Positions 1-59,292 of a stretch of 59,292 nt of DNA are shown in pieces. How positions within the stretch are numbered: position 1 is the first letter of the stretch; each line of letters starts with the position of its first letter. The position numbers and the translations under genes are program-made. The notes under the pieces were generated by a model. That model had not been told where the DNA came from and made no database searches. It saw only the letters and a program-made list of their open reading frames with translations. Source of the DNA: Candidatus Kapaibacterium sp. (GTDB lineage: Bacteria > Bacteroidota > Ignavibacteria > Kapaibacteriales > UBA2268). Location of the stretch: assembly GCA_026418625.1 (NCBI GenBank), contig JAOABA010000034.1, positions 1-59,292 on the forward strand. Direction: 5' to 3'.

Positions 1-1
1 T

Positions 2-274
2 TATTTTTATATAAAAATCACACCACATCCAGTAAAAAATACCGCAAAAATAAAACTTTATGGTTTATTTAATTCATCTGAAAAACTAACAGTTAGGGTT
101 TATGACCTATTTGGAAGAGAAGTAATGGATTTGTCTCAGGAGGCAATCAAAAGGAGGGATAAAGATATATCCGAATTTGTTGCTGATTTTTCTTCACTTA
201 CTCAAGGAGTATATATCATAACAATGGAATCCGATGAATATATAAAAGCATCTAAACTATTTAAATTGAATTGA
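2..274 (+). CDS. C-terminal fragment of a secreted protein with T9SS type A sorting domain
   Basis: An open frame enters from the left edge and ends at the TGA at 272-274, giving about 90 residues. It has the layout of a type A T9SS C-terminal sorting domain: an 'ITPHPVKN' start (family form YPNPxxx), a central 'VYDLFGREV' strand, then 'LTQGVYIITM' and a short basic end 'KLFKLN'. In this family the domain directs export through the outer-membrane T9SS translocon and is cleaved at the surface. The catalytic or binding part of the protein lies outside the window, so its function cannot be stated. Confidence 0.8.
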   Translation, partial: YFYIKITPHPVKNTAKIKLYGLFNSSEKLTVRVYDLFGREVMDLSQEAIKRRDKDISEFVADFSSLTQGVYIITMESDEYIKASKLFKLN

Positions 275-610
275 TACTTTCTATTTCATCTACTTTGTCC
301 GTCTTGGTGGTTGGGTGGGACGGTTTGTTAAGATTGAATAGCTACTACTTTTAAGTAGTGGATAAAAAAATTATAGTATTTCCCAGAGGAACAGAAAACC
401 CTGTCTGTGTAAAAAAAGATGTCCTACACCTCCAAGGTGTAGGACATATAAAAAAAATTTATTGTCACTCTGAACGTAGTGAAAAGTCTATTATAATTCA
501 AATTCCTTGAAAATATTCTGAGAACTCCGATTGATACTTTGCTCTATCTTAAAAAAAATATATAAATATATTTACAAATATAATTTTTTTGAAAAATCAG
601 GAATAAGGTT
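275..610. other. Intergenic region with terminator and half of a dispersed palindromic repeat
   Basis: No gene is visible between the partial CDS and the glycosyltransferase. The stretch holds a short inverted repeat at 344-359 (ACTACTT/AAGTAGT, very small loop), the strong hairpin at 419-447, and at 462-489 one arm of the repeat family that carries CTGAACGTAGTGAA. The remainder is AT-rich with no recognisable signal. Confidence 0.6.
411..447 (-). terminator. Intrinsic terminator of the leftward operon
   Basis: A perfect 12 bp stem (419-430 with 436-447, ATGTCCTACACC) encloses a 5 nt loop. On the minus strand it is followed by an uninterrupted run of seven T (complement of 411-417). It lies downstream of the glycosyltransferase that ends at 611 and fits as the terminator of that operon. 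Confidence 0.8.
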
Positions 611-2317
611 TTAAATCCAATAACCTGTTGGTCTATCTGCCTTTTTCCTACCGAAAACAATGTATTTTCGTGTTTGGAAGACTATCTTTCTTGTTTGGAG
701 TATATCTTCGATTACCATACGCTTTAATTCATTTGACTGTGGCACATAGTAAACGAGAAAAAGATTAGGATGATTATCTATTTTTCTCATACCTCGAATG
801 TCCCAAATATCGCTTTTCAGAGAGACTTTTATTTCTTCGGGACGCTCGTTTTTTGTTGATTCTTTAATTCTGAAATACCATTCAAGTTGAGGATTAAGAG
901 TATCGGAAGTATTATAAAAATGAAAAAGATAAATATATTTATCCTGCCGCAAGTGATCAATAAATTCTACAGTTCTTTTTGCTCCGGCTTCTTTTTCAGT
1001 AACGGCAAAGGAAGAATAAAATACTATCCTTAAAACCAATATCAATAAAATTATATAACTAACTCTTGCATAGTAGCTAAACTTTAACTTTTCGAAGAAG
1101 GATTCCTTCAGCAATGTACCCAATAAAATCAATGAGATAGATATAATAAGAAAGATAATTACGGGTAATGAAATACTAAAATCCCTGATTAGAAACTTAA
1201 AATCATTTCTTAAGCCTTCTCCGATTGACCATAAGGTTGATATTAATAAAATTGAAAAAACAAACCAAATAATCCTTGGTTTAGCTTCTCCTTTCTCTAA
1301 TTCATCGAATAACTTGATAGCCAAAATAACCGAAGGAACAAGAAAATAAATAATATAATAAGGTAATTTAGTAACTGAAACCGAAAAAATTATAAAAGTC
1401 AGATAAAACCAAGCAAGAAATATAATATTTAGTATGAAATCAATTCCAACTGTCTCTCGTTTTAGATTTTTCTTCCATAATAAAAAAATTGATATGAAAG
1501 CAAGGGCGGTGAATGGATTAGAAATGATAATTTGATTAATATAATAAAAGACTCCTAAATGAGGCACATTGCTCTCGACAGCTGAATAAATATGAGGAAC
1601 AAAAAATGCCTTAACAAAATCCTGTCCATAAGTCAAATACATATAATAATGCCAAGGAATTGCAAGTATTAAACCTATTAATACGCCGATTATCAAAGAT
1701 ATTCTATTTTTTTTTGAAAAGATTAGAAAAATCAAAGCAAATAAAAGCGGAAGGAAGGAAACAACAATCTTTGTCATTAATGCAGAGCCAAACGCCAAGC
1801 CAAAAATTATAACATATATCCAAAATTTTCTATCAACTGACTCATATAATTTAATCAAAGACCATAAACTCAATAAGCTGAAAAATATGATTGGGATTTC
1901 AGTCATTCCCTGCCGGGAATAGACATTCCAAGCTAAAGAAACAGATAGTAAAATAATTGATAAGATTGCTTTTTCTTCGCTAAAAAATCTTATGGCTATC
2001 AAAAAAATGAGAATCAGACTTCCAATCGAGCAGAGATAGCTGAACAATCTTACTGCAAACTCATTTATCCCAAAAATCTTCATAAAAACAGCCATTACCC
2101 AAACAGAAAGCGGTGGATAAGTTGATGAATAAAGCCCACCAAGACTACTCTCAGTTTGGTCAATCACGTTGCCACCTTCGACTATACTCAATGCTCTAAT
2201 AGCATATAAACCTTCATCCCAAGGATGAATTTCGGTCTTGGCTATATGAAAAAGCAAAAAAATCGCAAAAAATGAGATGACCGAAATTGTTGTATGTCTG
2301 AACTTTGTGCTTTTCAA
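611..2317 (-). CDS. ArnT/PMT-like membrane glycosyltransferase
   Basis: A 568-residue polytopic membrane protein with about a dozen hydrophobic segments. The first periplasmic loop has the 'HPWDEGLYAIRA' signature, whose adjacent Asp-Glu pair is typical of the GT-C fold enzymes (ArnT, PMT and relatives) that move a sugar from a polyprenyl-phosphate carrier. A soluble C-terminal part of about 110 residues follows the last helix. The start is a TTG at 2317 that overlaps the stop of the upstream gene (TTGA); no ATG occurs before the first membrane segment, so TTG is the best start. It is the last gene of a leftward operon. The acceptor (lipid A, protein or glycan) cannot be read from the sequence. 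Confidence 0.85.
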   Translation of the reverse strand: MKSTKFRHTTISVISFFAIFLLFHIAKTEIHPWDEGLYAIRALSIVEGGNVIDQTESSLGGLYSSTYPPLSVWVMAVFMKIFGINEFAVRLFSYLCSIGSLILIFLIAIRFFSEEKAILSIILLSVSLAWNVYSRQGMTEIPIIFFSLLSLWSLIKLYESVDRKFWIYVIIFGLAFGSALMTKIVVSFLPLLFALIFLIFSKKNRISLIIGVLIGLILAIPWHYYMYLTYGQDFVKAFFVPHIYSAVESNVPHLGVFYYINQIIISNPFTALAFISIFLLWKKNLKRETVGIDFILNIIFLAWFYLTFIIFSVSVTKLPYYIIYFLVPSVILAIKLFDELEKGEAKPRIIWFVFSILLISTLWSIGEGLRNDFKFLIRDFSISLPVIIFLIISISLILLGTLLKESFFEKLKFSYYARVSYIILLILVLRIVFYSSFAVTEKEAGAKRTVEFIDHLRQDKYIYLFHFYNTSDTLNPQLEWYFRIKESTKNERPEEIKVSLKSDIWDIRGMRKIDNHPNLFLVYYVPQSNELKRMVIEDILQTRKIVFQTRKYIVFGRKKADRPTGYWI

Positions 2318-2970
2318 TTTTCTTTTTTAGTTTTCTTAAGAAAAATTGTTATTATTCTTAAAAATAACATTATTAATATTATAACAGTGAGAACAAGTGG
2401 TTCAAAATTGAATTTGATATTATTATCAGCTGCAAAAGCATATCTTTCAAATGATATAAAAAGTAAATGAACTGAAACAGAGGCTATTCCGAAATAACTT
2501 AAACCCTGAACGGATTTCCACTTTTCTTTACTCATTCCATTTTTAACAGCCGAAATCGAAGTAATTGCAGGCAGCAAAAAAATTCCAAAGCTTATTGCTC
2601 CGAAAAGAACAGTCATTTGACCGCCCAAATTCAATTGCAAATCAACATCAAAAAGGTATGGGTGGTTTTTGCTATTCAAAAGCATTAAAGAAAATAAAAT
2701 ATGAAGACTTGCAATGTAAAAACCAATTAAACCAAGATGCTTGATAAAGAAATTAATTGATTGATTAAATTTAATTCCAATTTTTCTTATAGTGCTTAAG
2801 GATAATGAAACTATAATACACAAAGCTCCTGAAACTGCCAGTGTTTTATTCAAATTAATGAAAAAACTACCCTCAAAATGACTCTTATCAGCAACAATAT
2901 AAAAATATATAGCCGCTATAGCTATAATAGATATAACTATTAGAGTTAATTTTGCAAACGAAGCTATCAA
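2314..2970 (-). CDS. Ferric-reductase-like transmembrane protein
   Basis: A 218-residue protein with about six membrane helices. Histidines inside two helices ('YIASLHILFSL' and 'IASVSVHLLFI') and the 'RKIGI..N' loop before the third helix resemble the ferric-reductase-like/MsrQ haem-binding membrane domain, so a b-haem quinol-linked redox role is likely. No flavin or NAD domain is attached. The start appears to be a TTG at 2970, 7 nt after the upstream stop; there is no early ATG. The end overlaps the glycosyltransferase start by 4 nt, implying translational coupling. The family assignment rests on motif layout only. Confidence 0.6.
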   Translation of the reverse strand: MIASFAKLTLIVISIIAIAAIYFYIVADKSHFEGSFFINLNKTLAVSGALCIIVSLSLSTIRKIGIKFNQSINFFIKHLGLIGFYIASLHILFSLMLLNSKNHPYLFDVDLQLNLGGQMTVLFGAISFGIFLLPAITSISAVKNGMSKEKWKSVQGLSYFGIASVSVHLLFISFERYAFAADNNIKFNFEPLVLTVIILIMLFLRIITIFLKKTKKEN

Positions 2971-2977
2971 AATATGC

Positions 2978-3286
2978 CTACTTTTTAATCTCTTTATTCA
3001 AAATAGATTCAATTTTTTCAATCTTCGAGGACATTCTCGACTTGTCAGTCTTTCTGTAATCAATTTTAATAGTTGAATAAATTCTGTTGGCTTGAGGTTC
3101 AAGAATCTTAAAACATCTTGTAATCAACCCCATTACCTCATCCCAGCTTCCTTCGAGGACTGTTCCCATTGGTGTAAGCTTATAATTCAATCCGCTTTTG
3201 TCAATTTCATTAATGACCTGAGAAACATAAGCACTGACACTCTCGCCTTTGTCAGTAGGAAACATTGAAAATTCAGCAAGAACCAT
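2978..3286 (-). CDS. MTH1187/YkoF-type thiamine-binding protein
   Basis: This 102-residue protein matches the small MTH1187 (formerly DUF77) family: N-terminal 'VLAEFSMFPTDKG', then 'SGLNYKLTPMGTVLEG' and the C-terminal 'EPQANRIYSTIKIDYR'. Members are ferredoxin-like oligomers that bind thiamine or its pyrimidine moiety in the cytoplasm. The start codon at 3286 directly abuts the stop of the upstream methyltransferase, and a GGAGG Shine-Dalgarno sequence lies inside the end of that gene. No thiamine transport or synthesis gene is next to it, so its physiological link here is open. Confidence 0.85.
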   Translation of the reverse strand: MVLAEFSMFPTDKGESVSAYVSQVINEIDKSGLNYKLTPMGTVLEGSWDEVMGLITRCFKILEPQANRIYSTIKIDYRKTDKSRMSSKIEKIESILNKEIKK

Positions 3287-4201
3287 TTATCCTCCCTTTT
3301 TAATTTTTAATACTATATGTGTTGGTTTTTTATAAATTAAGTTAAAAAATTTGTCAAATATTTTCCAAAATCCAAAAGGAAAATACTTGAGCAATACGTG
3401 ATGACGAATATATTGCAGGAATTTATTTCCAAATAAATAATATTTCATTTCTTCAGTTTTTAGTTTTTTAAAGAAATTCAAAAGAACAATCTCATCGAAT
3501 GAATGAAGATGTGCATTTATTGGAGTTTTTTGGTTGCAATGAATACATAAAGTATAGCTTATCTTTTCTTTATAAGGTGTAGATAAAATTAAAAAACCAC
3601 CAATTTTAAGGCATCTGAACAATTCATTAACCAACGATTGTGGTTCAATAATATGCTCTATGACTTCCGAGCAAATGATGCAGTCAAAAAAATTATCCGG
3701 AAATGGCAAATTGAGTAAATCGGAAACTATTCCGGAATGATTTGGATAATCATAAAGCTTTTTTGCTTTCTCGACATTTTTTGGGGCAACATCCAAAGAG
3801 CAAACATTAACACCTTTTGGGCAAAAATACTCAGCTACCCAAGCTCTTCCGCAACCGGCATCAAGAATTGTTTGAACATTATTGGGAATCAGGCTTAAAA
3901 TATATTCCCTCAATCTTCTTTCGTCGTGTGCCGTTTCGCCCCTTCTTTCCTCAAAATAATCAAATTCCTCAGCATCCTTTTGATAATGCGTCAGATAATC
4001 AAAACTACCTTCATTATCATTCTTTTGGCTTTTATCATTTATAAAATATCCAATACTTGATTTAATTTCATATTTATTATTCTTTTTATCAATGAAAAAT
4101 CCATTTCCTCTGTCATATACGAATTCAGTGTATATACCTGTTTTAGAAATCTCATTAAATATAAATTCTGAAAAGTCCTTTGTAACTTTTTCGCTATTCA
4201 T
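3287..4201 (-). CDS. Class I SAM-dependent methyltransferase
   Basis: A 304-residue protein with a Rossmann methyltransferase core in the middle: motif I 'ILDAGCGRAW' near residue 115, an acidic end of strand two 'VCSLDVAP', and 'FDCIICSEVIEHI' typical of the Methyltransf_11/UbiE-like group. The N-terminal ~75 residues hold a short segment that may bind the substrate; 'CIHCNQKTPINAH' near residue 222 is a cysteine pair of unknown purpose. It is the first gene of the leftward operon ending in the membrane glycosyltransferase, which hints at a role in glycan or lipid modification. Substrate unknown. Confidence 0.8.
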   Translation of the reverse strand: MNSEKVTKDFSEFIFNEISKTGIYTEFVYDRGNGFFIDKKNNKYEIKSSIGYFINDKSQKNDNEGSFDYLTHYQKDAEEFDYFEERRGETAHDERRLREYILSLIPNNVQTILDAGCGRAWVAEYFCPKGVNVCSLDVAPKNVEKAKKLYDYPNHSGIVSDLLNLPFPDNFFDCIICSEVIEHIIEPQSLVNELFRCLKIGGFLILSTPYKEKISYTLCIHCNQKTPINAHLHSFDEIVLLNFFKKLKTEEMKYYLFGNKFLQYIRHHVLLKYFPFGFWKIFDKFFNLIYKKPTHIVLKIKKGG

Positions 4202-4345
4202 TCATTAAAGTATATGTTATTAAAACAAAAATTTAATTTGTTCTCAACTATAATGAAAAAAAGTAAAAATTTATTTTTTTCATAAATTAAAAATAATTAC
4301 TAAATCGTTATGAAAAATATAAATTAAAATAAATTGGGACAAAAA

Positions 4346-7300
4346 ATGAAAAAAATTTTCTTTATACTAATTTTAATATTAATAAGTTTCGAATTGTTCG
4401 CTCAAGCTATTGAAAACCCGCAGGGAATGAAAAAGCCAATGCGGCGTTTCTATGAATTCAATAAAGAAAGAGCTTATCCGAATGATACGATTGAATACGA
4501 TGCTCGTATTAAAGCAATCCGTCAATTAGATAATCTTATCCATTCCAAAAATTCTAAAGAATTAATGTTGGCACTTCAACCCGAATGGAGAAATATTGGT
4601 CCCTTTAATATTGGTGGAAGAATAAAATCCGTTGCAATACACCCCAAAAAAGAAGGCTGGGTTTATGTTGGTGCAGCAGCGGGTGGTATCTGGCGAACAA
4701 CCAATGGAGGTGAAAACTGGGAGCCTATATTCGATTTCGAAAATGGAATTGCTTTTGGTTCAATAGCTATTGATCCTAATAATCCAGACATAATGTATGC
4801 AGGAACCGGCGAGGCTGTTCTTAGTAGCAGTGTTGTTTATCTTGGGGCAGGTCTTTTTAAATCTACTGATGAAGGAAAAACCTGGAATGTCATAGGATTA
4901 ACTGATGTCGGCGCTTTCTCGAAAGTATATGTTCATCCTTTAAATTCTAATCTTATTGTTGCTGGAGCCGTCAAGCGAAATCACGGTTTTTATATTTCAA
5001 CTGATGCTGGAAAGACTTGGGAAAGAAGATTTAATGGAAGTGTTTCTGATGTTTCAATCAATCCAAAAAATCCAAATGAGTTTATAATTGGCGTCAATAG
5101 CAATGGAATTTATTACACTTCTGATCAAGGTCTTAGCTGGGAGGAAAGAAATACAGGTATTGATGCAAATATAGGCAGAGTTTCTGTTCAATTTGCTCCC
5201 TCAAATCCAGATATTGTCTATGCATTAATGGAAATTTCAGGTCTTGGTTATATATATCGTTCTGAAAGCAAGGGAAGCTCTTGGCAAAGGGTTTATACTG
5301 GGACAGACGATTTCTTCAGAGGACAAGGTTTTTATAATAACTTTATTGAAGTCCACCCAACAAATCCAAATACTGTAATAGCTGGTGGAATTGATGTTTT
5401 CAGAACTTTCAGCGGAACAACTTGGAACAACGTTACATTCGGCTATTCAGGTGGAAATGTTCACGTTGATCAACACCACGCAGCATTCGACCCCAAGAAC
5501 CCGAGCGTAATCTATCTTGGAAATGACGGAGGTATGTATAAGAGCACTGATTTAGGCACTAATTGGACTGCTATTAATAACAACTTGCAGGTTACCCAAT
5601 TTTATGGAATGGCTATTGACCACTCAAAGAAAAATTTAACCTATGGTGGGACTCAAGATAATGGAACACTTGGTAATCGAAACGACTATTGGAATTTTAT
5701 AACCGGTGGTGATGGATTTCGTGTCGCTGTTGATCATCAAAACCCGAATATTTTCTATGGTTTTTCTACTCCCGGAGGTAACATTGTCCCATATAGATTA
5801 AATTTTTCTAATGGAACATTCAAATATTTAACCGATGGATTAAATTATAATGATAATATCTGGGATCCCCCAATTTATATTGATCCTGTTGATAATTATA
5901 CAGTTTACCACGGAAGAACAAGATTATATGTTTCTTATTCGCAAGGCGACAATTGGGCTGATATGCAAGTAAGAACCTCAGGCGGTAGATTTACTGCCAT
6001 TGCTGTCTCTCCAATTGATAATGGAATTATTTGGGCTGGAACCAGTCAAGGCGAATTATTTGTGTCAGATGACGGTGGCTACATCTGGAAAAGAGTTTCT
6101 GACAACGGATTGATTAACAGATGGATAAAGGATATTGAAGTTTCAAGAGAAAACAAAAACGTTGCTTATGTTGTGTATTCAGGCTTTGGAACTTCTCACG
6201 TTTTCAAAACTACAAATTTTGGTCAGTCTTGGTTGGATATTGGGTATGGGTTACCAGATATTCCAGTTAATGCTATAGCAATTCACCCCGAAAATGAAAA
6301 AATGCTTTTCATAGGAACCGATATAGGTGTTTTTGCTTCATTTAATGATGGAAAAGACTGGTTCCCTTACGGCAGAAACCTGCCCAGAAGTCCTGTAACT
6401 GATATAGGTTTCAATGAATACTTCATTGGTCAGCCCTCAATTAAATTAAGAGCTGCAACACACGGAAGGTCTATATGGGAAGTTGATGTAACCGAAGAAA
6501 ACATTACTGAGCCTGAAATTACTTCTCCCGCCGGTGGAGAAGTATTCACCAGCACAACAAGCAATGTTATTTCGTGGTATGCTTTTAAACCCCCAGTAAA
6601 AGTTGAATTTACCTATAATAATGGAGTTGATTGGATAAGAATAGCTGATAATGTTCAAGGCAGCAGTTTGCTTTGGAATGTCCCAAATATTCCTTCTATA
6701 CATTGCAGAATTCGTGTATCTTCAGTTTCGGATCCCAATCAGGTTAAGGTTTCAAATACTTTTTCAATAAAATTACTCGAGACTGGTTCAATAGTTAAAT
6801 ACGGAAGCGTTAGCTTTGTTCCTTATGGTTTGGCTTATGATGGAAAAAATGGACTTTGGGTTACAAGTTTCTACCAAAATAAACTCAATAAATTGAATGC
6901 TACTACTTTGACAATAGAGAAGCCCGAAATCAATCTTCCACCTCAAGCCGGAAATATGTTTTTCACCGACATCACTATGGATAGGAATCGTGGCATTTTG
7001 TTCCTGCATAGAATGAATGATTCTTCTGGTCTTGGAGGCGAAATTATAGTAGTTGATACAAATGGTAATTTTATTAAGAAATTTGTTAGTCCCGGAAGGG
7101 TTTATCCCATAGGTCTTGAACTCGTTGACGGGAAATTAATTGTTGGCGATAGAGATATGAAAAATGAGTTTAGTCAGAGAATATTAATGATTGTCGATTC
7201 ATCAAATGGAACTGTCCTTTCGACTTTTACGAACCCATTTAATAGGAACTACGGTCCAAGAGGTTTATGCTATGATCAGAAAGAATACGTTTATCAGATT

Positions 7301-7822
7301 TGCACTGACTTTCCATCATCTGGTGCTTTAACCTCAGCATTTCTTATGAGGATAAATAAAAATAACCTCTCAGCCGAAGTTTCTCGTTTCCCTCTGCAGA
7401 GTCAAGACGGAATAATTAATGCAAGAGGAATTGATTTCGACCCAGCTGATAAAAACTTCTGGGTTAGTGATTTCGGTGGAAACATTTATAAAATTGCTGG
7501 TTTCGAAACTGTTCTCTCTGTTAGTGATAAAGAGCCGATTAATCAAAGTTTTCAATTAGAAACAAAAATTTATCCTAACCCAGTCTTTGATTTTGCTGTA
7601 ATTTCTTTTAAAAATCTTACAACAAACGATAAACATATCAAAATTCAATTGAAAAATTCATTGGGCATTAAAGTTCAGGATTTATATGACCAATTATTAC
7701 AAGCAGGTCAGTCAGATTACAGAAATTTAAATGCAAATAGATTACCTTCTGGCATTTATTTAATCACATTTGAAATTGATGGAGTAACAGTAAACACTGA
7801 AAAAATTGTCATCGTTAAATAA
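4346..7822 (+). CDS. Secreted Asp-box/sortilin-like propeller protein with T9SS sorting domain
   Basis: A 1158-residue exported protein. The N-terminus 'MKKIFFILILILISF..FAQ' is a signal peptide. Residues ~70-700 carry many Asp-box (BNR) motifs such as 'GGENW', 'DEGKTW' and 'DAGKTW', forming sortilin/VPS10-like beta-propellers. A beta-sandwich follows (~715-800, 'ITSPAGGEVF'), then a second propeller-like part (~815-1060). The last ~85 residues are a type A T9SS sorting domain ('YPNPVFDFAVI..LPSGIYLITFE..KIVIVK'). The ATG at 4346 is preferred over a TTG 12 nt upstream because it begins the signal peptide directly. Most likely a surface glycan- or protein-binding protein or glycosidase-like factor; the Asp-boxes alone do not define an activity. 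Confidence 0.88.
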   Translation: MKKIFFILILILISFELFAQAIENPQGMKKPMRRFYEFNKERAYPNDTIEYDARIKAIRQLDNLIHSKNSKELMLALQPEWRNIGPFNIGGRIKSVAIHPKKEGWVYVGAAAGGIWRTTNGGENWEPIFDFENGIAFGSIAIDPNNPDIMYAGTGEAVLSSSVVYLGAGLFKSTDEGKTWNVIGLTDVGAFSKVYVHPLNSNLIVAGAVKRNHGFYISTDAGKTWERRFNGSVSDVSINPKNPNEFIIGVNSNGIYYTSDQGLSWEERNTGIDANIGRVSVQFAPSNPDIVYALMEISGLGYIYRSESKGSSWQRVYTGTDDFFRGQGFYNNFIEVHPTNPNTVIAGGIDVFRTFSGTTWNNVTFGYSGGNVHVDQHHAAFDPKNPSVIYLGNDGGMYKSTDLGTNWTAINNNLQVTQFYGMAIDHSKKNLTYGGTQDNGTLGNRNDYWNFITGGDGFRVAVDHQNPNIFYGFSTPGGNIVPYRLNFSNGTFKYLTDGLNYNDNIWDPPIYIDPVDNYTVYHGRTRLYVSYSQGDNWADMQVRTSGGRFTAIAVSPIDNGIIWAGTSQGELFVSDDGGYIWKRVSDNGLINRWIKDIEVSRENKNVAYVVYSGFGTSHVFKTTNFGQSWLDIGYGLPDIPVNAIAIHPENEKMLFIGTDIGVFASFNDGKDWFPYGRNLPRSPVTDIGFNEYFIGQPSIKLRAATHGRSIWEVDVTEENITEPEITSPAGGEVFTSTTSNVISWYAFKPPVKVEFTYNNGVDWIRIADNVQGSSLLWNVPNIPSIHCRIRVSSVSDPNQVKVSNTFSIKLLETGSIVKYGSVSFVPYGLAYDGKNGLWVTSFYQNKLNKLNATTLTIEKPEINLPPQAGNMFFTDITMDRNRGILFLHRMNDSSGLGGEIIVVDTNGNFIKKFVSPGRVYPIGLELVDGKLIVGDRDMKNEFSQRILMIVDSSNGTVLSTFTNPFNRNYGPRGLCYDQKEYVYQICTDFPSSGALTSAFLMRINKNNLSAEVSRFPLQSQDGIINARGIDFDPADKNFWVSDFGGNIYKIAGFETVLSVSDKEPINQSFQLETKIYPNPVFDFAVISFKNLTTNDKHIKIQLKNSLGIKVQDLYDQLLQAGQSDYRNLNANRLPSGIYLITFEIDGVTVNTEKIVIVK

Positions 7823-7846
7823 ATAATCATAAGTTTTTACAATAAT

Positions 7847-7891
7847 AGCCGATATTTATGAAGTGTTTAAAATGAATTCATAATATCGGCT
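7847..7891 (+). promoter_or_regulatory. Inverted repeat abutting the motB start codon
   Basis: Arms 7847-7862 and 7874-7891 (AGCCGATATTTATGAA against AGCCGATATTATGAATTC read on the other strand) can pair over about 15 bp with one bulged base and an ~11 nt loop. The stem ends 1 nt before the ATG at 7893. There is no T-run behind it, so it is not a standard terminator. It may mask the ribosome site of motB or bind a protein; this is inference. Confidence 0.5.
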
Positions 7892-7892
7892 T

Positions 7893-8648
7893 ATGATTTT
7901 TAGGAAAAGACTGGATAAGACTCAGGAAAATGTCCATTTAGACAGATATCTTATAACTTATGCTGATTTAATAACCCTCCTGCTTGGTTTATTTGTTATA
8001 CTTTATATGTCTTCGAAGGTTGATGAAGAAAAATTTAAAGAGCTATCAAATGCCTTTTCTGAATATTTCCAACCCGAAAAAATAGCCGATGGTGGTGCAG
8101 GTGTCTTCAAGGGAATTCCAAATGGTATTCCTGAACCTATTATGCCTTATCCATCAAAAAAATCTCTTGAGCAAATTCAAGTTGAGACTGAGCGATCATT
8201 AAAAAAATACGTTGAAAGCGGTCTAATGTCAGTTACTCGGACTGGCAACGGCTTAACGCTGACTCTTTCCGAAAAACTACTCTTCAAATCCGGTAAAGCT
8301 GAAGTAGAACCAGAAGGTATGAATGTCATTGATACTTTAGCTCAAATTTTAAGAGGAATAGATAAGCAAATTAGTATTGACGGCCATACTGACTCTGACC
8401 CAATTAGATCTTTCAGATATGAATCAAATTGGCACTTGTCAGTAGCACGAGCCGTAAATGTTGGTTATCTGCTTGTAGAAAAAGGCTTGCCAGAAAATAA
8501 TTTAATGTTGAGGGGTTTTGGTGCCCAGCGTCCTATTGCTCTCAACTCTACTATAGAAGGAAAAGCCAAAAATCGAAGAGTTGAAATAAACATTACGGAA
8601 TTTTCTAATAATGCTCCATCAACCGAAGGCTACAAACAATCAAAGTAA
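7893..8648 (+). CDS. motB: Flagellar motor stator protein MotB
   Basis: A 251-residue protein with the MotB layout. A short basic cytoplasmic N-terminus leads into the single membrane helix 'YADLITLLLGLFVILYMSS', which carries the proton-channel Asp in 'YAD'. A plug/linker region follows (~50-120), and then a C-terminal OmpA-type peptidoglycan-binding domain with 'ISIDGHTDSDPI' and 'LSVARAVNV..KNRRVEI'. With MotA, MotB forms the ion-driven stator of the flagellum, anchored to peptidoglycan. motA is not adjacent. No Shine-Dalgarno sequence precedes the ATG, and a stable hairpin abuts it. A non-flagellar MotB/OmpA homologue is possible, but the fliW neighbour supports motility. Confidence 0.85.
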   Translation: MIFRKRLDKTQENVHLDRYLITYADLITLLLGLFVILYMSSKVDEEKFKELSNAFSEYFQPEKIADGGAGVFKGIPNGIPEPIMPYPSKKSLEQIQVETERSLKKYVESGLMSVTRTGNGLTLTLSEKLLFKSGKAEVEPEGMNVIDTLAQILRGIDKQISIDGHTDSDPIRSFRYESNWHLSVARAVNVGYLLVEKGLPENNLMLRGFGAQRPIALNSTIEGKAKNRRVEINITEFSNNAPSTEGYKQSK

Positions 8649-8674
8649 TTTTACTTAATTCTTTTCAACTATTT

Positions 8675-8705
8675 TTGACTTTTTTAAATTATTATTTTAT
8701 ATTTG
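8675..8705 (+). promoter_or_regulatory. Bacteroidota-type promoter for fliW
   Basis: TTTG at 8675-8678 and TATATTTG at 8698-8705 are separated by 19 nt, matching the Bacteroidota housekeeping consensus TTTG-N19-TAnnTTTG. Transcription would begin near 8712, about 23 nt before the ATG at 8735, which argues against any longer reading frame start. Confidence 0.7.
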
Positions 8706-8734
8706 AATGTTTATTATTAATCAATATTCTTAAA

Positions 8735-9160
8735 ATGGATTCTGGCAAATCAATCAAGATTAAAAATAGTCAATTTGGTGAAATAACAGTTTCTGACGAC
8801 CTTATTTTTGATTTCACTAATGGTATTTTGGGATTTGAGCATCTTAATAAGTTCGTTTTAATCAGCGATGAAGGAACAGAACCCTTCAAATGGCTTCTTT
8901 CGATTGATAATCCGGAAATTGTTTTTCCGTTGCTTAATCCTTGGCAAATTGATATTAATTATGACATCGGGAAGGAATTTAATCAGGAAAGAGATGCTGT
9001 TATGGTTATAGTTACTCTTTCCGATGATGATGGCTCTATGACTGCCAATATGAAAGCTCCTATTATTCTAGACGTGGTTGATCAAACCGGTAAGCAAATT
9101 ATTTTACCTTCTGATAAGTATTCCACAAATCTTATCATAACTAAAAAAAGTAATGAATGA
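8735..9160 (+). CDS. fliW: Flagellar assembly factor FliW
   Basis: A 141-residue protein with the FliW pattern: 'IKNSQFGEITVSDDLIFDFTNGILGFE', 'PFKWLLSIDNPEIVFPLLNPW' and 'MTANMKAPIILD'. FliW binds flagellin and blocks the translational repressor CsrA, linking flagellin synthesis to filament assembly. The ATG at 8735 fits the family N-terminus and follows a promoter whose elements overlap any earlier start. csrA, usually next to fliW, is not found nearby. The gene lies downstream of motB but has its own promoter. Confidence 0.9.
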   Translation: MDSGKSIKIKNSQFGEITVSDDLIFDFTNGILGFEHLNKFVLISDEGTEPFKWLLSIDNPEIVFPLLNPWQIDINYDIGKEFNQERDAVMVIVTLSDDDGSMTANMKAPIILDVVDQTGKQIILPSDKYSTNLIITKKSNE

Positions 9161-9770
9161 TTTTTAAGATTTTCATAATTTTTTTTAAATTCATTAAAAA
9201 TACAAAATATCAGACCTACATTTAACCCATCGTATTCTATAATACTTATCAATTATTTTCAGAAATTTATTCGCTTACTTTAATTTTTTTCTCTAATTAT
9301 TTGAAAATTCAATAATTTTTTCGGTATTTTTCATAACAGGAAAAATAAACACTTTTTTAACATTGATTAAAAACTTACCGATAAAATATTACCAAAGAAA
9401 CAACTAACAAGAAATTAATAGATTTAGGCAATCAATAAGTTCATTATTTTTTCATTTTCGTTTAATCATTTGATAACGCTTTAATATTCAATAACTTAAA
9501 TTTTCCAAACAAAAAATTTTTTTTATAAAAATTATTCTTCTTGAAATTTTAAAAAATTTATTAGATATTAACTTTTGAGAAAATGTTTTATGGAATTTTT
9601 TTATGAAAGGAGTTAAAAGTTAGTATGATATTTTAATAAATTTATTTTAGAATATAGTATTTAGCGTATTCTTAAATAAATTTATAATTTTATACCAAAA
9701 ATACAAATCACGTAAATAATAATTTTTTCAATAAACTAATTTATTAACCTTAAAAAAAAAGGAGTAGGCT
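9161..9770. other. Gene-free AT-rich region upstream of dnaA, candidate oriC
   Basis: About 600 bp with no credible ORF separate fliW from dnaA. The sequence is extremely AT-rich with long A and T tracts, the composition expected of a DNA unwinding element. Reading both strands I did not find a clear DnaA box (TTATCCACA or one-mismatch forms), so origin status rests on position beside dnaA and on the nearby parS site. No promoter of the TTTG-N19-TAnnTTTG type was recognised for dnaA. Confidence 0.4.
9759..9764 (+). promoter_or_regulatory. Shine-Dalgarno site that fixes the TTG start of dnaA
   Basis: AAGGAG at 9759-9764 stands 6 nt before the TTG at 9771. No ATG in this frame lies near enough to replace it, so the TTG is the start. 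Confidence 0.75.
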
Positions 9771-11261
9771 TTGTTTTCTAAAAACGACGAAATATTAGAA
9801 CTGACCACCGACAGAGAAAATGGCACTAAGGAAAAAGCTAAAAGTGTGGCGCACTTCAAACAGAGCAGCTCTGTTGCGGAAGAATACTGGGAAAAATGTA
9901 TAAGTATTATCAAGGACAATGTATCTAATCAGGTATTTCAAACTTGGTTTTTACCAATTAAAGCTGTTAAATATGAAGATAATACTTTGACAATTAGCGT
10001 TCCCAGTCAATTTTTCTATGAATGGATTGAAGAGCATTATTTCCCTTTAATCCAAAAAACTCTTGTTGAGGTTATCGGAGTTGATGCAATTTTAAACTAT
10101 CATATCGTTGTAGATGATAGTAGCGAAAAAGGGGAACAAAAAACAATCAAACTGCCGGGCAATAAAATTGCCGGGAGGTCGCTTTCTCAATCTCAATTAC
10201 CTTTTGCTGAAAATCCATTCCTTAATAAGGAATATCCAACTTTCTTAAACCAGCGTTACACCTTCGAAAATTTCATCAAAGGTGATAGCAACCAGATGGC
10301 AAGTTCGGCTGCTTTTGCAGTCAGTCAAAATCCGGGCGGAACTAAATTCAATCCTTTGTTCATTTATGGTGACACAGGTTTGGGCAAAACTCATCTTGTT
10401 CAAGCATTGGGTAACAAGATAGTCGAAAAACACAGGAAACTTCGTGTTATGTATACCACAAGCGAACGTTTTACAATGGAATTCATTAACGCAATTCAAA
10501 TGAACAAAGTAAATGAATTCACTAATTTTTATCGCAGCATAGACGTTCTTATAGTTGATGATATTCAATTCCTTTCAGGTAAGGAAAAGACACAAGACAA
10601 TTTCTTCCACACCTTTAATGCTTTGCATCAGGCTGGAAAGCAAATTATCCTGACGAGCGACAAAGCACCAAGAGCTCTTAGCGATGTTGATAGCAGACTT
10701 ATATCCCGTTTCCAATGGGGTTTAATTGCCGATATTCAATCTCCAGACTTCGAAATGAGAATGGCAATTTTAAAACAAAAGAGCAAGGATGAAGGATTTG
10801 AATTGCCTATTGAAATTATTGACTATATCGCTAAAAATGTTGTCTCGAGCATTAGAGAACTCGAAGGAACTCTTATCAGTTTAATAGCTAAAGTTACTTT
10901 GGACAGAAGAGAATTAAATCTCGATCTGGCAAAGGAAATCATCAATGGCGTTCGTTATTCTTCAGATAAACCTATTACCATTGAAGACATTAAAGAAGCA
11001 GTTAGTCAACAATTTGATATAAGCATCGAATTGATGGAGTCAAAATCCAGAAAGCAGGAAATAGCTCTTGCTCGCCAAATGGCTATGTTTTTAGCTAAAA
11101 AATTTACAACCCTGTCACTAAAATCTATTGGTGCCAGTTTCGGCAACCGGGACCACTCAACTGTTCTTCATTCTTGTCAGGCTATTGAAAACTATCTTGT
11201 TACGGACAAGACTGTCAAAGCTTCCTACGAGACACTTCTCAAAAAATTTCAAAAAGTTTAA
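9771..11261 (+). CDS. dnaA: Chromosomal replication initiator DnaA
   Basis: A 496-residue protein with all DnaA domains. Domain I is at ~38-110 ('YWEKCISIIKDNVSNQVFQTWF'), followed by a variable linker. The AAA+ domain carries Walker A 'GDTGLGKTH' and Walker B 'VLIVDDIQFL'. The C-terminal DNA-binding domain has the DnaA signature 'RDHSTVLHSCQAI'. It binds DnaA boxes and opens the origin. Translation starts at TTG 9771 behind a strong AAGGAG site, a weak codon that may limit DnaA synthesis. The N-terminal ~35 residues before domain I are longer than usual. The gene stands alone; dnaN is not next to it. Confidence 0.97.
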   Translation: MFSKNDEILELTTDRENGTKEKAKSVAHFKQSSSVAEEYWEKCISIIKDNVSNQVFQTWFLPIKAVKYEDNTLTISVPSQFFYEWIEEHYFPLIQKTLVEVIGVDAILNYHIVVDDSSEKGEQKTIKLPGNKIAGRSLSQSQLPFAENPFLNKEYPTFLNQRYTFENFIKGDSNQMASSAAFAVSQNPGGTKFNPLFIYGDTGLGKTHLVQALGNKIVEKHRKLRVMYTTSERFTMEFINAIQMNKVNEFTNFYRSIDVLIVDDIQFLSGKEKTQDNFFHTFNALHQAGKQIILTSDKAPRALSDVDSRLISRFQWGLIADIQSPDFEMRMAILKQKSKDEGFELPIEIIDYIAKNVVSSIRELEGTLISLIAKVTLDRRELNLDLAKEIINGVRYSSDKPITIEDIKEAVSQQFDISIELMESKSRKQEIALARQMAMFLAKKFTTLSLKSIGASFGNRDHSTVLHSCQAIENYLVTDKTVKASYETLLKKFQKV

Positions 11262-11264
11262 AAA

Positions 11265-11299
11265 AAAGGGGTTGTCTTTAAAAAAATGACAACCCCTTT
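11265..11299. terminator. Bidirectional terminator between dnaA and the lipoprotein gene
   Basis: A 12 bp stem (AAAGGGGTTGTC at 11265-11276 with 11288-11299) encloses an A-rich 11 nt loop. On the minus strand it is followed by a T-run, so it fits best as terminator of the leftward lipoprotein operon, while its position 3 nt after the dnaA stop lets it also end dnaA transcription. Confidence 0.75.
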
Positions 11300-11319
11300 G
11301 AACTTCTCTTCAGTATTTG

Positions 11320-11886
11320 CTATTTCTTTTTATTTGTCTTTTCCCAATTCTGATAATGAGATAATAAGCTCACCGCATTAGAGACATCGCTCGATACAGT
11401 TGTTGACCACTTGAAATTTTTTGTGTTTTTATTCCAAAAAATAACAGGGAGCTTTTCATCAAGTGTTTCTCCGTTAAATTCATCAATAGTTTCATTGCTG
11501 AAACCATCTTTGACTAACATATAGGGACTATCTTTATCATATTTGAAGATTTTAACACTCGAAAGACTATCGAAATCAAATGTTACTTCTCCACAAAGAA
11601 CACCATTTTCCTCGAATAATCTTTTCTTCATATTCTTTACGTTCGGAAATTCATCCTCTAACTTCTTTCCTTCTACATAATCAGTTATCAATTCTGCGAA
11701 ATCTTTCATCGAAACGTCTCGCTCTTCATCTTTTGTTGAAACAATGTTAATATATTTGATAACAGCTTTTCCAGAATTTGCACCGGTAAGTGTTACATTA
11801 TATTCTTTACGCTCAACGGTTAGACAGCCATTAAAAAAGACAATAACCAAAAGCAGGAATGTTGTGTTTAGAAAAAATTTTTTCAT
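11320..11886 (-). CDS. Predicted lipoprotein of unknown function
   Basis: A 188-residue protein with a lipoprotein signal: a hydrophobic segment 'TTFLLLVIVFFNGC' whose Cys 21 is the likely lipidation site. The mature part is hydrophilic and mixed alpha/beta, with 'GANSGKAVIKYINI' and a conserved-looking 'FDFDSLSSVKIFKY'. I do not recognise a family. It starts 9 nt downstream of the methyltransferase at 11896 and is probably co-transcribed with it. It ends at a strong terminator. Confidence 0.7.
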   Translation of the reverse strand: MKKFFLNTTFLLLVIVFFNGCLTVERKEYNVTLTGANSGKAVIKYINIVSTKDEERDVSMKDFAELITDYVEGKKLEDEFPNVKNMKKRLFEENGVLCGEVTFDFDSLSSVKIFKYDKDSPYMLVKDGFSNETIDEFNGETLDEKLPVIFWNKNTKNFKWSTTVSSDVSNAVSLLSHYQNWEKTNKKK

Positions 11887-11895
11887 ATAAACCTT

Positions 11896-12900
11896 TTATT
11901 TATGACCAAAAATAATACTTGTTCCATATTCGGTATCGATTCTCTTAAAGTTCGAGAACCAAGATTCCTTTAACATCATCCACATATCTGTTTCAGTGTA
12001 AACATTACCGGATTCTGTAGTAACTAACAAATTTAAATTAAACAAGGCTTGAAATTCTGGACTGACTCTGTCATCATTAATTAAATAATCCTGAATAACA
12101 AGCATTCCCCCTTTATTCAAAGAGTCGTAGATTTTTCTCAATAATGTAATATTTTGATAGAATGAGAAACGATTCATAACGTTTGATACCATTATCAAAT
12201 CATAATCTTTGCCAATATCATCAACAAAGAAATCACCAGACAACGGGGTAATTCTATCGGCAAAACCTTTTATATCAATAAATCTCTTAGTTATTTCAAT
12301 TACTTCGGGTAAGTCAAAAACAAACATTTCAATATTTGGTTTGGCTCTAAGTAGTTCCATTGCATAACCACCAGAACCACAGCCCAGATCTAAAGCTTTA
12401 TTGACTTGATGTAAATTAATATTTTTTATAAGTGTATTAGCTTGTTGAGTGGCTCTCCATTGGAGAGTAAAGAGTATTTCTTCAAGGTATTCAATCTGAG
12501 TTCTTCCTTCTTTAACTAACGCAGAGGTTCCCATTTTTACTGAATCTGTAAGCTTTGACCAGCAATCCCAAATAAAATTAAAATATTTTAAATTACCAAT
12601 ATAATGCGAACTTCCTTTAGTAATTAGATTGACGTATTTTTTTGCGATAGAATATCTGTCACCTGATTTGACAAGTATATTTAATGAAACGAGAACATCA
12701 AGCAGTTTCCGGGTAGCGAATTCCTCTGTGTTAAGCTCAAATGTTATTTCTCTTGCTGTTTTGGAACTTTCCCCAATAACATTGAATAGATCTAATTCGA
12801 AAGCAGAAATCAATACTCTACTTTTTTGAAAGGCAAAGACCAAATCCAGCAAATTATTAACATCTTCATCGTATTTGAAAAGGGAATGATCTTTTTTCAT
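11896..12900 (-). CDS. O-methyltransferase-like SAM-dependent methyltransferase with winged-helix dimerisation domain
   Basis: The 334-residue sequence follows the Methyltransf_2 layout. An N-terminal winged-helix dimerisation domain (~20-95) contains 'TAREITFELNTEEFATRKLLDVLVSL'. The catalytic Rossmann domain has 'ALDLGCGSGGYAMELL' (SAM site), 'MFVFDLPEVIE' and 'YDLIMVSNVMNRF'. Relatives methylate hydroxyl groups of small aromatic or polyketide molecules. The usual catalytic His of plant-type members is replaced around the 'SNVMNRF' motif, so the substrate is uncertain. It is first in a two-gene leftward unit with the lipoprotein. Confidence 0.8.
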   Translation of the reverse strand: MKKDHSLFKYDEDVNNLLDLVFAFQKSRVLISAFELDLFNVIGESSKTAREITFELNTEEFATRKLLDVLVSLNILVKSGDRYSIAKKYVNLITKGSSHYIGNLKYFNFIWDCWSKLTDSVKMGTSALVKEGRTQIEYLEEILFTLQWRATQQANTLIKNINLHQVNKALDLGCGSGGYAMELLRAKPNIEMFVFDLPEVIEITKRFIDIKGFADRITPLSGDFFVDDIGKDYDLIMVSNVMNRFSFYQNITLLRKIYDSLNKGGMLVIQDYLINDDRVSPEFQALFNLNLLVTTESGNVYTETDMWMMLKESWFSNFKRIDTEYGTSIIFGHK

Positions 12901-12979
12901 TTCTTATTCTCTTAATGATTTATAATGTTTAATTTAAAAACTTAATATAATAAAAAAAATTAACCATTATAAATTTTTT

Positions 12980-13789
12980 TTAATTCATTGCATTTTTTAT
13001 TTCTGATACAATTACTCTTAAATTCATTTCTGTTTGTGCATTGGTGCCTGACTTATCAGAAATTAAGCCGGGAGAAAAGTCTTCTTTGACAACAACTCTA
13101 TCCAGAAATTTTCCGTGCTTTTGAAGAAAACTTTTAATATTGCTAACTCTTTTATTTACAAGATTTTTAAGGTCATCATCATTGAAATTCTTTATTTCAA
13201 TAACTTTTTCGATGAATTGTTCTTTAGTATCTTTCTTTTTCTTTTTAGTTTTATCAACAACCTTTTCTTTAACTGTTTTATGCTCTACCTTATAGGTGTC
13301 TTTCGCTGATATGAGAATTTCAAATTTAACATTCCTATTGAATAATAACATTTTGTTTATTTCTTCCAATTTAGTGCCAAAAACGGGTAATACCTCTGCA
13401 TCATTTTGATTAAAGGCATTCATCGCTGCAATTGTCCCACCAGTGGTAAATTTGGTAACATAAAAATTTCTTTCGATTTCTGTATATTTTTGATAATTAT
13501 CAATATATATAGTTTCTGTTTTCCTTGCTATGTCCCAATTAGTCAGAACAACTTCGACGGAATCCCCTGCATTAAAGATTTGTTCGTAAGCTCCGTTGAT
13601 TGAGTTTGATTGAATTTTTATTTTCTTTCCGTTTGGAGTCCTGAATTCAATATTTACCGAGACAGGATTTCCCGTGATTTCATCAATTACTTTGCCCTTC
13701 ATAAACACTTGAACTGTCTGTGCCGGTTGAGCTTCAAAAACAAACAAAAAATATAAAAAAATTGCTATTATCAATTTGTTAATCATCAT
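12980..13789 (-). CDS. Exported protein with carboxypeptidase-regulatory-like domain and degenerate OmpA-like tail
   Basis: 269 residues. A signal peptide (~1-23) is followed by a carboxypeptidase-regulatory-like beta-sandwich (~28-115, 'FMKGKVIDEITGNPVSVNIEF..GAYEQIF'). A lysine-rich linker ('KTKKKKKDTK') comes next, and then a C-terminal segment with 'NKRVSNIKSFLQKHG', which echoes the helix of OmpA domains but lacks the GHTD peptidoglycan-binding motif. It resembles the protein encoded at 49100-49822, sharing 'KYTEI' plus a following 'F.(I/V)T', so the two are probably paralogues. It starts 15 nt after the protease at 13805 and is probably in its operon. Periplasmic envelope role likely; no activity can be named. 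Confidence 0.65.
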   Translation of the reverse strand: MMINKLIIAIFLYFLFVFEAQPAQTVQVFMKGKVIDEITGNPVSVNIEFRTPNGKKIKIQSNSINGAYEQIFNAGDSVEVVLTNWDIARKTETIYIDNYQKYTEIERNFYVTKFTTGGTIAAMNAFNQNDAEVLPVFGTKLEEINKMLLFNRNVKFEILISAKDTYKVEHKTVKEKVVDKTKKKKKDTKEQFIEKVIEIKNFNDDDLKNLVNKRVSNIKSFLQKHGKFLDRVVVKEDFSPGLISDKSGTNAQTEMNLRVIVSEIKNAMN

Positions 13790-13804
13790 TACCTCTTGTT
13801 TTTA

Positions 13805-16735
13805 TTATTTCAAAATTACTATTGGGAAAAATTTATATAAATTTGTGCCTTTAATCGCTACTAAATAATAGCCAGACGCTAAATTATCTGCTTTTATTTC
13901 AATTACATCGGAACTTTGATTATTCATATAATCTACTTGCATTTTTAAGTTACCTAATACATCGAATAACATAACTGTCTCTATGTTTAAACCAGTAATA
14001 CCTTTTATCATAATCTCATTGTTATTCGATTTATATAATACGCTTAATACATTATTATCAATCTTCCTTCTTTCATTGCTGGTAATAATTGTTTCACTAA
14101 AACTCTTCATATAATTAATTAACCTAACAAGATTTTCTTCGGAACAAATCAAAATTGAAAAAGTAACAGACGAATCCTTAGGAATTGACCAAGGAAATTT
14201 CATACCTGCTACCATACTTATTTCGCCTTGTGTCTCTTTGAATAAGTCAGTTCCGCTATTTAAAAACAGTCTTTTTTGGTCATCGGAAATAATACCGTCA
14301 TAAAACAATTCATCGTTTTTAATTGAAACCATTTGAGCTAAAGCACCATTTTCCTCGGAACTGACAGTAAGACCAATTAAAGGATAATTTCCTTCCCTGT
14401 AAATCAATACCGAGGAAGTATTTTTTCCTGTTCTCGTTGGTGGTAGAGCTTCGGGGAATGGTCTTATAACATTACTATCTGCATCGGCTCCAATATCCCA
14501 ATCAAAGAAATACCCTGCTGAAAGTCCGTCAATTGAATTCCCTGAAATATTTGTTAATTTTAATTCAAATCTGACGCAGGGAGTATCGTTAGAAGCTATT
14601 CCAACATAATTTCTTATCATTAGACCTATTTTGTCGGATTCAGAGGCTAATCCATCCCAAAAAATACCAAATTTACTATCGGGCTCCATAAAAGGTTTTC
14701 CGCTCAGAAAATCATTTTCCCGCCTCCCTTTCTGATTTCGTGCCTGACTTATTACCCTACCCTGTGATTCAGTTGCAAAAAAACTGCCTTCGAAAAGAGT
14801 ATTGCAATGATTTCCATAAACAAATCCATTTCCACGCTGATTAAATGGTGAATCAGAAAAACCAATTCTTCCATTGTCAGCTACTGAAAACAACAGTGGT
14901 CCGTTTGTAAAAGTAGCATAATCTGTTCCGGGAATAATTGGAATCAGTATTCTATCTTTAAAATTATTTTCTCCCTCAAAATCCAAAGCAAAAAACATTA
15001 GGTTCAAACTTGGGTTATTAATCTTGAATGTTAAATTATCCAGAGTTTTAATCTGATTTGTCTCAAATAAATCAATTATTGCAATGGAATCAATCAATTC
15101 AATATTATTATCTGGGTCCTGAACCTTACTCAATGAAACTTTTATATTTTGTCCCACACCCAAATAATTTTTAATGTTCAAATAAATCTTGAACGAATCA
15201 TTAACCGAAAATCTGGAATCCGGATGACTAAGTGATAAGTAAGAAAAATTGATAACTTCTAATCCCGGTTTTTCGAATGGATTGTTACTAATTGCTTTAA
15301 AAAGATTGATTCTACCCGGAATAAGTTCAGCTTTCGATTCATTTATATATCTAATATCATCATTCGACATTCTGGTATGAATTAAAGCTTGAATTGCGTT
15401 TAGTTCGGGATATCTCGCTCTAACGAGTGCAACAGCACCAGCAACAATCGGAGAAGCTGCAGAAGTGCAACAAGAAATAAAATATGTCGAAGTTACTGTA
15501 TCGTTTCCAACTAACTGATTTGTTGTTAAAGCACCTTGACCGGGTGCCATCAAATCAACGTGAGACCCGGTTGCTGACATTTCTATTACTGTATCCATTG
15601 CATCGGTTACTCCAACACCAAGGACTCCTCGGTAACCAGCTGGGTAGAAAGGAGTGTAATTTGCGTGATTACCAGCAGCGGCAACAATAGCTACATCATT
15701 CGCTACCGCAAAGTCCACTGCTGATTGGGCAAAACAGGAAAATGATGGTCCTCCCCAACTGCAATTCAAGACATCTATTTTGTTTTGACCTGCATAAATT
15801 ATTGATTGAAGACCATAATAAATATATTTTGTGTCATTTATACCGGCTTTCATCGGGAAAAAACGGCAATTATATCCAATTCCAGCTAAACCAGTGGTAT
15901 TGTTTGTTGTTGCACTTGATATCCCGACTGTTAATGTCCCATGCCCTTCTTTGTTGAAAGTGCTTCCGGGGTTTGTCGAATCATCACGCCAAGAAAAATT
16001 AACCCCTGCATAATCATCAATGTAACCATTCAAATCATCATCTAAACCATTATTTGGTATTTCATTATAATTTTTATGAATGTTTTCAAATAAATCCTCG
16101 TGCTCTTGAAAAACACCTGTATCGCTTATTCCTATTACAATAGAAGTATCACCCTTAAATAAATCCCAAGCTTCGAAAGCCTGAATCGTTTCGAGCAATA
16201 GCTGCTTTGGAACCAATGTATCATTCGGAACAAACCTGCCTTGTGGTTCATAAAGATAATATGGCTCTGCAATTTCTATTTCAGAACAATCAAGTAAAAT
16301 TTTTGCTGCTTTGAACTCTGGTGGGGTATTTCCTTGATACTCCAAAATGAAACTTCTTGTGAGTTCTTCCACTGCTTTTTTCAGAAGTTCCTCATCGTTG
16401 ATTTTTCTTTGAGGATTATCTTTTTTTAAATCGATTTTATAATTATCGGGATTTAGAAGCCTTCCGACTGTCTTATATTCTTTGTAATAATCACCTATAT
16501 TTGGTAGGTTTTCTGATGTTTTAAACCTTACAATTATCAAATTCGAAACGACAGGTTGCACTCTTTTGATTTCATTGTCAGCCAACAAGACCTTTTTATT
16601 TGAGAAGTTTAGTTGTGAATAACTATGACTGGTTGTGGCAAAGAAAAACAGTATTAATCCGGCTGATAAATAAAAAAAAATTTTTTGCTTTGTATTTATC
16701 ACATAAGCAAAAAAGCGGAGTAATGAAAATATCAT
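13805..16735 (-). CDS. Secreted subtilisin-like (S8) protease with T9SS-type C-terminal domain
   Basis: A 976-residue exported serine protease. The catalytic triad of family S8 is visible: Asp in 'VIGISDTGVFQEHEDL' (~210), His in 'KEGHGTLTVGIS' (~268) and Ser in 'CTSAASPIVAGAVALVRARYP' region (~425; Ser follows the CT/S pair of the GTSxAxP-type motif). An N-terminal propeptide-like part precedes it (~50-190). A beta-rich region of ~400 residues follows, and the final ~85 residues look like a T9SS sorting domain ('VMLFDVLGNLKMQVDYM..LASGYYLVAI'). The ATG at 16735 is preferred to the GTG two codons earlier. A signal anchor covers ~20-43. It is divergent from the PorE-like gene. Confidence 0.88.
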   Translation of the reverse strand: MIFSLLRFFAYVINTKQKIFFYLSAGLILFFFATTSHSYSQLNFSNKKVLLADNEIKRVQPVVSNLIIVRFKTSENLPNIGDYYKEYKTVGRLLNPDNYKIDLKKDNPQRKINDEELLKKAVEELTRSFILEYQGNTPPEFKAAKILLDCSEIEIAEPYYLYEPQGRFVPNDTLVPKQLLLETIQAFEAWDLFKGDTSIVIGISDTGVFQEHEDLFENIHKNYNEIPNNGLDDDLNGYIDDYAGVNFSWRDDSTNPGSTFNKEGHGTLTVGISSATTNNTTGLAGIGYNCRFFPMKAGINDTKYIYYGLQSIIYAGQNKIDVLNCSWGGPSFSCFAQSAVDFAVANDVAIVAAAGNHANYTPFYPAGYRGVLGVGVTDAMDTVIEMSATGSHVDLMAPGQGALTTNQLVGNDTVTSTYFISCCTSAASPIVAGAVALVRARYPELNAIQALIHTRMSNDDIRYINESKAELIPGRINLFKAISNNPFEKPGLEVINFSYLSLSHPDSRFSVNDSFKIYLNIKNYLGVGQNIKVSLSKVQDPDNNIELIDSIAIIDLFETNQIKTLDNLTFKINNPSLNLMFFALDFEGENNFKDRILIPIIPGTDYATFTNGPLLFSVADNGRIGFSDSPFNQRGNGFVYGNHCNTLFEGSFFATESQGRVISQARNQKGRRENDFLSGKPFMEPDSKFGIFWDGLASESDKIGLMIRNYVGIASNDTPCVRFELKLTNISGNSIDGLSAGYFFDWDIGADADSNVIRPFPEALPPTRTGKNTSSVLIYREGNYPLIGLTVSSEENGALAQMVSIKNDELFYDGIISDDQKRLFLNSGTDLFKETQGEISMVAGMKFPWSIPKDSSVTFSILICSEENLVRLINYMKSFSETIITSNERRKIDNNVLSVLYKSNNNEIMIKGITGLNIETVMLFDVLGNLKMQVDYMNNQSSDVIEIKADNLASGYYLVAIKGTNLYKFFPIVILK

Positions 16736-16809
16736 AGACACAAATAAAAAACGATTAAAATATAAAAAAAAGAATAACGATTTTACTTTTGAATTAATTT
16801 GGAAATGAG

Positions 16810-18831
16810 ATGTTTAAATATCTAATATTAGTCATTTTATTATTTATATTATCAATTAATGAAAATATTTCACAGTCAATTTTAAGAGAACCACTAACAT
16901 TAGAAACCTTGCCAAAATGGGATAATTATATCAAGACTTATGCTCCAAGCGATAGTGCTTTTAACGTAGTTGTCTATCTTGTTAATCGTCAGATTTCCTC
17001 AGGTAGGTCAGCTGTTGCAAGAGATATCCTGATAAAATGCAAACCTTTGTTTCCACAGTATTCTCAATTCTTTGATAATCAGATATATTTAAACGAAGAA
17101 CAGATGTTAAACCAAACGCCAAGTATAGACATTGACTATTTATACGAAGAATATATCAGAGAAAAAGCGCCTTCCGAAAATGCTTTTGTTGCTTTACAAC
17201 GCAGGGCTGACAATTTTATAAATACCCGTAATTGGGACTCCGCTATCTTTATTTTTAATAAATTTAAACCACTTTTTCCAAACTTTACTGAAAGAATTGA
17301 TAAAATTATTTCAATCTTGTCAGCAAAATCAGAAGGCATTATTGTAAGAAATTTAGGCACTGTAATAAATACAGACAAAGATGAATGGGACCCAAATCCA
17401 ACTCCAGACGGTAGATATTTATACTTTTCTGCAAGAGACAGGCAGGATAGTTATGGTTTTACTGATATTTATGTTTCGAAACTTGAAAATGGGACTTGGC
17501 AGACACCGAGAAACATCGGTCCTCCAATTAATGGCAGAAATGATGAAACTATTGATAACATCACCACAGATGGCAATACCTTGCTTTTATCAGGGACTTT
17601 CGAGGGAACTTTCGGAAATTTTGATATTTACACAGCTACAAAAACCGAAAAAGGCTGGGGAAATTTAGAACATTTGCCTTACCCCATTAATTCTGTTTAT
17701 ACAGATGAAGGCGGCAATCTTACTTCTGATGGCAAAGCCCTGCTTTTTTCCTCCGACAGACCCGGTGGAATAGGGCAATATGTTCCTTTCGGAACTCTAT
17801 TTCACGGAACTTCTAATGGTAATATGGATATTTATGTTTGTTTGAAAACCGATAGCGGTTGGGTTGGTCCTATTAACCTTGGTCCAACAATAAATACACC
17901 TTATTCCGAGAGGTCTCCTTATCTTCATCCTGACGGGCGAACGCTTTATTTTAGCTCTGAAGGACATCCCGGGCTTGGAAAATTAGATGTATTCAAGTCA
18001 TATAGATTAAAAGAGGATTCGTGGACTGAATGGAGCGAACCTGTTAATCTTGGCAAAGAGATAAACTCAATTTTAGATGATTGGGGTTATAAAATTACTG
18101 TTGGTGGTGATAGTGCCTTTTTTGCTGGTCATTGGCGAACAATCGGTTATGGTGGGTGGGACTTGTTCTCTATCACTTTACCAAAATTTGCAAAACCAGA
18201 TAAAGTTCTTACAATCAAAGGGAAGGTTACAGACAATCAAGGAAAACCTTTGAGTGCTAAAATTTTGTGGGAGGATTTAAATACCGGCAAGAATGTAGGT
18301 ATTCTACAAAGCGATCCCTCAGACGGCTCATACATTATTATCTTGCCAATGGGAAAAAACTATGGCTTTTATGCAGAAAAGACTGGTTACTATCCTCTTT
18401 CGAAAAATATTGACTTAACGAAAGAGCGAAAGGAAAATGAAATTATTGAAAACATTACATTATTACCCATCGAAGATATTCTCAAAAAAGAAACAAAAGT
18501 CAGTCTTAACAACATTTTCTTCGATTTTGATAAATACACTTTGAAAAAAGAATCTTTTCCTGAACTTGATAGGTTAACCAAACTGATAAAAGAAAATCCG
18601 AAATATAAAATAAAAATCGAGGGACACACAGATAACATTGGAAGCGAAAGTTATAATATAGAATTATCCAAAAAAAGAGCTGAATCTGTCAGAAATTATA
18701 TTGTCTCGAAAGGTGTTTCGCCCAAGAGGTTTACTCTAATTGGTTTCGGTTCTTCAATGCCAATTGCCTCAAACGACACCGAAGAAGGCAGAGCAATGAA
18801 CCGGCGTGTGGTAGTTTCGTTTATTGATTAA
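16810..18831 (+). CDS. PorE-like envelope protein: TPR-like, PD40 propeller, CRD and OmpA domains
   Basis: A 673-residue exported protein with four parts in the order known for PorE of the type IX secretion system. Residues ~25-155 are two similar helical units, each with 'APS..AF' and 'KPLFP', TPR-like. Residues ~165-470 form a PD40/WD40-like propeller ('DGRYLYFSARD', 'DGKALLFSSDRPGG', 'DGRTLYFSSEG'). Residues ~485-560 are a carboxypeptidase-regulatory-like domain. Residues ~570-673 are a canonical OmpA domain with 'IEGHTDNIGSE' and 'LSKKRAESV', binding peptidoglycan. PorE links the T9SS trans-envelope complex to the cell wall. The signal peptide lacks an obvious lipobox Cys. Many Bacteroidota encode several proteins of this layout, so orthology to PorE is not proven. 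Confidence 0.75.
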   Translation: MFKYLILVILLFILSINENISQSILREPLTLETLPKWDNYIKTYAPSDSAFNVVVYLVNRQISSGRSAVARDILIKCKPLFPQYSQFFDNQIYLNEEQMLNQTPSIDIDYLYEEYIREKAPSENAFVALQRRADNFINTRNWDSAIFIFNKFKPLFPNFTERIDKIISILSAKSEGIIVRNLGTVINTDKDEWDPNPTPDGRYLYFSARDRQDSYGFTDIYVSKLENGTWQTPRNIGPPINGRNDETIDNITTDGNTLLLSGTFEGTFGNFDIYTATKTEKGWGNLEHLPYPINSVYTDEGGNLTSDGKALLFSSDRPGGIGQYVPFGTLFHGTSNGNMDIYVCLKTDSGWVGPINLGPTINTPYSERSPYLHPDGRTLYFSSEGHPGLGKLDVFKSYRLKEDSWTEWSEPVNLGKEINSILDDWGYKITVGGDSAFFAGHWRTIGYGGWDLFSITLPKFAKPDKVLTIKGKVTDNQGKPLSAKILWEDLNTGKNVGILQSDPSDGSYIIILPMGKNYGFYAEKTGYYPLSKNIDLTKERKENEIIENITLLPIEDILKKETKVSLNNIFFDFDKYTLKKESFPELDRLTKLIKENPKYKIKIEGHTDNIGSESYNIELSKKRAESVRNYIVSKGVSPKRFTLIGFGSSMPIASNDTEEGRAMNRRVVVSFID

Positions 18832-18832
18832 T

Positions 18833-19921
18833 TTACTCCACAAAAAGCAATTTTGAAGCTGAGGAATTTTGGCTTATCAGTTTTATGAAATACAAGCCTT
18901 TTGAGCCAAAATATTGCCGATTGAGAGTAATATTTTCATATCCAAGGTTAGTATGATAAGGGACAAATGAAGAAAAATCCTTAAAAAATGAACCTAAAAG
19001 GTTATAAGCATATAGTTTCACTTCCCCGCTATAAAAAAGACTAAGCTTAACATAGTCTTTTGCAGGATTTTCGAGTATTTCCAAATTAAGATTATTGGGT
19101 TTCTCTGAAATTAACCTTGGTATTCCATTTTCATAATAAAGACCAGTTAATTCCAATATTCCGTTTTGTGTCTTAATTTCGTGCTCTATAAACTTATCGT
19201 TGAAAAACCATTTGAATTCTTTGATTGTTATTTCACTATACTGCATATCACCCAGTCCAGCTATCATTGGGATACTTATCAAAACATCGCCAGATTTAAT
19301 ATCATTTGTTATTCTTCCGCTGAGAGTAATAGTATGTTGATTATATTCAATTTTCCCTCGCTGAGAAGGCAATTGAGGAGTCATAGCCGTTGCATTAAAA
19401 CTCAATATACAAACAAAGTTGTTAATATCAGATTTTCTTTCAAATTGATTTAGGAGAATTTTCAAATCAAATTTTTCCCCAACTTTAGCAGTGATATTTG
19501 GGATGGATATACTCGTAAAGCCCTTTACAACAGACTCTTTTATTTCGGCAGTGAGAATTATTGTATCACGTTCTTCTTCGGGTTCCCGAATAATTAAAAG
19601 ATATTTTGCTTTCTTTAAACCCGCTTTAGCTGATGAAGGAGTAAATTTAAATTCTATCTTTGCTGAAGAGTTAACATCAATGTTGATAGGTAATCTTTGC
19701 TCAGTTGAAAACAATTTTTCATCATTTTGAATGAACTCAGAGCCTTTAATTATTACATTTGAATTAATTAAATTCTTTAATTCAATGGTCTTAAAAACAG
19801 CATCAGAGCCACTTTCGAAACTTCCTAAAAAGACAGAGTCCGGTTTAATCTCAATAAGTTTAGCATTAACCGTAGTAAAAATACTAATCAATAAAATAAA
19901 ATATTTAAAATAGCATTTCAT
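18833..19921 (-). CDS. Exported Ig-like/DUF1573-like protein with T9SS sorting domain
   Basis: A 362-residue protein. Starting at the ATG 19921 gives a direct signal peptide 'MKCYFKYFILLISIFTTVNA'; a longer TTG-initiated frame 13 codons upstream is less likely. Residues ~22-130 form a beta-sandwich with 'PDSVFLGSFESGSDAVFKTIELKN' spacing, like the choice-of-anchor D/ASPM-SPD-2-Hydin type. A second sandwich follows (~135-260). The end (~275-362) has the type A T9SS sorting pattern ('NLEILENPAKDYVKLSL', 'VKLYAYNLLGSFF', 'SKGLYFIKLI'). Its gene ends 1 nt from the converging PorE-like gene. Function unknown; probably a surface or secreted protein. Confidence 0.75.
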   Translation of the reverse strand: MKCYFKYFILLISIFTTVNAKLIEIKPDSVFLGSFESGSDAVFKTIELKNLINSNVIIKGSEFIQNDEKLFSTEQRLPINIDVNSSAKIEFKFTPSSAKAGLKKAKYLLIIREPEEERDTIILTAEIKESVVKGFTSISIPNITAKVGEKFDLKILLNQFERKSDINNFVCILSFNATAMTPQLPSQRGKIEYNQHTITLSGRITNDIKSGDVLISIPMIAGLGDMQYSEITIKEFKWFFNDKFIEHEIKTQNGILELTGLYYENGIPRLISEKPNNLNLEILENPAKDYVKLSLFYSGEVKLYAYNLLGSFFKDFSSFVPYHTNLGYENITLNRQYFGSKGLYFIKLISQNSSASKLLFVE

Positions 19922-20077
19922 TTTTCTTAATATACTTTCCTTAGTAACAATTAGAAACACAGTTTTATTGATTTTGTTTCACTCAATTAAAAAATTTAAA
20001 ATGTAATCATACAACTCAAACAACAAAATACAAAAATGTTAATTTTTCATAAATAATTGATTTATTTATCGAATAAT

Positions 20078-20109
20078 TTTGTTCATTAATTTTAACATAT
20101 ATATCTTTG
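20078..20109 (+). promoter_or_regulatory. Bacteroidota-type promoter for ppdK
   Basis: TTTG at 20078-20081 and TATCTTTG at 20102-20109 are separated by 20 nt, close to the TTTG-N19-TAnnTTTG consensus. Transcription would begin near 20116, leaving a leader of about 40 nt that contains the CGGAG ribosome site. Confidence 0.65.
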
Positions 20110-20155
20110 TAATTCTATATTTAGTAAAATTTTAAATATTATTTTCGGAGAAAAT

Positions 20156-22966
20156 ATGGGAAAGTCTAAAAAGGCTGAGAAAGAATCAAAAGAAAAAAAA
20201 GACAAAAAATATGTTTATTACTTTGGCGGTGGCAAAGCCGAAGGCGATGCTTCTATGAAGGAATTATTGGGCGGTAAAGGTGCTAACCTTGCAGAAATGG
20301 TTAATATTGGATTGCCCGTTCCTGCTGGTTTTACTATCACAACCGAAGTTTGCACTTATTATTACGAAAATAACCACACCTATCCAAAATCACTCTACAA
20401 AGAAGTAAAAAAAGCATTAGAAAAAGTTGAAAAAGAAATGGGCAAAAAATTTGGCGACCCCGAAAATCCTTTGCTCGTCTCTGTCAGGTCGGGAGCGAGA
20501 GCCTCGATGCCCGGTATGATGGATACTGTCCTTAATTTAGGTTTAAATGACCAAACTATTCAGGGAATAATCAAGCAATCCAACAATCCCAGATTTGCTT
20601 ATGATGCTTATCGTAGATTTGTTGCTATGTATGGTGACGTTGTTCTTGGTTTGAAGCCTGAAACAAAAGATGATATTGACCCATTCGAAGAAATTTTGGA
20701 AGCAAAGAAAAAAGCTAAAGGCGTTCATTTTGACGTCGATCTTGATGAAAATGACCTTAAAGAATTAGTTTATGAATTCAAAAAAGCTATTAAGGACAGA
20801 TTAAATATTGATTTCCCAGAAGATCCCGAAGAACAGCTTTGGGGTGCTATCGGAGCAGTTTTCGGATCTTGGAATAATAATAGAGCTATCATTTATAGAA
20901 AATTAAACAACATTCCTGACTGGTGGGGAACAGCTGTTAACGTCCAATCTATGGTTTTCGGCAATATGAGCGAAGATTCCGGAACAGGAGTTGCTTTCAC
21001 TCGAGACCCTGCCACTGGAGCTAATTACTTCTATGGTGAATTCCTTATGAATGCACAAGGTGAAGACGTAGTTGCTGGTATCAGAACACCACTATCAATT
21101 GATAAATTAGCTGAAAAAGACCCCAAGAGCTATGACCAGCTTTTAAAAATAAGGCAAATCCTCGAGTCCCATTACAGGGAAATGCAGGATATTGAATTCA
21201 CAATTGAAAAGGGCAAACTCTATATGCTACAATGCAGAACTGGCAAAAGAACTGCCTTAGCTGCAATGAAGATAGCAGTAGATATGGTGAATGAAGGTCT
21301 AATTAAGCCCAAAGAAGCCCTAATGAGAATTGACCCAGACCAATTAAACCAACTTTTAAGACCAATTTTCGATTTAAATGAGAAAAATAAAGCGTTAAAA
21401 GAAAACCGACTGATTGCAAAAGGTCTTAACGCAGGACCCGGTGCAGCTTCTGGTAGAGTTGTTTTTCACGCAGATGACGCCATTGAATGGGCAAAGAAAG
21501 GCAATAAGGTTGTGCTTGTTCGTTTGGAAACTTCTCCCGATGATATTGGTGGTATGAACGTAGCAGAGGGCATCCTTACTGCACGTGGAGGTATGACTTC
21601 CCACGCTGCTCTTGTTGCAAGGCAGATGGGTAAAGTCTGCGTTGCTGGTTGCGGTTCACTTCTTATTGATTATAAGGCAAGAGAAATCAGAGTTGAAGGT
21701 AAAGATTTAGTTATTTCAGAAGGTGATTTCATTTCGATTGATGGCTCAACCGGTGAAGTTATTCTGGGTGAAATTCCAACAAAGCCAAGTGAAGTTGTTC
21801 AGGTCTTGATTGACAAGACTTTGAGTGAAGATGATGCACCAATTTATCAAATATACAAACAGATAATGAAGTGGGCTGATGATTTTAGAGTTCTCAAAGT
21901 AAGAACAAATGCAGACCAGCCCGATCAAGCTGCTAATGCAGTGGCTTTTGGTGCCGAAGGTATCGGACTTTGCCGAACAGAGCATATGTTCTTTGGTGAG
22001 GGCAAAATAGGTCCTATGCGTGAAATGATTCTTGCAGATACTGTCGAGGAAAGAAAAGCTGCGCTTGCCAAACTTTTACCATTACAAAGAGAAGATTTTG
22101 AAGGAATATTTGTCGAAATGGATGGTCGCCCTGTTACAATCAGAACCATTGACCCACCATTACACGAGTTTCTACCTCACACTGACGCAGAGCAGGAAGA
22201 ATTAGCACAAGCTCTAAATGTTCCGAAAGAAAAAGTTAAGGCAAGAGTTGAAGCATTAAAAGAGTTTAATCCAATGCTTGGTTTCAGAGGCTGCCGTCTT
22301 GGAATCCTTTATCCTGAAATTACTGAGATGCAGGCAAGAGCTGTTTTTGAAGCAACTGTTAATGTTATCAAGAGAGGACAATCGGTTCTTCCTGAAATAA
22401 TGATACCACTTGTAGGACACGTCAAAGAACTTAAGCTTCAGGAAGAAATTGTCAGAAAAGTTGCTCAAGATGTTATGAACGAAACCGACACAAAATTCGA
22501 TTACCTTGTTGGAACAATGATTGAAATACCTCGAGGAGCTATCACAGCAGGAGAAATTGCCGAAGTTGCTGAATTTTTCTCATTTGGAACTAATGACTTG
22601 ACTCAGACAACATTAGGAGTCAGTCGTGATGACGCTGGTCGCTTCCTTCCACTATATGTTCAAAATGAAATTTATGCAAAAGATCCTTTCGAAGCTATTG
22701 ATAGGGAAGGCGTTGGTTTCCTTATGAGGCATGCAGTTGAAGAAGGCAGAAAGACAAGAAAGAAAATAAAACTTGGTATTTGCGGCGAACACGGAGGCGA
22801 ACCTTCATCGGTAGAATTCTGCCATATTCTTGGTCTTGATTATGTTTCCTGTTCTCCTTTTAGAGTCCCAATAGCAAGACTTGCTGCAGCAAAAGCTGCT
22901 CTAACTTTCCCACAGGAAACAAAGAAAAAAAAAGATAAAAAGGAAAAGAAATCAAAAAGTAAATAA
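20156..22966 (+). CDS. ppdK: Pyruvate, phosphate dikinase
   Basis: A 936-residue enzyme that interconverts pyruvate + ATP + Pi and phosphoenolpyruvate + AMP + PPi. Seen in order: an N-terminal nucleotide-binding domain ('[23 protein letters not shown]' region, '[21 protein letters not shown]'), the central phospho-His domain ('[19 protein letters not shown]', catalytic His at ~480), and the C-terminal PEP/pyruvate barrel ('[12 protein letters not shown]', '[12 protein letters not shown]', '[14 protein letters not shown]', 'GICGEHGG' near the end). Both termini carry lysine-rich extensions (residues 3-19 and ~920-936), which are not part of the catalytic domains. A CGGAG ribosome site precedes the ATG, and a strong terminator follows. 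Confidence 0.96.
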
Positions 22967-22980
22967 TTGAACAATTCGAA

Positions 22981-23016
22981 ACGAAGAGTCGAATTATCGG
23001 CTCTTCGTTTTTTTTT
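22981..23016 (+). terminator. Intrinsic terminator of ppdK
   Basis: A 10 bp stem with one G-T pair (ACGAAGAGTC at 22981-22990 with GGCTCTTCGT at 22999-23008) is followed by a run of nine T on the plus strand. Confidence 0.85.
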
Positions 23017-23163
23017 CCAAATACCACCATTTTTTAAAAAATATTTTTTTCCTTTTTTGTTTTTTATTTTTTTGCTAATATTGGTTTGTTGATTTTGCAA
23101 TTTTTATCAATTATCAAAAACATTCAATAAGATAATAATTAATAATTTAAATTAGGAGTTACA

Positions 23164-23415
23164 ATGAATTTTATATTTAATGAAAAAGAAGAAATGAGAA
23201 AAATTTATTTTTTGCCTGATATTGACGAGGAATATGATGATGAAGAGGACTTCGACGAAGAGGATGATCTTTTTGATGATGAATTTGACGAAGATGAATT
23301 CGATGACGAAGAATTTGATGATGAAGATTTTGACGAAGATGAAGAATTCGAGGAAGAATACGACGATGAGTTCGATGAAGACGAAGAATTCGATGAAGAT
23401 GATGAAGAATATTAA
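23164..23415 (+). CDS. Extremely acidic 83-residue protein
   Basis: An ORF with a good AGGAG ribosome site (23154-23158) and ATG at 23164. The first 18 residues are ordinary ('MNFIFNEKEEMRKIYFLP'). The remaining 65 contain only Asp, Glu and 14 Phe, Tyr, Ile or Leu residues; 51 of the 65 are Asp or Glu. Aromatic residues recur every four to five positions. Such tails occur in nucleic-acid mimics, histone-like chaperones and cation-binding proteins, but no family is recognised. It sits between ppdK and a mini helix-turn-helix gene, 18 nt upstream of the latter. The reverse strand also stays open here, an effect of the repetitive GAX codons. Confidence 0.75.
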   Translation: MNFIFNEKEEMRKIYFLPDIDEEYDDEEDFDEEDDLFDDEFDEDEFDDEEFDDEDFDEDEEFEEEYDDEFDEDEEFDEDDEEY

Positions 23416-23432
23416 TAAATTTTGTTTCTATT

Positions 23433-23615
23433 ATGGCTAAACAGGAAATACCTTCGGATGCTCTGACATCAGCGCAACTTGCTGAGTCATTAGGTGTATC
23501 CGTGAACAAGATAAAAAAGGTTATTCAGGAACTAAATATACAGCCTGACTTCAAACGTGGAGTATGTGGTTATTATGCCCCAGAAACCGTGAAAAAGATT
23601 AAATCTAAATTATAA
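23433..23615 (+). CDS. Mini helix-turn-helix DNA-binding protein
   Basis: A 60-residue protein that starts with ATG at 23433. 'TSAQLAESLGVSVNKIKKVIQEL' reads as a helix-turn-helix of the MerR/excisionase type, followed by a short wing-like 'GVCGYYAPETVKKIKSK'. It lies 17 nt behind the acidic protein gene and is probably co-transcribed. A long hairpin and a parS site follow it. A role in DNA binding is likely; the target is unknown. Confidence 0.65.
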   Translation: MAKQEIPSDALTSAQLAESLGVSVNKIKKVIQELNIQPDFKRGVCGYYAPETVKKIKSKL

Positions 23616-23675
23616 GAGATAATCTTTTTCAAAAGATGAAGATGGTTTAAAATGTATATTAGTTCATTTGAAAGA

Positions 23676-23746
23676 AGACTTTAGTGAAGAATCTATAATA
23701 ATCAAATAGTTGATTTATTATGATTCTTCACTTTTTTAGAGTGAAT
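23676..23746. repeat. Palindromic dispersed repeat copy (degenerate)
   Basis: Arms GACTTTAGTGAAGAATC (from 23677) and GATTCTTCACTTTTTTAGAGTG (from 23722) pair around an AT-rich centre that is itself self-complementary (TAATAATCA/TGATTTATTA). The arms match the repeat family seen at 48.2 and 58.9 kb. It follows the mini helix-turn-helix gene and could act as its transcription stop. Confidence 0.6.
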
Positions 23747-23802
23747 ATTCCTGATTTAAATTCTCTTTAAAGTTTTTATGATTCTTTTCCTGAAAATAAA
23801 AA

Positions 23803-23818
23803 TGTTTCACGTGAAACA
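23803..23818. promoter_or_regulatory. parS centromere site
   Basis: TGTTTCACGTGAAACA at 23803-23818 is a perfect 16 bp match to the canonical chromosomal parS sequence bound by ParB. The perfect palindrome extends to 24 bp (23799-23822) with flanking A and T. It lies 20 nt beyond the stop of mnmE, a gene that is often close to the origin. parA and parB are not in the window. Confidence 0.9.
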
Positions 23819-23837
23819 TTTTAATCATCTAATAGAT

Positions 23838-25190
23838 TTATTTACCAATACAAAATCTTGAAAAGATATTATTCAAAACATCTTCGTTCCAATTCTCACC
23901 CGAAAGTTCACCTAATAAATTCACAGCATTTCTGATATCGAGAGAAATCAGCTCATTTTCTCTCCCTAAGTCAATTGAATTTACTGCCAAAGAAAGTTGC
24001 TCTGCAATACGCTTTAAGAGGAGAGCGTGTCTTTGGTTAATAAGAACATCTGTAATTCCTTCGATATTCTTTCTGGCAGCACTCTCTAAAATATGCTCAA
24101 GATAGTCTATCCCTTCACCTGTTTTAGCTGAAATATAAACTATCTCATCTTCTTTTTCTATATCTTTAAAATTAATTTTATCGATTTTATTTTGAACAAG
24201 TAATATTTCCTGTTTTGGATATTCCTTTTTTAATTTTGTTAAAAGCTCATTTGAATGTTCTGGTGAAATCGAAATGTCATTTATAACTAAAACAAGGTTT
24301 GATTGTTCTAAGATTGATTGAACAAGTTTAATGCCTTCCAACTCAATAATGTTATCAGTTTCCCTCAAACCAGCAGTATCAATCAATTTAACAGCCATAC
24401 CGTTCAATATAATTGTCTCTTCGAGATAGTCTCGTGTTGTTCCGGGTGTTTCGCTAACAATAGCTCTTTTCTTTTTTAGCAAAGCATTGAAAAGTGTTGA
24501 TTTGCCGGAATTTGGGAAGCCAGCTATTCCTACAAAGAAGCCAGACCTTAGTATTTCTGCTGCTTTATATGATTCAGCTAATGAGCTACAGAAACTAATT
24601 GCATCAATAACATCATCTTTAATTTTATCTTTTTTTACAAAAGTTAAATCCTCGTCCGAAAAGTCTAATTCAAGTTCAAGTAAACTGCAAATATCGAGTA
24701 GTTTTCTTCTCAAATTAGAAATTCGAGAAGTGAATTCTCCGTGCAGTTGTCTTGCAGCAGTTATAGCTCCGGGGATTGTAACAGAATGAATTAAATCTGC
24801 AACCGCTTCGACCTGCATCAAATCCATTTTCCCGTTTAAAAATGCCCTTCTTGTAAATTCACCAGGTTCAGCCATCCTTGCTCCACAGTCAATCAAGGCA
24901 TTTATTAATTCATCGACAATAACCATACCACCGTGGCAGGAAATTTCAACTGAGTTTTCTCCGGTATATGAACGGGGCTCAATAAATATTGAAGCTGTTA
25001 CATTATCAATTCTTATATCTTTATGAACAATCCACCCGAAATGAATTGTATGAGAAGGTGCATTAATTAGTTTTCCTTTGGGATTGAAGCACTTTTCGGC
25101 AATTTCTATGCTATCTCTGCCAGATAACCTTATTACTGCTAAGCCTGATACTCCCGGTGGTGTTGCAAGTGCTACAATCGTATCATTCAT
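23838..25190 (-). CDS. mnmE: tRNA uridine 5-carboxymethylaminomethyl modification GTPase MnmE
   Basis: A 450-residue GTPase which, with MnmG, modifies the wobble uridine of certain tRNAs. The N-terminal tetrahydrofolate-binding domain (~1-118) starts 'DTIVALATPPGVSGLAVIRLSG'. The G domain inserted in the helical domain has P-loop 'GFPNSGKSTLFN', 'SETPGTTRDYLEE', 'DTAGLRE' and 'NKID'. The C-terminus ends in the conserved 'FCIGK' (C-x-G-K). The ATG at 25190 gives the family N-terminus; a TTG three codons earlier is less likely. mnmG is not adjacent. Confidence 0.96.
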   Translation of the reverse strand: MNDTIVALATPPGVSGLAVIRLSGRDSIEIAEKCFNPKGKLINAPSHTIHFGWIVHKDIRIDNVTASIFIEPRSYTGENSVEISCHGGMVIVDELINALIDCGARMAEPGEFTRRAFLNGKMDLMQVEAVADLIHSVTIPGAITAARQLHGEFTSRISNLRRKLLDICSLLELELDFSDEDLTFVKKDKIKDDVIDAISFCSSLAESYKAAEILRSGFFVGIAGFPNSGKSTLFNALLKKKRAIVSETPGTTRDYLEETIILNGMAVKLIDTAGLRETDNIIELEGIKLVQSILEQSNLVLVINDISISPEHSNELLTKLKKEYPKQEILLVQNKIDKINFKDIEKEDEIVYISAKTGEGIDYLEHILESAARKNIEGITDVLINQRHALLLKRIAEQLSLAVNSIDLGRENELISLDIRNAVNLLGELSGENWNEDVLNNIFSRFCIGK

Positions 25191-25214
25191 ATTAAACAAT
25201 TTGATACATTAAAG

Positions 25215-25661
25215 TTATTTAATTTGATTATAAAGTTCATTTTCGAATTGTTCAAAAATATATCTTATATCTTTAACTCCGTTGGTTAAAATTTCCCAGT
25301 TTAAATTATGGCTATAACCGTGGAAAAAGTAATGTCTGAACCTTCTGTAAATATGTAACTTTTCTATCAATTCTGCACTAAATGTTATATTAAAAAAATT
25401 GTTTTGACCGGTAAACCTATCTAATAAATTAATATGCCAGTTATTGCCTTTGGGAAGTTCAGCATTGTAGTATTTATGAATTCTTTTTAAAATATTTTCT
25501 ATGCCGCTATAAAACTGCGAAGCAAAACCACCTAGTGCTGTCTTATGAACATTTGTAGGTAAAATATTTTTTGTGTTTTCTAATAAAGATTCAACATCAT
25601 TAACAATGATAGATAATTCTTTTAATTCAAGCCTAATCTCTTCAATTAACTTCTGCATCAT
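25215..25661 (-). CDS. HepT-like HEPN ribonuclease toxin
   Basis: A 148-residue helical protein with the HEPN RNase motif R-x4-H-x-Y ('RHYFFHGY', ~116-123), where in HepT the Tyr is AMPylated by the partner MntA. It resembles HepT/nucleotidyltransferase-substrate-binding proteins. Its start overlaps the upstream MntA-like gene by 20 nt, the usual coupling of type VII toxin-antitoxin modules. It lies directly downstream of that gene and upstream of mnmE on the same strand. Confidence 0.8.
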   Translation of the reverse strand: MMQKLIEEIRLELKELSIIVNDVESLLENTKNILPTNVHKTALGGFASQFYSGIENILKRIHKYYNAELPKGNNWHINLLDRFTGQNNFFNITFSAELIEKLHIYRRFRHYFFHGYSHNLNWEILTNGVKDIRYIFEQFENELYNQIK

Positions 25662-25920
25662 AAATTACTAACCCATTCTTTACGATATGTTCTACTAAAC
25701 TGTTTAAAGGTTGAAATGGAAGCAAATCAACTGGCTTATTCAAAATTCGTTCGAGCATAAGACCGAATTTAAAGAAATTTACATCATAAAGTCCATCACA
25801 GACTAAATCGACATCTTCACTTTTTTCAAATGAATCTAATGATGAACCAAATAAGATGAGTTTGGTCACCTTGAATTCTTTAGCTAACTCAATAATTTTA
25901 TTTTTTAATTCTTCGGACAT
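25642..25920 (-). CDS. MntA-like minimal nucleotidyltransferase antitoxin
   Basis: A 92-residue minimal nucleotidyltransferase. 'LILFGSSLDSFEKSEDVDLV' supplies the GS and DxD metal-binding signature and 'KPVDLLPF' the third acidic residue. The spacing between GS and DxD is nine residues, one fewer than the usual GSx10DxD. In the known HepT/MntA system this enzyme adds AMP units to a HepT tyrosine and silences the RNase. First gene of a two-gene unit. Confidence 0.8.
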   Translation of the reverse strand: MSEELKNKIIELAKEFKVTKLILFGSSLDSFEKSEDVDLVCDGLYDVNFFKFGLMLERILNKPVDLLPFQPLNSLVEHIVKNGLVIYDAEVN

Positions 25921-26287
25921 ACTCTTAAATAAATTATTATCACCAACTTAATGATAGAAATAGATTTGATTTTATTGCAAAAGTTTGATAATTTAAAAAT
26001 TCATAACATTTGTTTGAATATCCTCCAATACCCTTGATAATTCAGCTTAAGAAAGACGGCTTTCATATTTTGTTTCTATTTAATTTTTTTTGCATAATTA
26101 ATGATAATATATGCCATTTTTAAAATCCTTTTTTTTGGGGTTTTTAGGCTCAAGATTAAATTTTTTATAAAACAAGAATTTTTTTGTGATTTTTTCATTT
26201 GCATCATATTTTTTAATAAAAATCTAATAAAAACATCAATTATATTATAGCTTTGTATTTCTAAAATGTTTTATTTTGAAAATTTTT
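25921..26287. other. Intergenic region without recognisable genes
   Basis: About 370 bp of AT-rich sequence between the divergent MntA-like and flavoenzyme genes. A TAGCTTTG box near 26248-26255 resembles the -7 element of Bacteroidota promoters, but no matching TTTG stands 19-20 nt upstream. No other signal is seen. Confidence 0.4.
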
Positions 26288-27415
26288 ATGGATTTTGATA
26301 TTGTTATAATTGGTGGTGGTGTAATTGGTCTTTCTGTTGCAGCAGAATTATCCGATGGGAAAAATAATGTCCTTTTAATTGAAAGACATCCTTCTTTCGG
26401 AAATGAAACCAGCTCAAGAAATAGTGAGGTAATTCACGCAGGCATATATTATCCTAAAGACTCACTCAAAGCAAAGCTTTGTGTGCCGGGTAATGAATCC
26501 CTGTATGAATGGTGCCATAAATATAATGTCCCCCACAAAAAAATTGGTAAATACATTATAGCAGTAAATAAAGATGAAGCCGACGAACTTGAAAATATTT
26601 ATCAACGAGCAAAAAATAACGGTGTTGAAAAGATTCGTCCCGCTTCCATTTCAGAATTGAAAAAGGAAGAGCCATACGTTAAAGCTTATTCTGCTCTGTT
26701 TTCTCCGGATACCGGAATCATTGATTCTCATTCACTTATGCAAAGTCTTGAGTTCAAAGCTTCGGAAAACGATTGTAATTTTGCTTGGAAACACACTGTT
26801 AATGGAATCATAAAACTTAATGATGGTTATGAAGTCAATATTATCGCTCCAGATGGTGAACCTCTCTCAATCACTACTAAAATAATAATAAATGCAGCCG
26901 GACTTGATTCGGACTTAATAGCTCAGATGGTTGGCATTGATATTGACAAATATAAATACCGCCTTCATTACTGCCGAGGACATTATTTCAGGATTAAGTC
27001 ATCCAAAAAATATCTTGTCCATCATCTTATTTATCCGGTTCCTCAAAAAAATAGTAGTGGTTTAGGCATCCACGTTACAGTCGAGCTTAATGGTGAGCTG
27101 AAGCTCGGACCCGACACCCAATATCTTGATGAAAGAGTTCAGAATTATACTGTTCCAGAAGAATTGCAGGACAAATTTTATCAAGCTGCCTCATCTTACC
27201 TTACCGGGCTTGATTATAATGACATATACCCCGATCAATCTGGCATCAGACCTAAACTTCAAGGAAAAGGCGAACCATTCAGAGACTTTATTATAGCGGA
27301 AGAAAAGGATAAAGGGTTCCCCGGATTTATCAACCTCATCGGTATAGAATCACCGGGTTTAACTTGCTGCCTCGAAATAGCAAAAATGGTTAAAGGATTT
27401 ATTGATGTCATTTAA
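26288..27415 (+). CDS. L-2-hydroxyglutarate oxidase-like FAD-dependent oxidoreductase
   Basis: A 375-residue flavoenzyme of the DAO family, closest in feel to L-2-hydroxyglutarate oxidase/dehydrogenase (LhgO). The N-terminal dinucleotide-binding motif is 'DIVIIGGGVIGLSVAAELS' followed by 'VLLIERHPSFGNETSSRNSEV', with the LhgO-like 'IHAGIYYP'. Later motifs include 'IINAAGLDSDLIA' and a C-terminal 'IGIESPGLTCCLEIA'. It would oxidise L-2-hydroxyglutarate to 2-oxoglutarate, passing electrons to oxygen or quinone. The ATG at 26288 is preferred to a TTG 12 nt earlier. Confidence 0.85.
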   Translation: MDFDIVIIGGGVIGLSVAAELSDGKNNVLLIERHPSFGNETSSRNSEVIHAGIYYPKDSLKAKLCVPGNESLYEWCHKYNVPHKKIGKYIIAVNKDEADELENIYQRAKNNGVEKIRPASISELKKEEPYVKAYSALFSPDTGIIDSHSLMQSLEFKASENDCNFAWKHTVNGIIKLNDGYEVNIIAPDGEPLSITTKIIINAAGLDSDLIAQMVGIDIDKYKYRLHYCRGHYFRIKSSKKYLVHHLIYPVPQKNSSGLGIHVTVELNGELKLGPDTQYLDERVQNYTVPEELQDKFYQAASSYLTGLDYNDIYPDQSGIRPKLQGKGEPFRDFIIAEEKDKGFPGFINLIGIESPGLTCCLEIAKMVKGFIDVI

Positions 27416-27469
27416 TAATTGTTAGCTCAGTTATTATAACAATAGATTCAAAAATTAACCGAATAATAT

Positions 27470-27500
27470 TTTGTAAATAATTATAAATTTAATATTTTTG
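27470..27500 (+). promoter_or_regulatory. Bacteroidota-type promoter for rpmB
   Basis: TTTG at 27470-27473 and TATTTTTG at 27493-27500 are separated by exactly 19 nt, matching TTTG-N19-TAnnTTTG. Transcription would start near 27507, about 34 nt before the rpmB ATG. Confidence 0.75.
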
Positions 27501-27540
27501 TAATCTTTAATCTTTGAAAATAATAATTAAATGGTGATAT

Positions 27541-27753
27541 ATGTCAAGAAGATGTGAATTAACCGGTGTTGGTCCATTAGTTGGTAACAATGTTTCCCAC
27601 GCTAACAATAGAACCAAAAGAAGATTTCTTCCTAATCTTCAGAAGAAAAGAATTTGGATTCCGGAAGAGAAACGTTGGATTACTGTCAAAGCAACAGCAA
27701 GAGCCTTGAAAACACTTGATAAGCGTGGTATTAAAGCTATGCTCAAAAAATAA
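27541..27753 (+). CDS. rpmB: 50S ribosomal protein L28
   Basis: A 70-residue basic protein with the L28 pattern: '[29 protein letters not shown]', then '[11 protein letters not shown]' and '[11 protein letters not shown]'. It is part of the large ribosomal subunit. Only one of the zinc-type cysteines (Cys 5) is present, so this is the non-zinc form. It stands alone behind its own promoter; rpmG is not next to it. Confidence 0.96.
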
Positions 27754-28027
27754 TTTTTTTGGGCTGATCCATTGCTAAATTTTTTATTTAATCATATTAT
27801 TTAATATAACCTTCGGTTCTCTCAGAGGGACTCAATAATATTCCATTCAATTTTAACCCAATTTATTTATTTAAAATTTACTTTATAAAATATAATGTTG
27901 AGGCTAAAATGAAGCTTTAATTTTCACATTATGGATATTTCATACTTCGTTGTTTTCTAAATGAAAGCCAAACAACATATATTATTTAACCTTGATTATG
28001 CATTAGAGAAATAAAAAAATATTTTAA

Positions 28028-28100
28028 TGTCATCCTGAACGTAGTGAAGCATCTATTTAAGATATACTGGATCTTCCTCACTTCTTTCGTCAGAATGACA
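28028..28100. repeat. Palindromic dispersed repeat copy
   Basis: The left arm TGTCATCCTGAACGTAGTGA (28028-28047, continuing to AGCATCT) and the right arm ending TTTCGTCAGAATGACA at 28100 are imperfect complements around an ~18 nt centre. Same family as the copies near 0.46, 23.7, 45.5, 48.2 and 58.9 kb. It lacks the longer outer ends seen at 48.2 and 58.9 kb. Confidence 0.75.
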
Positions 28101-28212
28101 GCTACCATAGTATAGAGAGTAATTATTAAGCTCCTATTGAATTTTCTGAGTTTAATTATTTAGAATTTTTTGGATAAATTGGCTTGAAATCAGCCTTTTA
28201 GATAGGATTGGC

Positions 28213-28260
28213 AAAAAAAAGAGGGATGTTTGTCACGTTAGATTAGGTACAAACATCCCT
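28213..28260 (-). terminator. Intrinsic terminator of the lipoprotein gene at 28285
   Basis: A perfect 12 bp stem (AGGGATGTTTGT at 28222-28233 with 28249-28260) has a 15 nt loop and, on the minus strand, is followed by a T-run (complement of A at 28213-28220). The same stem core is found at 58.88 kb, where its loop holds an inserted element. Confidence 0.8.
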
Positions 28261-28284
28261 AAAATTATGAATTAATTATTTTTT

Positions 28285-29304
28285 TTAGTCAAATTTTATA
28301 CTATTTATACTTTTCTCGAAAATTGGTTTATAGTCCTTTTCTTCGCCTGTGAACCAATTCATTGTAACCCTAAATAATCTATCACCCTTCACAACATAGT
28401 AAACTCTGCTGTTAACTCCTCGAATTGGACTGTAATTGAAAACCATTGCTTTAAGCCCTCCTAAGGTTGATTGTGAAGGATTAACATTACCGTGATTTGG
28501 TTTCATTTGTTCAGCTATTTTGTTTAAATCATTTTGCTTTGAAGCATCTATAATATCAACTCTTATGTCGCAATCGGCACGTCGTTCGCCAATATATTGG
28601 AATGATTTAATTGCACCACCGATTTTTGGGAATTTAATATCAAAATTATCAGGTACCATAATCGTAAATCCTTCGCCTTGCTGTTTAACAAGATTTTGAG
28701 AAGGTGGAGGCAACTCAACTATCTGTTTTATTGTATCTTGCTTAACCTCAGGAATCTCAGCTAATTTAATTGAATTAAGTATCTCGTCAAATGCAGATTT
28801 ATAGCTTTCGAATGTTCCTCCGAAAGCCTCAAATTTCAATACATTTACTAATTTGTTATCTTTGGTAGCATAGTAAATTTCCCCTTGAAATAGTCCATCT
28901 CCAAGTGGAAATTGATATGTTTGCTTTATTCCGTCAACACCTCCAATTTTAACATTCTGAGGTTTTGAATAAATAGTATCCTGAAAGAATTTTTTTGCAA
29001 CAACAGAATCAAAGGTTTTATCACCTTCGAGCTTTACGGCTGAAAAATCAATCCTTACGGCTGGTTCACCTTCTGCATCGAAAGATTTAAACCTTTTAAT
29101 TGCTTCTTTTGTTGTATAAATAATAAGGCGTTCTCCGGGAAATCTTTGAACCACCCAATTTTTTGGATATTTAACAGAGAATTTTGTTATTTGATCTGTA
29201 TAGGTTTCCCATCCATCTATTGGCATTATTTTCTTGCCTTCACAAGAAATAAGAAATGTAATAACAAGCATTGAAATAAAAGCTAAGAAAATGTTTTTTT
29301 TCAT
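28285..29304 (-). CDS. Lipoprotein with tandem PsbP/Mog1-like domains
   Basis: A 339-residue lipoprotein: signal 'FISMLVITFLISC' with Cys 21 as the lipidation site. Two similar halves (~33-185 and ~205-339) each have the pattern of a PsbP/Mog1-like fold: 'FSVKYPKNWVV..' and 'FTIMVPDNFDI..' at the start, a central 'KIGGVDGIKQTYQF'/'TLGGLKAMVFNY', then 'FDEILNSIKLAE'/'FEKSINSIKFD' at the end. The duplication is visible by eye. Family members are extracytoplasmic proteins of unclear function. It is followed by a strong terminator. Confidence 0.75.
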   Translation of the reverse strand: MKKNIFLAFISMLVITFLISCEGKKIMPIDGWETYTDQITKFSVKYPKNWVVQRFPGERLIIYTTKEAIKRFKSFDAEGEPAVRIDFSAVKLEGDKTFDSVVAKKFFQDTIYSKPQNVKIGGVDGIKQTYQFPLGDGLFQGEIYYATKDNKLVNVLKFEAFGGTFESYKSAFDEILNSIKLAEIPEVKQDTIKQIVELPPPSQNLVKQQGEGFTIMVPDNFDIKFPKIGGAIKSFQYIGERRADCDIRVDIIDASKQNDLNKIAEQMKPNHGNVNPSQSTLGGLKAMVFNYSPIRGVNSRVYYVVKGDRLFRVTMNWFTGEEKDYKPIFEKSINSIKFD

Positions 29305-29387
29305 CGTAACTCCGTATTGTCATAAAAATTTTAACTACTTATACAAATATAATTATAAGAAGTTTATTTTGTGTTAAATCTTAAATA

Positions 29388-29963
29388 TTAATCAAGTATC
29401 CACTCGATACCAAGGAAAGGATTTCCTAAACCAACAACAATCCTGCTCGGATCAATATTATATTGGAAGAATTGCATTCCACCAAATATGGCAACATTTT
29501 TTGTTTTAGGATTTGGATACCATTGCCCACCCACTTGAATTTGAAGAGATGTGTTTGTTGCAGTTTTCACTTCCTCTTTCCCAGTGATTTGATTAAACCT
29601 TCGTTCCGGAACTGATGACACATTAAAGAGAACCATAGCAAACGGAGTTAGTGATTTAATTCTGTCTAGGTAATATTTCATATATGGAGCAAAAACAAGA
29701 TATGTGGCTGCAGCAAGTATATTCGTTCCCCCGTCATAAACAAAACCAACCTGTGAACCTATATGAATATTTGGAGTAACTGTAAAGAATACGTGGCCAC
29801 CAAGCAACAGATCACCGGATACAAGTGGGGTTCCTCTCAAAGAGAAACCAAGACCAAGATTTTGCTGAAACGACAAGCCTTCTTCATCTTGAGCAAATAA
29901 ATTAGATGATGATATTAAGAGGGTAAGGATAAGACCTAAGAAAAATAGTTTAGAAATTTTCAT
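29388..29963 (-). CDS. Outer-membrane beta-barrel protein
   Basis: A 191-residue protein with a signal peptide ending '..SSSNLFAQ'. The rest alternates polar and hydrophobic residues in strands with many glycines and aromatics ('LGLGFSLRGTPLVSGDLLLGGHVFF', 'IQVGGQWYPNP') and ends '..FLGIEWILD', as in small eight-stranded barrels. Function unknown. It is separated by 83 nt from the downstream lipoprotein and may share its transcript. Confidence 0.65.
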   Translation of the reverse strand: MKISKLFFLGLILTLLISSSNLFAQDEEGLSFQQNLGLGFSLRGTPLVSGDLLLGGHVFFTVTPNIHIGSQVGFVYDGGTNILAAATYLVFAPYMKYYLDRIKSLTPFAMVLFNVSSVPERRFNQITGKEEVKTATNTSLQIQVGGQWYPNPKTKNVAIFGGMQFFQYNIDPSRIVVGLGNPFLGIEWILD

Positions 29964-30053
29964 AAATTCTCCTTAAAAGTTTATTAAAGAATAATGAATT
30001 AAAAAAATCAATATATAACAAAAGAAGTATTTTTCAAATAGAAAAAAGAATAA

Positions 30054-30653
30054 TTAAAGAACAATCTCGCCATTTGCGATTTTTCCAATAACTTCGGGAT
30101 AAAGTCTGTGTTCTTGTTCCAAAACCCTTTCAGCTAAAATTTCAGGCGTATCATCGGGAAAAACAGGAACTTTTGCCTGACCAAGAATTCTACCGTGATC
30201 GTAGATTTCATCAACAATATGAACCGTGCAACCGCTTTCTTTTTCTTTGTTCTTGATAACAGCTTCGTGAACAAATTTACCATACATACCCTCACCACCA
30301 TATTTAGGGAGCAAAGCAGGGTGGATATTAAGTATTTTGCCTTTAAATCTATTAATAACCTTTGAGCCTAATTTTTTCATATAACCCGCTAAAATGACAA
30401 TGTCAACCTTATACTTCTCAAGGACCTCAATAATTGCATTATCAAGATCTTCAGGCTCGGGATATTTTTTTTGACTGATGTGATAAGCGGGTATCCCTTC
30501 GTTTCTTGCCCTTTCGAGAGCCATTGAATTAGAATTATTTGATATTACAACAACAGGGACAGCGTTAATCGTTCCAGATTTACAGGCATCAATTATTGCC
30601 TGCATATTACTACCGCCGTGGGAAGCAAGGAAACCAAGTTTAATTTTATTCAT
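30054..30653 (-). CDS. purN: Phosphoribosylglycinamide formyltransferase
   Basis: A 199-residue enzyme that transfers a formyl group from 10-formyl-tetrahydrofolate to GAR in purine synthesis. Visible are 'GGSNMQAIIDACKSG' near the N-terminus, the catalytic Asn-x-His in 'ILNIHPALLPKYGG' (~105), and 'GCTVHIVDEIYDHG' with the catalytic Asp (~145). The ATG at 30653 yields the family N-terminus; a TTG six codons upstream is unlikely. It is divergent from polA. Confidence 0.93.
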   Translation of the reverse strand: MNKIKLGFLASHGGSNMQAIIDACKSGTINAVPVVVISNNSNSMALERARNEGIPAYHISQKKYPEPEDLDNAIIEVLEKYKVDIVILAGYMKKLGSKVINRFKGKILNIHPALLPKYGGEGMYGKFVHEAVIKNKEKESGCTVHIVDEIYDHGRILGQAKVPVFPDDTPEILAERVLEQEHRLYPEVIGKIANGEIVL

Positions 30654-30751
30654 AAGTATTTTTAAAATCAAAAAAACAAAACTGCAAAAAATTGATTATT
30701 TTTCAATAATTTTTCAAAATTATTTTTCAGGATTAAAAAATTTATGTTTAT

Positions 30752-33604
30752 ATGGCAAAAATATATTTAGTTGACGGGATGTCACTTGTGTTCAGAGCTT
30801 ATCACGCTATGCAAAGGACAAATTTACGTTCTCCTTCGGGAGAGCCAACTTTTGCTTTGTTTGGTTTTACAAATATTTTGACTGCCTTGCTCGAAAAAGA
30901 GAAGCCAGAATATTTAGCAGTTGTTTTTGATACAGCTGAGCCTACTTTTAGACACGATTTATTTACTGATTATAAGGCAAATAGAGATGCATTCCCTGAT
31001 GACCTTGCCCCGCAATTGCCAAAGATTAAGGAATTGCTTGATGCTCTGAACATATCCCGAATTGAGTTAGATGGCTATGAAGCTGATGATATTATTGGAA
31101 CCATTTCTGTTAAGGAATCTTTGAACGGCAACGAAGTAATATGTTTAACCAATGACAAAGATTATTATCAACTTGTTAATGATAAAATTAAGATTTATAA
31201 ACCCTCAAGGCTCAGTAACGAAGATTTTGATGTTGTTACAACTGAGAAAGTATTCGAGAAATTCGGTGTTTCACCTGAGAAAGTCATAGACGTTTTGGCA
31301 ATAATTGGTGATTCAGTTGATAATGTTCCCGGAGTAAAAGGAGTCGGCGAAAAAACTGCGATTCCACTTATTCAGAAATTCGGTTCTCTCGAAGCTCTGT
31401 ATGACAACATTGATGCCATCGACAAAGAATCATTAAGGAAAAAATTAGAAGAAAACAAGCAGAATGCTTTTCTTTCGAAAGAATTAGTAACTATTGACAC
31501 AAATGTTCCAATTGAAATAAATTTAGAAAACTTAAAAGTTAAGCCACCCGATTTTGAAAAGCTTGATAAGTTCTTTTTAAGCTCTGGTTTTAATACTCTT
31601 AGGAAACGATGGCTCGAAAAAAAAGGAAATTATATTGAGGATGAAAACAATCTCGATGAAACCCCAGATGAAATTTTAAAGGTTCAGGAAGAAGTGAAAG
31701 ACGAAACAACTGTTTTTAAAACTATAAAAGATATTGATGCCAAGTATTATCTGATTAATACTTCTGATAAATTTAACGAGTTGTTAAATAAATTACACGA
31801 TATTGAAGAATTTGCCATAGACCTTGAGACCGATTCATTGGATAGAGATAATTGCAAAATCGTTGGAATTGCAATAAGTTTCATCGAAAATGAAGCTTAT
31901 TATATCGCAGTTTATGATGATTTTGAATCTAAGTCGGTTAATTCAGGTGATGGCAGTCTTTTTGATGTAACAGATAGTGATAATAACGCTACAAATGACT
32001 CAATTTCATTGACTTATGTAATTAAATATATAAGAAATTTATTAACAAATCCTAAAATCAAAAAAATCGGGCAAAATATAAAATTCGATGCTTATATATT
32101 GAACCGCTATGGCATTGAATTATCTCCTATTACATTTGACACAATGCTTGCTTCCTATGTTATCAATCCTGATGATAGACATAACCTTGATGCAATTTCA
32201 AAAAAGTGGTTGAGATATGTTCCAATTCCAATTTCACAACTTATTGGCGAAAAAAAATCCAAACAAATATCAATGAAAGATGTTCCACTTGAGGATATTA
32301 GTATTTATGCTTGTGAAGATGCTGATTTGGCGCTAAAATTGAAAAATGTTCTTGAGAAAAAACTAAAAGATGAAAAATTAGAAAAGCTTGCTTTTGATAT
32401 TGAATTTCCTATGATTGAAGTGCTTGTCAAAGTGGAATCGAATGGGGTTGCAATTGATTCCGATGCATTGGCTGAAATTTCAACTTATCTGACACAGCAA
32501 GCTGCCAGTCTAACAGAAAAAATTTATGAAGAAGCTGGAACAACATTTAATATAGATTCCCCAAAGCAATTATCTTTTATTTTGTTTGAAAAACTTCAGA
32601 TTCCATCTATTACAAAAACTAAGACCGGCTTCAGCACAGATGTTCAGGTCCTTAGTCAATTAGCTCCTTATCATCCTATAGCCAAATATATTTTGGATTA
32701 TCGCCAGATAGTTAAACTTAAAAACACTTATGTTGATGCTTTGCCGAAGCTTGTTAATCCAAAGACTGGCAGAATCCATACAACATATAATCAGACAGTT
32801 GCAAGCACGGGAAGGCTATCCTCTACTGACCCAAATTTGCAAAATATACCTATAAGAACCGAATTCGGGAAGGAAGTTAGAAAAGCTTTTGTTCCACAAT
32901 CCAAGGATAGATTGATTTTTGCTGCTGATTACTCCCAAATAGAATTAAGAATTATGGCATACTACAGCGAGGACAGACAATTAATTGAAGCATTCAAAAA
33001 TGGACTTGACATTCACGCCTCCACTGCTGCAATTCTTTTTAATAAACCAATTAATGAAGTTACTTCAGATATGCGAAGAATAGCAAAGACAGTAAATTTT
33101 GGCATAATGTATGGCTTGGGGAGTTACGGACTTTCACAAAGAATTGGACTGAGCAAAAAGGAGTCCCAGAGCATCATTGATAATTACTTCAAAAGCTATC
33201 CCGGCATAAAAAAATATATGGATATGACCATAAAATTAGCTCAAGAAAAGGGATATGCAGAAACACTTTGCGGCAGAAGACGATATTTTGAACAAATCAA
33301 TAGCCAGAATAAAATGCTAAGAACCGCTGCTGAGCGTGCAGCTATTAATATGCCCATACAGGGAAGTGCTTCAGATATGATGAAAATTGCTATGATAAAC
33401 ATTCATAATGAAATGAAAAAACAAAAAATGAATTCAATGATGATTATGCAGGTTCACGATGAGCTTGTTTTTGAAGTATATAAAGATGAAGCTGATGATT
33501 TGAAATCACTTGTTATTGAATTAATGGAATCAGCTCTTCCCTTAGGGGACGTTCCCATCGTAGTTGATAGCGGTTTTGGAGCAAACTGGCTTGAAACTAA
33601 GTAA
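30752..33604 (+). CDS. polA: DNA polymerase I
   Basis: A 950-residue enzyme with all three activities. The 5'-nuclease domain (~1-290) has 'VDGMSLVFRAYHAM', 'YEADDIIGT' and 'GDSVDNVPGVKGVGEKTA'. The 3'-5' exonuclease domain (~340-560) keeps its catalytic motifs, 'DLETDSLD', 'IGQNIKFDAY' and 'YACEDADLAL', so proofreading is probably active. The polymerase domain has motif A 'DYSQIELRIMAYYS', motif B 'RRIAKTVNFGIMYG' and motif C 'VHDELVFEV'. It fills gaps in repair and lagging-strand synthesis. It is followed by sprA after 148 nt. Confidence 0.97.
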   Translation: MAKIYLVDGMSLVFRAYHAMQRTNLRSPSGEPTFALFGFTNILTALLEKEKPEYLAVVFDTAEPTFRHDLFTDYKANRDAFPDDLAPQLPKIKELLDALNISRIELDGYEADDIIGTISVKESLNGNEVICLTNDKDYYQLVNDKIKIYKPSRLSNEDFDVVTTEKVFEKFGVSPEKVIDVLAIIGDSVDNVPGVKGVGEKTAIPLIQKFGSLEALYDNIDAIDKESLRKKLEENKQNAFLSKELVTIDTNVPIEINLENLKVKPPDFEKLDKFFLSSGFNTLRKRWLEKKGNYIEDENNLDETPDEILKVQEEVKDETTVFKTIKDIDAKYYLINTSDKFNELLNKLHDIEEFAIDLETDSLDRDNCKIVGIAISFIENEAYYIAVYDDFESKSVNSGDGSLFDVTDSDNNATNDSISLTYVIKYIRNLLTNPKIKKIGQNIKFDAYILNRYGIELSPITFDTMLASYVINPDDRHNLDAISKKWLRYVPIPISQLIGEKKSKQISMKDVPLEDISIYACEDADLALKLKNVLEKKLKDEKLEKLAFDIEFPMIEVLVKVESNGVAIDSDALAEISTYLTQQAASLTEKIYEEAGTTFNIDSPKQLSFILFEKLQIPSITKTKTGFSTDVQVLSQLAPYHPIAKYILDYRQIVKLKNTYVDALPKLVNPKTGRIHTTYNQTVASTGRLSSTDPNLQNIPIRTEFGKEVRKAFVPQSKDRLIFAADYSQIELRIMAYYSEDRQLIEAFKNGLDIHASTAAILFNKPINEVTSDMRRIAKTVNFGIMYGLGSYGLSQRIGLSKKESQSIIDNYFKSYPGIKKYMDMTIKLAQEKGYAETLCGRRRYFEQINSQNKMLRTAAERAAINMPIQGSASDMMKIAMINIHNEMKKQKMNSMMIMQVHDELVFEVYKDEADDLKSLVIELMESALPLGDVPIVVDSGFGANWLETK

Positions 33605-33752
33605 TAAATTGGCATAATTTTTTATTATTTATTTCTGTTTTTTTGATTTTTACAATTTTTAATTAGAATTTATGTCAATAATTCGTATTTTAATGTTTTT
33701 TAAAATGAAAGGAAAGCTATAGAATCACTGCTTCGATTTTTTTATAGTTATT

Positions 33753-36700
33753 TTGGTATTTTTTTGTTGTTATTATTATAAAATAATATACAGATTTTGT
33801 TTTAATTATCTGGGTTCTCTTGTTTTGTTAAGCAGTGCAAAAAAAATAGTTTTTCTGGGAATTTTGTTATTTTTGTTTTATTCAAAGCCGAATACAACAA
33901 TTGCTAATCCTAATAACTTTATTACTAGTAATTTCATTTATTTAAGCTCGCTGCAATTATCTTTTCTTAATAATTTAATCCTAATAAATTCCCCTTTTTG
34001 GATGTTTATAAATTTTCAAACACCTATAATTGAGCAAGACACTTTAAAAGACAACACACCCAGATTTAGCCCTTTCAAACCATATAATGAAAAGCTTTAT
34101 GTTCCATATCGCGTCCTTGACAAAAATGAAATAAACCTTTTAAGAAAAAAATATCCCCCTGAAGGTTTGTATCAGTATTTCGATTTAGACTCGAGCGGAA
34201 ATGTTATTAGATTTAGAACTGAATTCGATAACAGCACTTTAAGCTATCCTTATGATATTGACCTTGATGAATACCTCGAAATCAGAAAAAAACAAATAGT
34301 TAATAATTATTGGGACTCTCTTGGCACAAGCTATGATCTTTCCAAAGCTCTTTCGGGCGGAGACCTGGCTCGAATGATTAGCCAAGCGACAGGTCTAACA
34401 ATACCTATTCCTCCAAACCCTTTAAGTGGAATTTTTGGAAAACCGGAAATAAATATTAACGTTAGTGGTGAAGTAAATTTAAGATTGGGTTGGAGATGGG
34501 ATTCTCAAAATTTAGGAACTGTCTCGGCGTTTGGACAAACTCAGTCCTCTCCTGTTTTCAATCAAGATATTCGTGTCAACGTAACAGGTGGAATTGGTGA
34601 TAAACTTAAATTAGGGACAGACTGGAACACAAGAAGGCAATTCGAGTATGATAATAAATTCAAAATAGGTTACGAAGGCGAAGACGATGAAATAATAAAA
34701 CTGATTGAAGTCGGTAATGTCTCGCTGCCTACTCCATCAACCTTAATTGGTGGCGGTCAGGCACTTTTCGGTGCAAGAGCAGATTTTCAATTTGGTCCTC
34801 TTTACCTCAAGACCATTGCTTCTCAAAGAAGAGGCGAAAGAAGATTTGTCGAAGCCCGTGGAGGGGTTAGCAAACAGACATTTTCAATTAGAGCTTATGA
34901 TTACTCTAAAAATCACTTCTTTATTGATACAGTTTATAAAGCGATTTACAGAGATTATTTTGCAAATACTACTCCGGTCATACCTGCCACGGCAAATGAA
35001 CATAGAATCAAAAGGATTGAAGTTTGGGAATCTACTAATCAAACAACTGACGGTCCTTATGCCTCTTGGGTTGTTGCTTATTCTGATCTTGAGCCACTGC
35101 CAAAAGGACAGCTTTATCCACCTTCGATGAAAGTAACTCCGATTAAGACCGGCGAAGTTGAGCGTGGTATTTTTATGCGTCTTGATTCCTCAAGATACAG
35201 AATTGACTATAATCTTGGAACTTTAACCATCCTAAATTTACGGGTTGATAGATATTATGCTGTTGCATACAGGACCGAGGGAGCTACTCCTGATACCTCC
35301 GATGACAAATATCACGGAACTTTATCAACTTTTGTCAGTGAAAAAGATACTTTAATATTAAAATTAATTTATCGCCCAAATCTACTGCCGAATTATAGAA
35401 CACTTTGGGCAAGGCAGATGAAGAATAAATATTCCATCAATGCCTCGAATGTCAATATTAATGATACAAAAATCGGGATATGGTATTATAACCAGAACAA
35501 TGACTCCACAGATGTCCTTCAAGGCGCTCCAGATAAGCTTGTATCAATTATGAAAGTTGATCAGGTCAATAATGCTACCGGAACACCTCAACCTGACGGA
35601 CTTTTCGATTTACGTCCACCATTTTTCGACACCCAATACGGTGAAATTACTTTTCCGAGCCTTGAACCTTTTAGGGAAGGCTTAAGGGATTATTTCAGAA
35701 GGCTTGGAACACCTCAATTAGCTGAACAATATGTTTATCCTCAGGTTTATGATACAACCTATGATGTAGCCCGAAGAGCCACAGATAAGGACAGATTTGT
35801 AATATCAGGGGAAGTTACGGGACGACAGACGGATAGAATATCATTGGGTGCTTTCAATATGCCTCAAGGGAGCGTTCGAGTTACACTCGATGGTATTCCT
35901 TTAAGAGAATATGAAGATTATGTTGTTGATTATTATTCTGGAACACTTACTTTACGAAACCAAAGAGCTTCATTGCCAAATGCAAATTTGAGGATTGAGT
36001 ATGAGGCTAATGACATATTTAATATTTCAACCCGAACGCTGCTTGGAATGAGGGCAGATTATCAGCTTTTCCGCTCCCGCTCTGTTGATGCTGCTTTGGG
36101 GGGAACTTTTATGTTTTATAATCAATCTGCTTTAATTGATAGAGTCCGTCTTGGTGAGGAACCTGTATCTAATTCAATGTTTGGCTTTGACGCAAAGCTG
36201 AACTGGGATGCTCCTTGGCTCACCAAAGCTCTTGATGCTCTACCTTTTTATGATACAAAAGCCCAGTCCTCTTTCAATGCTCGTGGTGAATGGGCTATGA
36301 TCTTGCCAGAACCAAATAAAAGACGTTCAGAAGTTACAACAGATTACAATGAACCTGTCGTTTACATTGATGATTTCGAGGGGGCTCAAAGATATATTTC
36401 GCTAAGTCTTTCACCAAGCCAATGGATTCATTCATCGCAACCCCAGGATTCTTCGATTGCCGAAAATGACTCGCTAAGGGCTTTATATCGTGGGAAAATT
36501 TTCTGGTATCAAAGATTTTTGCCTCACGTGCCAATTCGCGATGTTTATCCTAAAAAGCAATTCATTCAAGGAAGGGCAAATTTAAGCCCTCTATATATTG
36601 TATTCAATCCCTATGAAAGAGGTATTTATAACAAGAACCCGGATTTCCGTGATACTTTGAACCCAGAATTTAAACCTGACAGCGCCCAAATATTTTTTGA

Positions 36701-39700
36701 CAATAACAAAGAAAAAATCTGGGGTGGATTTCAAAGACTATTTTCATCATTCAATACAAATTTTGATACCGAAAATATTGAATTCATAGAAATTATGATG
36801 AATGTCCAACAATATGAACAAGGGAAAACTAAAATGTTCATTGACCTTGGACAAATTAGTGAAGATATTATACCTAATGGAAGATTAGACACTGAAGATG
36901 GCATTACTGAAGCAAGCCCATTCCCGAATGGAATAATAGATCAGGGCGAAGATATTGGAATTGATGCTATGAACAACCAAAAGGAAAAGGAAACCTATCC
37001 TTGGCCCCTCAATCTGGAAAAAGATCCTTCGAAAGATGACTACTCATTCAATTTTAATCAGCAAGATAACGATAGAGCAGAAACTGATTTCAGATTTTAT
37101 AATAATTTCGAAGGAAATGCAATCTCTGAATTAGGTCAATTCCCCGATCAGGAAGTTCTCAATAAAAATAATGGTCAAACAATTGTAGAAAGTAATGACT
37201 ATTATTCTTATGAAATAGATTTAACACCAAATCCATTGATAAATAAGCAAATAGTTGGTGGTAATCCTGATAAAGGGTGGTTTTTGTATAGAATCCCTAT
37301 CCGATCACCGTCAAGAAAGGTTGGGAATCCAAGTTTTGCAAACATACAATACGCAAGAGTTTGGATAAAGGGTGGCTTGGCAAGAATAGCAGTAGTTGAT
37401 TGGCGATTGCTTGGCTCTCAGTGGCAAAGGATAAACAATATTCAAGCTGGTGTTTCACCTGATGATAGTGTGCTTCAGGTTGCTTTTGTGAACCTTGAAG
37501 AAAATGGCGATGCTCCAGATTTTTATAACCTTCCTCCCGGAGTTCAACCTCCTCGACAAATAGGAAATCAGGCATATTACGATGATATAAGATTAAATGA
37601 GCAATCATTATCTTTAAAAGTCAAAAATTTAAGATACTGCGACGAAAGGATGGCTGTCAGGTATTTCAGACCACTTGATATATTCTATTATAAGACATTG
37701 AAATTTTTCATTCACGGTGATGGTTCGATGCCTGATAATATTGTCCCCGGAGCTGTTCCGAAAGCTTATGCCTTTATTCGCTTCGGTATAGATTCAATGA
37801 ATTATTATGAATATAGGCGACCATTACTACGAGATTGGCAAAATATCGAAATAAACCTTGCAGATTTAACTGCAATCAAACAAATTCGTGATTCTTTGGG
37901 ACAATATCAAAGACTGACTTTCCCAGTTCCTAATGACCCTCTTGCTTCATTTTCGATTAGAGGAAATCCAGTCCTTACAAAAGTTCAGTTTTTCGGTTTT
38001 GGTATTGCTAATCCCTGCCAAAGATATCCAAATGAATTAACCACTACTATGTGGGTGAATGAATTAAGGCTTCTAAGCCCTGAAAGCCGTGCTGACTGGG
38101 GTGCCTTAGCTGCAACGGAATTAAAACTCGCTGACCTTGGAACAGTTAATGCCAATTTTACTCACACAAAACCAAATTTCCATAGACTCGAAGAGCGTTT
38201 CGGTAATAGAATTTCCGGAACGAACTGGACGGTTACTATGCAGGGCAATGTTGATAAATTCGCTCCAAAAGCTTTCAAGGAGATGCGAATTCCTATTACA
38301 TACACCCATACTGAAATTTTGGAAGACCCAGAATTTGTTGCAAATGGCGATATTAATTTGAATGCAGCCGCAGAAGCAGCAAGACAGAATGCTCTTAATC
38401 AAGGATTAAGCGAAGAGCAGGCTAACGAAATAGCAAATGCAACAAGAACCCGTTCGCAAACTTTGAAAATTCAGGATAGTTGGGCATTAACAGGTGTTCG
38501 TCTTGGTATCCCTATTAATCACTGGACCATTAGAGAAACATTAAATAAATTGACTTTTGGTTATTCTTACTCACAGGAATTTGAGCGGTCCCCGGTTGTA
38601 GCCGAAAGATTTAATTGGATGTGGATGTTTACAACACAATATGCAGCATCTATCTCCGAAATTTTAGCCTTCCAACCCTTAAAATGGGCTAAATCTATTC
38701 CAATTTTGGATGATTATAGTGAATGGAAATTCAACCCATTACCTTCGAATTTCAGCACTGGGCTTAATATGACAAGGCGACGAACTACTGAGCAGTCAAG
38801 ATTTTTGCCATTCCCAAGTCCTGTTTTGAGAGATTTTTCAATTCAAAGGCAAGCTCAATTATCTTGGAGACTCTCTCAGGGTGGTCTTCTCAGCCCAATA
38901 ATTGATTATTCTGTTAATACTACTTCGTCTCTTGTTCCTTTTGAACTTGATGAAAATGGCAAACAGAGAAGTTCAAGTGAATTAACAAAATTAATTCTTT
39001 TCAATAAGGGCAAAATTCTGGAGTTTGGTATCAATAACATACATACCCAAACAGTAACCGTGAATTTCCGTCCAAAACTACCTCTTGGTAATATTAATAA
39101 ATTCTTGGAGACAACAGGTTCGTTTACAACAACTTACAATTGGAGCAATCCAATGCAGCCAGACCCTGCTATTGCTGATATTGTGAAGTCTGCCAATTGG
39201 AACAACTCAATTAGAGTAAATAATAGTTTTAGGTTAAAAAGCCTTGGTGATGGTTGGTTTGGTGTTGTTGACCAACGCTCCACACCAATGCGGGTGCCAA
39301 AAGACACTACCTCGAAAGGAATTTTACACTCTATCGGTTTGGTATTCAAGACTATTTTTCTTGATTATGACAAAATAGATTTTAATTTTAACCAGAATTC
39401 TTCATCGGTTAATCCGGGTATTTTCGGTGGAACAGGTTTTGACAATTTCTGGTCGAGAGGAATCCTTGGAAGAAGAGATGAGCTTCCATTTGGACCGAGT
39501 TTTGCATATCAGCTTGGCTTAATTGAACATCCTCACGGTAGTTTTTCCTTGAAACCATCAAGTAAATTTCCTTTCTTCCGTTCCGAGGTAAATCCGGGTT
39601 TAAGACCACCGAATGCTATTCTTCAGGAAAACTTTACTCAAAGAACTGGTTTGGAAATCAGAACAAACAGACCTCTTTGGGAGGGTGCCGTTCTTGATTT

Positions 39701-40679
39701 GAGCTGGAGAAGCGATTTGACTTTTAATAAAAATCAGACTGTTCTGACGAATTCTCAGGGTGTTCCGAATTTTACAAATGTCATAGCAAACGAGTCTTTC
39801 TCGAGGTCTTCGCTTTCTTTGCCAACATTTTTTGGCTTAAACCTTTTCAATAATACTATTGAACACGTTGTTAACCTATATAACGAGCAGAGACAGGTTA
39901 TTTTGGCTTCGAATGTTGATACTGTTACCAAGAATCAAATGCTTTTAAATGCCCTTGCTGATGCTTTCCGAACTGGATTAGAAATTCCCGGTTTCTTTGG
40001 TGGCAATATTGGAAGATACTTACCCGCAATTAATTGGGCTATCAGATGGGAAGGTTTGGAAAAATGGGGAATTTTTCAGGGAATTGGGGCAAGAAGGATA
40101 TCTTTCGAGCATATTTATACATCAAAATATGTTGAGAATTCCTTGATTGATGATAACGGCAGGACCATTCAAGCACAACAAATCCAGCAAGGTTTTCAGC
40201 CTATGATAGGCATAACAATGGCTTTCGACGAAAAGATTTTCAAAGGTAACCTTACAGCTACTGCAAGATATTCTTCCACCAACGCTTTTCAGCTAACTTC
40301 TGCTAATCGCTCCACAATCACAAGGCAATCAACAGATGAAATTCAAATTCAGGCAAGCTACACTTTGAGAGGTTTTGAATTCCCGTTTTTCAATCTTACT
40401 ATACAAAATGACCTTGAATTCAGTTTCCTCGCATCAGTCAAAAACAACGTTAGAGATACTTATGATGTTCTTGATTACAAAAATGAGCAGGGAAGACGTC
40501 TTGACGGAAATACGCAAATTACTATCGAACCAAGAGCAAGATATGCAATGAGCAATCGAGTTTCTGCCTCATTTTTCTTTAGATATGAAGGCACATTCAC
40601 ATCCGGTGCGGCTAATCCGGGCTATAGCACTACTCAAGTAGGGCTTGATATTAGAATATCAATCGCTGGAGGCAGATAA
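33753..40679 (+). CDS. sprA: T9SS outer-membrane translocon SprA (Sov)
   Basis: A giant protein of about 2300 residues, the usual size of SprA. An N-terminal hydrophobic export signal lies around residues 25-50. A conserved SprA region follows ('NVSGEVNLRLGWRWDSQN', 'DKLKLGTDWNTRRQFEYDNK', 'GNVSLPTPSTLIGG'), then long beta-strand-rich stretches and a final barrel part ending 'LDIRISIAGGR'. SprA forms the very large beta-barrel channel through which sorting-domain proteins cross the outer membrane. The start is unclear: the listed start is a TTG without ribosome site and no ATG precedes the conserved part; another TTG near 33828 is an option. It converges with yihY. Confidence 0.9.
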   Translation: MVFFCCYYYKIIYRFCFNYLGSLVLLSSAKKIVFLGILLFLFYSKPNTTIANPNNFITSNFIYLSSLQLSFLNNLILINSPFWMFINFQTPIIEQDTLKDNTPRFSPFKPYNEKLYVPYRVLDKNEINLLRKKYPPEGLYQYFDLDSSGNVIRFRTEFDNSTLSYPYDIDLDEYLEIRKKQIVNNYWDSLGTSYDLSKALSGGDLARMISQATGLTIPIPPNPLSGIFGKPEININVSGEVNLRLGWRWDSQNLGTVSAFGQTQSSPVFNQDIRVNVTGGIGDKLKLGTDWNTRRQFEYDNKFKIGYEGEDDEIIKLIEVGNVSLPTPSTLIGGGQALFGARADFQFGPLYLKTIASQRRGERRFVEARGGVSKQTFSIRAYDYSKNHFFIDTVYKAIYRDYFANTTPVIPATANEHRIKRIEVWESTNQTTDGPYASWVVAYSDLEPLPKGQLYPPSMKVTPIKTGEVERGIFMRLDSSRYRIDYNLGTLTILNLRVDRYYAVAYRTEGATPDTSDDKYHGTLSTFVSEKDTLILKLIYRPNLLPNYRTLWARQMKNKYSINASNVNINDTKIGIWYYNQNNDSTDVLQGAPDKLVSIMKVDQVNNATGTPQPDGLFDLRPPFFDTQYGEITFPSLEPFREGLRDYFRRLGTPQLAEQYVYPQVYDTTYDVARRATDKDRFVISGEVTGRQTDRISLGAFNMPQGSVRVTLDGIPLREYEDYVVDYYSGTLTLRNQRASLPNANLRIEYEANDIFNISTRTLLGMRADYQLFRSRSVDAALGGTFMFYNQSALIDRVRLGEEPVSNSMFGFDAKLNWDAPWLTKALDALPFYDTKAQSSFNARGEWAMILPEPNKRRSEVTTDYNEPVVYIDDFEGAQRYISLSLSPSQWIHSSQPQDSSIAENDSLRALYRGKIFWYQRFLPHVPIRDVYPKKQFIQGRANLSPLYIVFNPYERGIYNKNPDFRDTLNPEFKPDSAQIFFDNNKEKIWGGFQRLFSSFNTNFDTENIEFIEIMMNVQQYEQGKTKMFIDLGQISEDIIPNGRLDTEDGITEASPFPNGIIDQGEDIGIDAMNNQKEKETYPWPLNLEKDPSKDDYSFNFNQQDNDRAETDFRFYNNFEGNAISELGQFPDQEVLNKNNGQTIVESNDYYSYEIDLTPNPLINKQIVGGNPDKGWFLYRIPIRSPSRKVGNPSFANIQYARVWIKGGLARIAVVDWRLLGSQWQRINNIQAGVSPDDSVLQVAFVNLEENGDAPDFYNLPPGVQPPRQIGNQAYYDDIRLNEQSLSLKVKNLRYCDERMAVRYFRPLDIFYYKTLKFFIHGDGSMPDNIVPGAVPKAYAFIRFGIDSMNYYEYRRPLLRDWQNIEINLADLTAIKQIRDSLGQYQRLTFPVPNDPLASFSIRGNPVLTKVQFFGFGIANPCQRYPNELTTTMWVNELRLLSPESRADWGALAATELKLADLGTVNANFTHTKPNFHRLEERFGNRISGTNWTVTMQGNVDKFAPKAFKEMRIPITYTHTEILEDPEFVANGDINLNAAAEAARQNALNQGLSEEQANEIANATRTRSQTLKIQDSWALTGVRLGIPINHWTIRETLNKLTFGYSYSQEFERSPVVAERFNWMWMFTTQYAASISEILAFQPLKWAKSIPILDDYSEWKFNPLPSNFSTGLNMTRRRTTEQSRFLPFPSPVLRDFSIQRQAQLSWRLSQGGLLSPIIDYSVNTTSSLVPFELDENGKQRSSSELTKLILFNKGKILEFGINNIHTQTVTVNFRPKLPLGNINKFLETTGSFTTTYNWSNPMQPDPAIADIVKSANWNNSIRVNNSFRLKSLGDGWFGVVDQRSTPMRVPKDTTSKGILHSIGLVFKTIFLDYDKIDFNFNQNSSSVNPGIFGGTGFDNFWSRGILGRRDELPFGPSFAYQLGLIEHPHGSFSLKPSSKFPFFRSEVNPGLRPPNAILQENFTQRTGLEIRTNRPLWEGAVLDLSWRSDLTFNKNQTVLTNSQGVPNFTNVIANESFSRSSLSLPTFFGLNLFNNTIEHVVNLYNEQRQVILASNVDTVTKNQMLLNALADAFRTGLEIPGFFGGNIGRYLPAINWAIRWEGLEKWGIFQGIGARRISFEHIYTSKYVENSLIDDNGRTIQAQQIQQGFQPMIGITMAFDEKIFKGNLTATARYSSTNAFQLTSANRSTITRQSTDEIQIQASYTLRGFEFPFFNLTIQNDLEFSFLASVKNNVRDTYDVLDYKNEQGRRLDGNTQITIEPRARYAMSNRVSASFFFRYEGTFTSGAANPGYSTTQVGLDIRISIAGGR

Positions 40680-40705
40680 TGAAATCTTTTTTCCTTAAAC
40701 AAGGA

Positions 40706-41671
40706 TTATTCAGTGTCATCATCGGTTGTTAAGCTCTTTTTTGACTTTTTATAATCCCTAACTTCGAAAAACAATTTGCTGAGTTCTGCTGTTAGGAGAA
40801 TTATCAAAGAAAAATAATAAACCCATACAGCTATTGATATTATGATTGCATAGGTGCCGTAAAACCTTCCGTAATTCGAAACTCCTGTTATATACCAATT
40901 GAATATATGTCTTGAAATTTCAACAAGGATAATACACAAAAAAGTGCTTGTCATTATAACCTTAGTAGGTTGCTTCTTATTTGGTATGAATCTAAAAATA
41001 AAGTAAAAAAGGATAAATGAATATATAAGCGATATTAATGTCAGATTGAAGCCGGTGAACAGCCATTTCAAAAAATCAGGCAATATATCAACAAAAAAGG
41101 AAGTTACAACACTAATTAGAGGTATGACAAAGGACAAAATTAATATTAGAATTGCAAGAATCAATGTTATCAATATATCTTTCAATTTGTAAAGTAGAAA
41201 AATATAAGGCGACTCTATTTCGAAAACACTATTTAAAGCTGACCTTAGAGAACCGAATAGCGCTGATGAAATCCAAAATAATCCGAAAATACCTATCCAT
41301 CCTGCTATTGAACTACGACTGAAAATATAGTTTACTTCTTCGATTATCGTGTGAATAAAATTAACTGTGTTTTCGTTTGGTGGCAGAAATTTAACTGCAA
41401 TTTCTTCTAATGTTGAGCTTATTGTGTTGGTGCCAAAAATCAAGTTCACAATATAGACAGCCACCAAAAATAAAGGAATCAAATAAAGAAGAATATTAAA
41501 GGAAATCCCCGCTGAAACTAAAAAAACGTGGTTTTTATCAAGACGAATAAAGAATAATTCTACAAAAGCAACAAACCTTCTGAATTTTTGATTTTTCAAA
41601 CGAAGAAAATCAAGAATTTTAACAATTGATTTGTCTTTAATTTCTAAATCATATTCAGAATATTCTTGCAT
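40706..41671 (-). CDS. YihY/virulence factor BrkB family membrane protein
   Basis: A 321-residue protein with about six membrane helices and the family's features: 'FLVSAGISFNILLYLIPLFLV' in the first helix, 'GIFGLFWISSALFGSLRSALNSVF' in the middle and 'YGTYAIIISIAVWVYYFSLIILLTAEL' near the end. These inner-membrane proteins are of uncertain function; an envelope lipid transport role has been suggested for relatives. Its start overlaps the end of uppP by 17 nt, so the two are translationally coupled. Confidence 0.87.
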   Translation of the reverse strand: MQEYSEYDLEIKDKSIVKILDFLRLKNQKFRRFVAFVELFFIRLDKNHVFLVSAGISFNILLYLIPLFLVAVYIVNLIFGTNTISSTLEEIAVKFLPPNENTVNFIHTIIEEVNYIFSRSSIAGWIGIFGLFWISSALFGSLRSALNSVFEIESPYIFLLYKLKDILITLILAILILILSFVIPLISVVTSFFVDILPDFLKWLFTGFNLTLISLIYSFILFYFIFRFIPNKKQPTKVIMTSTFLCIILVEISRHIFNWYITGVSNYGRFYGTYAIIISIAVWVYYFSLIILLTAELSKLFFEVRDYKKSKKSLTTDDDTE

Positions 41672-42500
41672 ATAGCATTATTAGAATTAATATACCAAGA
41701 CCAATTCTATACCAAATAAAAAGATATGTTGTTCTCTTTTTCAGGTAGTTAAGCAAAAATGCAATCGAAAGATAACCGCTTATACCAGCCGAAACCGTTG
41801 CAATTATTATTGCAATAATTTGATGTGTGTCAATAAAGGTTATACTTTTGTAAAATTCATAAATTCCACTTGCGAATATTGCTGGAATGCTGAGCAGGAA
41901 TGAGAATCTTGCTGCTGTTTCACGCTTTAAGCCCAAAAAAAGACCTGCTGTAATAGTTGTACCAGAGCGTGAAGAACCGGGAATTAAGGCAACAGATTGC
42001 GCTAAACCTATTAAAATAGCATCCTTAAATTTTATATCTTTTAATTCTCTATTGAATTTAGATGTCTTTTCGGCTATTGCTAATATAATCGCAAGAGTGA
42101 TTAAAGCAATAGCTATCACCAGAGGGTCTTTCGTGAAATTTCCTTCAATAATTTTTTTCCCAGCTAAGCCGATAACAACTATCGGTATTGTCCCGATTAT
42201 TATATACCAACCTAATTTTGCTTCAGTGGATTGAACTCCAAAGCTTCTTCTATTTTTTGAAAAATTTTGGACTAAAAAATCATTACTTATACCCAAGATA
42301 TCCTTAAAAAAGTAAACTAAAACAGCCGCAAGAGTGCCAAGTTGAATTACTGCAATAAATGCAGTCCAGTGTTCGGGTTGGTTTGGGTCTATCAAGCCCA
42401 TTAAATTCCCTGCTAAAGTCAAATGAGCTGTGCTACTAATTGGAATAAACTCTGTCAATCCCTGAATAATGCCTAAAATTATTGCTTCTATTATACTCAT
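41655..42500 (-). CDS. uppP: Undecaprenyl-diphosphate phosphatase
   Basis: A 281-residue membrane enzyme that dephosphorylates undecaprenyl diphosphate and so recycles the carrier for cell-wall and glycan synthesis. Both family signatures are seen: 'IQGLTEFIPISSTAHL' near the N-terminus (E-x3-E type and Ser-rich site) and 'PGSSRSGTTITAGLFLGL' (~173). About eight helices. The ATG at 42500 is preferred to a TTG one codon upstream. It is followed, with a 17 nt overlap, by yihY. Confidence 0.94.
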   Translation of the reverse strand: MSIIEAIILGIIQGLTEFIPISSTAHLTLAGNLMGLIDPNQPEHWTAFIAVIQLGTLAAVLVYFFKDILGISNDFLVQNFSKNRRSFGVQSTEAKLGWYIIIGTIPIVVIGLAGKKIIEGNFTKDPLVIAIALITLAIILAIAEKTSKFNRELKDIKFKDAILIGLAQSVALIPGSSRSGTTITAGLFLGLKRETAARFSFLLSIPAIFASGIYEFYKSITFIDTHQIIAIIIATVSAGISGYLSIAFLLNYLKKRTTYLFIWYRIGLGILILIMLYARIF

Positions 42501-42668
42501 CAAAGTAATATATTAATTTCAAAATAATCGTTTGCAAAATAGCTTTTTTGGTATTTATATCAATATTTTTTAATTCTTTTATAAAAATTTAAAATAAAAT
42601 TTAAAGTTTTATGTAACTAAATAATATATTATGCTATATTAATATTTGTGTTTGATAAACGAATTTTT

Positions 42669-42673
42669 GGAGG
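42669..42673 (+). promoter_or_regulatory. Shine-Dalgarno site that selects a TTG start
   Basis: GGAGG at 42669-42673 stands 4 nt before the TTG at 42678, which begins a clean lipoprotein signal. No ATG is available in this frame upstream of the signal. Confidence 0.6.
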
Positions 42674-42677
42674 TATT

Positions 42678-43181
42678 TTGAAAATTACTTCAATACCAAA
42701 TTCTTTAGCTATTTTTTTTATAATAGCTTTTTTCTATGCTTGTTCGAGTGATAGTTCAACTAATCCAAATGCGGAATTCATTGCAGCCGATGCTGACTTT
42801 TCAAACTGGATGGGATGGACTATGATAGCTGAAAAAAAAGGACCTGACCCTTTTTTAGGTGATGCTCATTCTGGCAATACTCCTAACACAAAAAGGAGGA
42901 TTTATATCAAACAATCAAATGCTCAAAGAGGTGAAAACGGACAATATCCGAAAGGAACAATAGTCGTTAAACAAATTCTTGCAGGTGATGGCTCCAATAT
43001 TATGATTGTTGCTATGGCAAAAAGAGGCGGAACTTTCAACTCAGAAGATAATGGGTGGGAGTGGTTCATCTTGAATTCGAACGGAACAATTCAAAATCGT
43101 GGTGACAGACTGTCAAGCAATATGTGTAATATATGTCATTCAGCTGTAAAATCAAATAAAGATTATATTTATTCAAAATAA
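42678..43181 (+). CDS. Cytochrome P460-like haem lipoprotein
   Basis: 167 residues from the TTG at 42678. The signal 'SLAIFFIIAFFYAC' has a lipobox with Cys ~22. The mature part resembles the cytochrome P460 fold: 'WMGWTMIAEKKGPDPFLGDAH', 'YPKGTIVVKQI', then a C-terminal c-haem site 'MCNICHSAVKSNKDYIYS' (C-x2-C-H). P460 proteins oxidise hydroxylamine or detoxify NO in ammonia oxidisers and others; related cytochrome c'-beta proteins bind NO. The cross-linking Lys of true P460 cannot be assigned without alignment. It starts a cluster of redox genes, 8 nt before the haem-barrel gene. Confidence 0.75.
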   Translation: MKITSIPNSLAIFFIIAFFYACSSDSSTNPNAEFIAADADFSNWMGWTMIAEKKGPDPFLGDAHSGNTPNTKRRIYIKQSNAQRGENGQYPKGTIVVKQILAGDGSNIMIVAMAKRGGTFNSEDNGWEWFILNSNGTIQNRGDRLSSNMCNICHSAVKSNKDYIYSK

Positions 43182-43189
43182 AATTTACT

Positions 43190-44383
43190 ATGAAGTTTTA
43201 TATTTTAATATTTGTTGTTTTTTTTCTGGCTTTACCGAGCCTGTTATCCAAACCAAGTTATTCAATGCTTTCGGGAAATAGATGCCTTAATTGTCATATT
43301 ACTCCTAACGGTGGTGGAATCAGAAATCAATTAGGCGTTTATTCAAAAGAAGATGCTTCCTTGATTAACCCCGAAAGCATTGGAATGAAAAATTTCTTTA
43401 CTTTTTTCAAAAATGTTCAAGAGAAATCAGCCGAAGAAAATTCTCTTTATTTTGGTTTAGATGGCAGGTTCCAAAGCCTGAAATGGGGTGCCGGTAGCGA
43501 CAGATTCAAGATTTTCGACCGAAAAATCTTTATCATGCAGATGACACCATACATTGCTTATTATCCTTTCGAATGGATGTCTGTTAATGCCCAATATAAC
43601 CTTGCCGAACTGACAGGAAACCTCTATCGTGGTCAGAAGTCTTGGTCTGCTGGAATAAATATTCAACCCGACTTCGAATATCCAATGTTAAGATTTGGCT
43701 TCATTCAGCCAAGCATTGGCGGACGTCACGATGACCACACTTTGCTCATTCGACAAACTGCCGGACAATTCGGAGCTTATCCTTATCTTCCACCCGATTA
43801 TACTGAGTGGGGCGCTGAGTTAAGCTATAATTATTACAAATGGATTTCTGCAACTGTTGGTGCCTTCAAATCTGAATCTATGAGTGAGAACTTTGTTAAA
43901 AACAAGGATAACACAAATATTCCACTTGTTGATAAAAACAAGATTTTCGCACTTGCAAGACTGGAATTCTTCCCAAGATTTTTTGATGGAATGCTCAATT
44001 TAAATTTCGGAGGCTCATACTATACAGGCGATAATTTTAATATGATGAACCTATTTTTCAATGCCGGAATAACTGATAAAATTGCATTATTGACTGAATA
44101 TGCTTCAACTAACAAAAAAGATTTGAGAACAACGGATAATTTCCTTATTGAGTTGGATTATCAGATTTTACCTTCAATTATACTATTCGCAAGGGCAGAA
44201 AAAGCATTCACAAAAGAGCTACTAACCGAAACTTATAAGTGGACTACATATCAATATGTTATAGGGGCTAATTTCTATCTTTTACCTTATTTGGATATTA
44301 AACCTGAATATAGAATTTACGATAGGGCTCACGTGGAATCGTCAACAGCTCAATATACTTTGCAAATACATTTTTATTATTGA
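43190..44383 (+). CDS. Single-haem outer-membrane beta-barrel protein (Cyc2-like architecture)
   Basis: 397 residues. A signal peptide (~1-20) is followed at once by one c-type haem site, 'NRCLNCHITPNGGGIRNQLG' (C-x2-C-H, ~30-49). From ~75 to the end the protein reads as a transmembrane barrel: alternating strands rich in Tyr, Phe and Gly, turn-like loops, and a final 'YTLQIHFYY' with C-terminal aromatic residues. A haem domain fused to a porin is the design of Cyc2 iron oxidases, which carry electrons across the outer membrane; the local motif differs from Cyc2, so this is an analogy of layout, not homology shown. It probably forms an operon with the P460-like gene and the small membrane protein. 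Confidence 0.7.
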   Translation: MKFYILIFVVFFLALPSLLSKPSYSMLSGNRCLNCHITPNGGGIRNQLGVYSKEDASLINPESIGMKNFFTFFKNVQEKSAEENSLYFGLDGRFQSLKWGAGSDRFKIFDRKIFIMQMTPYIAYYPFEWMSVNAQYNLAELTGNLYRGQKSWSAGINIQPDFEYPMLRFGFIQPSIGGRHDDHTLLIRQTAGQFGAYPYLPPDYTEWGAELSYNYYKWISATVGAFKSESMSENFVKNKDNTNIPLVDKNKIFALARLEFFPRFFDGMLNLNFGGSYYTGDNFNMMNLFFNAGITDKIALLTEYASTNKKDLRTTDNFLIELDYQILPSIILFARAEKAFTKELLTETYKWTTYQYVIGANFYLLPYLDIKPEYRIYDRAHVESSTAQYTLQIHFYY

Positions 44384-44402
44384 TAAATATCTGAGGTCTT
44401 TT

Positions 44403-44744
44403 ATGTTATGGAAATATTTGAGTATAATATCTTTGATTTTAGTTTTACCGGTTATTGTTCTTTGGCTTTCAGACAGCAATGATTACGGGCGAATGCTAAT
44501 TTATTCTATGGAGCAGAAAGAAATAAAAACCGAAGAGTTCGACCCGATTTTTGGTCAAAAGTTCGAAAAAACTGAAATTCAAAAAGGTTTCTGGCTTGGA
44601 TTATTACCACCCACAGACCAAATTTCCTTGAAAATGTTTCTTGGTGTAATTCCATTATCTTCAACATTTATAGCGATAAGTGTTTTTGGGCTTATTATGC
44701 TAAGAATTCATAAAAAGAGGAAACAACAGAATCCAAATATTTAA
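44403..44744 (+). CDS. Small membrane protein of unknown function in the redox cluster
   Basis: 113 residues with two predicted helices: ~5-23 and ~79-101. The ~55-residue loop between them ('DYGRMLIYSMEQKEIKTEEF', 'GFWLGLLPPTDQISLK') lies probably in the periplasm, and the C-terminus is basic. No family recognised, no haem or metal motif. It begins 19 nt after the haem-barrel gene, so it is probably co-transcribed and may assist or anchor the electron-transfer proteins. Confidence 0.65.
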   Translation: MLWKYLSIISLILVLPVIVLWLSDSNDYGRMLIYSMEQKEIKTEEFDPIFGQKFEKTEIQKGFWLGLLPPTDQISLKMFLGVIPLSSTFIAISVFGLIMLRIHKKRKQQNPNI

Positions 44745-44823
44745 TCATTATTAACTTATAAATTAATAGAAGCAAAACTATTTCGTTATATAGTAATATT
44801 TTTTAACAATATAAGAGGTTTAT

Positions 44824-45495
44824 ATGTATAAGTTACTTAAATTAATAGTTTTAGGGGTTTTGTTTATAACAACCCTCAACTCAGCATTTTCAACTGATTT
44901 TGGTCTGAATCTTTCAGGCGAAAGAAAATTCAAATTAAATCATAATGTTGGTCCGAATGAACTTAGATTCAATTCATCTGCACCATTAGAAGACATTGTT
45001 GGCTACGTTGATAAAGATGCTATGTCCAGTTCAGTTACTCTTGATCCAGCCAATATCGAAAAAGCTACAGGAACTGTTGTCTTCAAAGTAAATGGTATGG
45101 AAACTGGTATTAAAACAAGAGACGAGCACCTTCACGGACCCAATTGGCTCGATGCCGCTCAATTTCCAGAAATTAAATTTGAATTAAGAAACATTAAAGA
45201 CGTTAAAATTGTTCAAAAAGATCCGCCTCTCGGAAGAGCTTCAGCTGAAGCAACTGCAGTTGGCGTTTTCACTATGCGAGGCATTTCGAAAAATATTACA
45301 TCGAAAGTAAAAATCACTTTTGTCAAAGAATCTGATTTTACAAAGAAAAGAGCCAACGGTGATTTATTATTTGTAGAAGGAACTTTTTCAATCAAACTGG
45401 CTGATTTTAATGTTCAAGGAACTAAAGGTGTCATTGGCAGCAAAGTTGGCAAAGAAATAAGCATTACATACAAATTGTTCTACAACGCAGGTTAA
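44824..45495 (+). CDS. YceI family periplasmic protein
   Basis: A 223-residue exported protein (signal ~1-24). The YceI fold is recognised from 'LNLSGERKFKLNHNVG', 'TGTVVFKVNGMETGIKTRDEHLHGPNWLDAAQFPEIKFEL' (the DEHL..WLDA..FP block), 'GVFTMRGISKNITSKVKITF' and 'FSIKLADFNVQGTKGVIGSKVGKEI'. YceI proteins are lipocalin-like and bind polyisoprenoids such as quinones. In this cluster it could handle a quinone or lipid near the redox proteins. An AAGAGG ribosome site precedes the ATG. Confidence 0.88.
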   Translation: MYKLLKLIVLGVLFITTLNSAFSTDFGLNLSGERKFKLNHNVGPNELRFNSSAPLEDIVGYVDKDAMSSSVTLDPANIEKATGTVVFKVNGMETGIKTRDEHLHGPNWLDAAQFPEIKFELRNIKDVKIVQKDPPLGRASAEATAVGVFTMRGISKNITSKVKITFVKESDFTKKRANGDLLFVEGTFSIKLADFNVQGTKGVIGSKVGKEISITYKLFYNAG

Positions 45496-45522
45496 TTTTT
45501 AGGAACTGTCTTTAAGAAAAGC

Positions 45523-45597
45523 CCTTATGAACGTAAGTGAAGAACCTAAATAATAGATTTAATCACAATTTTTAAGGTTCTTCACTGCGTTCAAGGT
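45523..45597. repeat. Palindromic dispersed repeat copy (degenerate)
   Basis: Arms CTTATGAACGTAAGTGAAGA (from 45524, ending AACCT) and AAGGTTCTTCACTGCGTTCA (from 45574, ending AGG) are complementary around an ~25 nt AT-rich centre. Upstream, AGGAACTGTCTTTAAG (45501-45516) resembles the outer end of the longer copies. It lies between the YceI and Rieske genes and could end or weaken transcription. Confidence 0.65.
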
Positions 45598-45649
45598 TTT
45601 AAATTAAATTTAAGAAAGATAATACCTTGTTTATTTTGAAAAGGAAATA

Positions 45650-46120
45650 ATGGAAAATTCAAATAAAACAAATAACAGAAGAAATTTTATAAAAACAGTA
45701 AGTTCGGCACTTGGTGTTGGTCTAGTTTTCATTCCGCTTTCTCAGTTCCTATCATCCTGTGAGCATCAGGAACCAACTGGCGTCAAGAGTAAAGAACTGA
45801 TTATAAATCTAAATCAATATCCGTCTTTGAACGAAGTTGGAAAGTTCCAAAAAATAACCGAAAACAATCTTCCAATTGTAATTATCAGAAAAAGTCAGAC
45901 AGAATTTCTTGTTTTAAGTTTGATTTGCACTCATCAGGGCTGCGAAGTAGATGTGCCCGATAGTAATAACGTTCTCAACTGCTATTGCCATAATTCAAAA
46001 TTTTCGGCTAATGATGGCTCTGTGATGAAAGGTCCGGATGATGGCTCAAATATTGCTTCGTTAAAAAAGTTTCAGAACACTTTCGATAGTAACACAAATC
46101 AACTTAAAATAATTTTTTAA
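45650..46120 (+). CDS. Rieske [2Fe-2S] protein
   Basis: 156 residues. The N-terminus 'NNRRNFIKTVSSALGVGLVFIP' has a twin-arginine export motif, and 'LSSC' near residue 36 could be a lipobox. The Rieske cluster-binding motifs are 'CTHQGC' (~102) and 'CYCHNSKFS' (~118): C-x-H and C-x2-H with the two extra Cys that form the disulfide. It binds a 2Fe-2S cluster and transfers electrons in the periplasm. No cytochrome b gene is next to it, so it is not a classical bc1 subunit. It lies behind YceI and a palindromic repeat. Confidence 0.88.
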   Translation: MENSNKTNNRRNFIKTVSSALGVGLVFIPLSQFLSSCEHQEPTGVKSKELIINLNQYPSLNEVGKFQKITENNLPIVIIRKSQTEFLVLSLICTHQGCEVDVPDSNNVLNCYCHNSKFSANDGSVMKGPDDGSNIASLKKFQNTFDSNTNQLKIIF

Positions 46121-46323
46121 TTTTTTTTAAAAGTCCTCAATATTATATTTGCAAAACTTTTTAATTGTTTTTTAACTTTTTATAGCTAAAGTTAAGAATG
46201 AATGATAAATTGATATAATAACTAAAATAGAACTTATATTTTTTCGATTATAAGCAGGATTATATAAGTTGATGTTTCAACACAAAAATTATTATGATAA
46301 CAAAATATTTTGAGGAATAAATT

Positions 46324-46563
46324 ATGTTCTGGACACCTGAATTAGCAAAGTATTTAGAAGATGCCCCTTGGCCCGCAACCAAAGAGGAACTTATTGATTA
46401 TGCAAATCGTTCCGGTTGCCCCCAGCAAGTTATTGATAATCTTTATGAATTGGATGACACTGATGAATTAATCGAAGGAATCGAGGACCTTTGGCCCGAG
46501 TATGAGGATATTTCTTCGGAAGATTATTTTTATAATGACGACGAAGAAGAGCAATACTTCTAA
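46324..46563 (+). CDS. DUF2795 family small acidic protein
   Basis: 79 residues. 'WTPELAKYLEDAPWPATKEELIDYANRSGCPQQVIDNLYEL' (~3-43) matches the DUF2795 domain, a small helical unit. The tail is acidic with aromatic residues ('EDYFYNDDEEEQYF'). Function unknown; members are widespread and often short. A GAGG ribosome site precedes the ATG. It is followed by a hairpin terminator. Confidence 0.8.
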   Translation: MFWTPELAKYLEDAPWPATKEELIDYANRSGCPQQVIDNLYELDDTDELIEGIEDLWPEYEDISSEDYFYNDDEEEQYF

Positions 46564-46600
46564 AAGCTTCATCATTACTGATTTTTTAATATTTAAAAGA

Positions 46601-46627
46601 AAAACAAGGGCAAAAAACCCTTGTTTT
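46601..46627. terminator. Bidirectional terminator between DUF2795 and KamA-like genes
   Basis: A 10 bp stem (AAAACAAGGG at 46601-46610 with CCCTTGTTTT at 46618-46627) and a 7 nt loop. T-runs occur on both strands, so it serves the two converging genes. Confidence 0.8.
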
Positions 46628-46653
46628 TCATTTTTATGAAATACTTTTTATAA

Positions 46654-47997
46654 TTATTTTTCTAACTGAAAGAAAAACTTATCTTCTCCAAAAGCTGGCT
46701 TAATTTCATCTATCCAACCAGCATTTTCATTATATTCGGCAAAAAAAGGTTTATTTACCCAATCATTATTCCTACCTTGAATCATTGTAAAGACTTTCAC
46801 AAATTCGTCACACATTCTTGTTATGCCGAGAAATAAAATTTTCCCAAATTGCGATGACATTACCGGTCCTCTTATTGTTCTGGCTAATCCACAGACATTT
46901 TTAACTGCATCGGTATAAATTTGCCAAGCTTTGATTAATGGGACTTTAAAATACTCCCTTGCCCCTGTATCTCTTGGAAGGAACATATAGTAAGGTATAA
47001 GGTTTAGTTTAGTTTCCTCTTCCAGCATTATTTCCCAGATATGTTTTTCAGCGTTTATGTGGTTTAGTATTGGAGATTGTGTTCTGATTATAGCACCAGT
47101 TGATTGCACTCTCTTGATTGCTCGAACTACAAAATCATTTCTCAATTCTTTGTAATGATTAATATGAGCCATTATAGAAAGGTGATAACCTCTTCTGACA
47201 ATTTTTTCAAATAATCTCAATAAATCATCAGCATCATTGTCTGTCAAAAACCTCAGGGGCCAATAAGTAAGGGCTTTTGTTCCAAAGCGAATAGAAACTA
47301 AATTTGGAAGATTTAAATCAATTATTCTTTCTACATAATTTTCAATTATCCTCGTTCTCATAATTAATGGGTCACCACCTGTAAATAAAATACTTGTTAT
47401 CTCCGGATGATGAATCAAATAACGGATAACCATCTCAATATTATCGGTTTCCATCTTTAAATTGTTATCTCCAATGAATTGAGGCCAGCGAAAACAAAAA
47501 GTGCAATATGCGTGGCAAGTTTGTCCCTGTTTTGGAAAAATCAATAATGTTTCTTTATATTTATGCTGAAGACCGTTTAGTTTAATTCCCTCCATTTCAG
47601 GAGTATTTTTATCAATTTGTCCACCGGGGTGTGGATTAAGCTCATTAACAATTGATTTGATTATTTCTCTGAATTCTGAAGAAGAAATATTTGAAGATAT
47701 AGCTTCAGCAATAATATTATAATGCTTTTCTGAAAGCATTTCTTTTTGTGGAAAGTTTAATATAAATATTGGATCTTCTAATGGATTGTCCCAATCAATA
47801 AGTTGCTCAACAACAAAGTTGTTAGTTCTGAATGGTAAAACCTTGCTAACGATTTCGATGTCTCTGATTTGTTTAGGCGAAAGACTTTCCCTGACTTGTC
47901 TTAATTCCTTGAAATTTCCTGAGTGATAGGCTTTATATCTTAGCGATTGATTGATTTTAAATTCCGGGAAATACTTATTAGTAGAGATTTCATACAT
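46654..47997 (-). CDS. KamA family radical SAM protein (lysine 2,3-aminomutase-like)
   Basis: 447 residues. The radical SAM cluster motif is 'CHAYCTFCFRWPQF' (C-x3-C-x2-C, ~161-168), followed by 'ILFTGGDPLIMRT' and 'SIRFGTKAL', all typical of KamA/EpmB proteins that use SAM, a 4Fe-4S cluster and PLP to shift an amino group. The region that in classical lysine 2,3-aminomutase carries the PLP lysine (GGGGK) reads 'RGPVMSSQFGKILF' here, so PLP binding may differ. No EF-P gene or lysine catabolism gene is adjacent. A GGAGGG ribosome site precedes the ATG. Confidence 0.8.
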   Translation of the reverse strand: MYEISTNKYFPEFKINQSLRYKAYHSGNFKELRQVRESLSPKQIRDIEIVSKVLPFRTNNFVVEQLIDWDNPLEDPIFILNFPQKEMLSEKHYNIIAEAISSNISSSEFREIIKSIVNELNPHPGGQIDKNTPEMEGIKLNGLQHKYKETLLIFPKQGQTCHAYCTFCFRWPQFIGDNNLKMETDNIEMVIRYLIHHPEITSILFTGGDPLIMRTRIIENYVERIIDLNLPNLVSIRFGTKALTYWPLRFLTDNDADDLLRLFEKIVRRGYHLSIMAHINHYKELRNDFVVRAIKRVQSTGAIIRTQSPILNHINAEKHIWEIMLEEETKLNLIPYYMFLPRDTGAREYFKVPLIKAWQIYTDAVKNVCGLARTIRGPVMSSQFGKILFLGITRMCDEFVKVFTMIQGRNNDWVNKPFFAEYNENAGWIDEIKPAFGEDKFFFQLEK

Positions 47998-48431
47998 TTT
48001 TCCCTCCTTGTTTTAAAAATATTATTTAGCTATAAATTTCTCCAAAATATTTGACAAACATCTTGGGCACAAAAATTAATAATAATTTTTTTAAGTAACA
48101 AATTTTATTTAAAATTTTACAAAATCTTAATCTTTACTTGACAGAATTAGCTCTTTGGCTAAAAATTTTTAATTGAAGACCAATATTCGCGGCTATGTAA
48201 AAAGCAGTCATTCTCAGCCGAAGGTGAAGAATCCATATTATATAACTAATTGTATTATAGACTCTTCACTTCGTTCAGAGTGACAAATAACTACTTTTTA
48301 TACTTTTTAAACAGTCTCATTCCAGCTTTCTCAGCCATAAAGATATTTAGTTTTTGCGAGCTTCCAGTATTGTGATTTGATCTAAATCGGAAGAAATAAA
48401 TTTTAAATTTGGAGAAACGAATTTATGTAAG
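47998..48431. other. Intergenic region carrying a palindromic element
   Basis: About 430 bp without a gene. It contains the 130 bp element at 48189-48318. A small inverted repeat (TTAGC/GCTAA near 48148-48163) is followed by A and T tracts. Nothing else recognised. Confidence 0.55.
48189..48318. mobile_element. MITE-like palindromic element, 130 bp
   Basis: Outer ends GCGGCTATGTAAAAAG (48189-48204) and CTTTTTAAACAGTCTC (48303-48318) are imperfect inverted repeats. Inside, GTCATTCTCAGCCGAAGGTG and GACTCTTCACTTCGTTCAGA form a second inverted pair. The right half is nearly identical to that of the element at 58902-59034. No coding capacity. Confidence 0.7.
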
Positions 48432-49076
48432 TTATTGATTATTCCGTTTTTTTAACTCAATTATTTCATTACAAAGAGATTTTTCCCTATCGTCATTTGA
48501 AGCAATGATAGTAATACCATTATTAATTTTATGTTGTTCAATGAGTTCTCTTACTATATTAATACCTTCATTGTCAAGATTAGTAAATGGCTCGTCCAAA
48601 AAAACGATTTTGGGCTGAGATGAAAATGCAAGTATGAATTTTATTCTTTGTTTCATACCAGATGAAAAAGTTTTTATTTGATCGTTTTTTCGGTTGAACA
48701 ATTTAAATTTTTTTAACAACTCAATTTCGAGTGAAGAGTTTTGCTTTGTGCCTTTTATCTTTGAAGCTATATAAAAATGTTCAATTGGAGTAAATTCTTC
48801 ATAAATAGAAAGATATGGAGAAACGAAACCAAGAATTTCAAAATGATTGCTATTGTCAATTTTTTTTTCATCTATAAAGATATTAACAGTTCCAGCACTC
48901 GGAGTGCTGACCCCTGCTAATATCTTTAACAAAGTTGATTTACCGGAACCATTTTCTCCTGCTATACCGAAAATGTCGGTGCTTTGTAGCTTGAAGCTAA
49001 TATCTGAAAATATCGGTTTATTCAGATAGAAAGACTTCGATAGAGAATTCGCAATAAGTTTCAGATTATTTTTCAT
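48432..49076 (-). CDS. ABC transporter ATP-binding protein
   Basis: A 214-residue ATPase with Walker A 'GENGSGKST', Q-loop region, signature 'FSSGMKQRIKF' and Walker B 'KIVFLDEPFTNLD'. Its short length resembles CcmA-type or lipoprotein-exporter ATPases, but no permease gene lies next to it, so the transported substrate is unknown. It begins 23 nt after the CRD/OmpA gene and is probably the last gene of that operon. The ATG at 49076 is preferred to a TTG one codon earlier. Confidence 0.85.
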   Translation of the reverse strand: MKNNLKLIANSLSKSFYLNKPIFSDISFKLQSTDIFGIAGENGSGKSTLLKILAGVSTPSAGTVNIFIDEKKIDNSNHFEILGFVSPYLSIYEEFTPIEHFYIASKIKGTKQNSSLEIELLKKFKLFNRKNDQIKTFSSGMKQRIKFILAFSSQPKIVFLDEPFTNLDNEGINIVRELIEQHKINNGITIIASNDDREKSLCNEIIELKKRNNQ

Positions 49077-49099
49077 CAATTAACTAAGATGAAACGACA

Positions 49100-49822
49100 T
49101 TAAAAATCTGAAACTCTTATATATGTCGAGCCTATATACCTTTTACCTTTAGCTCTCTTTTCAACTGGCGGAGGATTTTTAGGGTCAGTCGAAGAATTTG
49201 ACTTAATATTTATTCTTGACTCACTAATTCCCTTTTCAATCAAGAAAGTCCTAAGAGATTTAGCTCTTTCCTCGGTTAATTTCTGATTTTCATTTTTATC
49301 ATTATTATTATCAGGAAAGCAAATAATATCTACTTTTATCTCTGGATTATTCTGTAATGTTGAAATAATATCCGTCAAAAGATATTCCGAACCGAATCTA
49401 AGTTTTGATTTATTCAACTCAAAAGGTGAAATGGTTAATGGGAGGTCAATACCTTTTTGTATTGGTGTAATAAGAAAATCCTTTGAAATTTCAGTGTATT
49501 TATCAGTATTTGCAATTTCAATTTCAAATTTTTCTTTGAAATAATTAGGCTGAGATATTGTGATATAGTATTTTTGTCCGGGTTTTAAGCTTGTAATGTA
49601 GTAATAACCGTTTTCGGCTGAATTACTTCGTGTTGCATTTATCCTTTTGCCGTTTTCATCAAGAACAATCAAATAAGCTGTTACAGGCTCACGAGTTACA
49701 GAATTAAGGACACTTCCTGTAAGGGCTACCACAGTTCCCACAAATTGAGCTGAAGAACTGTTTATGCTGAATAAAAATAAAACAATTGTCAGGTATATTA
49801 AAGATTTTTCGATGATTTTCAT
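49100..49822 (-). CDS. Periplasmic CRD plus OmpA-like protein
   Basis: 240 residues. A signal peptide (~1-25) is followed by a carboxypeptidase-regulatory-like domain (~30-118, 'LTGSVLNSVTREPVTAYLIV', 'NGYYYITSLKPGQKYYITI') and an OmpA-type domain (~130-240, 'LNKSKLRFGSEYLLTDI', 'NQKLTEERAKSLRTFLIEKG'). The usual peptidoglycan motif GHTDN reads 'CFPDNNN', so wall binding may be weak or lost. It follows the WD40 gene by 2 nt. Together the two genes contain the propeller, CRD and OmpA parts that PorE-like proteins carry in one chain. It is probably a paralogue of the protein at 12980-13789. Confidence 0.72.
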   Translation of the reverse strand: MKIIEKSLIYLTIVLFLFSINSSSAQFVGTVVALTGSVLNSVTREPVTAYLIVLDENGKRINATRSNSAENGYYYITSLKPGQKYYITISQPNYFKEKFEIEIANTDKYTEISKDFLITPIQKGIDLPLTISPFELNKSKLRFGSEYLLTDIISTLQNNPEIKVDIICFPDNNNDKNENQKLTEERAKSLRTFLIEKGISESRINIKSNSSTDPKNPPPVEKRAKGKRYIGSTYIRVSDF

Positions 49823-49824
49823 AA

Positions 49825-50847
49825 TTATTTACCTCCTTTTTTCTTTGTTCCTTTTTTATCGATTGAATCGGAAGAACCAGTTCTTGTTAAAAATCTAACT
49901 GTTCCGTCAGCACAACCAACTATTATAATTGAAGCATCACTTACAAGATCAACAGACCAATTATCTACACCAGTATCGAAAGACATCAAGTTTTCACCAG
50001 TTGTTACATCCCAAAGCTTAACGAATTTGTCCAAACTGGCGCTAACGAGTGTTTTATTGTCTTCTGCAAACGAAATATCTTGAATCAATTCATTATGAGC
50101 TTTTATTTTTCTTAACATTTTTCCCGAAGGCATACTCCAGATAATTATCTCCCCGCTTTGATCACAAGATGCTAAATATTTACTATCGAAGCTATAAATC
50201 ACAGATAAAACGGGTGCATTATGTCCAATCAAAGTCATCAAAGGTTCACGGGTAGTTAAATCAGTTGACCAAATTTTTATAGTTTTATCATCACTGCAAG
50301 AGGCAATTGCAGTTCCATCATAACTATAAGCTACGTTGTTTGTTGGTAATGTGTGCCCACGAAGTGTTTTAATTTCTGTTCCAAGTCTGATATCCCAAAG
50401 CTTGACGGTCTTATCAAAACTTGTGCTTGCAACAAAAGTGGCACTATCATCCTGACTGAAATAAACTCCAATAACCTGATCTGTGTGCCCTCTAAGAACT
50501 CTTAACTGTTTCCCAGTTTCGACATCCCATATTCTTACAGTTCCATCACTCGAGCCACTTGCCAGCCACATATCATTACCAGAAAATGAGATGTTATTAA
50601 CTTGTCCAAGATGTCCGGTTAGTGTATGTAGTAGTTTACCATCTGGTAAAGACCAGATTTTAATTGTTTCATCAAGACTACAAGTTGCAACCTTAGTGTT
50701 ATCTTCGTTTACAAAGACCCCAAGAACTTCATCTTCGTGTTCACCAATCGTTTTCATTGTGTAAGTGAATTTTGATTTCTGAGAAAATACAGAAGCACTC
50801 GCCATAAGCAATGAAATCAAAGCGAAAATCAAAATCTTTCTTGACAT
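49825..50847 (-). CDS. Exported seven-bladed WD40 repeat protein
   Basis: 340 residues. A signal peptide 'KILIFALISLLMASASVFSQ' (~4-23) is followed by seven WD40 blades with typical 'GH..V..(I/V)..S' starts and 'D.T(I/V)(K/R)(I/L)W' ends ('LDETIKIWSL', 'SDGTVRIWDV', 'FDKTVKLWDI', 'DDKTIKIWST', 'SGEIIIWSM', 'LDKFVKLWDV', 'ADGTVRFLTR'). A basic tail 'KKGTKKKGGK' ends the chain. Classical WD40 propellers are rarely exported; here it would be a periplasmic interaction platform, coupled to the CRD/OmpA protein 2 nt downstream. Confidence 0.82.
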   Translation of the reverse strand: MSRKILIFALISLLMASASVFSQKSKFTYTMKTIGEHEDEVLGVFVNEDNTKVATCSLDETIKIWSLPDGKLLHTLTGHLGQVNNISFSGNDMWLASGSSDGTVRIWDVETGKQLRVLRGHTDQVIGVYFSQDDSATFVASTSFDKTVKLWDIRLGTEIKTLRGHTLPTNNVAYSYDGTAIASCSDDKTIKIWSTDLTTREPLMTLIGHNAPVLSVIYSFDSKYLASCDQSGEIIIWSMPSGKMLRKIKAHNELIQDISFAEDNKTLVSASLDKFVKLWDVTTGENLMSFDTGVDNWSVDLVSDASIIIVGCADGTVRFLTRTGSSDSIDKKGTKKKGGK

Positions 50848-50941
50848 TAAATTTTCCCTGATAATTAAAAATTAATTTTTTTGTTTAACAAAATAAATAT
50901 AGTATAATTAATATAAAAATAAAAAAGTATTGACGAATTAA

Positions 50942-51337
50942 TTAATTTTTTTTTAGGTATTGAAGGATATTTTTTAGAAGATCCCGAATTTCTTTTAGAT
51001 CTTCATCTATAAGTTTTTGATTTGAATTGTTTGTAACTTTAACATCAACGCTTTCAATAACATTGCTTTCAAGCTTTTCCAGAATAGACTTCTCGTTTTT
51101 GGTATGAAGCAATTTACTTACTTGCTCTTTGGCACCTTTAAGAGAAAGCTTTTCTTCCCTAAGTAATTTTTTTATAAATTTTATTATCAACAAATCTTTG
51201 CTCGAATAAATTCTGTTTCCGCCTCTATTTTTTTTTGGCTTTAATTCTTCGAATTCCTTTTCCCAATACCTTAAAGTATGTTGTTCCTCATTAACCAACT
51301 CACATATTTCTCTTATAGAATAATAAAGTTTCTTCAT
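50942..51337 (-). CDS. MerR family transcriptional regulator
   Basis: 131 residues. The winged helix-turn-helix is at ~5-72: 'YYSIREICELVNEEQHTLRYWEKEF', then 'NRIYSSKDLLIIKFIKKLL' and 'LSLKGAKEQVSKLL'. The C-terminal half is a helical, coiled-coil-like stretch ('LIDEDLKEIRDLLKNILQYL') for dimerisation, with no ligand-binding cysteines. It diverges from rpoZ. Target promoters are unknown. Confidence 0.85.
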   Translation of the reverse strand: MKKLYYSIREICELVNEEQHTLRYWEKEFEELKPKKNRGGNRIYSSKDLLIIKFIKKLLREEKLSLKGAKEQVSKLLHTKNEKSILEKLESNVIESVDVKVTNNSNQKLIDEDLKEIRDLLKNILQYLKKN

Positions 51338-51433
51338 TCTAAACTAACTTGAAGTCAAAAAAATTAAAATATTGTTGCTATATAGAAAATTTTTACAATA
51401 AAAACAAATAAAATCAGTTAATCAAAAACTGAA

Positions 51434-51464
51434 TTGCAAATTAACATAATTTTTATTATTTTTG
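51434..51464 (+). promoter_or_regulatory. Bacteroidota-type promoter for rpoZ
   Basis: TTG at 51434-51436 and TATTTTTG at 51457-51464 are separated by 20 nt, close to the TTTG-N19-TAnnTTTG form. Transcription would start near 51471, shortly before the AAAGGAG ribosome site at 51481. Confidence 0.6.
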
Positions 51465-51480
51465 AAAGCTATATCCATTT

Positions 51481-51487
51481 AAAGGAG
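51481..51487 (+). promoter_or_regulatory. Shine-Dalgarno site that selects the TTG start of rpoZ
   Basis: AAAGGAG at 51481-51487 lies 6 nt before the TTG at 51494. An earlier in-frame start at 51434 falls inside the promoter and lacks a ribosome site. Confidence 0.75.
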
Positions 51488-51493
51488 AAAAAA

Positions 51494-51805
51494 TTGGATT
51501 ATAATAAAGTAAACCCCGTAATTGTCAGAATGAAAGAATCTGAAAAAGGTATTATCTATCAATCCATCGTTGCTATGGGATTCCGAGCCCGTCAAATTAA
51601 TGACCAAATTAAGCAGGAACTGACCGAAAGGTTAGCTAGTGTTATTGATGATAGTTCTGATTCCGAAGGGGCAAACTTTGACCAAATAGCTATTAGCCGT
51701 GAATTTGACAATATTCCTAAACCAACTTTCTTAGCTATGAAGGAAGTTTTGGATCAAAAGTTACAGTATTATCTGCCCAGCGAGAACGATCAGGCAACTG
51801 AATAA
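51494..51805 (+). CDS. rpoZ: DNA-directed RNA polymerase omega subunit (Rpb6-like)
   Basis: 103 residues from the TTG at 51494. 'NPVIVRMKESEKGIIYQSIVAMGFRARQINDQIKQEL' has the omega/Rpb6 pattern, with the 'ARQIN' core seen in Bacteroidota omega subunits, and the tail 'PKPTFLAMKEVLDQKLQYYL' fits too. Omega supports folding and assembly of the beta' subunit of RNA polymerase. An AAAGGAG site and a promoter set the start. An acidic linker 'DDSSDSEGA' is present. It is divergent from the MerR gene. Confidence 0.78.
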   Translation: MDYNKVNPVIVRMKESEKGIIYQSIVAMGFRARQINDQIKQELTERLASVIDDSSDSEGANFDQIAISREFDNIPKPTFLAMKEVLDQKLQYYLPSENDQATE

Positions 51806-51811
51806 AATTAC

Positions 51812-54025
51812 TTAAAATTCACTTTCTATCTGTAATCCTATAAATCTTGTAGGTCCAAGATTTCCTACGACCTCTGTGTAATAGTAATCCAGAGCATTTT
51901 TCAAATTAAATGTCAGTCCTATTGGGATATTTAGCATCTCCTTCAATTTTAGCTTCAACCTAAAATCTAATATGTGCATCGGAACCCTTGCATCATAATC
52001 CTTAACTTGAAGCTTTAAAAGCTCATCTACTGTTTCCATCCTGTTAATAAACCTATAGTCTGTATAAAATTCAATATTACCCAATGGAATAATTAAAGAA
52101 TTGTAACAGAAAAAAGTTGAACGGTATTTCAAAGTTTGATTCAATGTTATATCCAATGGTTTCATCGCGCTTATCGAAGTTTGAAAACCGATAAAACCAA
52201 AAAGCAAGCTTTTAAGAGTAAACTCAATTCCTGTTATTCTGGCTCTTGTAATGTTAAGAAATTTGATGACAGCTCCCTGCTGGCTGTTATCAAAAGTTGG
52301 CTCAATTAAATTATCAAACTCAGAATGATAAATCGCTAAATCATACTGAAAAGGTGTCCCAAAAATTTCGAAATCATAGTTAGAGCCAATTTCCGCAGAC
52401 CAACTTATTTCCGATTTCAAAAGTGGATTTGGTGCTACCGTAAAACCGCTAAATTTGAGCGAAGCAAACCGCTCGGCTACTGTTGGAGCACGGAAACCTC
52501 TTCCAACCGATAATCTGAATTTAGGACCAAAAGATGAAGAATAATTTATACCAAGCTTTGGAGAGAATTCCAATTGGTAATCCGAATTGTCTGTCTTTTC
52601 GTAATCAGTCCTTACCCCGATTGTGATTATTAAATCCTTTATCTGAGCTAATTCTCCTTGTATATAGCCTGCGTAAATATCCTGATTAACTTTCCCGTAT
52701 AATTTTGATGTTACTCGATTGAATGTTGCTACCAAACCATAAGTTAGCAAAGTCCTGTCAGCAAGGCTTGAATTCATTTGAGCATCTGTATTGAAGCTAA
52801 TTGCATCTGATTGTCTGTATTCAGGATCATTTACATCCAAATTATTTTCAACATAAGTTCTGTATAAACCAGTCTTAAAAGTCAGAAAATTCTTCGAATT
52901 GAATATATGCTTTAAATCACCTGCAAGGGCAAGCTTAGTTGAGAGTATTCTTGCATTAGTATTGGCATTTGTTGGAGGGATTGTAGCACTGTCTAAACTG
53001 TTCCAATAGACCCAGTCGTCTCTTTTATCAGAGGAAAAATTAAAAAGTAAGGAAGCTTTCGTGAAATCAGAAAATGAATTATTTAATTTCGTAAATAAAT
53101 TATATTGCAATGACTTATCATATTTTCTATAACTTTCATCGTTTTCCAAACCCCCTGATAGAATATAACCTAAAGAATTAAATTTTGAGGAAATAGAAAC
53201 ATCAAAACCCGATTTTAATGGAACATCTTCCCTATATCTCCATTGTTTAAATCTGGGAAGAGTATAAAAACCTGAATGAAGACGCCCTTTAACTTTAAAA
53301 CTTTCTTCCGGCTCTTTGGTAATTATATTTATCACTCCACCCAAAGCTCCAGTCCCATAAAGAGCCGAACCAGCTCCTTTAACAATTTCGATTTGCTCAA
53401 TATTAAAAATGGGTATGGCATCGAATTTCATATCACCCTGATCACCAGCCAGAAGTGGAAATCCATCAACAAGCAGAGCAACTCTCGAACCCAAACCAAA
53501 AGCAAAACCGGAAGAACCCCGTAAATTAACATTATCCTTATTCATAATTATTCCGGGGACGTATCGCAATGCTTCTTCGAATCTTGTTGAACTCTTTGTC
53601 AATAAATCATTATTGCTGACAACCGATATAGATATGGGAACATCCTGAACAGCTTGTATTCTTTTATTTGCGGAAACTACAACCTCCCCTGTGCTTAATG
53701 GCTTGGATTTCAATTCAATCAGCAAATAGACGGAATCATTATCAAGAACCTGAACAGGTAAATGCTTGCTTTCGTATCCTACCATCGTAACCATTAAAGT
53801 ATATTTAGCTTTTTTTATACCTTTGAGAAGGAAATCACCCTCCTTATTTGCAAAAGTTCCCAAACCTGTTCCTTCGAGCCTTATGCTTGCTCCAACCAAA
53901 GGTGAACCATCAGATTTATCTATAACTTTCCCAGTTATTTTTGATAATGAAAAACTATTAGTCGGAGATAAAAATAAAATCAATAAAATTAATAAAATCC
54001 ATTTTTTATAAACTAATCTATCCAT
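51812..54025 (-). CDS. TonB-dependent outer-membrane receptor
   Basis: 737 residues. A signal peptide (~1-27) is followed by a carboxypeptidase-regulatory-like domain (~30-112, 'ITGKVIDKSDGSPLVGASIRL'), a plug domain (~120-235, 'VQDVPISISVVS', 'VNLRGSSGFAFGLGSRVALL', 'IVKGAGSALYGTGALGGVINI'), and a 22-strand barrel with a final 'RFIGLQIESEF'. It takes up a scarce ligand (siderophore, vitamin or sugar) using TonB. The upstream lipoprotein, 12 nt away, is probably its partner. No SusD gene is present, so a polysaccharide system is less likely. Confidence 0.92.
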   Translation of the reverse strand: MDRLVYKKWILLILLILFLSPTNSFSLSKITGKVIDKSDGSPLVGASIRLEGTGLGTFANKEGDFLLKGIKKAKYTLMVTMVGYESKHLPVQVLDNDSVYLLIELKSKPLSTGEVVVSANKRIQAVQDVPISISVVSNNDLLTKSSTRFEEALRYVPGIIMNKDNVNLRGSSGFAFGLGSRVALLVDGFPLLAGDQGDMKFDAIPIFNIEQIEIVKGAGSALYGTGALGGVINIITKEPEESFKVKGRLHSGFYTLPRFKQWRYREDVPLKSGFDVSISSKFNSLGYILSGGLENDESYRKYDKSLQYNLFTKLNNSFSDFTKASLLFNFSSDKRDDWVYWNSLDSATIPPTNANTNARILSTKLALAGDLKHIFNSKNFLTFKTGLYRTYVENNLDVNDPEYRQSDAISFNTDAQMNSSLADRTLLTYGLVATFNRVTSKLYGKVNQDIYAGYIQGELAQIKDLIITIGVRTDYEKTDNSDYQLEFSPKLGINYSSSFGPKFRLSVGRGFRAPTVAERFASLKFSGFTVAPNPLLKSEISWSAEIGSNYDFEIFGTPFQYDLAIYHSEFDNLIEPTFDNSQQGAVIKFLNITRARITGIEFTLKSLLFGFIGFQTSISAMKPLDITLNQTLKYRSTFFCYNSLIIPLGNIEFYTDYRFINRMETVDELLKLQVKDYDARVPMHILDFRLKLKLKEMLNIPIGLTFNLKNALDYYYTEVVGNLGPTRFIGLQIESEF

Positions 54026-54037
54026 ATTCTAAATCCT

Positions 54038-54535
54038 CTAAAAAGGTTGAGGAGGCAGATTAAGAAAATCTACCTCAATATTAATATTTTTTAAAGAATC
54101 TCCCGGATTTACCATTACTGACGAGGGTTTTGTGTTATCACCCGTTTCTGAATAAACACCAATTACTCTCCATTGAAATAAATTCCCATATCTTTGGGCA
54201 ACGGCAATATATTTCAATAAAGCAGGCGGATCAGTTATTTCTAATGAATAATTGGCTTTTTCAACGAATCTTGGCAATGTATCAAGCGTGAAATAAGCAT
54301 TTCCCTCTGTTAATTCCCTTAAAATACTACTGCTATCTGACAAAGGATAATTTTTAAAAGCTACCAATCTGATTTCGAGAACTGAGTCAGGGGGGGGCCA
54401 GTTATTTGTCCCTCCTTTGTAAGTTATTATTCCTGAGATAAAAGATTTTTTTGTTGGCTCTTTGGGCGCCAACCCCATATCACAAGAAGAAAATATAAAA
54501 ATGAGTAATATATATGTCAAAATGATTTTTTTCAT
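54038..54535 (-). CDS. Lipoprotein upstream of the TonB receptor, with a C8 tract
   Basis: A 165-residue lipoprotein: 'KIILTYILLIFIFSSC' with Cys 18 (from the ATG at 54535) as lipidation site. The mature part reads as a beta-sandwich ('SFISGIITYKG', 'SLEITDPPALLKYIAVAQRYG'). No family recognised. It lies 12 nt before the TonB receptor and may present its ligand at the outer membrane. The coding strand carries eight consecutive C (plus-strand G run 54390-54397, coding W-P-P-P-D), a possible slippage site. The ATG is preferred to a TTG three codons earlier. Confidence 0.7.
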   Translation of the reverse strand: MKKIILTYILLIFIFSSCDMGLAPKEPTKKSFISGIITYKGGTNNWPPPDSVLEIRLVAFKNYPLSDSSSILRELTEGNAYFTLDTLPRFVEKANYSLEITDPPALLKYIAVAQRYGNLFQWRVIGVYSETGDNTKPSSVMVNPGDSLKNINIEVDFLNLPPQPF

Positions 54536-54607
54536 AGCTTTCAATTATGTTTTATTTTTAAATCTTTTTAAATTACAAATTTTTAATCAATTTATTTTGA
54601 GAATAAA

Positions 54608-55117
54608 ATGTCAATCATTGCAAAAAAGTTAGTATATCTATCAATCTCCTTTTTTATAATAATTATATTAAATTATATAAATGTTCATTCCTTTGAAGAA
54701 AAACCGATGCTGATTGGAAAATTTAATTGGAACGAATGGTTAGCTAAAACTGAATGGGACAATACTGAATTCCTTAAATATAATCCATCTCATAATAAAA
54801 TTGAGACTTTAAAAACTCTGATTTCAGAAAAACAATGTTCATTTCTAATTTTTGGAGGTTCTTGGTGCGGAGATACAAAAAGTGAGCTACCAAAAATATT
54901 CAAGATTTTTACTCTCTGTGAATTGGAACTTGATAAAATTCCTATAATAGGTGTGGATAGGCAAAAATTAGAACCATCCGGCTTTTCATTAAACTATAAA
55001 ATCGAAAGAGTTCCGACTCTAATAGTATTATCCGATAATCAAGAAATTGGAAGAATAACAGAATTTCCAAACACAACTTGGGAAGATGATTTAATCGAGA
55101 TTCTGGAACAAAAATGA
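54608..55117 (+). CDS. Exported thioredoxin-like protein
   Basis: 169 residues. An N-terminal hydrophobic segment (~8-28) is a signal peptide or anchor. The thioredoxin fold is suggested by 'FLIFGGSWCGDTKSELPKIFKIF' (~79-101) and the cis-Pro loop 'RVPTLIVLSD'. The active site WCGDT has a single cysteine, so a disulfide-type reaction is not expected unless a second Cys joins; a thioredoxin-like chaperone or mixed-disulfide role is possible. Its end overlaps the next gene by 4 nt (ATGA). Confidence 0.75.
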   Translation: MSIIAKKLVYLSISFFIIIILNYINVHSFEEKPMLIGKFNWNEWLAKTEWDNTEFLKYNPSHNKIETLKTLISEKQCSFLIFGGSWCGDTKSELPKIFKIFTLCELELDKIPIIGVDRQKLEPSGFSLNYKIERVPTLIVLSDNQEIGRITEFPNTTWEDDLIEILEQK

Positions 55118-56427
55118 AAAATATCTTAGTAATTGCGTATTATTTCCCTCCTTCGGGTGGTCCGGGCGGTCAAAGAGTTTTGAAAACCGTCAAATATCTG
55201 CCTGATTTCGGATGGCAGCCTTATGTTCTGACTGTTTCAAATGGACAATTCCCTGCTATTGACGAATCCTTGCTCGATGAAATACCTAAGTCAGTTGTTG
55301 TTGAAAGAACAAGGATTTTTGAACCTTATGATATCTATCGAAAAATAACAGGGATGAAGCCGGGGACTGCTATTGATGTCAATGTCATCAAAAAAGAAGG
55401 ACAATCATTAAGCTTCAAACAAAAATTAGCAGAATTTGTCCGGGCTACATTTTTTATTCCTGATGCAAGAATTGGTTGGATTTTTTCTGCTGTAAAAGCA
55501 GGAAGGGAGATGATTAAAAAATACAATATTCATGCAATTTATAGTTCATCTCCACCTTACACTTGTTCAATGATAGCAAGAAAATTGAAAAGAATTTCAA
55601 ACCTTCCTTGGGTGGCAGGTTTCCGTGATCCGTGGACTGGATTCATTTCTACTCCAAAGCGATGGCTCATACCTGCAATGATTGATAAACATTTCGAAAA
55701 ATCTGTCTTTCAAACTGCCGACTTTGTCGAATGCGCTTGGGAAGGAATTATAAAAGATGCTTTGGGAAAATACCCTGATTTAAATCCACAAAAATTCATT
55801 CATATACCCAACGGATTCGATTCAAATGATTTCCCTAAAATTGAAATTAAACCGAATGAAAAGTTTACAATAACTTATACCGGCTCTATGTATGGAAGGC
55901 GTAATCCGGATAGTTTCTTTCAGGCAATAGAAAAACTCATTGCTGACCGTAAGATTAACCCTGATGATTTAAAACTTGTTTTTGTTGGTAGATTTGGCGA
56001 TGAAATTCACGATATGTTCAACAAAGTTTCATTCAAAAACAGTATTCAAGTTTTCGGATATGTTCCTCATAAGGAAAGTGTTGAATTCATTCTTCGCTCT
56101 GATGTTTTGCTTTTAGTTGTTGACGAATCAAAGGAAAGCGAAGAAATAGTTCCCGGAAAAGTATATGAATATATCGGAACAAGAAAGCCTGTTCTTGCTA
56201 TTGCTCCGAATAACAGTGCAATTGCAAAACTGATTAAAGAGACAAATTCAGGCTTGATTGCCCACCAAAGCGAAATTGATAAAATAGCTGCAAATTTTCT
56301 CAGCTTTTATGAGGCTTGGAAGAATAATAAGAAATTAATTAATCCAAATGAAAATGAAATAAATAAATATGAAAGGCGAGAGTCAGCAAGGCAATTGGCT
56401 GGTTTGCTCGACTCAATTATCAGTTAA
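55114..56427 (+). CDS. Glycosyltransferase family 4 protein
   Basis: 437 residues. The N-terminal half has 'ILVIAYYFPPSGGPGGQRVLKTVKYLPDFGWQPYVLTV', typical of GT4 (GT-B fold) acceptors. The C-terminal half has 'FTITYTGSMYGRRNPDSFFQAI', 'LKLVFVGRFG' and the donor-site stretch 'DVLLLVVDESKESEEIVPGKVYEYIGTRKPVLAI'. It would add a sugar to a surface glycan. It is translationally coupled to the thioredoxin-like gene, an unusual partner. Its end overlaps the converging J-domain gene by 8 nt. Confidence 0.88.
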   Translation: MKNILVIAYYFPPSGGPGGQRVLKTVKYLPDFGWQPYVLTVSNGQFPAIDESLLDEIPKSVVVERTRIFEPYDIYRKITGMKPGTAIDVNVIKKEGQSLSFKQKLAEFVRATFFIPDARIGWIFSAVKAGREMIKKYNIHAIYSSSPPYTCSMIARKLKRISNLPWVAGFRDPWTGFISTPKRWLIPAMIDKHFEKSVFQTADFVECAWEGIIKDALGKYPDLNPQKFIHIPNGFDSNDFPKIEIKPNEKFTITYTGSMYGRRNPDSFFQAIEKLIADRKINPDDLKLVFVGRFGDEIHDMFNKVSFKNSIQVFGYVPHKESVEFILRSDVLLLVVDESKESEEIVPGKVYEYIGTRKPVLAIAPNNSAIAKLIKETNSGLIAHQSEIDKIAANFLSFYEAWKNNKKLINPNENEINKYERRESARQLAGLLDSIIS

Positions 56428-56830
56428 AACCTTTGTGTTTCTTAATTAACTCATAAGCTTTATTAATCTCAATTGTTTTTTTTGCAGCGAGATTTCTGAG
56501 CTCCTCGCCCAAAGTCGCAACTCTGTCAGGGTGATAATCTTTGATTTTTTGTTTATAAGCTGATTTTATATCATCAATTGAAGCATCTTTTTTCAAACCA
56601 AGAATTTCATAAGCTTTGTCTATTGATAAATCAGCATCCTTCCATTGCTTATCCTGACTTTGACTTTTTTGGTCGGAAGTTTGCTTTTGTTTATCCTGAT
56701 TAAGTTCATCAATAATTCTTTTCAATTCTTCATCTTCGCCGCCAATAATTCTATTAGCTGAGGATAAATCAGATTCTGAATTAATATAAGATTTTGCAAT
56801 TTTGAAAATTCTATTTAATATTTGACCCAT
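56420..56830 (-). CDS. Small J-domain protein
   Basis: 136 residues. The N-terminal half is a polar linker with a Gln/Ser-rich stretch ('DKQKQTSDQKSQSQDKQWKD'). The C-terminal ~65 residues are a J domain: 'KAYEILGLKKDASIDDIKSAYKQKI', the HPD motif in 'DYHPDRVATLG', and 'KKTIEINKAYELIKK'. It would stimulate a DnaK-type ATPase; with the J domain at the C-terminus it resembles DjlA-type or TerB-associated forms without the membrane anchor. It follows the methyltransferase gene by 16 nt. Confidence 0.85.
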   Translation of the reverse strand: MGQILNRIFKIAKSYINSESDLSSANRIIGGEDEELKRIIDELNQDKQKQTSDQKSQSQDKQWKDADLSIDKAYEILGLKKDASIDDIKSAYKQKIKDYHPDRVATLGEELRNLAAKKTIEINKAYELIKKHKGFN

Positions 56831-56846
56831 ATTTTTCTCTTTATTA

Positions 56847-57656
56847 TTATTTCTTTTTCAAAATATAAGAAGCTTCAAGGCTAAAAACATTTTTGAATAA
56901 CGGAATAAATGACAGAATATTAGACTTAATCGTTGGTAATCCGAACTTCATTTTATATACAGGTCTAAGGAAATAATAATCAGTATGGAATATTTCAAAC
57001 CCGCTTTCTAAGGCAGACTTAACAAATTTTCTTGGGGTCAATCGAATTTTTTGCAATCTTTTCACTTCGATAATATCATTCTTTCTTCCTGATGCTATTA
57101 ATCTGTAAAAGATGAAATTAGGCAAATAATGAATAAAAGGAAATTTACCCCAGAAATTTTCTACTGTGTGCTGATGACCACCAAAAGGTGAATAATAAGG
57201 TGGAAAAGTAACATATAAAAACCCACCCGGCTTAATTATTTTTTTTATTTGAGAGAGCGCAAGTTTTGTGTCGTCAAGATGTTCTATAACGTCTCGAAGA
57301 ATAACGAGGTCATACTTTTCAAGCCACTCAGGTCTTGGTTCCTCAGTTATGATGTTATGAAGCTCAAAATTTATATTGCAATCAATTAAATCGCTTATTA
57401 TTTTCCCTTTTTCGAGTCGAATAGAAACGATGTCGGTGCCTAAAGGTTCAGTTGCTCCAGCATCTACAAAAGCAGCAAGAACCCCACCTTCAGCCGAGCC
57501 GATTTCCGCAACAGAGTATCCCGGTTTGAATGCACCTATATCCTTTAGATATGGAACAAGAACTTCGTAGCCCAATCTATATTGATAACCCCAATAATAT
57601 TTGTCGTTCGGAGCAATTAAATCCGAATTTATTATAGTTTCATATTTTGATAACAT
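56847..57656 (-). CDS. Class I SAM-dependent methyltransferase
   Basis: 269 residues. 'YSVAEIGSAEGGVLAAFVDAG' (~47-67) is motif I, followed by 'EPLGTDIVSIRLEKGK', 'YDLVILRDVIEHLDDTKLALSQIKKIIKPGGFLYVTFPPYYSPFGGHQHT' and a helical C-terminus. The Methyltransf_11/23 core is clear. It sits among glycosyltransferases, so a sugar or lipid-linked glycan is a likely substrate. Divergent from the GT4 gene at 57727. Confidence 0.82.
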   Translation of the reverse strand: MLSKYETIINSDLIAPNDKYYWGYQYRLGYEVLVPYLKDIGAFKPGYSVAEIGSAEGGVLAAFVDAGATEPLGTDIVSIRLEKGKIISDLIDCNINFELHNIITEEPRPEWLEKYDLVILRDVIEHLDDTKLALSQIKKIIKPGGFLYVTFPPYYSPFGGHQHTVENFWGKFPFIHYLPNFIFYRLIASGRKNDIIEVKRLQKIRLTPRKFVKSALESGFEIFHTDYYFLRPVYKMKFGLPTIKSNILSFIPLFKNVFSLEASYILKKK

Positions 57657-57715
57657 AAGATTACATAATTTTTTTTCATATATTCGATTTTCGTCTCGAT
57701 ATATTTTTTATTACA

Positions 57716-57719
57716 AGGA
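57716..57719 (+). promoter_or_regulatory. Ribosome site that selects a GTG start
   Basis: AGGA at 57716-57719 lies 7 nt before the GTG at 57727. The longer open frame from 57601 would overlap the divergent methyltransferase and adds no domain. Confidence 0.6.
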
Positions 57720-57726
57720 TTTTCAG

Positions 57727-58863
57727 GTGAAAATAGGTTATCTTTCGACATTTTATCCTTTTAGGGGTGGTATTGCTCAATTCAATGCAGCTTTGCTGAA
57801 AGAACTTAGTAAGGAAAATCAGGCTCAGGCTTTTAATTTCAAGCGACAATATCCCGAATTTCTCTTCCCCGGAACAACTCAATATGTTACTGAAAATGAT
57901 AAAGCAGAAATTATTGAATCTATAAGGAAACTTGATACTATCAACCCTTTTTCATATCATACAACTTTCAACTCAATTAGAAAATTTCAACCTGATTTGA
58001 TGATTTCAAAATTCTGGATGCCTTTTTTTGGTCCCCCCCTTGGATATGTGCTTAAAAGATTGAAGAAAAGAGGTGTTGTCAATATTGGAATTTTAGATAA
58101 TGTCATCCCGCACGAAAAACGTCCCGGTGATGAGCAATTCACCAAATATTATCTGAACGCAAATAATGGTTTCATTGTGATGAGCAATACTGTGCGGGAC
58201 GATTTACTGAAATATAAGCCCAATGCAGTTTTTAAGCAGGTTCTTCATCCTCTTTATGATCATTTTGGCAGCCTTCTCGATAAAAATGAAGCAAGGGAAA
58301 AACTTGGTATCGAAAAAGAAAAAAAAGTTTTGCTATTCTTTGGCTTTATCAGAAAGTATAAGGGACTTGATTTATTGCTTGAATCAATAAGATTTTTGCC
58401 CGATGACTATCTTCTCCTCATTGCTGGAGAAATCTATGGAAGCTTTGATGAGTATGACACATTGATAAAGAATTTTAAATTAGAAAATAAGGTCAAATTA
58501 TTTGTCAGATATATCAACGATAACGAAGTCCCATTGTTTTTCTCTGCATCTGATGTTTGTGTTTTGCCATATAGATCCGCTACCCAAAGCGGTATTGTCG
58601 GAATATCATATCATTTCGGTCTTCCGGTTATTGCAACCGATACAGGTGGTTTAAGGGAAATGATTGAACCTTTCAATACAGGTATTATTGTCAGGGAACC
58701 CGCTCCAAATTTAATTAGCAGTGCCATTTCAGATTATTTTAACTTAGAAATGTCCGCTCAATTTAGAGCAAATATTGATAGATATAAACAAAAAGCAAAC
58801 TGGGAAACATTGGCAAGAGAAATTCTGGATTTATATGAAAGAATAAGAAAAGACAAAGGATAA
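57727..58863 (+). CDS. Glycosyltransferase family 4 protein
   Basis: 378 residues from the GTG at 57727. The GT-B fold is recognised from 'KIGYLSTFYPFRGGIAQFNAALLKEL' at the N-terminus and, in the second half, 'KVLLFFGFIRKYKGLDLLLESIRFLPDDYLLLIAGE' and 'SASDVCVLPYRSATQSGIVGISYHFGLPVIATDTGGL' (donor site E/G-rich loop). It would transfer a sugar from a nucleotide donor to a surface glycan precursor. A run of seven T followed shortly by seven C (58023-58039) lies in 'FFGPPLG'. Followed by an element-bearing terminator. Confidence 0.88.
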   Translation: MKIGYLSTFYPFRGGIAQFNAALLKELSKENQAQAFNFKRQYPEFLFPGTTQYVTENDKAEIIESIRKLDTINPFSYHTTFNSIRKFQPDLMISKFWMPFFGPPLGYVLKRLKKRGVVNIGILDNVIPHEKRPGDEQFTKYYLNANNGFIVMSNTVRDDLLKYKPNAVFKQVLHPLYDHFGSLLDKNEAREKLGIEKEKKVLLFFGFIRKYKGLDLLLESIRFLPDDYLLLIAGEIYGSFDEYDTLIKNFKLENKVKLFVRYINDNEVPLFFSASDVCVLPYRSATQSGIVGISYHFGLPVIATDTGGLREMIEPFNTGIIVREPAPNLISSAISDYFNLEMSAQFRANIDRYKQKANWETLAREILDLYERIRKDKG

Positions 58864-58877
58864 TCAAGAAAACAAAA

Positions 58878-59049
58878 AGGGATGTTTGTTCCGCTATTAG
58901 CGAGGCTGTGTAAAAAGCTGTAATTTTGAGCCGAAAGCGAAGATACCTTATCACATAAGTCATTGATTTATAATAGACTCTTCACTTCGTTCAGAGTGAC
59001 TAATAACTACTTTTTATACTTTTTATACAGCCTCTGGTCCAAACATCCC
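58878..59049 (-). terminator. Terminator hairpin interrupted by an inserted element
   Basis: The arms GGGATGTTTG (58879-58888) and CAAACATCCC (59040-59049) match the core of the intact hairpin at 28222-28260, but are 151 nt apart. The gap contains the element at 58902-59034. On the minus strand the stem is followed by a T-rich run (complement of 58871-58878), so it served the leftward gene that ends at 59075. Whether it still terminates is unknown. Confidence 0.65.
58902..59034. mobile_element. MITE-like palindromic element, 133 bp, in a terminator loop
   Basis: Terminal inverted repeats GAGGCTGTGTAAAAAG (58902-58917) and CTTTTTATACAGCCTC (59019-59034) agree at 15 of 16 positions. Inside lie a second imperfect inverted pair, including GACTCTTCACTTCGTTCAGA, and no reading frame. 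The right ~57 bp differ from the 48.2 kb copy at only about two positions by eye. No clear target duplication is visible at the borders. The ends resemble those of some transposases' insertion sequences, so mobilisation in trans is possible. Confidence 0.7.
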
Positions 59050-59074
59050 AGATTATTATTTTATATTGATTTTT

Positions 59075-59290
59075 TTACTTAATAATTATGAAATTATATA
59101 CCGCCATATCGCTTAGTTGTTTTATTACAAGTGTATAATTCCCACTTGATAATCCATCAAGTGTTATCTCTACTTTGTTATCTCCTATTATGATATTTGA
59201 CATTGTTCTTGTATAGACTACCCTACCATTTAAGTCATATAGCTCTATTTCAAATGGCTCTGTATCTTCGGCAAATATGGAAAAGCTGAT
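59075..59290 (-). CDS. C-terminal fragment of a secreted protein with T9SS-type sorting domain
   Basis: An open frame enters from the right edge and ends at the TAA at 59075-59077, giving 71 residues. It reads as a type A T9SS sorting domain: 'FEIELYDLNGRVVYTRTM', 'VEITLDGLSSGNYTLVIKQ' and 'YNFIIIK'. The rest of the protein is outside the window. Its terminator hairpin carries an inserted element. Confidence 0.78.
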   Translation of the reverse strand: MSFSIFAEDTEPFEIELYDLNGRVVYTRTMSNIIIGDNKVEITLDGLSSGNYTLVIKQLSDMAVYNFIIIK

Positions 59291-59292
59291 TC

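Follow-up and report, generated by a model that had tools for sequence, protein, structure and literature searches.

Gene content of the locus

The window (the whole 59,292-nucleotide stretch of DNA that was analysed) contains five genes at 42678-46120, all on the plus strand, and they follow each other with gaps of 8, 19, 79 and 154 bp (Table 1). In strand and in all five identities (P460, single-CXXCH barrel, two-helix protein, YceI and Rieske) this agrees with the initial annotation. The DUF2795 gene behind them, which is followed by a terminator-like hairpin (46599-46629), probably lies outside the unit, and no homologue of it was found among the comparison loci.

Table 1. Features of the locus and their positions in the window
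Feature	Position	Strand	Basis
Cytochrome P460-type c-haem protein, probable lipoprotein	42678-43181	+	PF16694, E 7e-10
P460: Lys98 (haem cross-link position)	42969-42971		
P460: Val111 (distal carboxylate position)	43008-43010		
P460: CXXCH	43125-43139		
Single-haem outer-membrane beta-barrel, distant Cyc2 relative	43190-44383	+	AF2 pLDDT 82; OprO/OprP Z 25; Cyc2 profile match
Barrel: CXXCH	43283-43297		
Barrel: conserved motif DDHT	43730-43741		
Barrel: His183	43736-43738		
Two-helix protein, probably inner-membrane	44403-44744	+	Alignment of 39 family ORFs
Exported YceI-family (isoprenoid/quinone-binding type) protein	44824-45495	+	PF04264, E 8e-24
Hairpin between YceI and Rieske genes	45536-45586	.	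Arms 45536-45554 and 45568-45586
Tat-exported lipoprotein Rieske [2Fe-2S] protein	45650-46120	+	PF00355, E 5e-11
DUF2795 gene, flanking	46324-46563	+	PF11387

The two-helix protein (113 aa) matched nothing in Pfam up to E 1 and had two NCBIfam matches far below the cut-off. The ORFs of its family, taken from the fetched loci and not de-duplicated, share a conserved loop with a consensus around DPLFGT and GLLP, and no conserved His or Cys was found in their alignment. The YceI protein covers positions 28-147 of the 150 positions of its Pfam profile, leaving the N-terminal part of the profile unmatched, and has a signal peptide as judged by eye. In the PDB it comes closest to a polyisoprenoid-binding protein and to the YceI of E. 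coli (E 2e-4), and a link to quinones is something we only infer from the family.

The Rieske protein starts with a Tat-type signal (RRNF) followed by a lipobox Cys and possesses the cluster motif CTHQGC...CYCHNS as well as the cysteine pair that forms a disulphide in bc-type Rieske proteins. Among 46 barrel-linked Rieske proteins the RR signal is present in 44 and a loose lipobox pattern in 43, while both extra Cys are found in 28 and neither in 18, a single one never being kept. Thus the CTHxGC...CxCH motif, the disulphide pair and the Tat-type signal are shared with the Rieske proteins of bc1/b6f complexes, whereas the window protein has a lipobox and not a membrane anchor. As cytochrome b (PF00033) gave no match in the 96%-complete genome (the control matched in 8 of 14), the protein is probably not a bc1 subunit and we set this assignment aside. 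Its description as a lone Rieske protein needs qualifying, since the genome has five Rieske matches, three of which are clustered with a haem barrel (C7, C33 and C15).

Recurrence of the gene set

Barrel, two-helix protein, YceI and Tat-lipoprotein Rieske recur jointly in Kapabacteria-type MAGs. After exclusion of barrels that were shorter than 360 residues, lacked CXXCH or had identical last 150 residues, 71 distinct barrels had enough downstream sequence, and 34 of them are followed by the two-helix and/or the YceI gene, while neither lies within reach in the other 37. A motif-checked Rieske gene is present in 24 of these 34 loci and the exact gene order of the window in 16; these numbers are approximate and probably underestimates, because genes were called simply as the longest ORFs, which hides overlapping genes and misplaces starts. 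The Rieske profile also caught large proteins and small monohaem lipoproteins, so that the counts were filtered by C-x-H...C-x-x-H. Loci with a two-helix or YceI gene (type A, a definition that makes the shares of both genes within type A partly circular) are scattered on the barrel tree with 12 changes. With the window barrel as query, matches at E 0.001 were obtained in 199 of the 294 genomes of the class, the weaker matches including N-terminal-only ones that may belong to other families.

The genome has two YceI matches, yet a YceI gene lies at most four genes downstream of 27 of the 71 informative barrels, compared to about 0.2 expected by chance if the genome is taken to hold roughly 3,000 genes (an estimated number), two of them for YceI. 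Chance clustering of barrel, two-helix protein, YceI and Rieske could therefore be ruled out; for P460 no comparable above-chance support was found. Neighbours that differ in every relative, named beforehand as the observation that would speak against a common unit, were seen for the P460 gene among the loci mapped, whereas the order of the other four is kept in relatives and in named MAGs. We found no description of this four-gene set in the literature on Rieske lipoproteins, Ignavibacteria/Cyc2 and Kapabacteria, as judged by title and start of the abstract.

One clade of barrels (type B) lies in multihaem clusters and is immediately preceded by a gene for a 5- or 6-haem protein; the sole annotated cluster (L087) encodes an MtrC/MtrF-domain lipoprotein along with a b561-NapC protein and one with 13 haems. 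Altogether, genes for cytochromes or Rieske proteins repeatedly accompany the barrel, in three kinds of genomic setting. Type B Rieske lipoproteins start with C-[E/D]-[K/Q/R]-D-E in 8 of 14 rows, a contrast to 60 control lipoproteins that is only a hint, as the rows are kin and the controls were picked by a different pattern. This N-terminus resembles the signal for surface export in Bacteroidota, C-X-K-(D/E)2-X, given in PMC5080379. Because of this resemblance the type B Rieske centre could be located outside the cell. We know of no Rieske protein in such a position.

The haem barrel and its relationship to Cyc2

The barrel protein (397 aa) carries a single CXXCH (residues 32-36) after its signal peptide and a C-terminal Tyr, and neither Pfam nor NCBIfam holds a family that matches it up to E 1. 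The AF2 model shows 16 strands by our own count, and its best matches by VIA Z are OprO and OprP (rmsd 2.6-2.8 over 285-289 residues), the same two porins that PMC8406198 reports for Cyc2. Foldseek ranked OmpT first and OprP eighth, with TM-scores near 0.5.

Residue 183 in the DDHT motif is His in 74 of 80 barrels and Met in the remaining six, which form one clade. DDHT is kept in all 18 full-length far homologues read and persists together with CXXCH in far homologues, for 14 of which the identity with the window barrel was determined as 21-33%; no barrel was called in the far stretches L188 and L193, and L186 holds a 224-residue fragment that misses the loop. Residue 183 is a candidate for the second haem ligand, and the nearly invariant His394 is another. 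As the pLDDT of the haem region is below 50, the model is no structural demonstration of ligation by His183.

To our knowledge single-haem porins are known mainly as Cyc2 (with Cyt572), and these porins serve as markers of iron oxidation. Both in profile search and in profile-profile alignment, the profile of our barrel family finds Cyc2-motif proteins of the phylum. Aligned to the Cyc2-like profile, which holds 16 of the 17 Cyc2-like ORFs found, it reached E 5e-15 (probability 98%) over the full length, E 1.5e-8 (96%) for the mature haem region and E 1.4e-5, with a probability of just 80%, for the barrel part alone. The maximum of 20 column-shuffled controls was 15.0 for the barrel and 11.5 for the haem region compared to real values of 46.7 and 36.8, and reversed controls gave 20.3 for the full length, compared to a real value of 118, and 12.3 for the barrel part. 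Like Cyc2, the barrel has a signal peptide, a single CXXCH, an OprO/OprP-like barrel of 16 strands in the model and an aromatic end.

The motifs that define Cyc2 in PMC8406198, AXPXFAR[Q/K][T/Y] upstream and PXL downstream of CXXCH, are both absent from the window barrel, which reads KPSYSMLS and CHITPNGGGIRN in these regions; the consensus of 40 aligned barrels in the upstream region is ALPQFSLLT. Furthermore, the barrel has the conserved DDHT loop, while the 16 aligned Cyc2-like rows contain no conserved His or Met besides CXXCH and the start Met, and the neighbours of the window barrel are Rieske and YceI. We thus do not class the barrel as Cyc2 itself, and because the published motifs are missing we call its family, by profile comparison, a remotely homologous sister family of Cyc2. 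Proteins named Cyc2 homologues are reported from Ignavibacteriaceae MAGs in PMC6344600, and Cyc2-like matches require a check of the motifs.

Proposed electron conduit and alternative readings

On account of the conserved synteny, the remote Cyc2 homology and the barrel clade in multihaem clusters, we lean slightly towards barrel, two-helix protein, YceI and Rieske forming a small outer-membrane electron conduit, in which a single-haem barrel has a Rieske partner. The initial annotation had proposed an electron path between quinone pool, periplasm and outer membrane through all five proteins; its outer-membrane part gained from these three observations, whereas the membership of P460 was lost. 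One c-type haem behind the signal peptide would plug the OprP-like barrel, ligated by the His of CXXCH and possibly by a residue of the DDHT loop (Met in one clade). The barrel would then pass single electrons between a small extracellular or pore-entering partner and the lipid-anchored Rieske protein, and YceI as quinone/isoprenoid carrier together with the two-helix protein would link the conduit to the quinone pool. Candidates for the external redox partner are Fe(II), chelates and shuttles, direction and substrate being tentative.

An outer-membrane barrel with haem is also found in MtrCAB, MtoAB and Pcc, but here one haem is fused to a small 16-strand barrel (in the model) instead of a multihaem wire running through a 26-stranded one (the strand number given for Mtr in PMC8406198), and no multihaem cytochrome gene was found among the five window genes. 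That the locus represents a new kind of trans-outer-membrane conduit, with a loop-His/Met haem porin docked to a lipid-anchored Rieske protein that substitutes for the bc1 setting as well as for the multihaem wire, we regard as unlikely. Against the conduit speaks that YceI may serve lipid repair instead of respiration, that the haem could be structural and the barrel otherwise an ordinary porin, and that in some loci the gene in the Rieske slot encodes a small monohaem-like protein instead. If the conduit is real, a sister family that has a loop signature of its own and is linked to Rieske proteins in many loci would widen the known outer-membrane electron routes, and with the barrel uncultured Kapabacteria-type lineages would gain an electron-exchange system that can be tested.

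It is unlikely that the genes serve envelope stress defence, with YceI as a quinol antioxidant that would quench lipid radicals of the outer membrane and be re-reduced via the Rieske and haem proteins. According to PMC9113575, YceI lipocalins with b561 partners guard membranes from peroxidation, the Burkholderia proteins BcnA (a YceI lipocalin) and LcoA (a cytochrome b561) being a proposed antioxidant system. The locus resembles it in an exported YceI encoded with redox genes, and the frequent YceI downstream of the barrel as well as two haem-copper oxidase subunit I matches in the genome, which indicate that O2 is probably met, fit such a role. However, a scan of the products of the five genes and of the DUF2795 gene revealed no cytochrome b561, a haem barrel and a Rieske protein being present here, the barrel also occurs without YceI amid multihaem genes, and the need for a haem porin in such a defence is not obvious.

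The 154-bp region between the YceI and Rieske genes (45496-45649) shows an RNA fold with a z of -4.6. A search of the genome with its hairpin at E 0.01 returned the palindrome itself and no second copy, which rules out a dispersed repeat, and an attenuator, a terminator or a processing site is possible. Because this gap and a strong hairpin precede the Rieske gene, the status as a single operon is in doubt, and P460, barrel, two-helix protein and YceI might form one transcription unit with the Rieske gene standing alone behind the hairpin and being more loosely coupled. We consider this quite unlikely, as the Rieske gene follows YceI with short gaps or overlaps elsewhere (e.g. L044, L060, L072, L081, L085, L093 and L097). 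Equally doubtful is an OprP-like porin for phosphate or other anions with a structural haem and unrelated redox neighbours: PorB and other porins do match the barrel model besides OprO/OprP, but both its recurrent cytochrome or Rieske neighbours in three settings and the persistence of CXXCH and DDHT in far homologues argue against it.

The P460 protein was read from a TTG start after GGAGG and has one CXXCH (PF16694 score 39.8 bits). Outside the window 14 P460 matches were found, and a profile built with 7 of them matches cytochromes P460 in the PDB, the best being 6amg (E 7e-8). Lipobox Cys22 and Lys98 are invariant in all eight aligned sequences (window included), and Lys98 aligns with NsP460 Lys106, at the position of the haem cross-link. 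In the distal carboxylate column (Glu96/Asp102) none of the eight has Asp or Glu. Hence the protein shares PF16694, a C-terminal CXXCH and, as in P460, the cross-link Lys with the cytochrome P460/c'-beta family, but differs by being a lipoprotein and by lacking the distal carboxylate like NsP460, which in its native form with Ala at this position does not oxidize NH2OH according to PMC11928373. Hydroxylamine oxidation by the window protein appears unlikely because Val occupies this position, though the cross-link Lys is kept; binding of NO is not excluded.

Of the loci mapped, that of the window is the only one with P460 next to a barrel, and the relatives of this P460 elsewhere stand apart. 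In 60 relatives, searched with the window protein and not with PF16694 as query, 11 other genomes have a P460 match, none of them on the contig of a barrel, the contigs being broken; in two of these genomes (G004 and G054) no barrel was matched. The P460 gene seems to have been added locally to the recurring unit. A hydroxylamine/NO detoxification centred on P460, with the other proteins draining its electrons, is very improbable in spite of the gene lying 8 bp upstream of the barrel and of Lys98, given the Val in the distal position and an adjacency seen, among the loci mapped, in the window alone. We reject it as the recurring function, and the NO/hydroxylamine defence suggested initially is weakened. 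The window P460 gene occupies the place that a small monohaem protein has in some other loci.

Gene set and genomic settings of the barrel

The genome to which the window belongs (as contig C7) comprises 3.3 Mb in 58 contigs and is 96% complete. In the initial annotation five genes on one strand had been read as a redox cluster. Their presence is confirmed, and the interpretation was partly right: a four-gene unit and a Cyc2-related barrel family are the real discovery, not the five-gene set. The successive genes are separated by 8, 19, 79 and 154 bp, and the start of the P460 gene lies 174 bp from that of a divergent gene. The barrel showed no match to Pfam and NCBIfam up to an E value of 1. 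Between YceI and Rieske, the 154-bp intergenic stretch holds a strong hairpin (z −4.6) that occurs once in the genome; transcription of the unit may be attenuated or split into two pieces.

Features of the window and of related loci
Feature	Position	Strand	Remark
Five-gene set	42678-46120	+	
P460-type c-haem protein	42678-43181	+	
Barrel	43190-44383	+	397 residues, one CXXCH
Two-helix protein	44403-44744	+	113 residues
YceI	44824-45495	+	
Rieske	45650-46120	+	
Divergent gene	41655-42503		
DUF2795 gene	46324-46563		79 aa, 3' of Rieske
Terminator-like hairpin	46599-46629		after DUF2795 gene
Pentahaem-barrel-Rieske set	L061:7614-12556		twice in tandem
Large CXXCH-like protein	L044:10756-13257		Ig-like domains (only one scanned)
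Large CXXCH-like protein	L085:11431-14151		
Double P460 protein	L165:406-1368		two CXXCH in one polypeptide

Of 60 relatives (own genome counted), 45 have a barrel match; in a sample of 294 genomes from the class the figure is 199, which takes in weak matches and matches confined to the N-terminus. In named genome contigs 47 loci turned up, most of them in MAGs under the label Kapabacteria, Ignavibacteria, Bacteroidetes or Chlorobiota; Latescibacteria, Myxococcales, Aquificales and Melioribacter are each the label of a single locus. Neighbouring ORFs were called and labelled with profiles built from the window genes; after removal of duplicates 80 barrels were left, 71 of them with at least 2.5 kb downstream. 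Type A, defined by a two-helix gene within three genes or a YceI gene within four genes of the barrel, accounts for 34 of these 71, with a two-helix gene in 25, YceI in 27 and a motif-checked Rieske in 24; the exact order two-helix, YceI, Rieske occurs in 16. YceI itself has only two matches in the own genome. Two other settings recur. In type B the barrel is immediately preceded by a gene for a protein with 5 or 6 haems and followed by one for a Rieske or small monohaem-like protein; type C has a small cytochrome c upstream and lacks a Rieske. A maximum-likelihood tree was built of all 80 barrels (37 of type A, 19 of type B, 6 of type C and 18 other). On it the window barrel forms a group (SH-aLRT 97) with two further members of its family, both of type A. 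Type B requires two changes and type C one, against 12 for type A (shuffled mean 26.7), so that type A may be the older setting or may have been lost several times. L070 and L101, apparently one and the same contig, carry one barrel followed by two successive YceI-Rieske pairs. In L044, L085, L093 and L081 the gene after the type A Rieske encodes a protein of 830-930 residues whose N-terminus is Cys-rich and CXXCH-like.

Kinship with Cyc2 and a candidate haem ligand

The AlphaFold2 model of the barrel (40 sequences, pLDDT 82) has 16 strands by our count, with pLDDT below 50 at residues 14-24 and 27-54, the site of the haem. Among the chains ranked highest by Foldseek the structural aligner placed OprO/OprP first (Z 25), while Foldseek's own ranking had OmpT first and OprP eighth; OprO and OprP are named as structural relatives of Cyc2 in PMC8406198. 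A profile of 25 barrels (A5) matched 96 of 395 phylum genomes, some of them through weak matches to other proteins, for the most part in the N-terminal region. Twenty such weak-match stretches yielded 17 suitable CXXCH ORFs of 393-473 residues, of which 11 carry the Cyc2 motif P.FAR[QK][TY] and 12 the PXL motif, the six without the former reading PAYARQT-, PAFSRQT- or SQWARKT-like. In profile-profile comparison A5 matched 16 of these ORFs with E 5e-15 over the full length, 1.5e-8 for the mature haem region and 1.4e-5 (probability 80%) for the barrel alone, with scores well above shuffled and reversed controls; a 40-row barrel alignment (A4) gave E 5e-9. As neither Cyc2 motif was found in the window protein, we class it in a sister family rather than as Cyc2 itself. 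Proteins with the strict Cyc2 signature (L232, L233, L234) occur in genomes G137, G226 and G092 of the same class; as these also have sister-family members on separate contigs, the two families coexist.

Since the sixth ligand of a c-type haem is usually His or Met, we propose residue 183 as a candidate ligand: it is His in 74 of the 80 barrels and Met in the other six. The six Met183 barrels are the six of type C. In the model the residue lies between strands 5 and 6, where 16-stranded porins have their constriction loop. DDHT is retained in all 18 full-length far homologues read, 14 of which, measured in A5, show 21-33% identity to the window protein. Another nearly invariant residue is His394, close to the C-terminus.

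Proposed Rieske partner and electron path

Downstream of the barrels we found 46 distinct Rieske proteins, 44 with an RR signal and 43 matching a loose lipobox pattern. The two disulphide cysteines come and go together, 28 proteins having both and 18 neither, as expected of a bonded pair. Acidic residues at both the fourth and fifth positions (lipobox Cys being the first) occur in 8 of 14 type B Rieske lipoproteins, compared to 2 of 25 in type A and 1 of 60 other predicted lipoproteins of the same loci (Fisher p 2e-6, kinship ignored). For Capnocytophaga, PMC5080379 names C-X-K-(D/E)2-X as the optimal signal for surface export; the Rieske of the window, reading C-E-H-Q-E, fits it poorly. In the type B loci L056, L058, L059 and L094 the Rieske gives way to a small lipoprotein bearing a single CXXCH or a related motif, as if the partner were swappable.

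The only annotated type B locus (L087) combines barrel and Rieske with a pentahaem protein with MtrC/MtrF domain, a small monohaem protein, a 13-haem c7-type protein and a b561-NapC fusion, a set that resembles the components of a chain for extracellular electron transfer. The type A unit would, by analogy, be a pared-down form of such a chain, with one haem inside the porin, the lipid-anchored Rieske as its partner, and YceI and the two-helix protein towards the quinone pool. Cytochrome b (PF00033) had no match in the own genome; COX1 had two. Cyc2 works inwards in iron oxidation (208 mV, PMC8406198), whereas the MtrC-like neighbour in L087 points outwards, and the type A unit could run either way. 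The main rival to such an electron path is membrane repair, as proposed for BcnA/LcoA in PMC9113575.

P460 as a probable local addition

Of 395 phylum genomes 14 hold a P460 relative, as do 12 of the 60 relatives (own genome counted). Among the loci mapped it adjoins the barrel in the window only, and it looks like a local addition. In L125, L129 and L130 its slot is taken by a small monohaem protein, and in L120, L062 and L067 such a protein stands one gene farther upstream. A profile of eight P460 sequences including that of the window matches solved P460s (6amg, E 7e-8). Lys98 aligns with the cross-linking Lys and Val111 marks the distal carboxylate position, at which none of the eight has Asp or Glu. 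Following PMC11928373, native P460s oxidising NH2OH carry this carboxylate, and NsP460 with Ala there does not oxidise NH2OH. In L162, L163 and L165, which hold a P460 and no barrel, the gene two away resembles an ECF sigma factor by eye, which suggests regulation of P460; L165 encodes a tandem double P460 protein.
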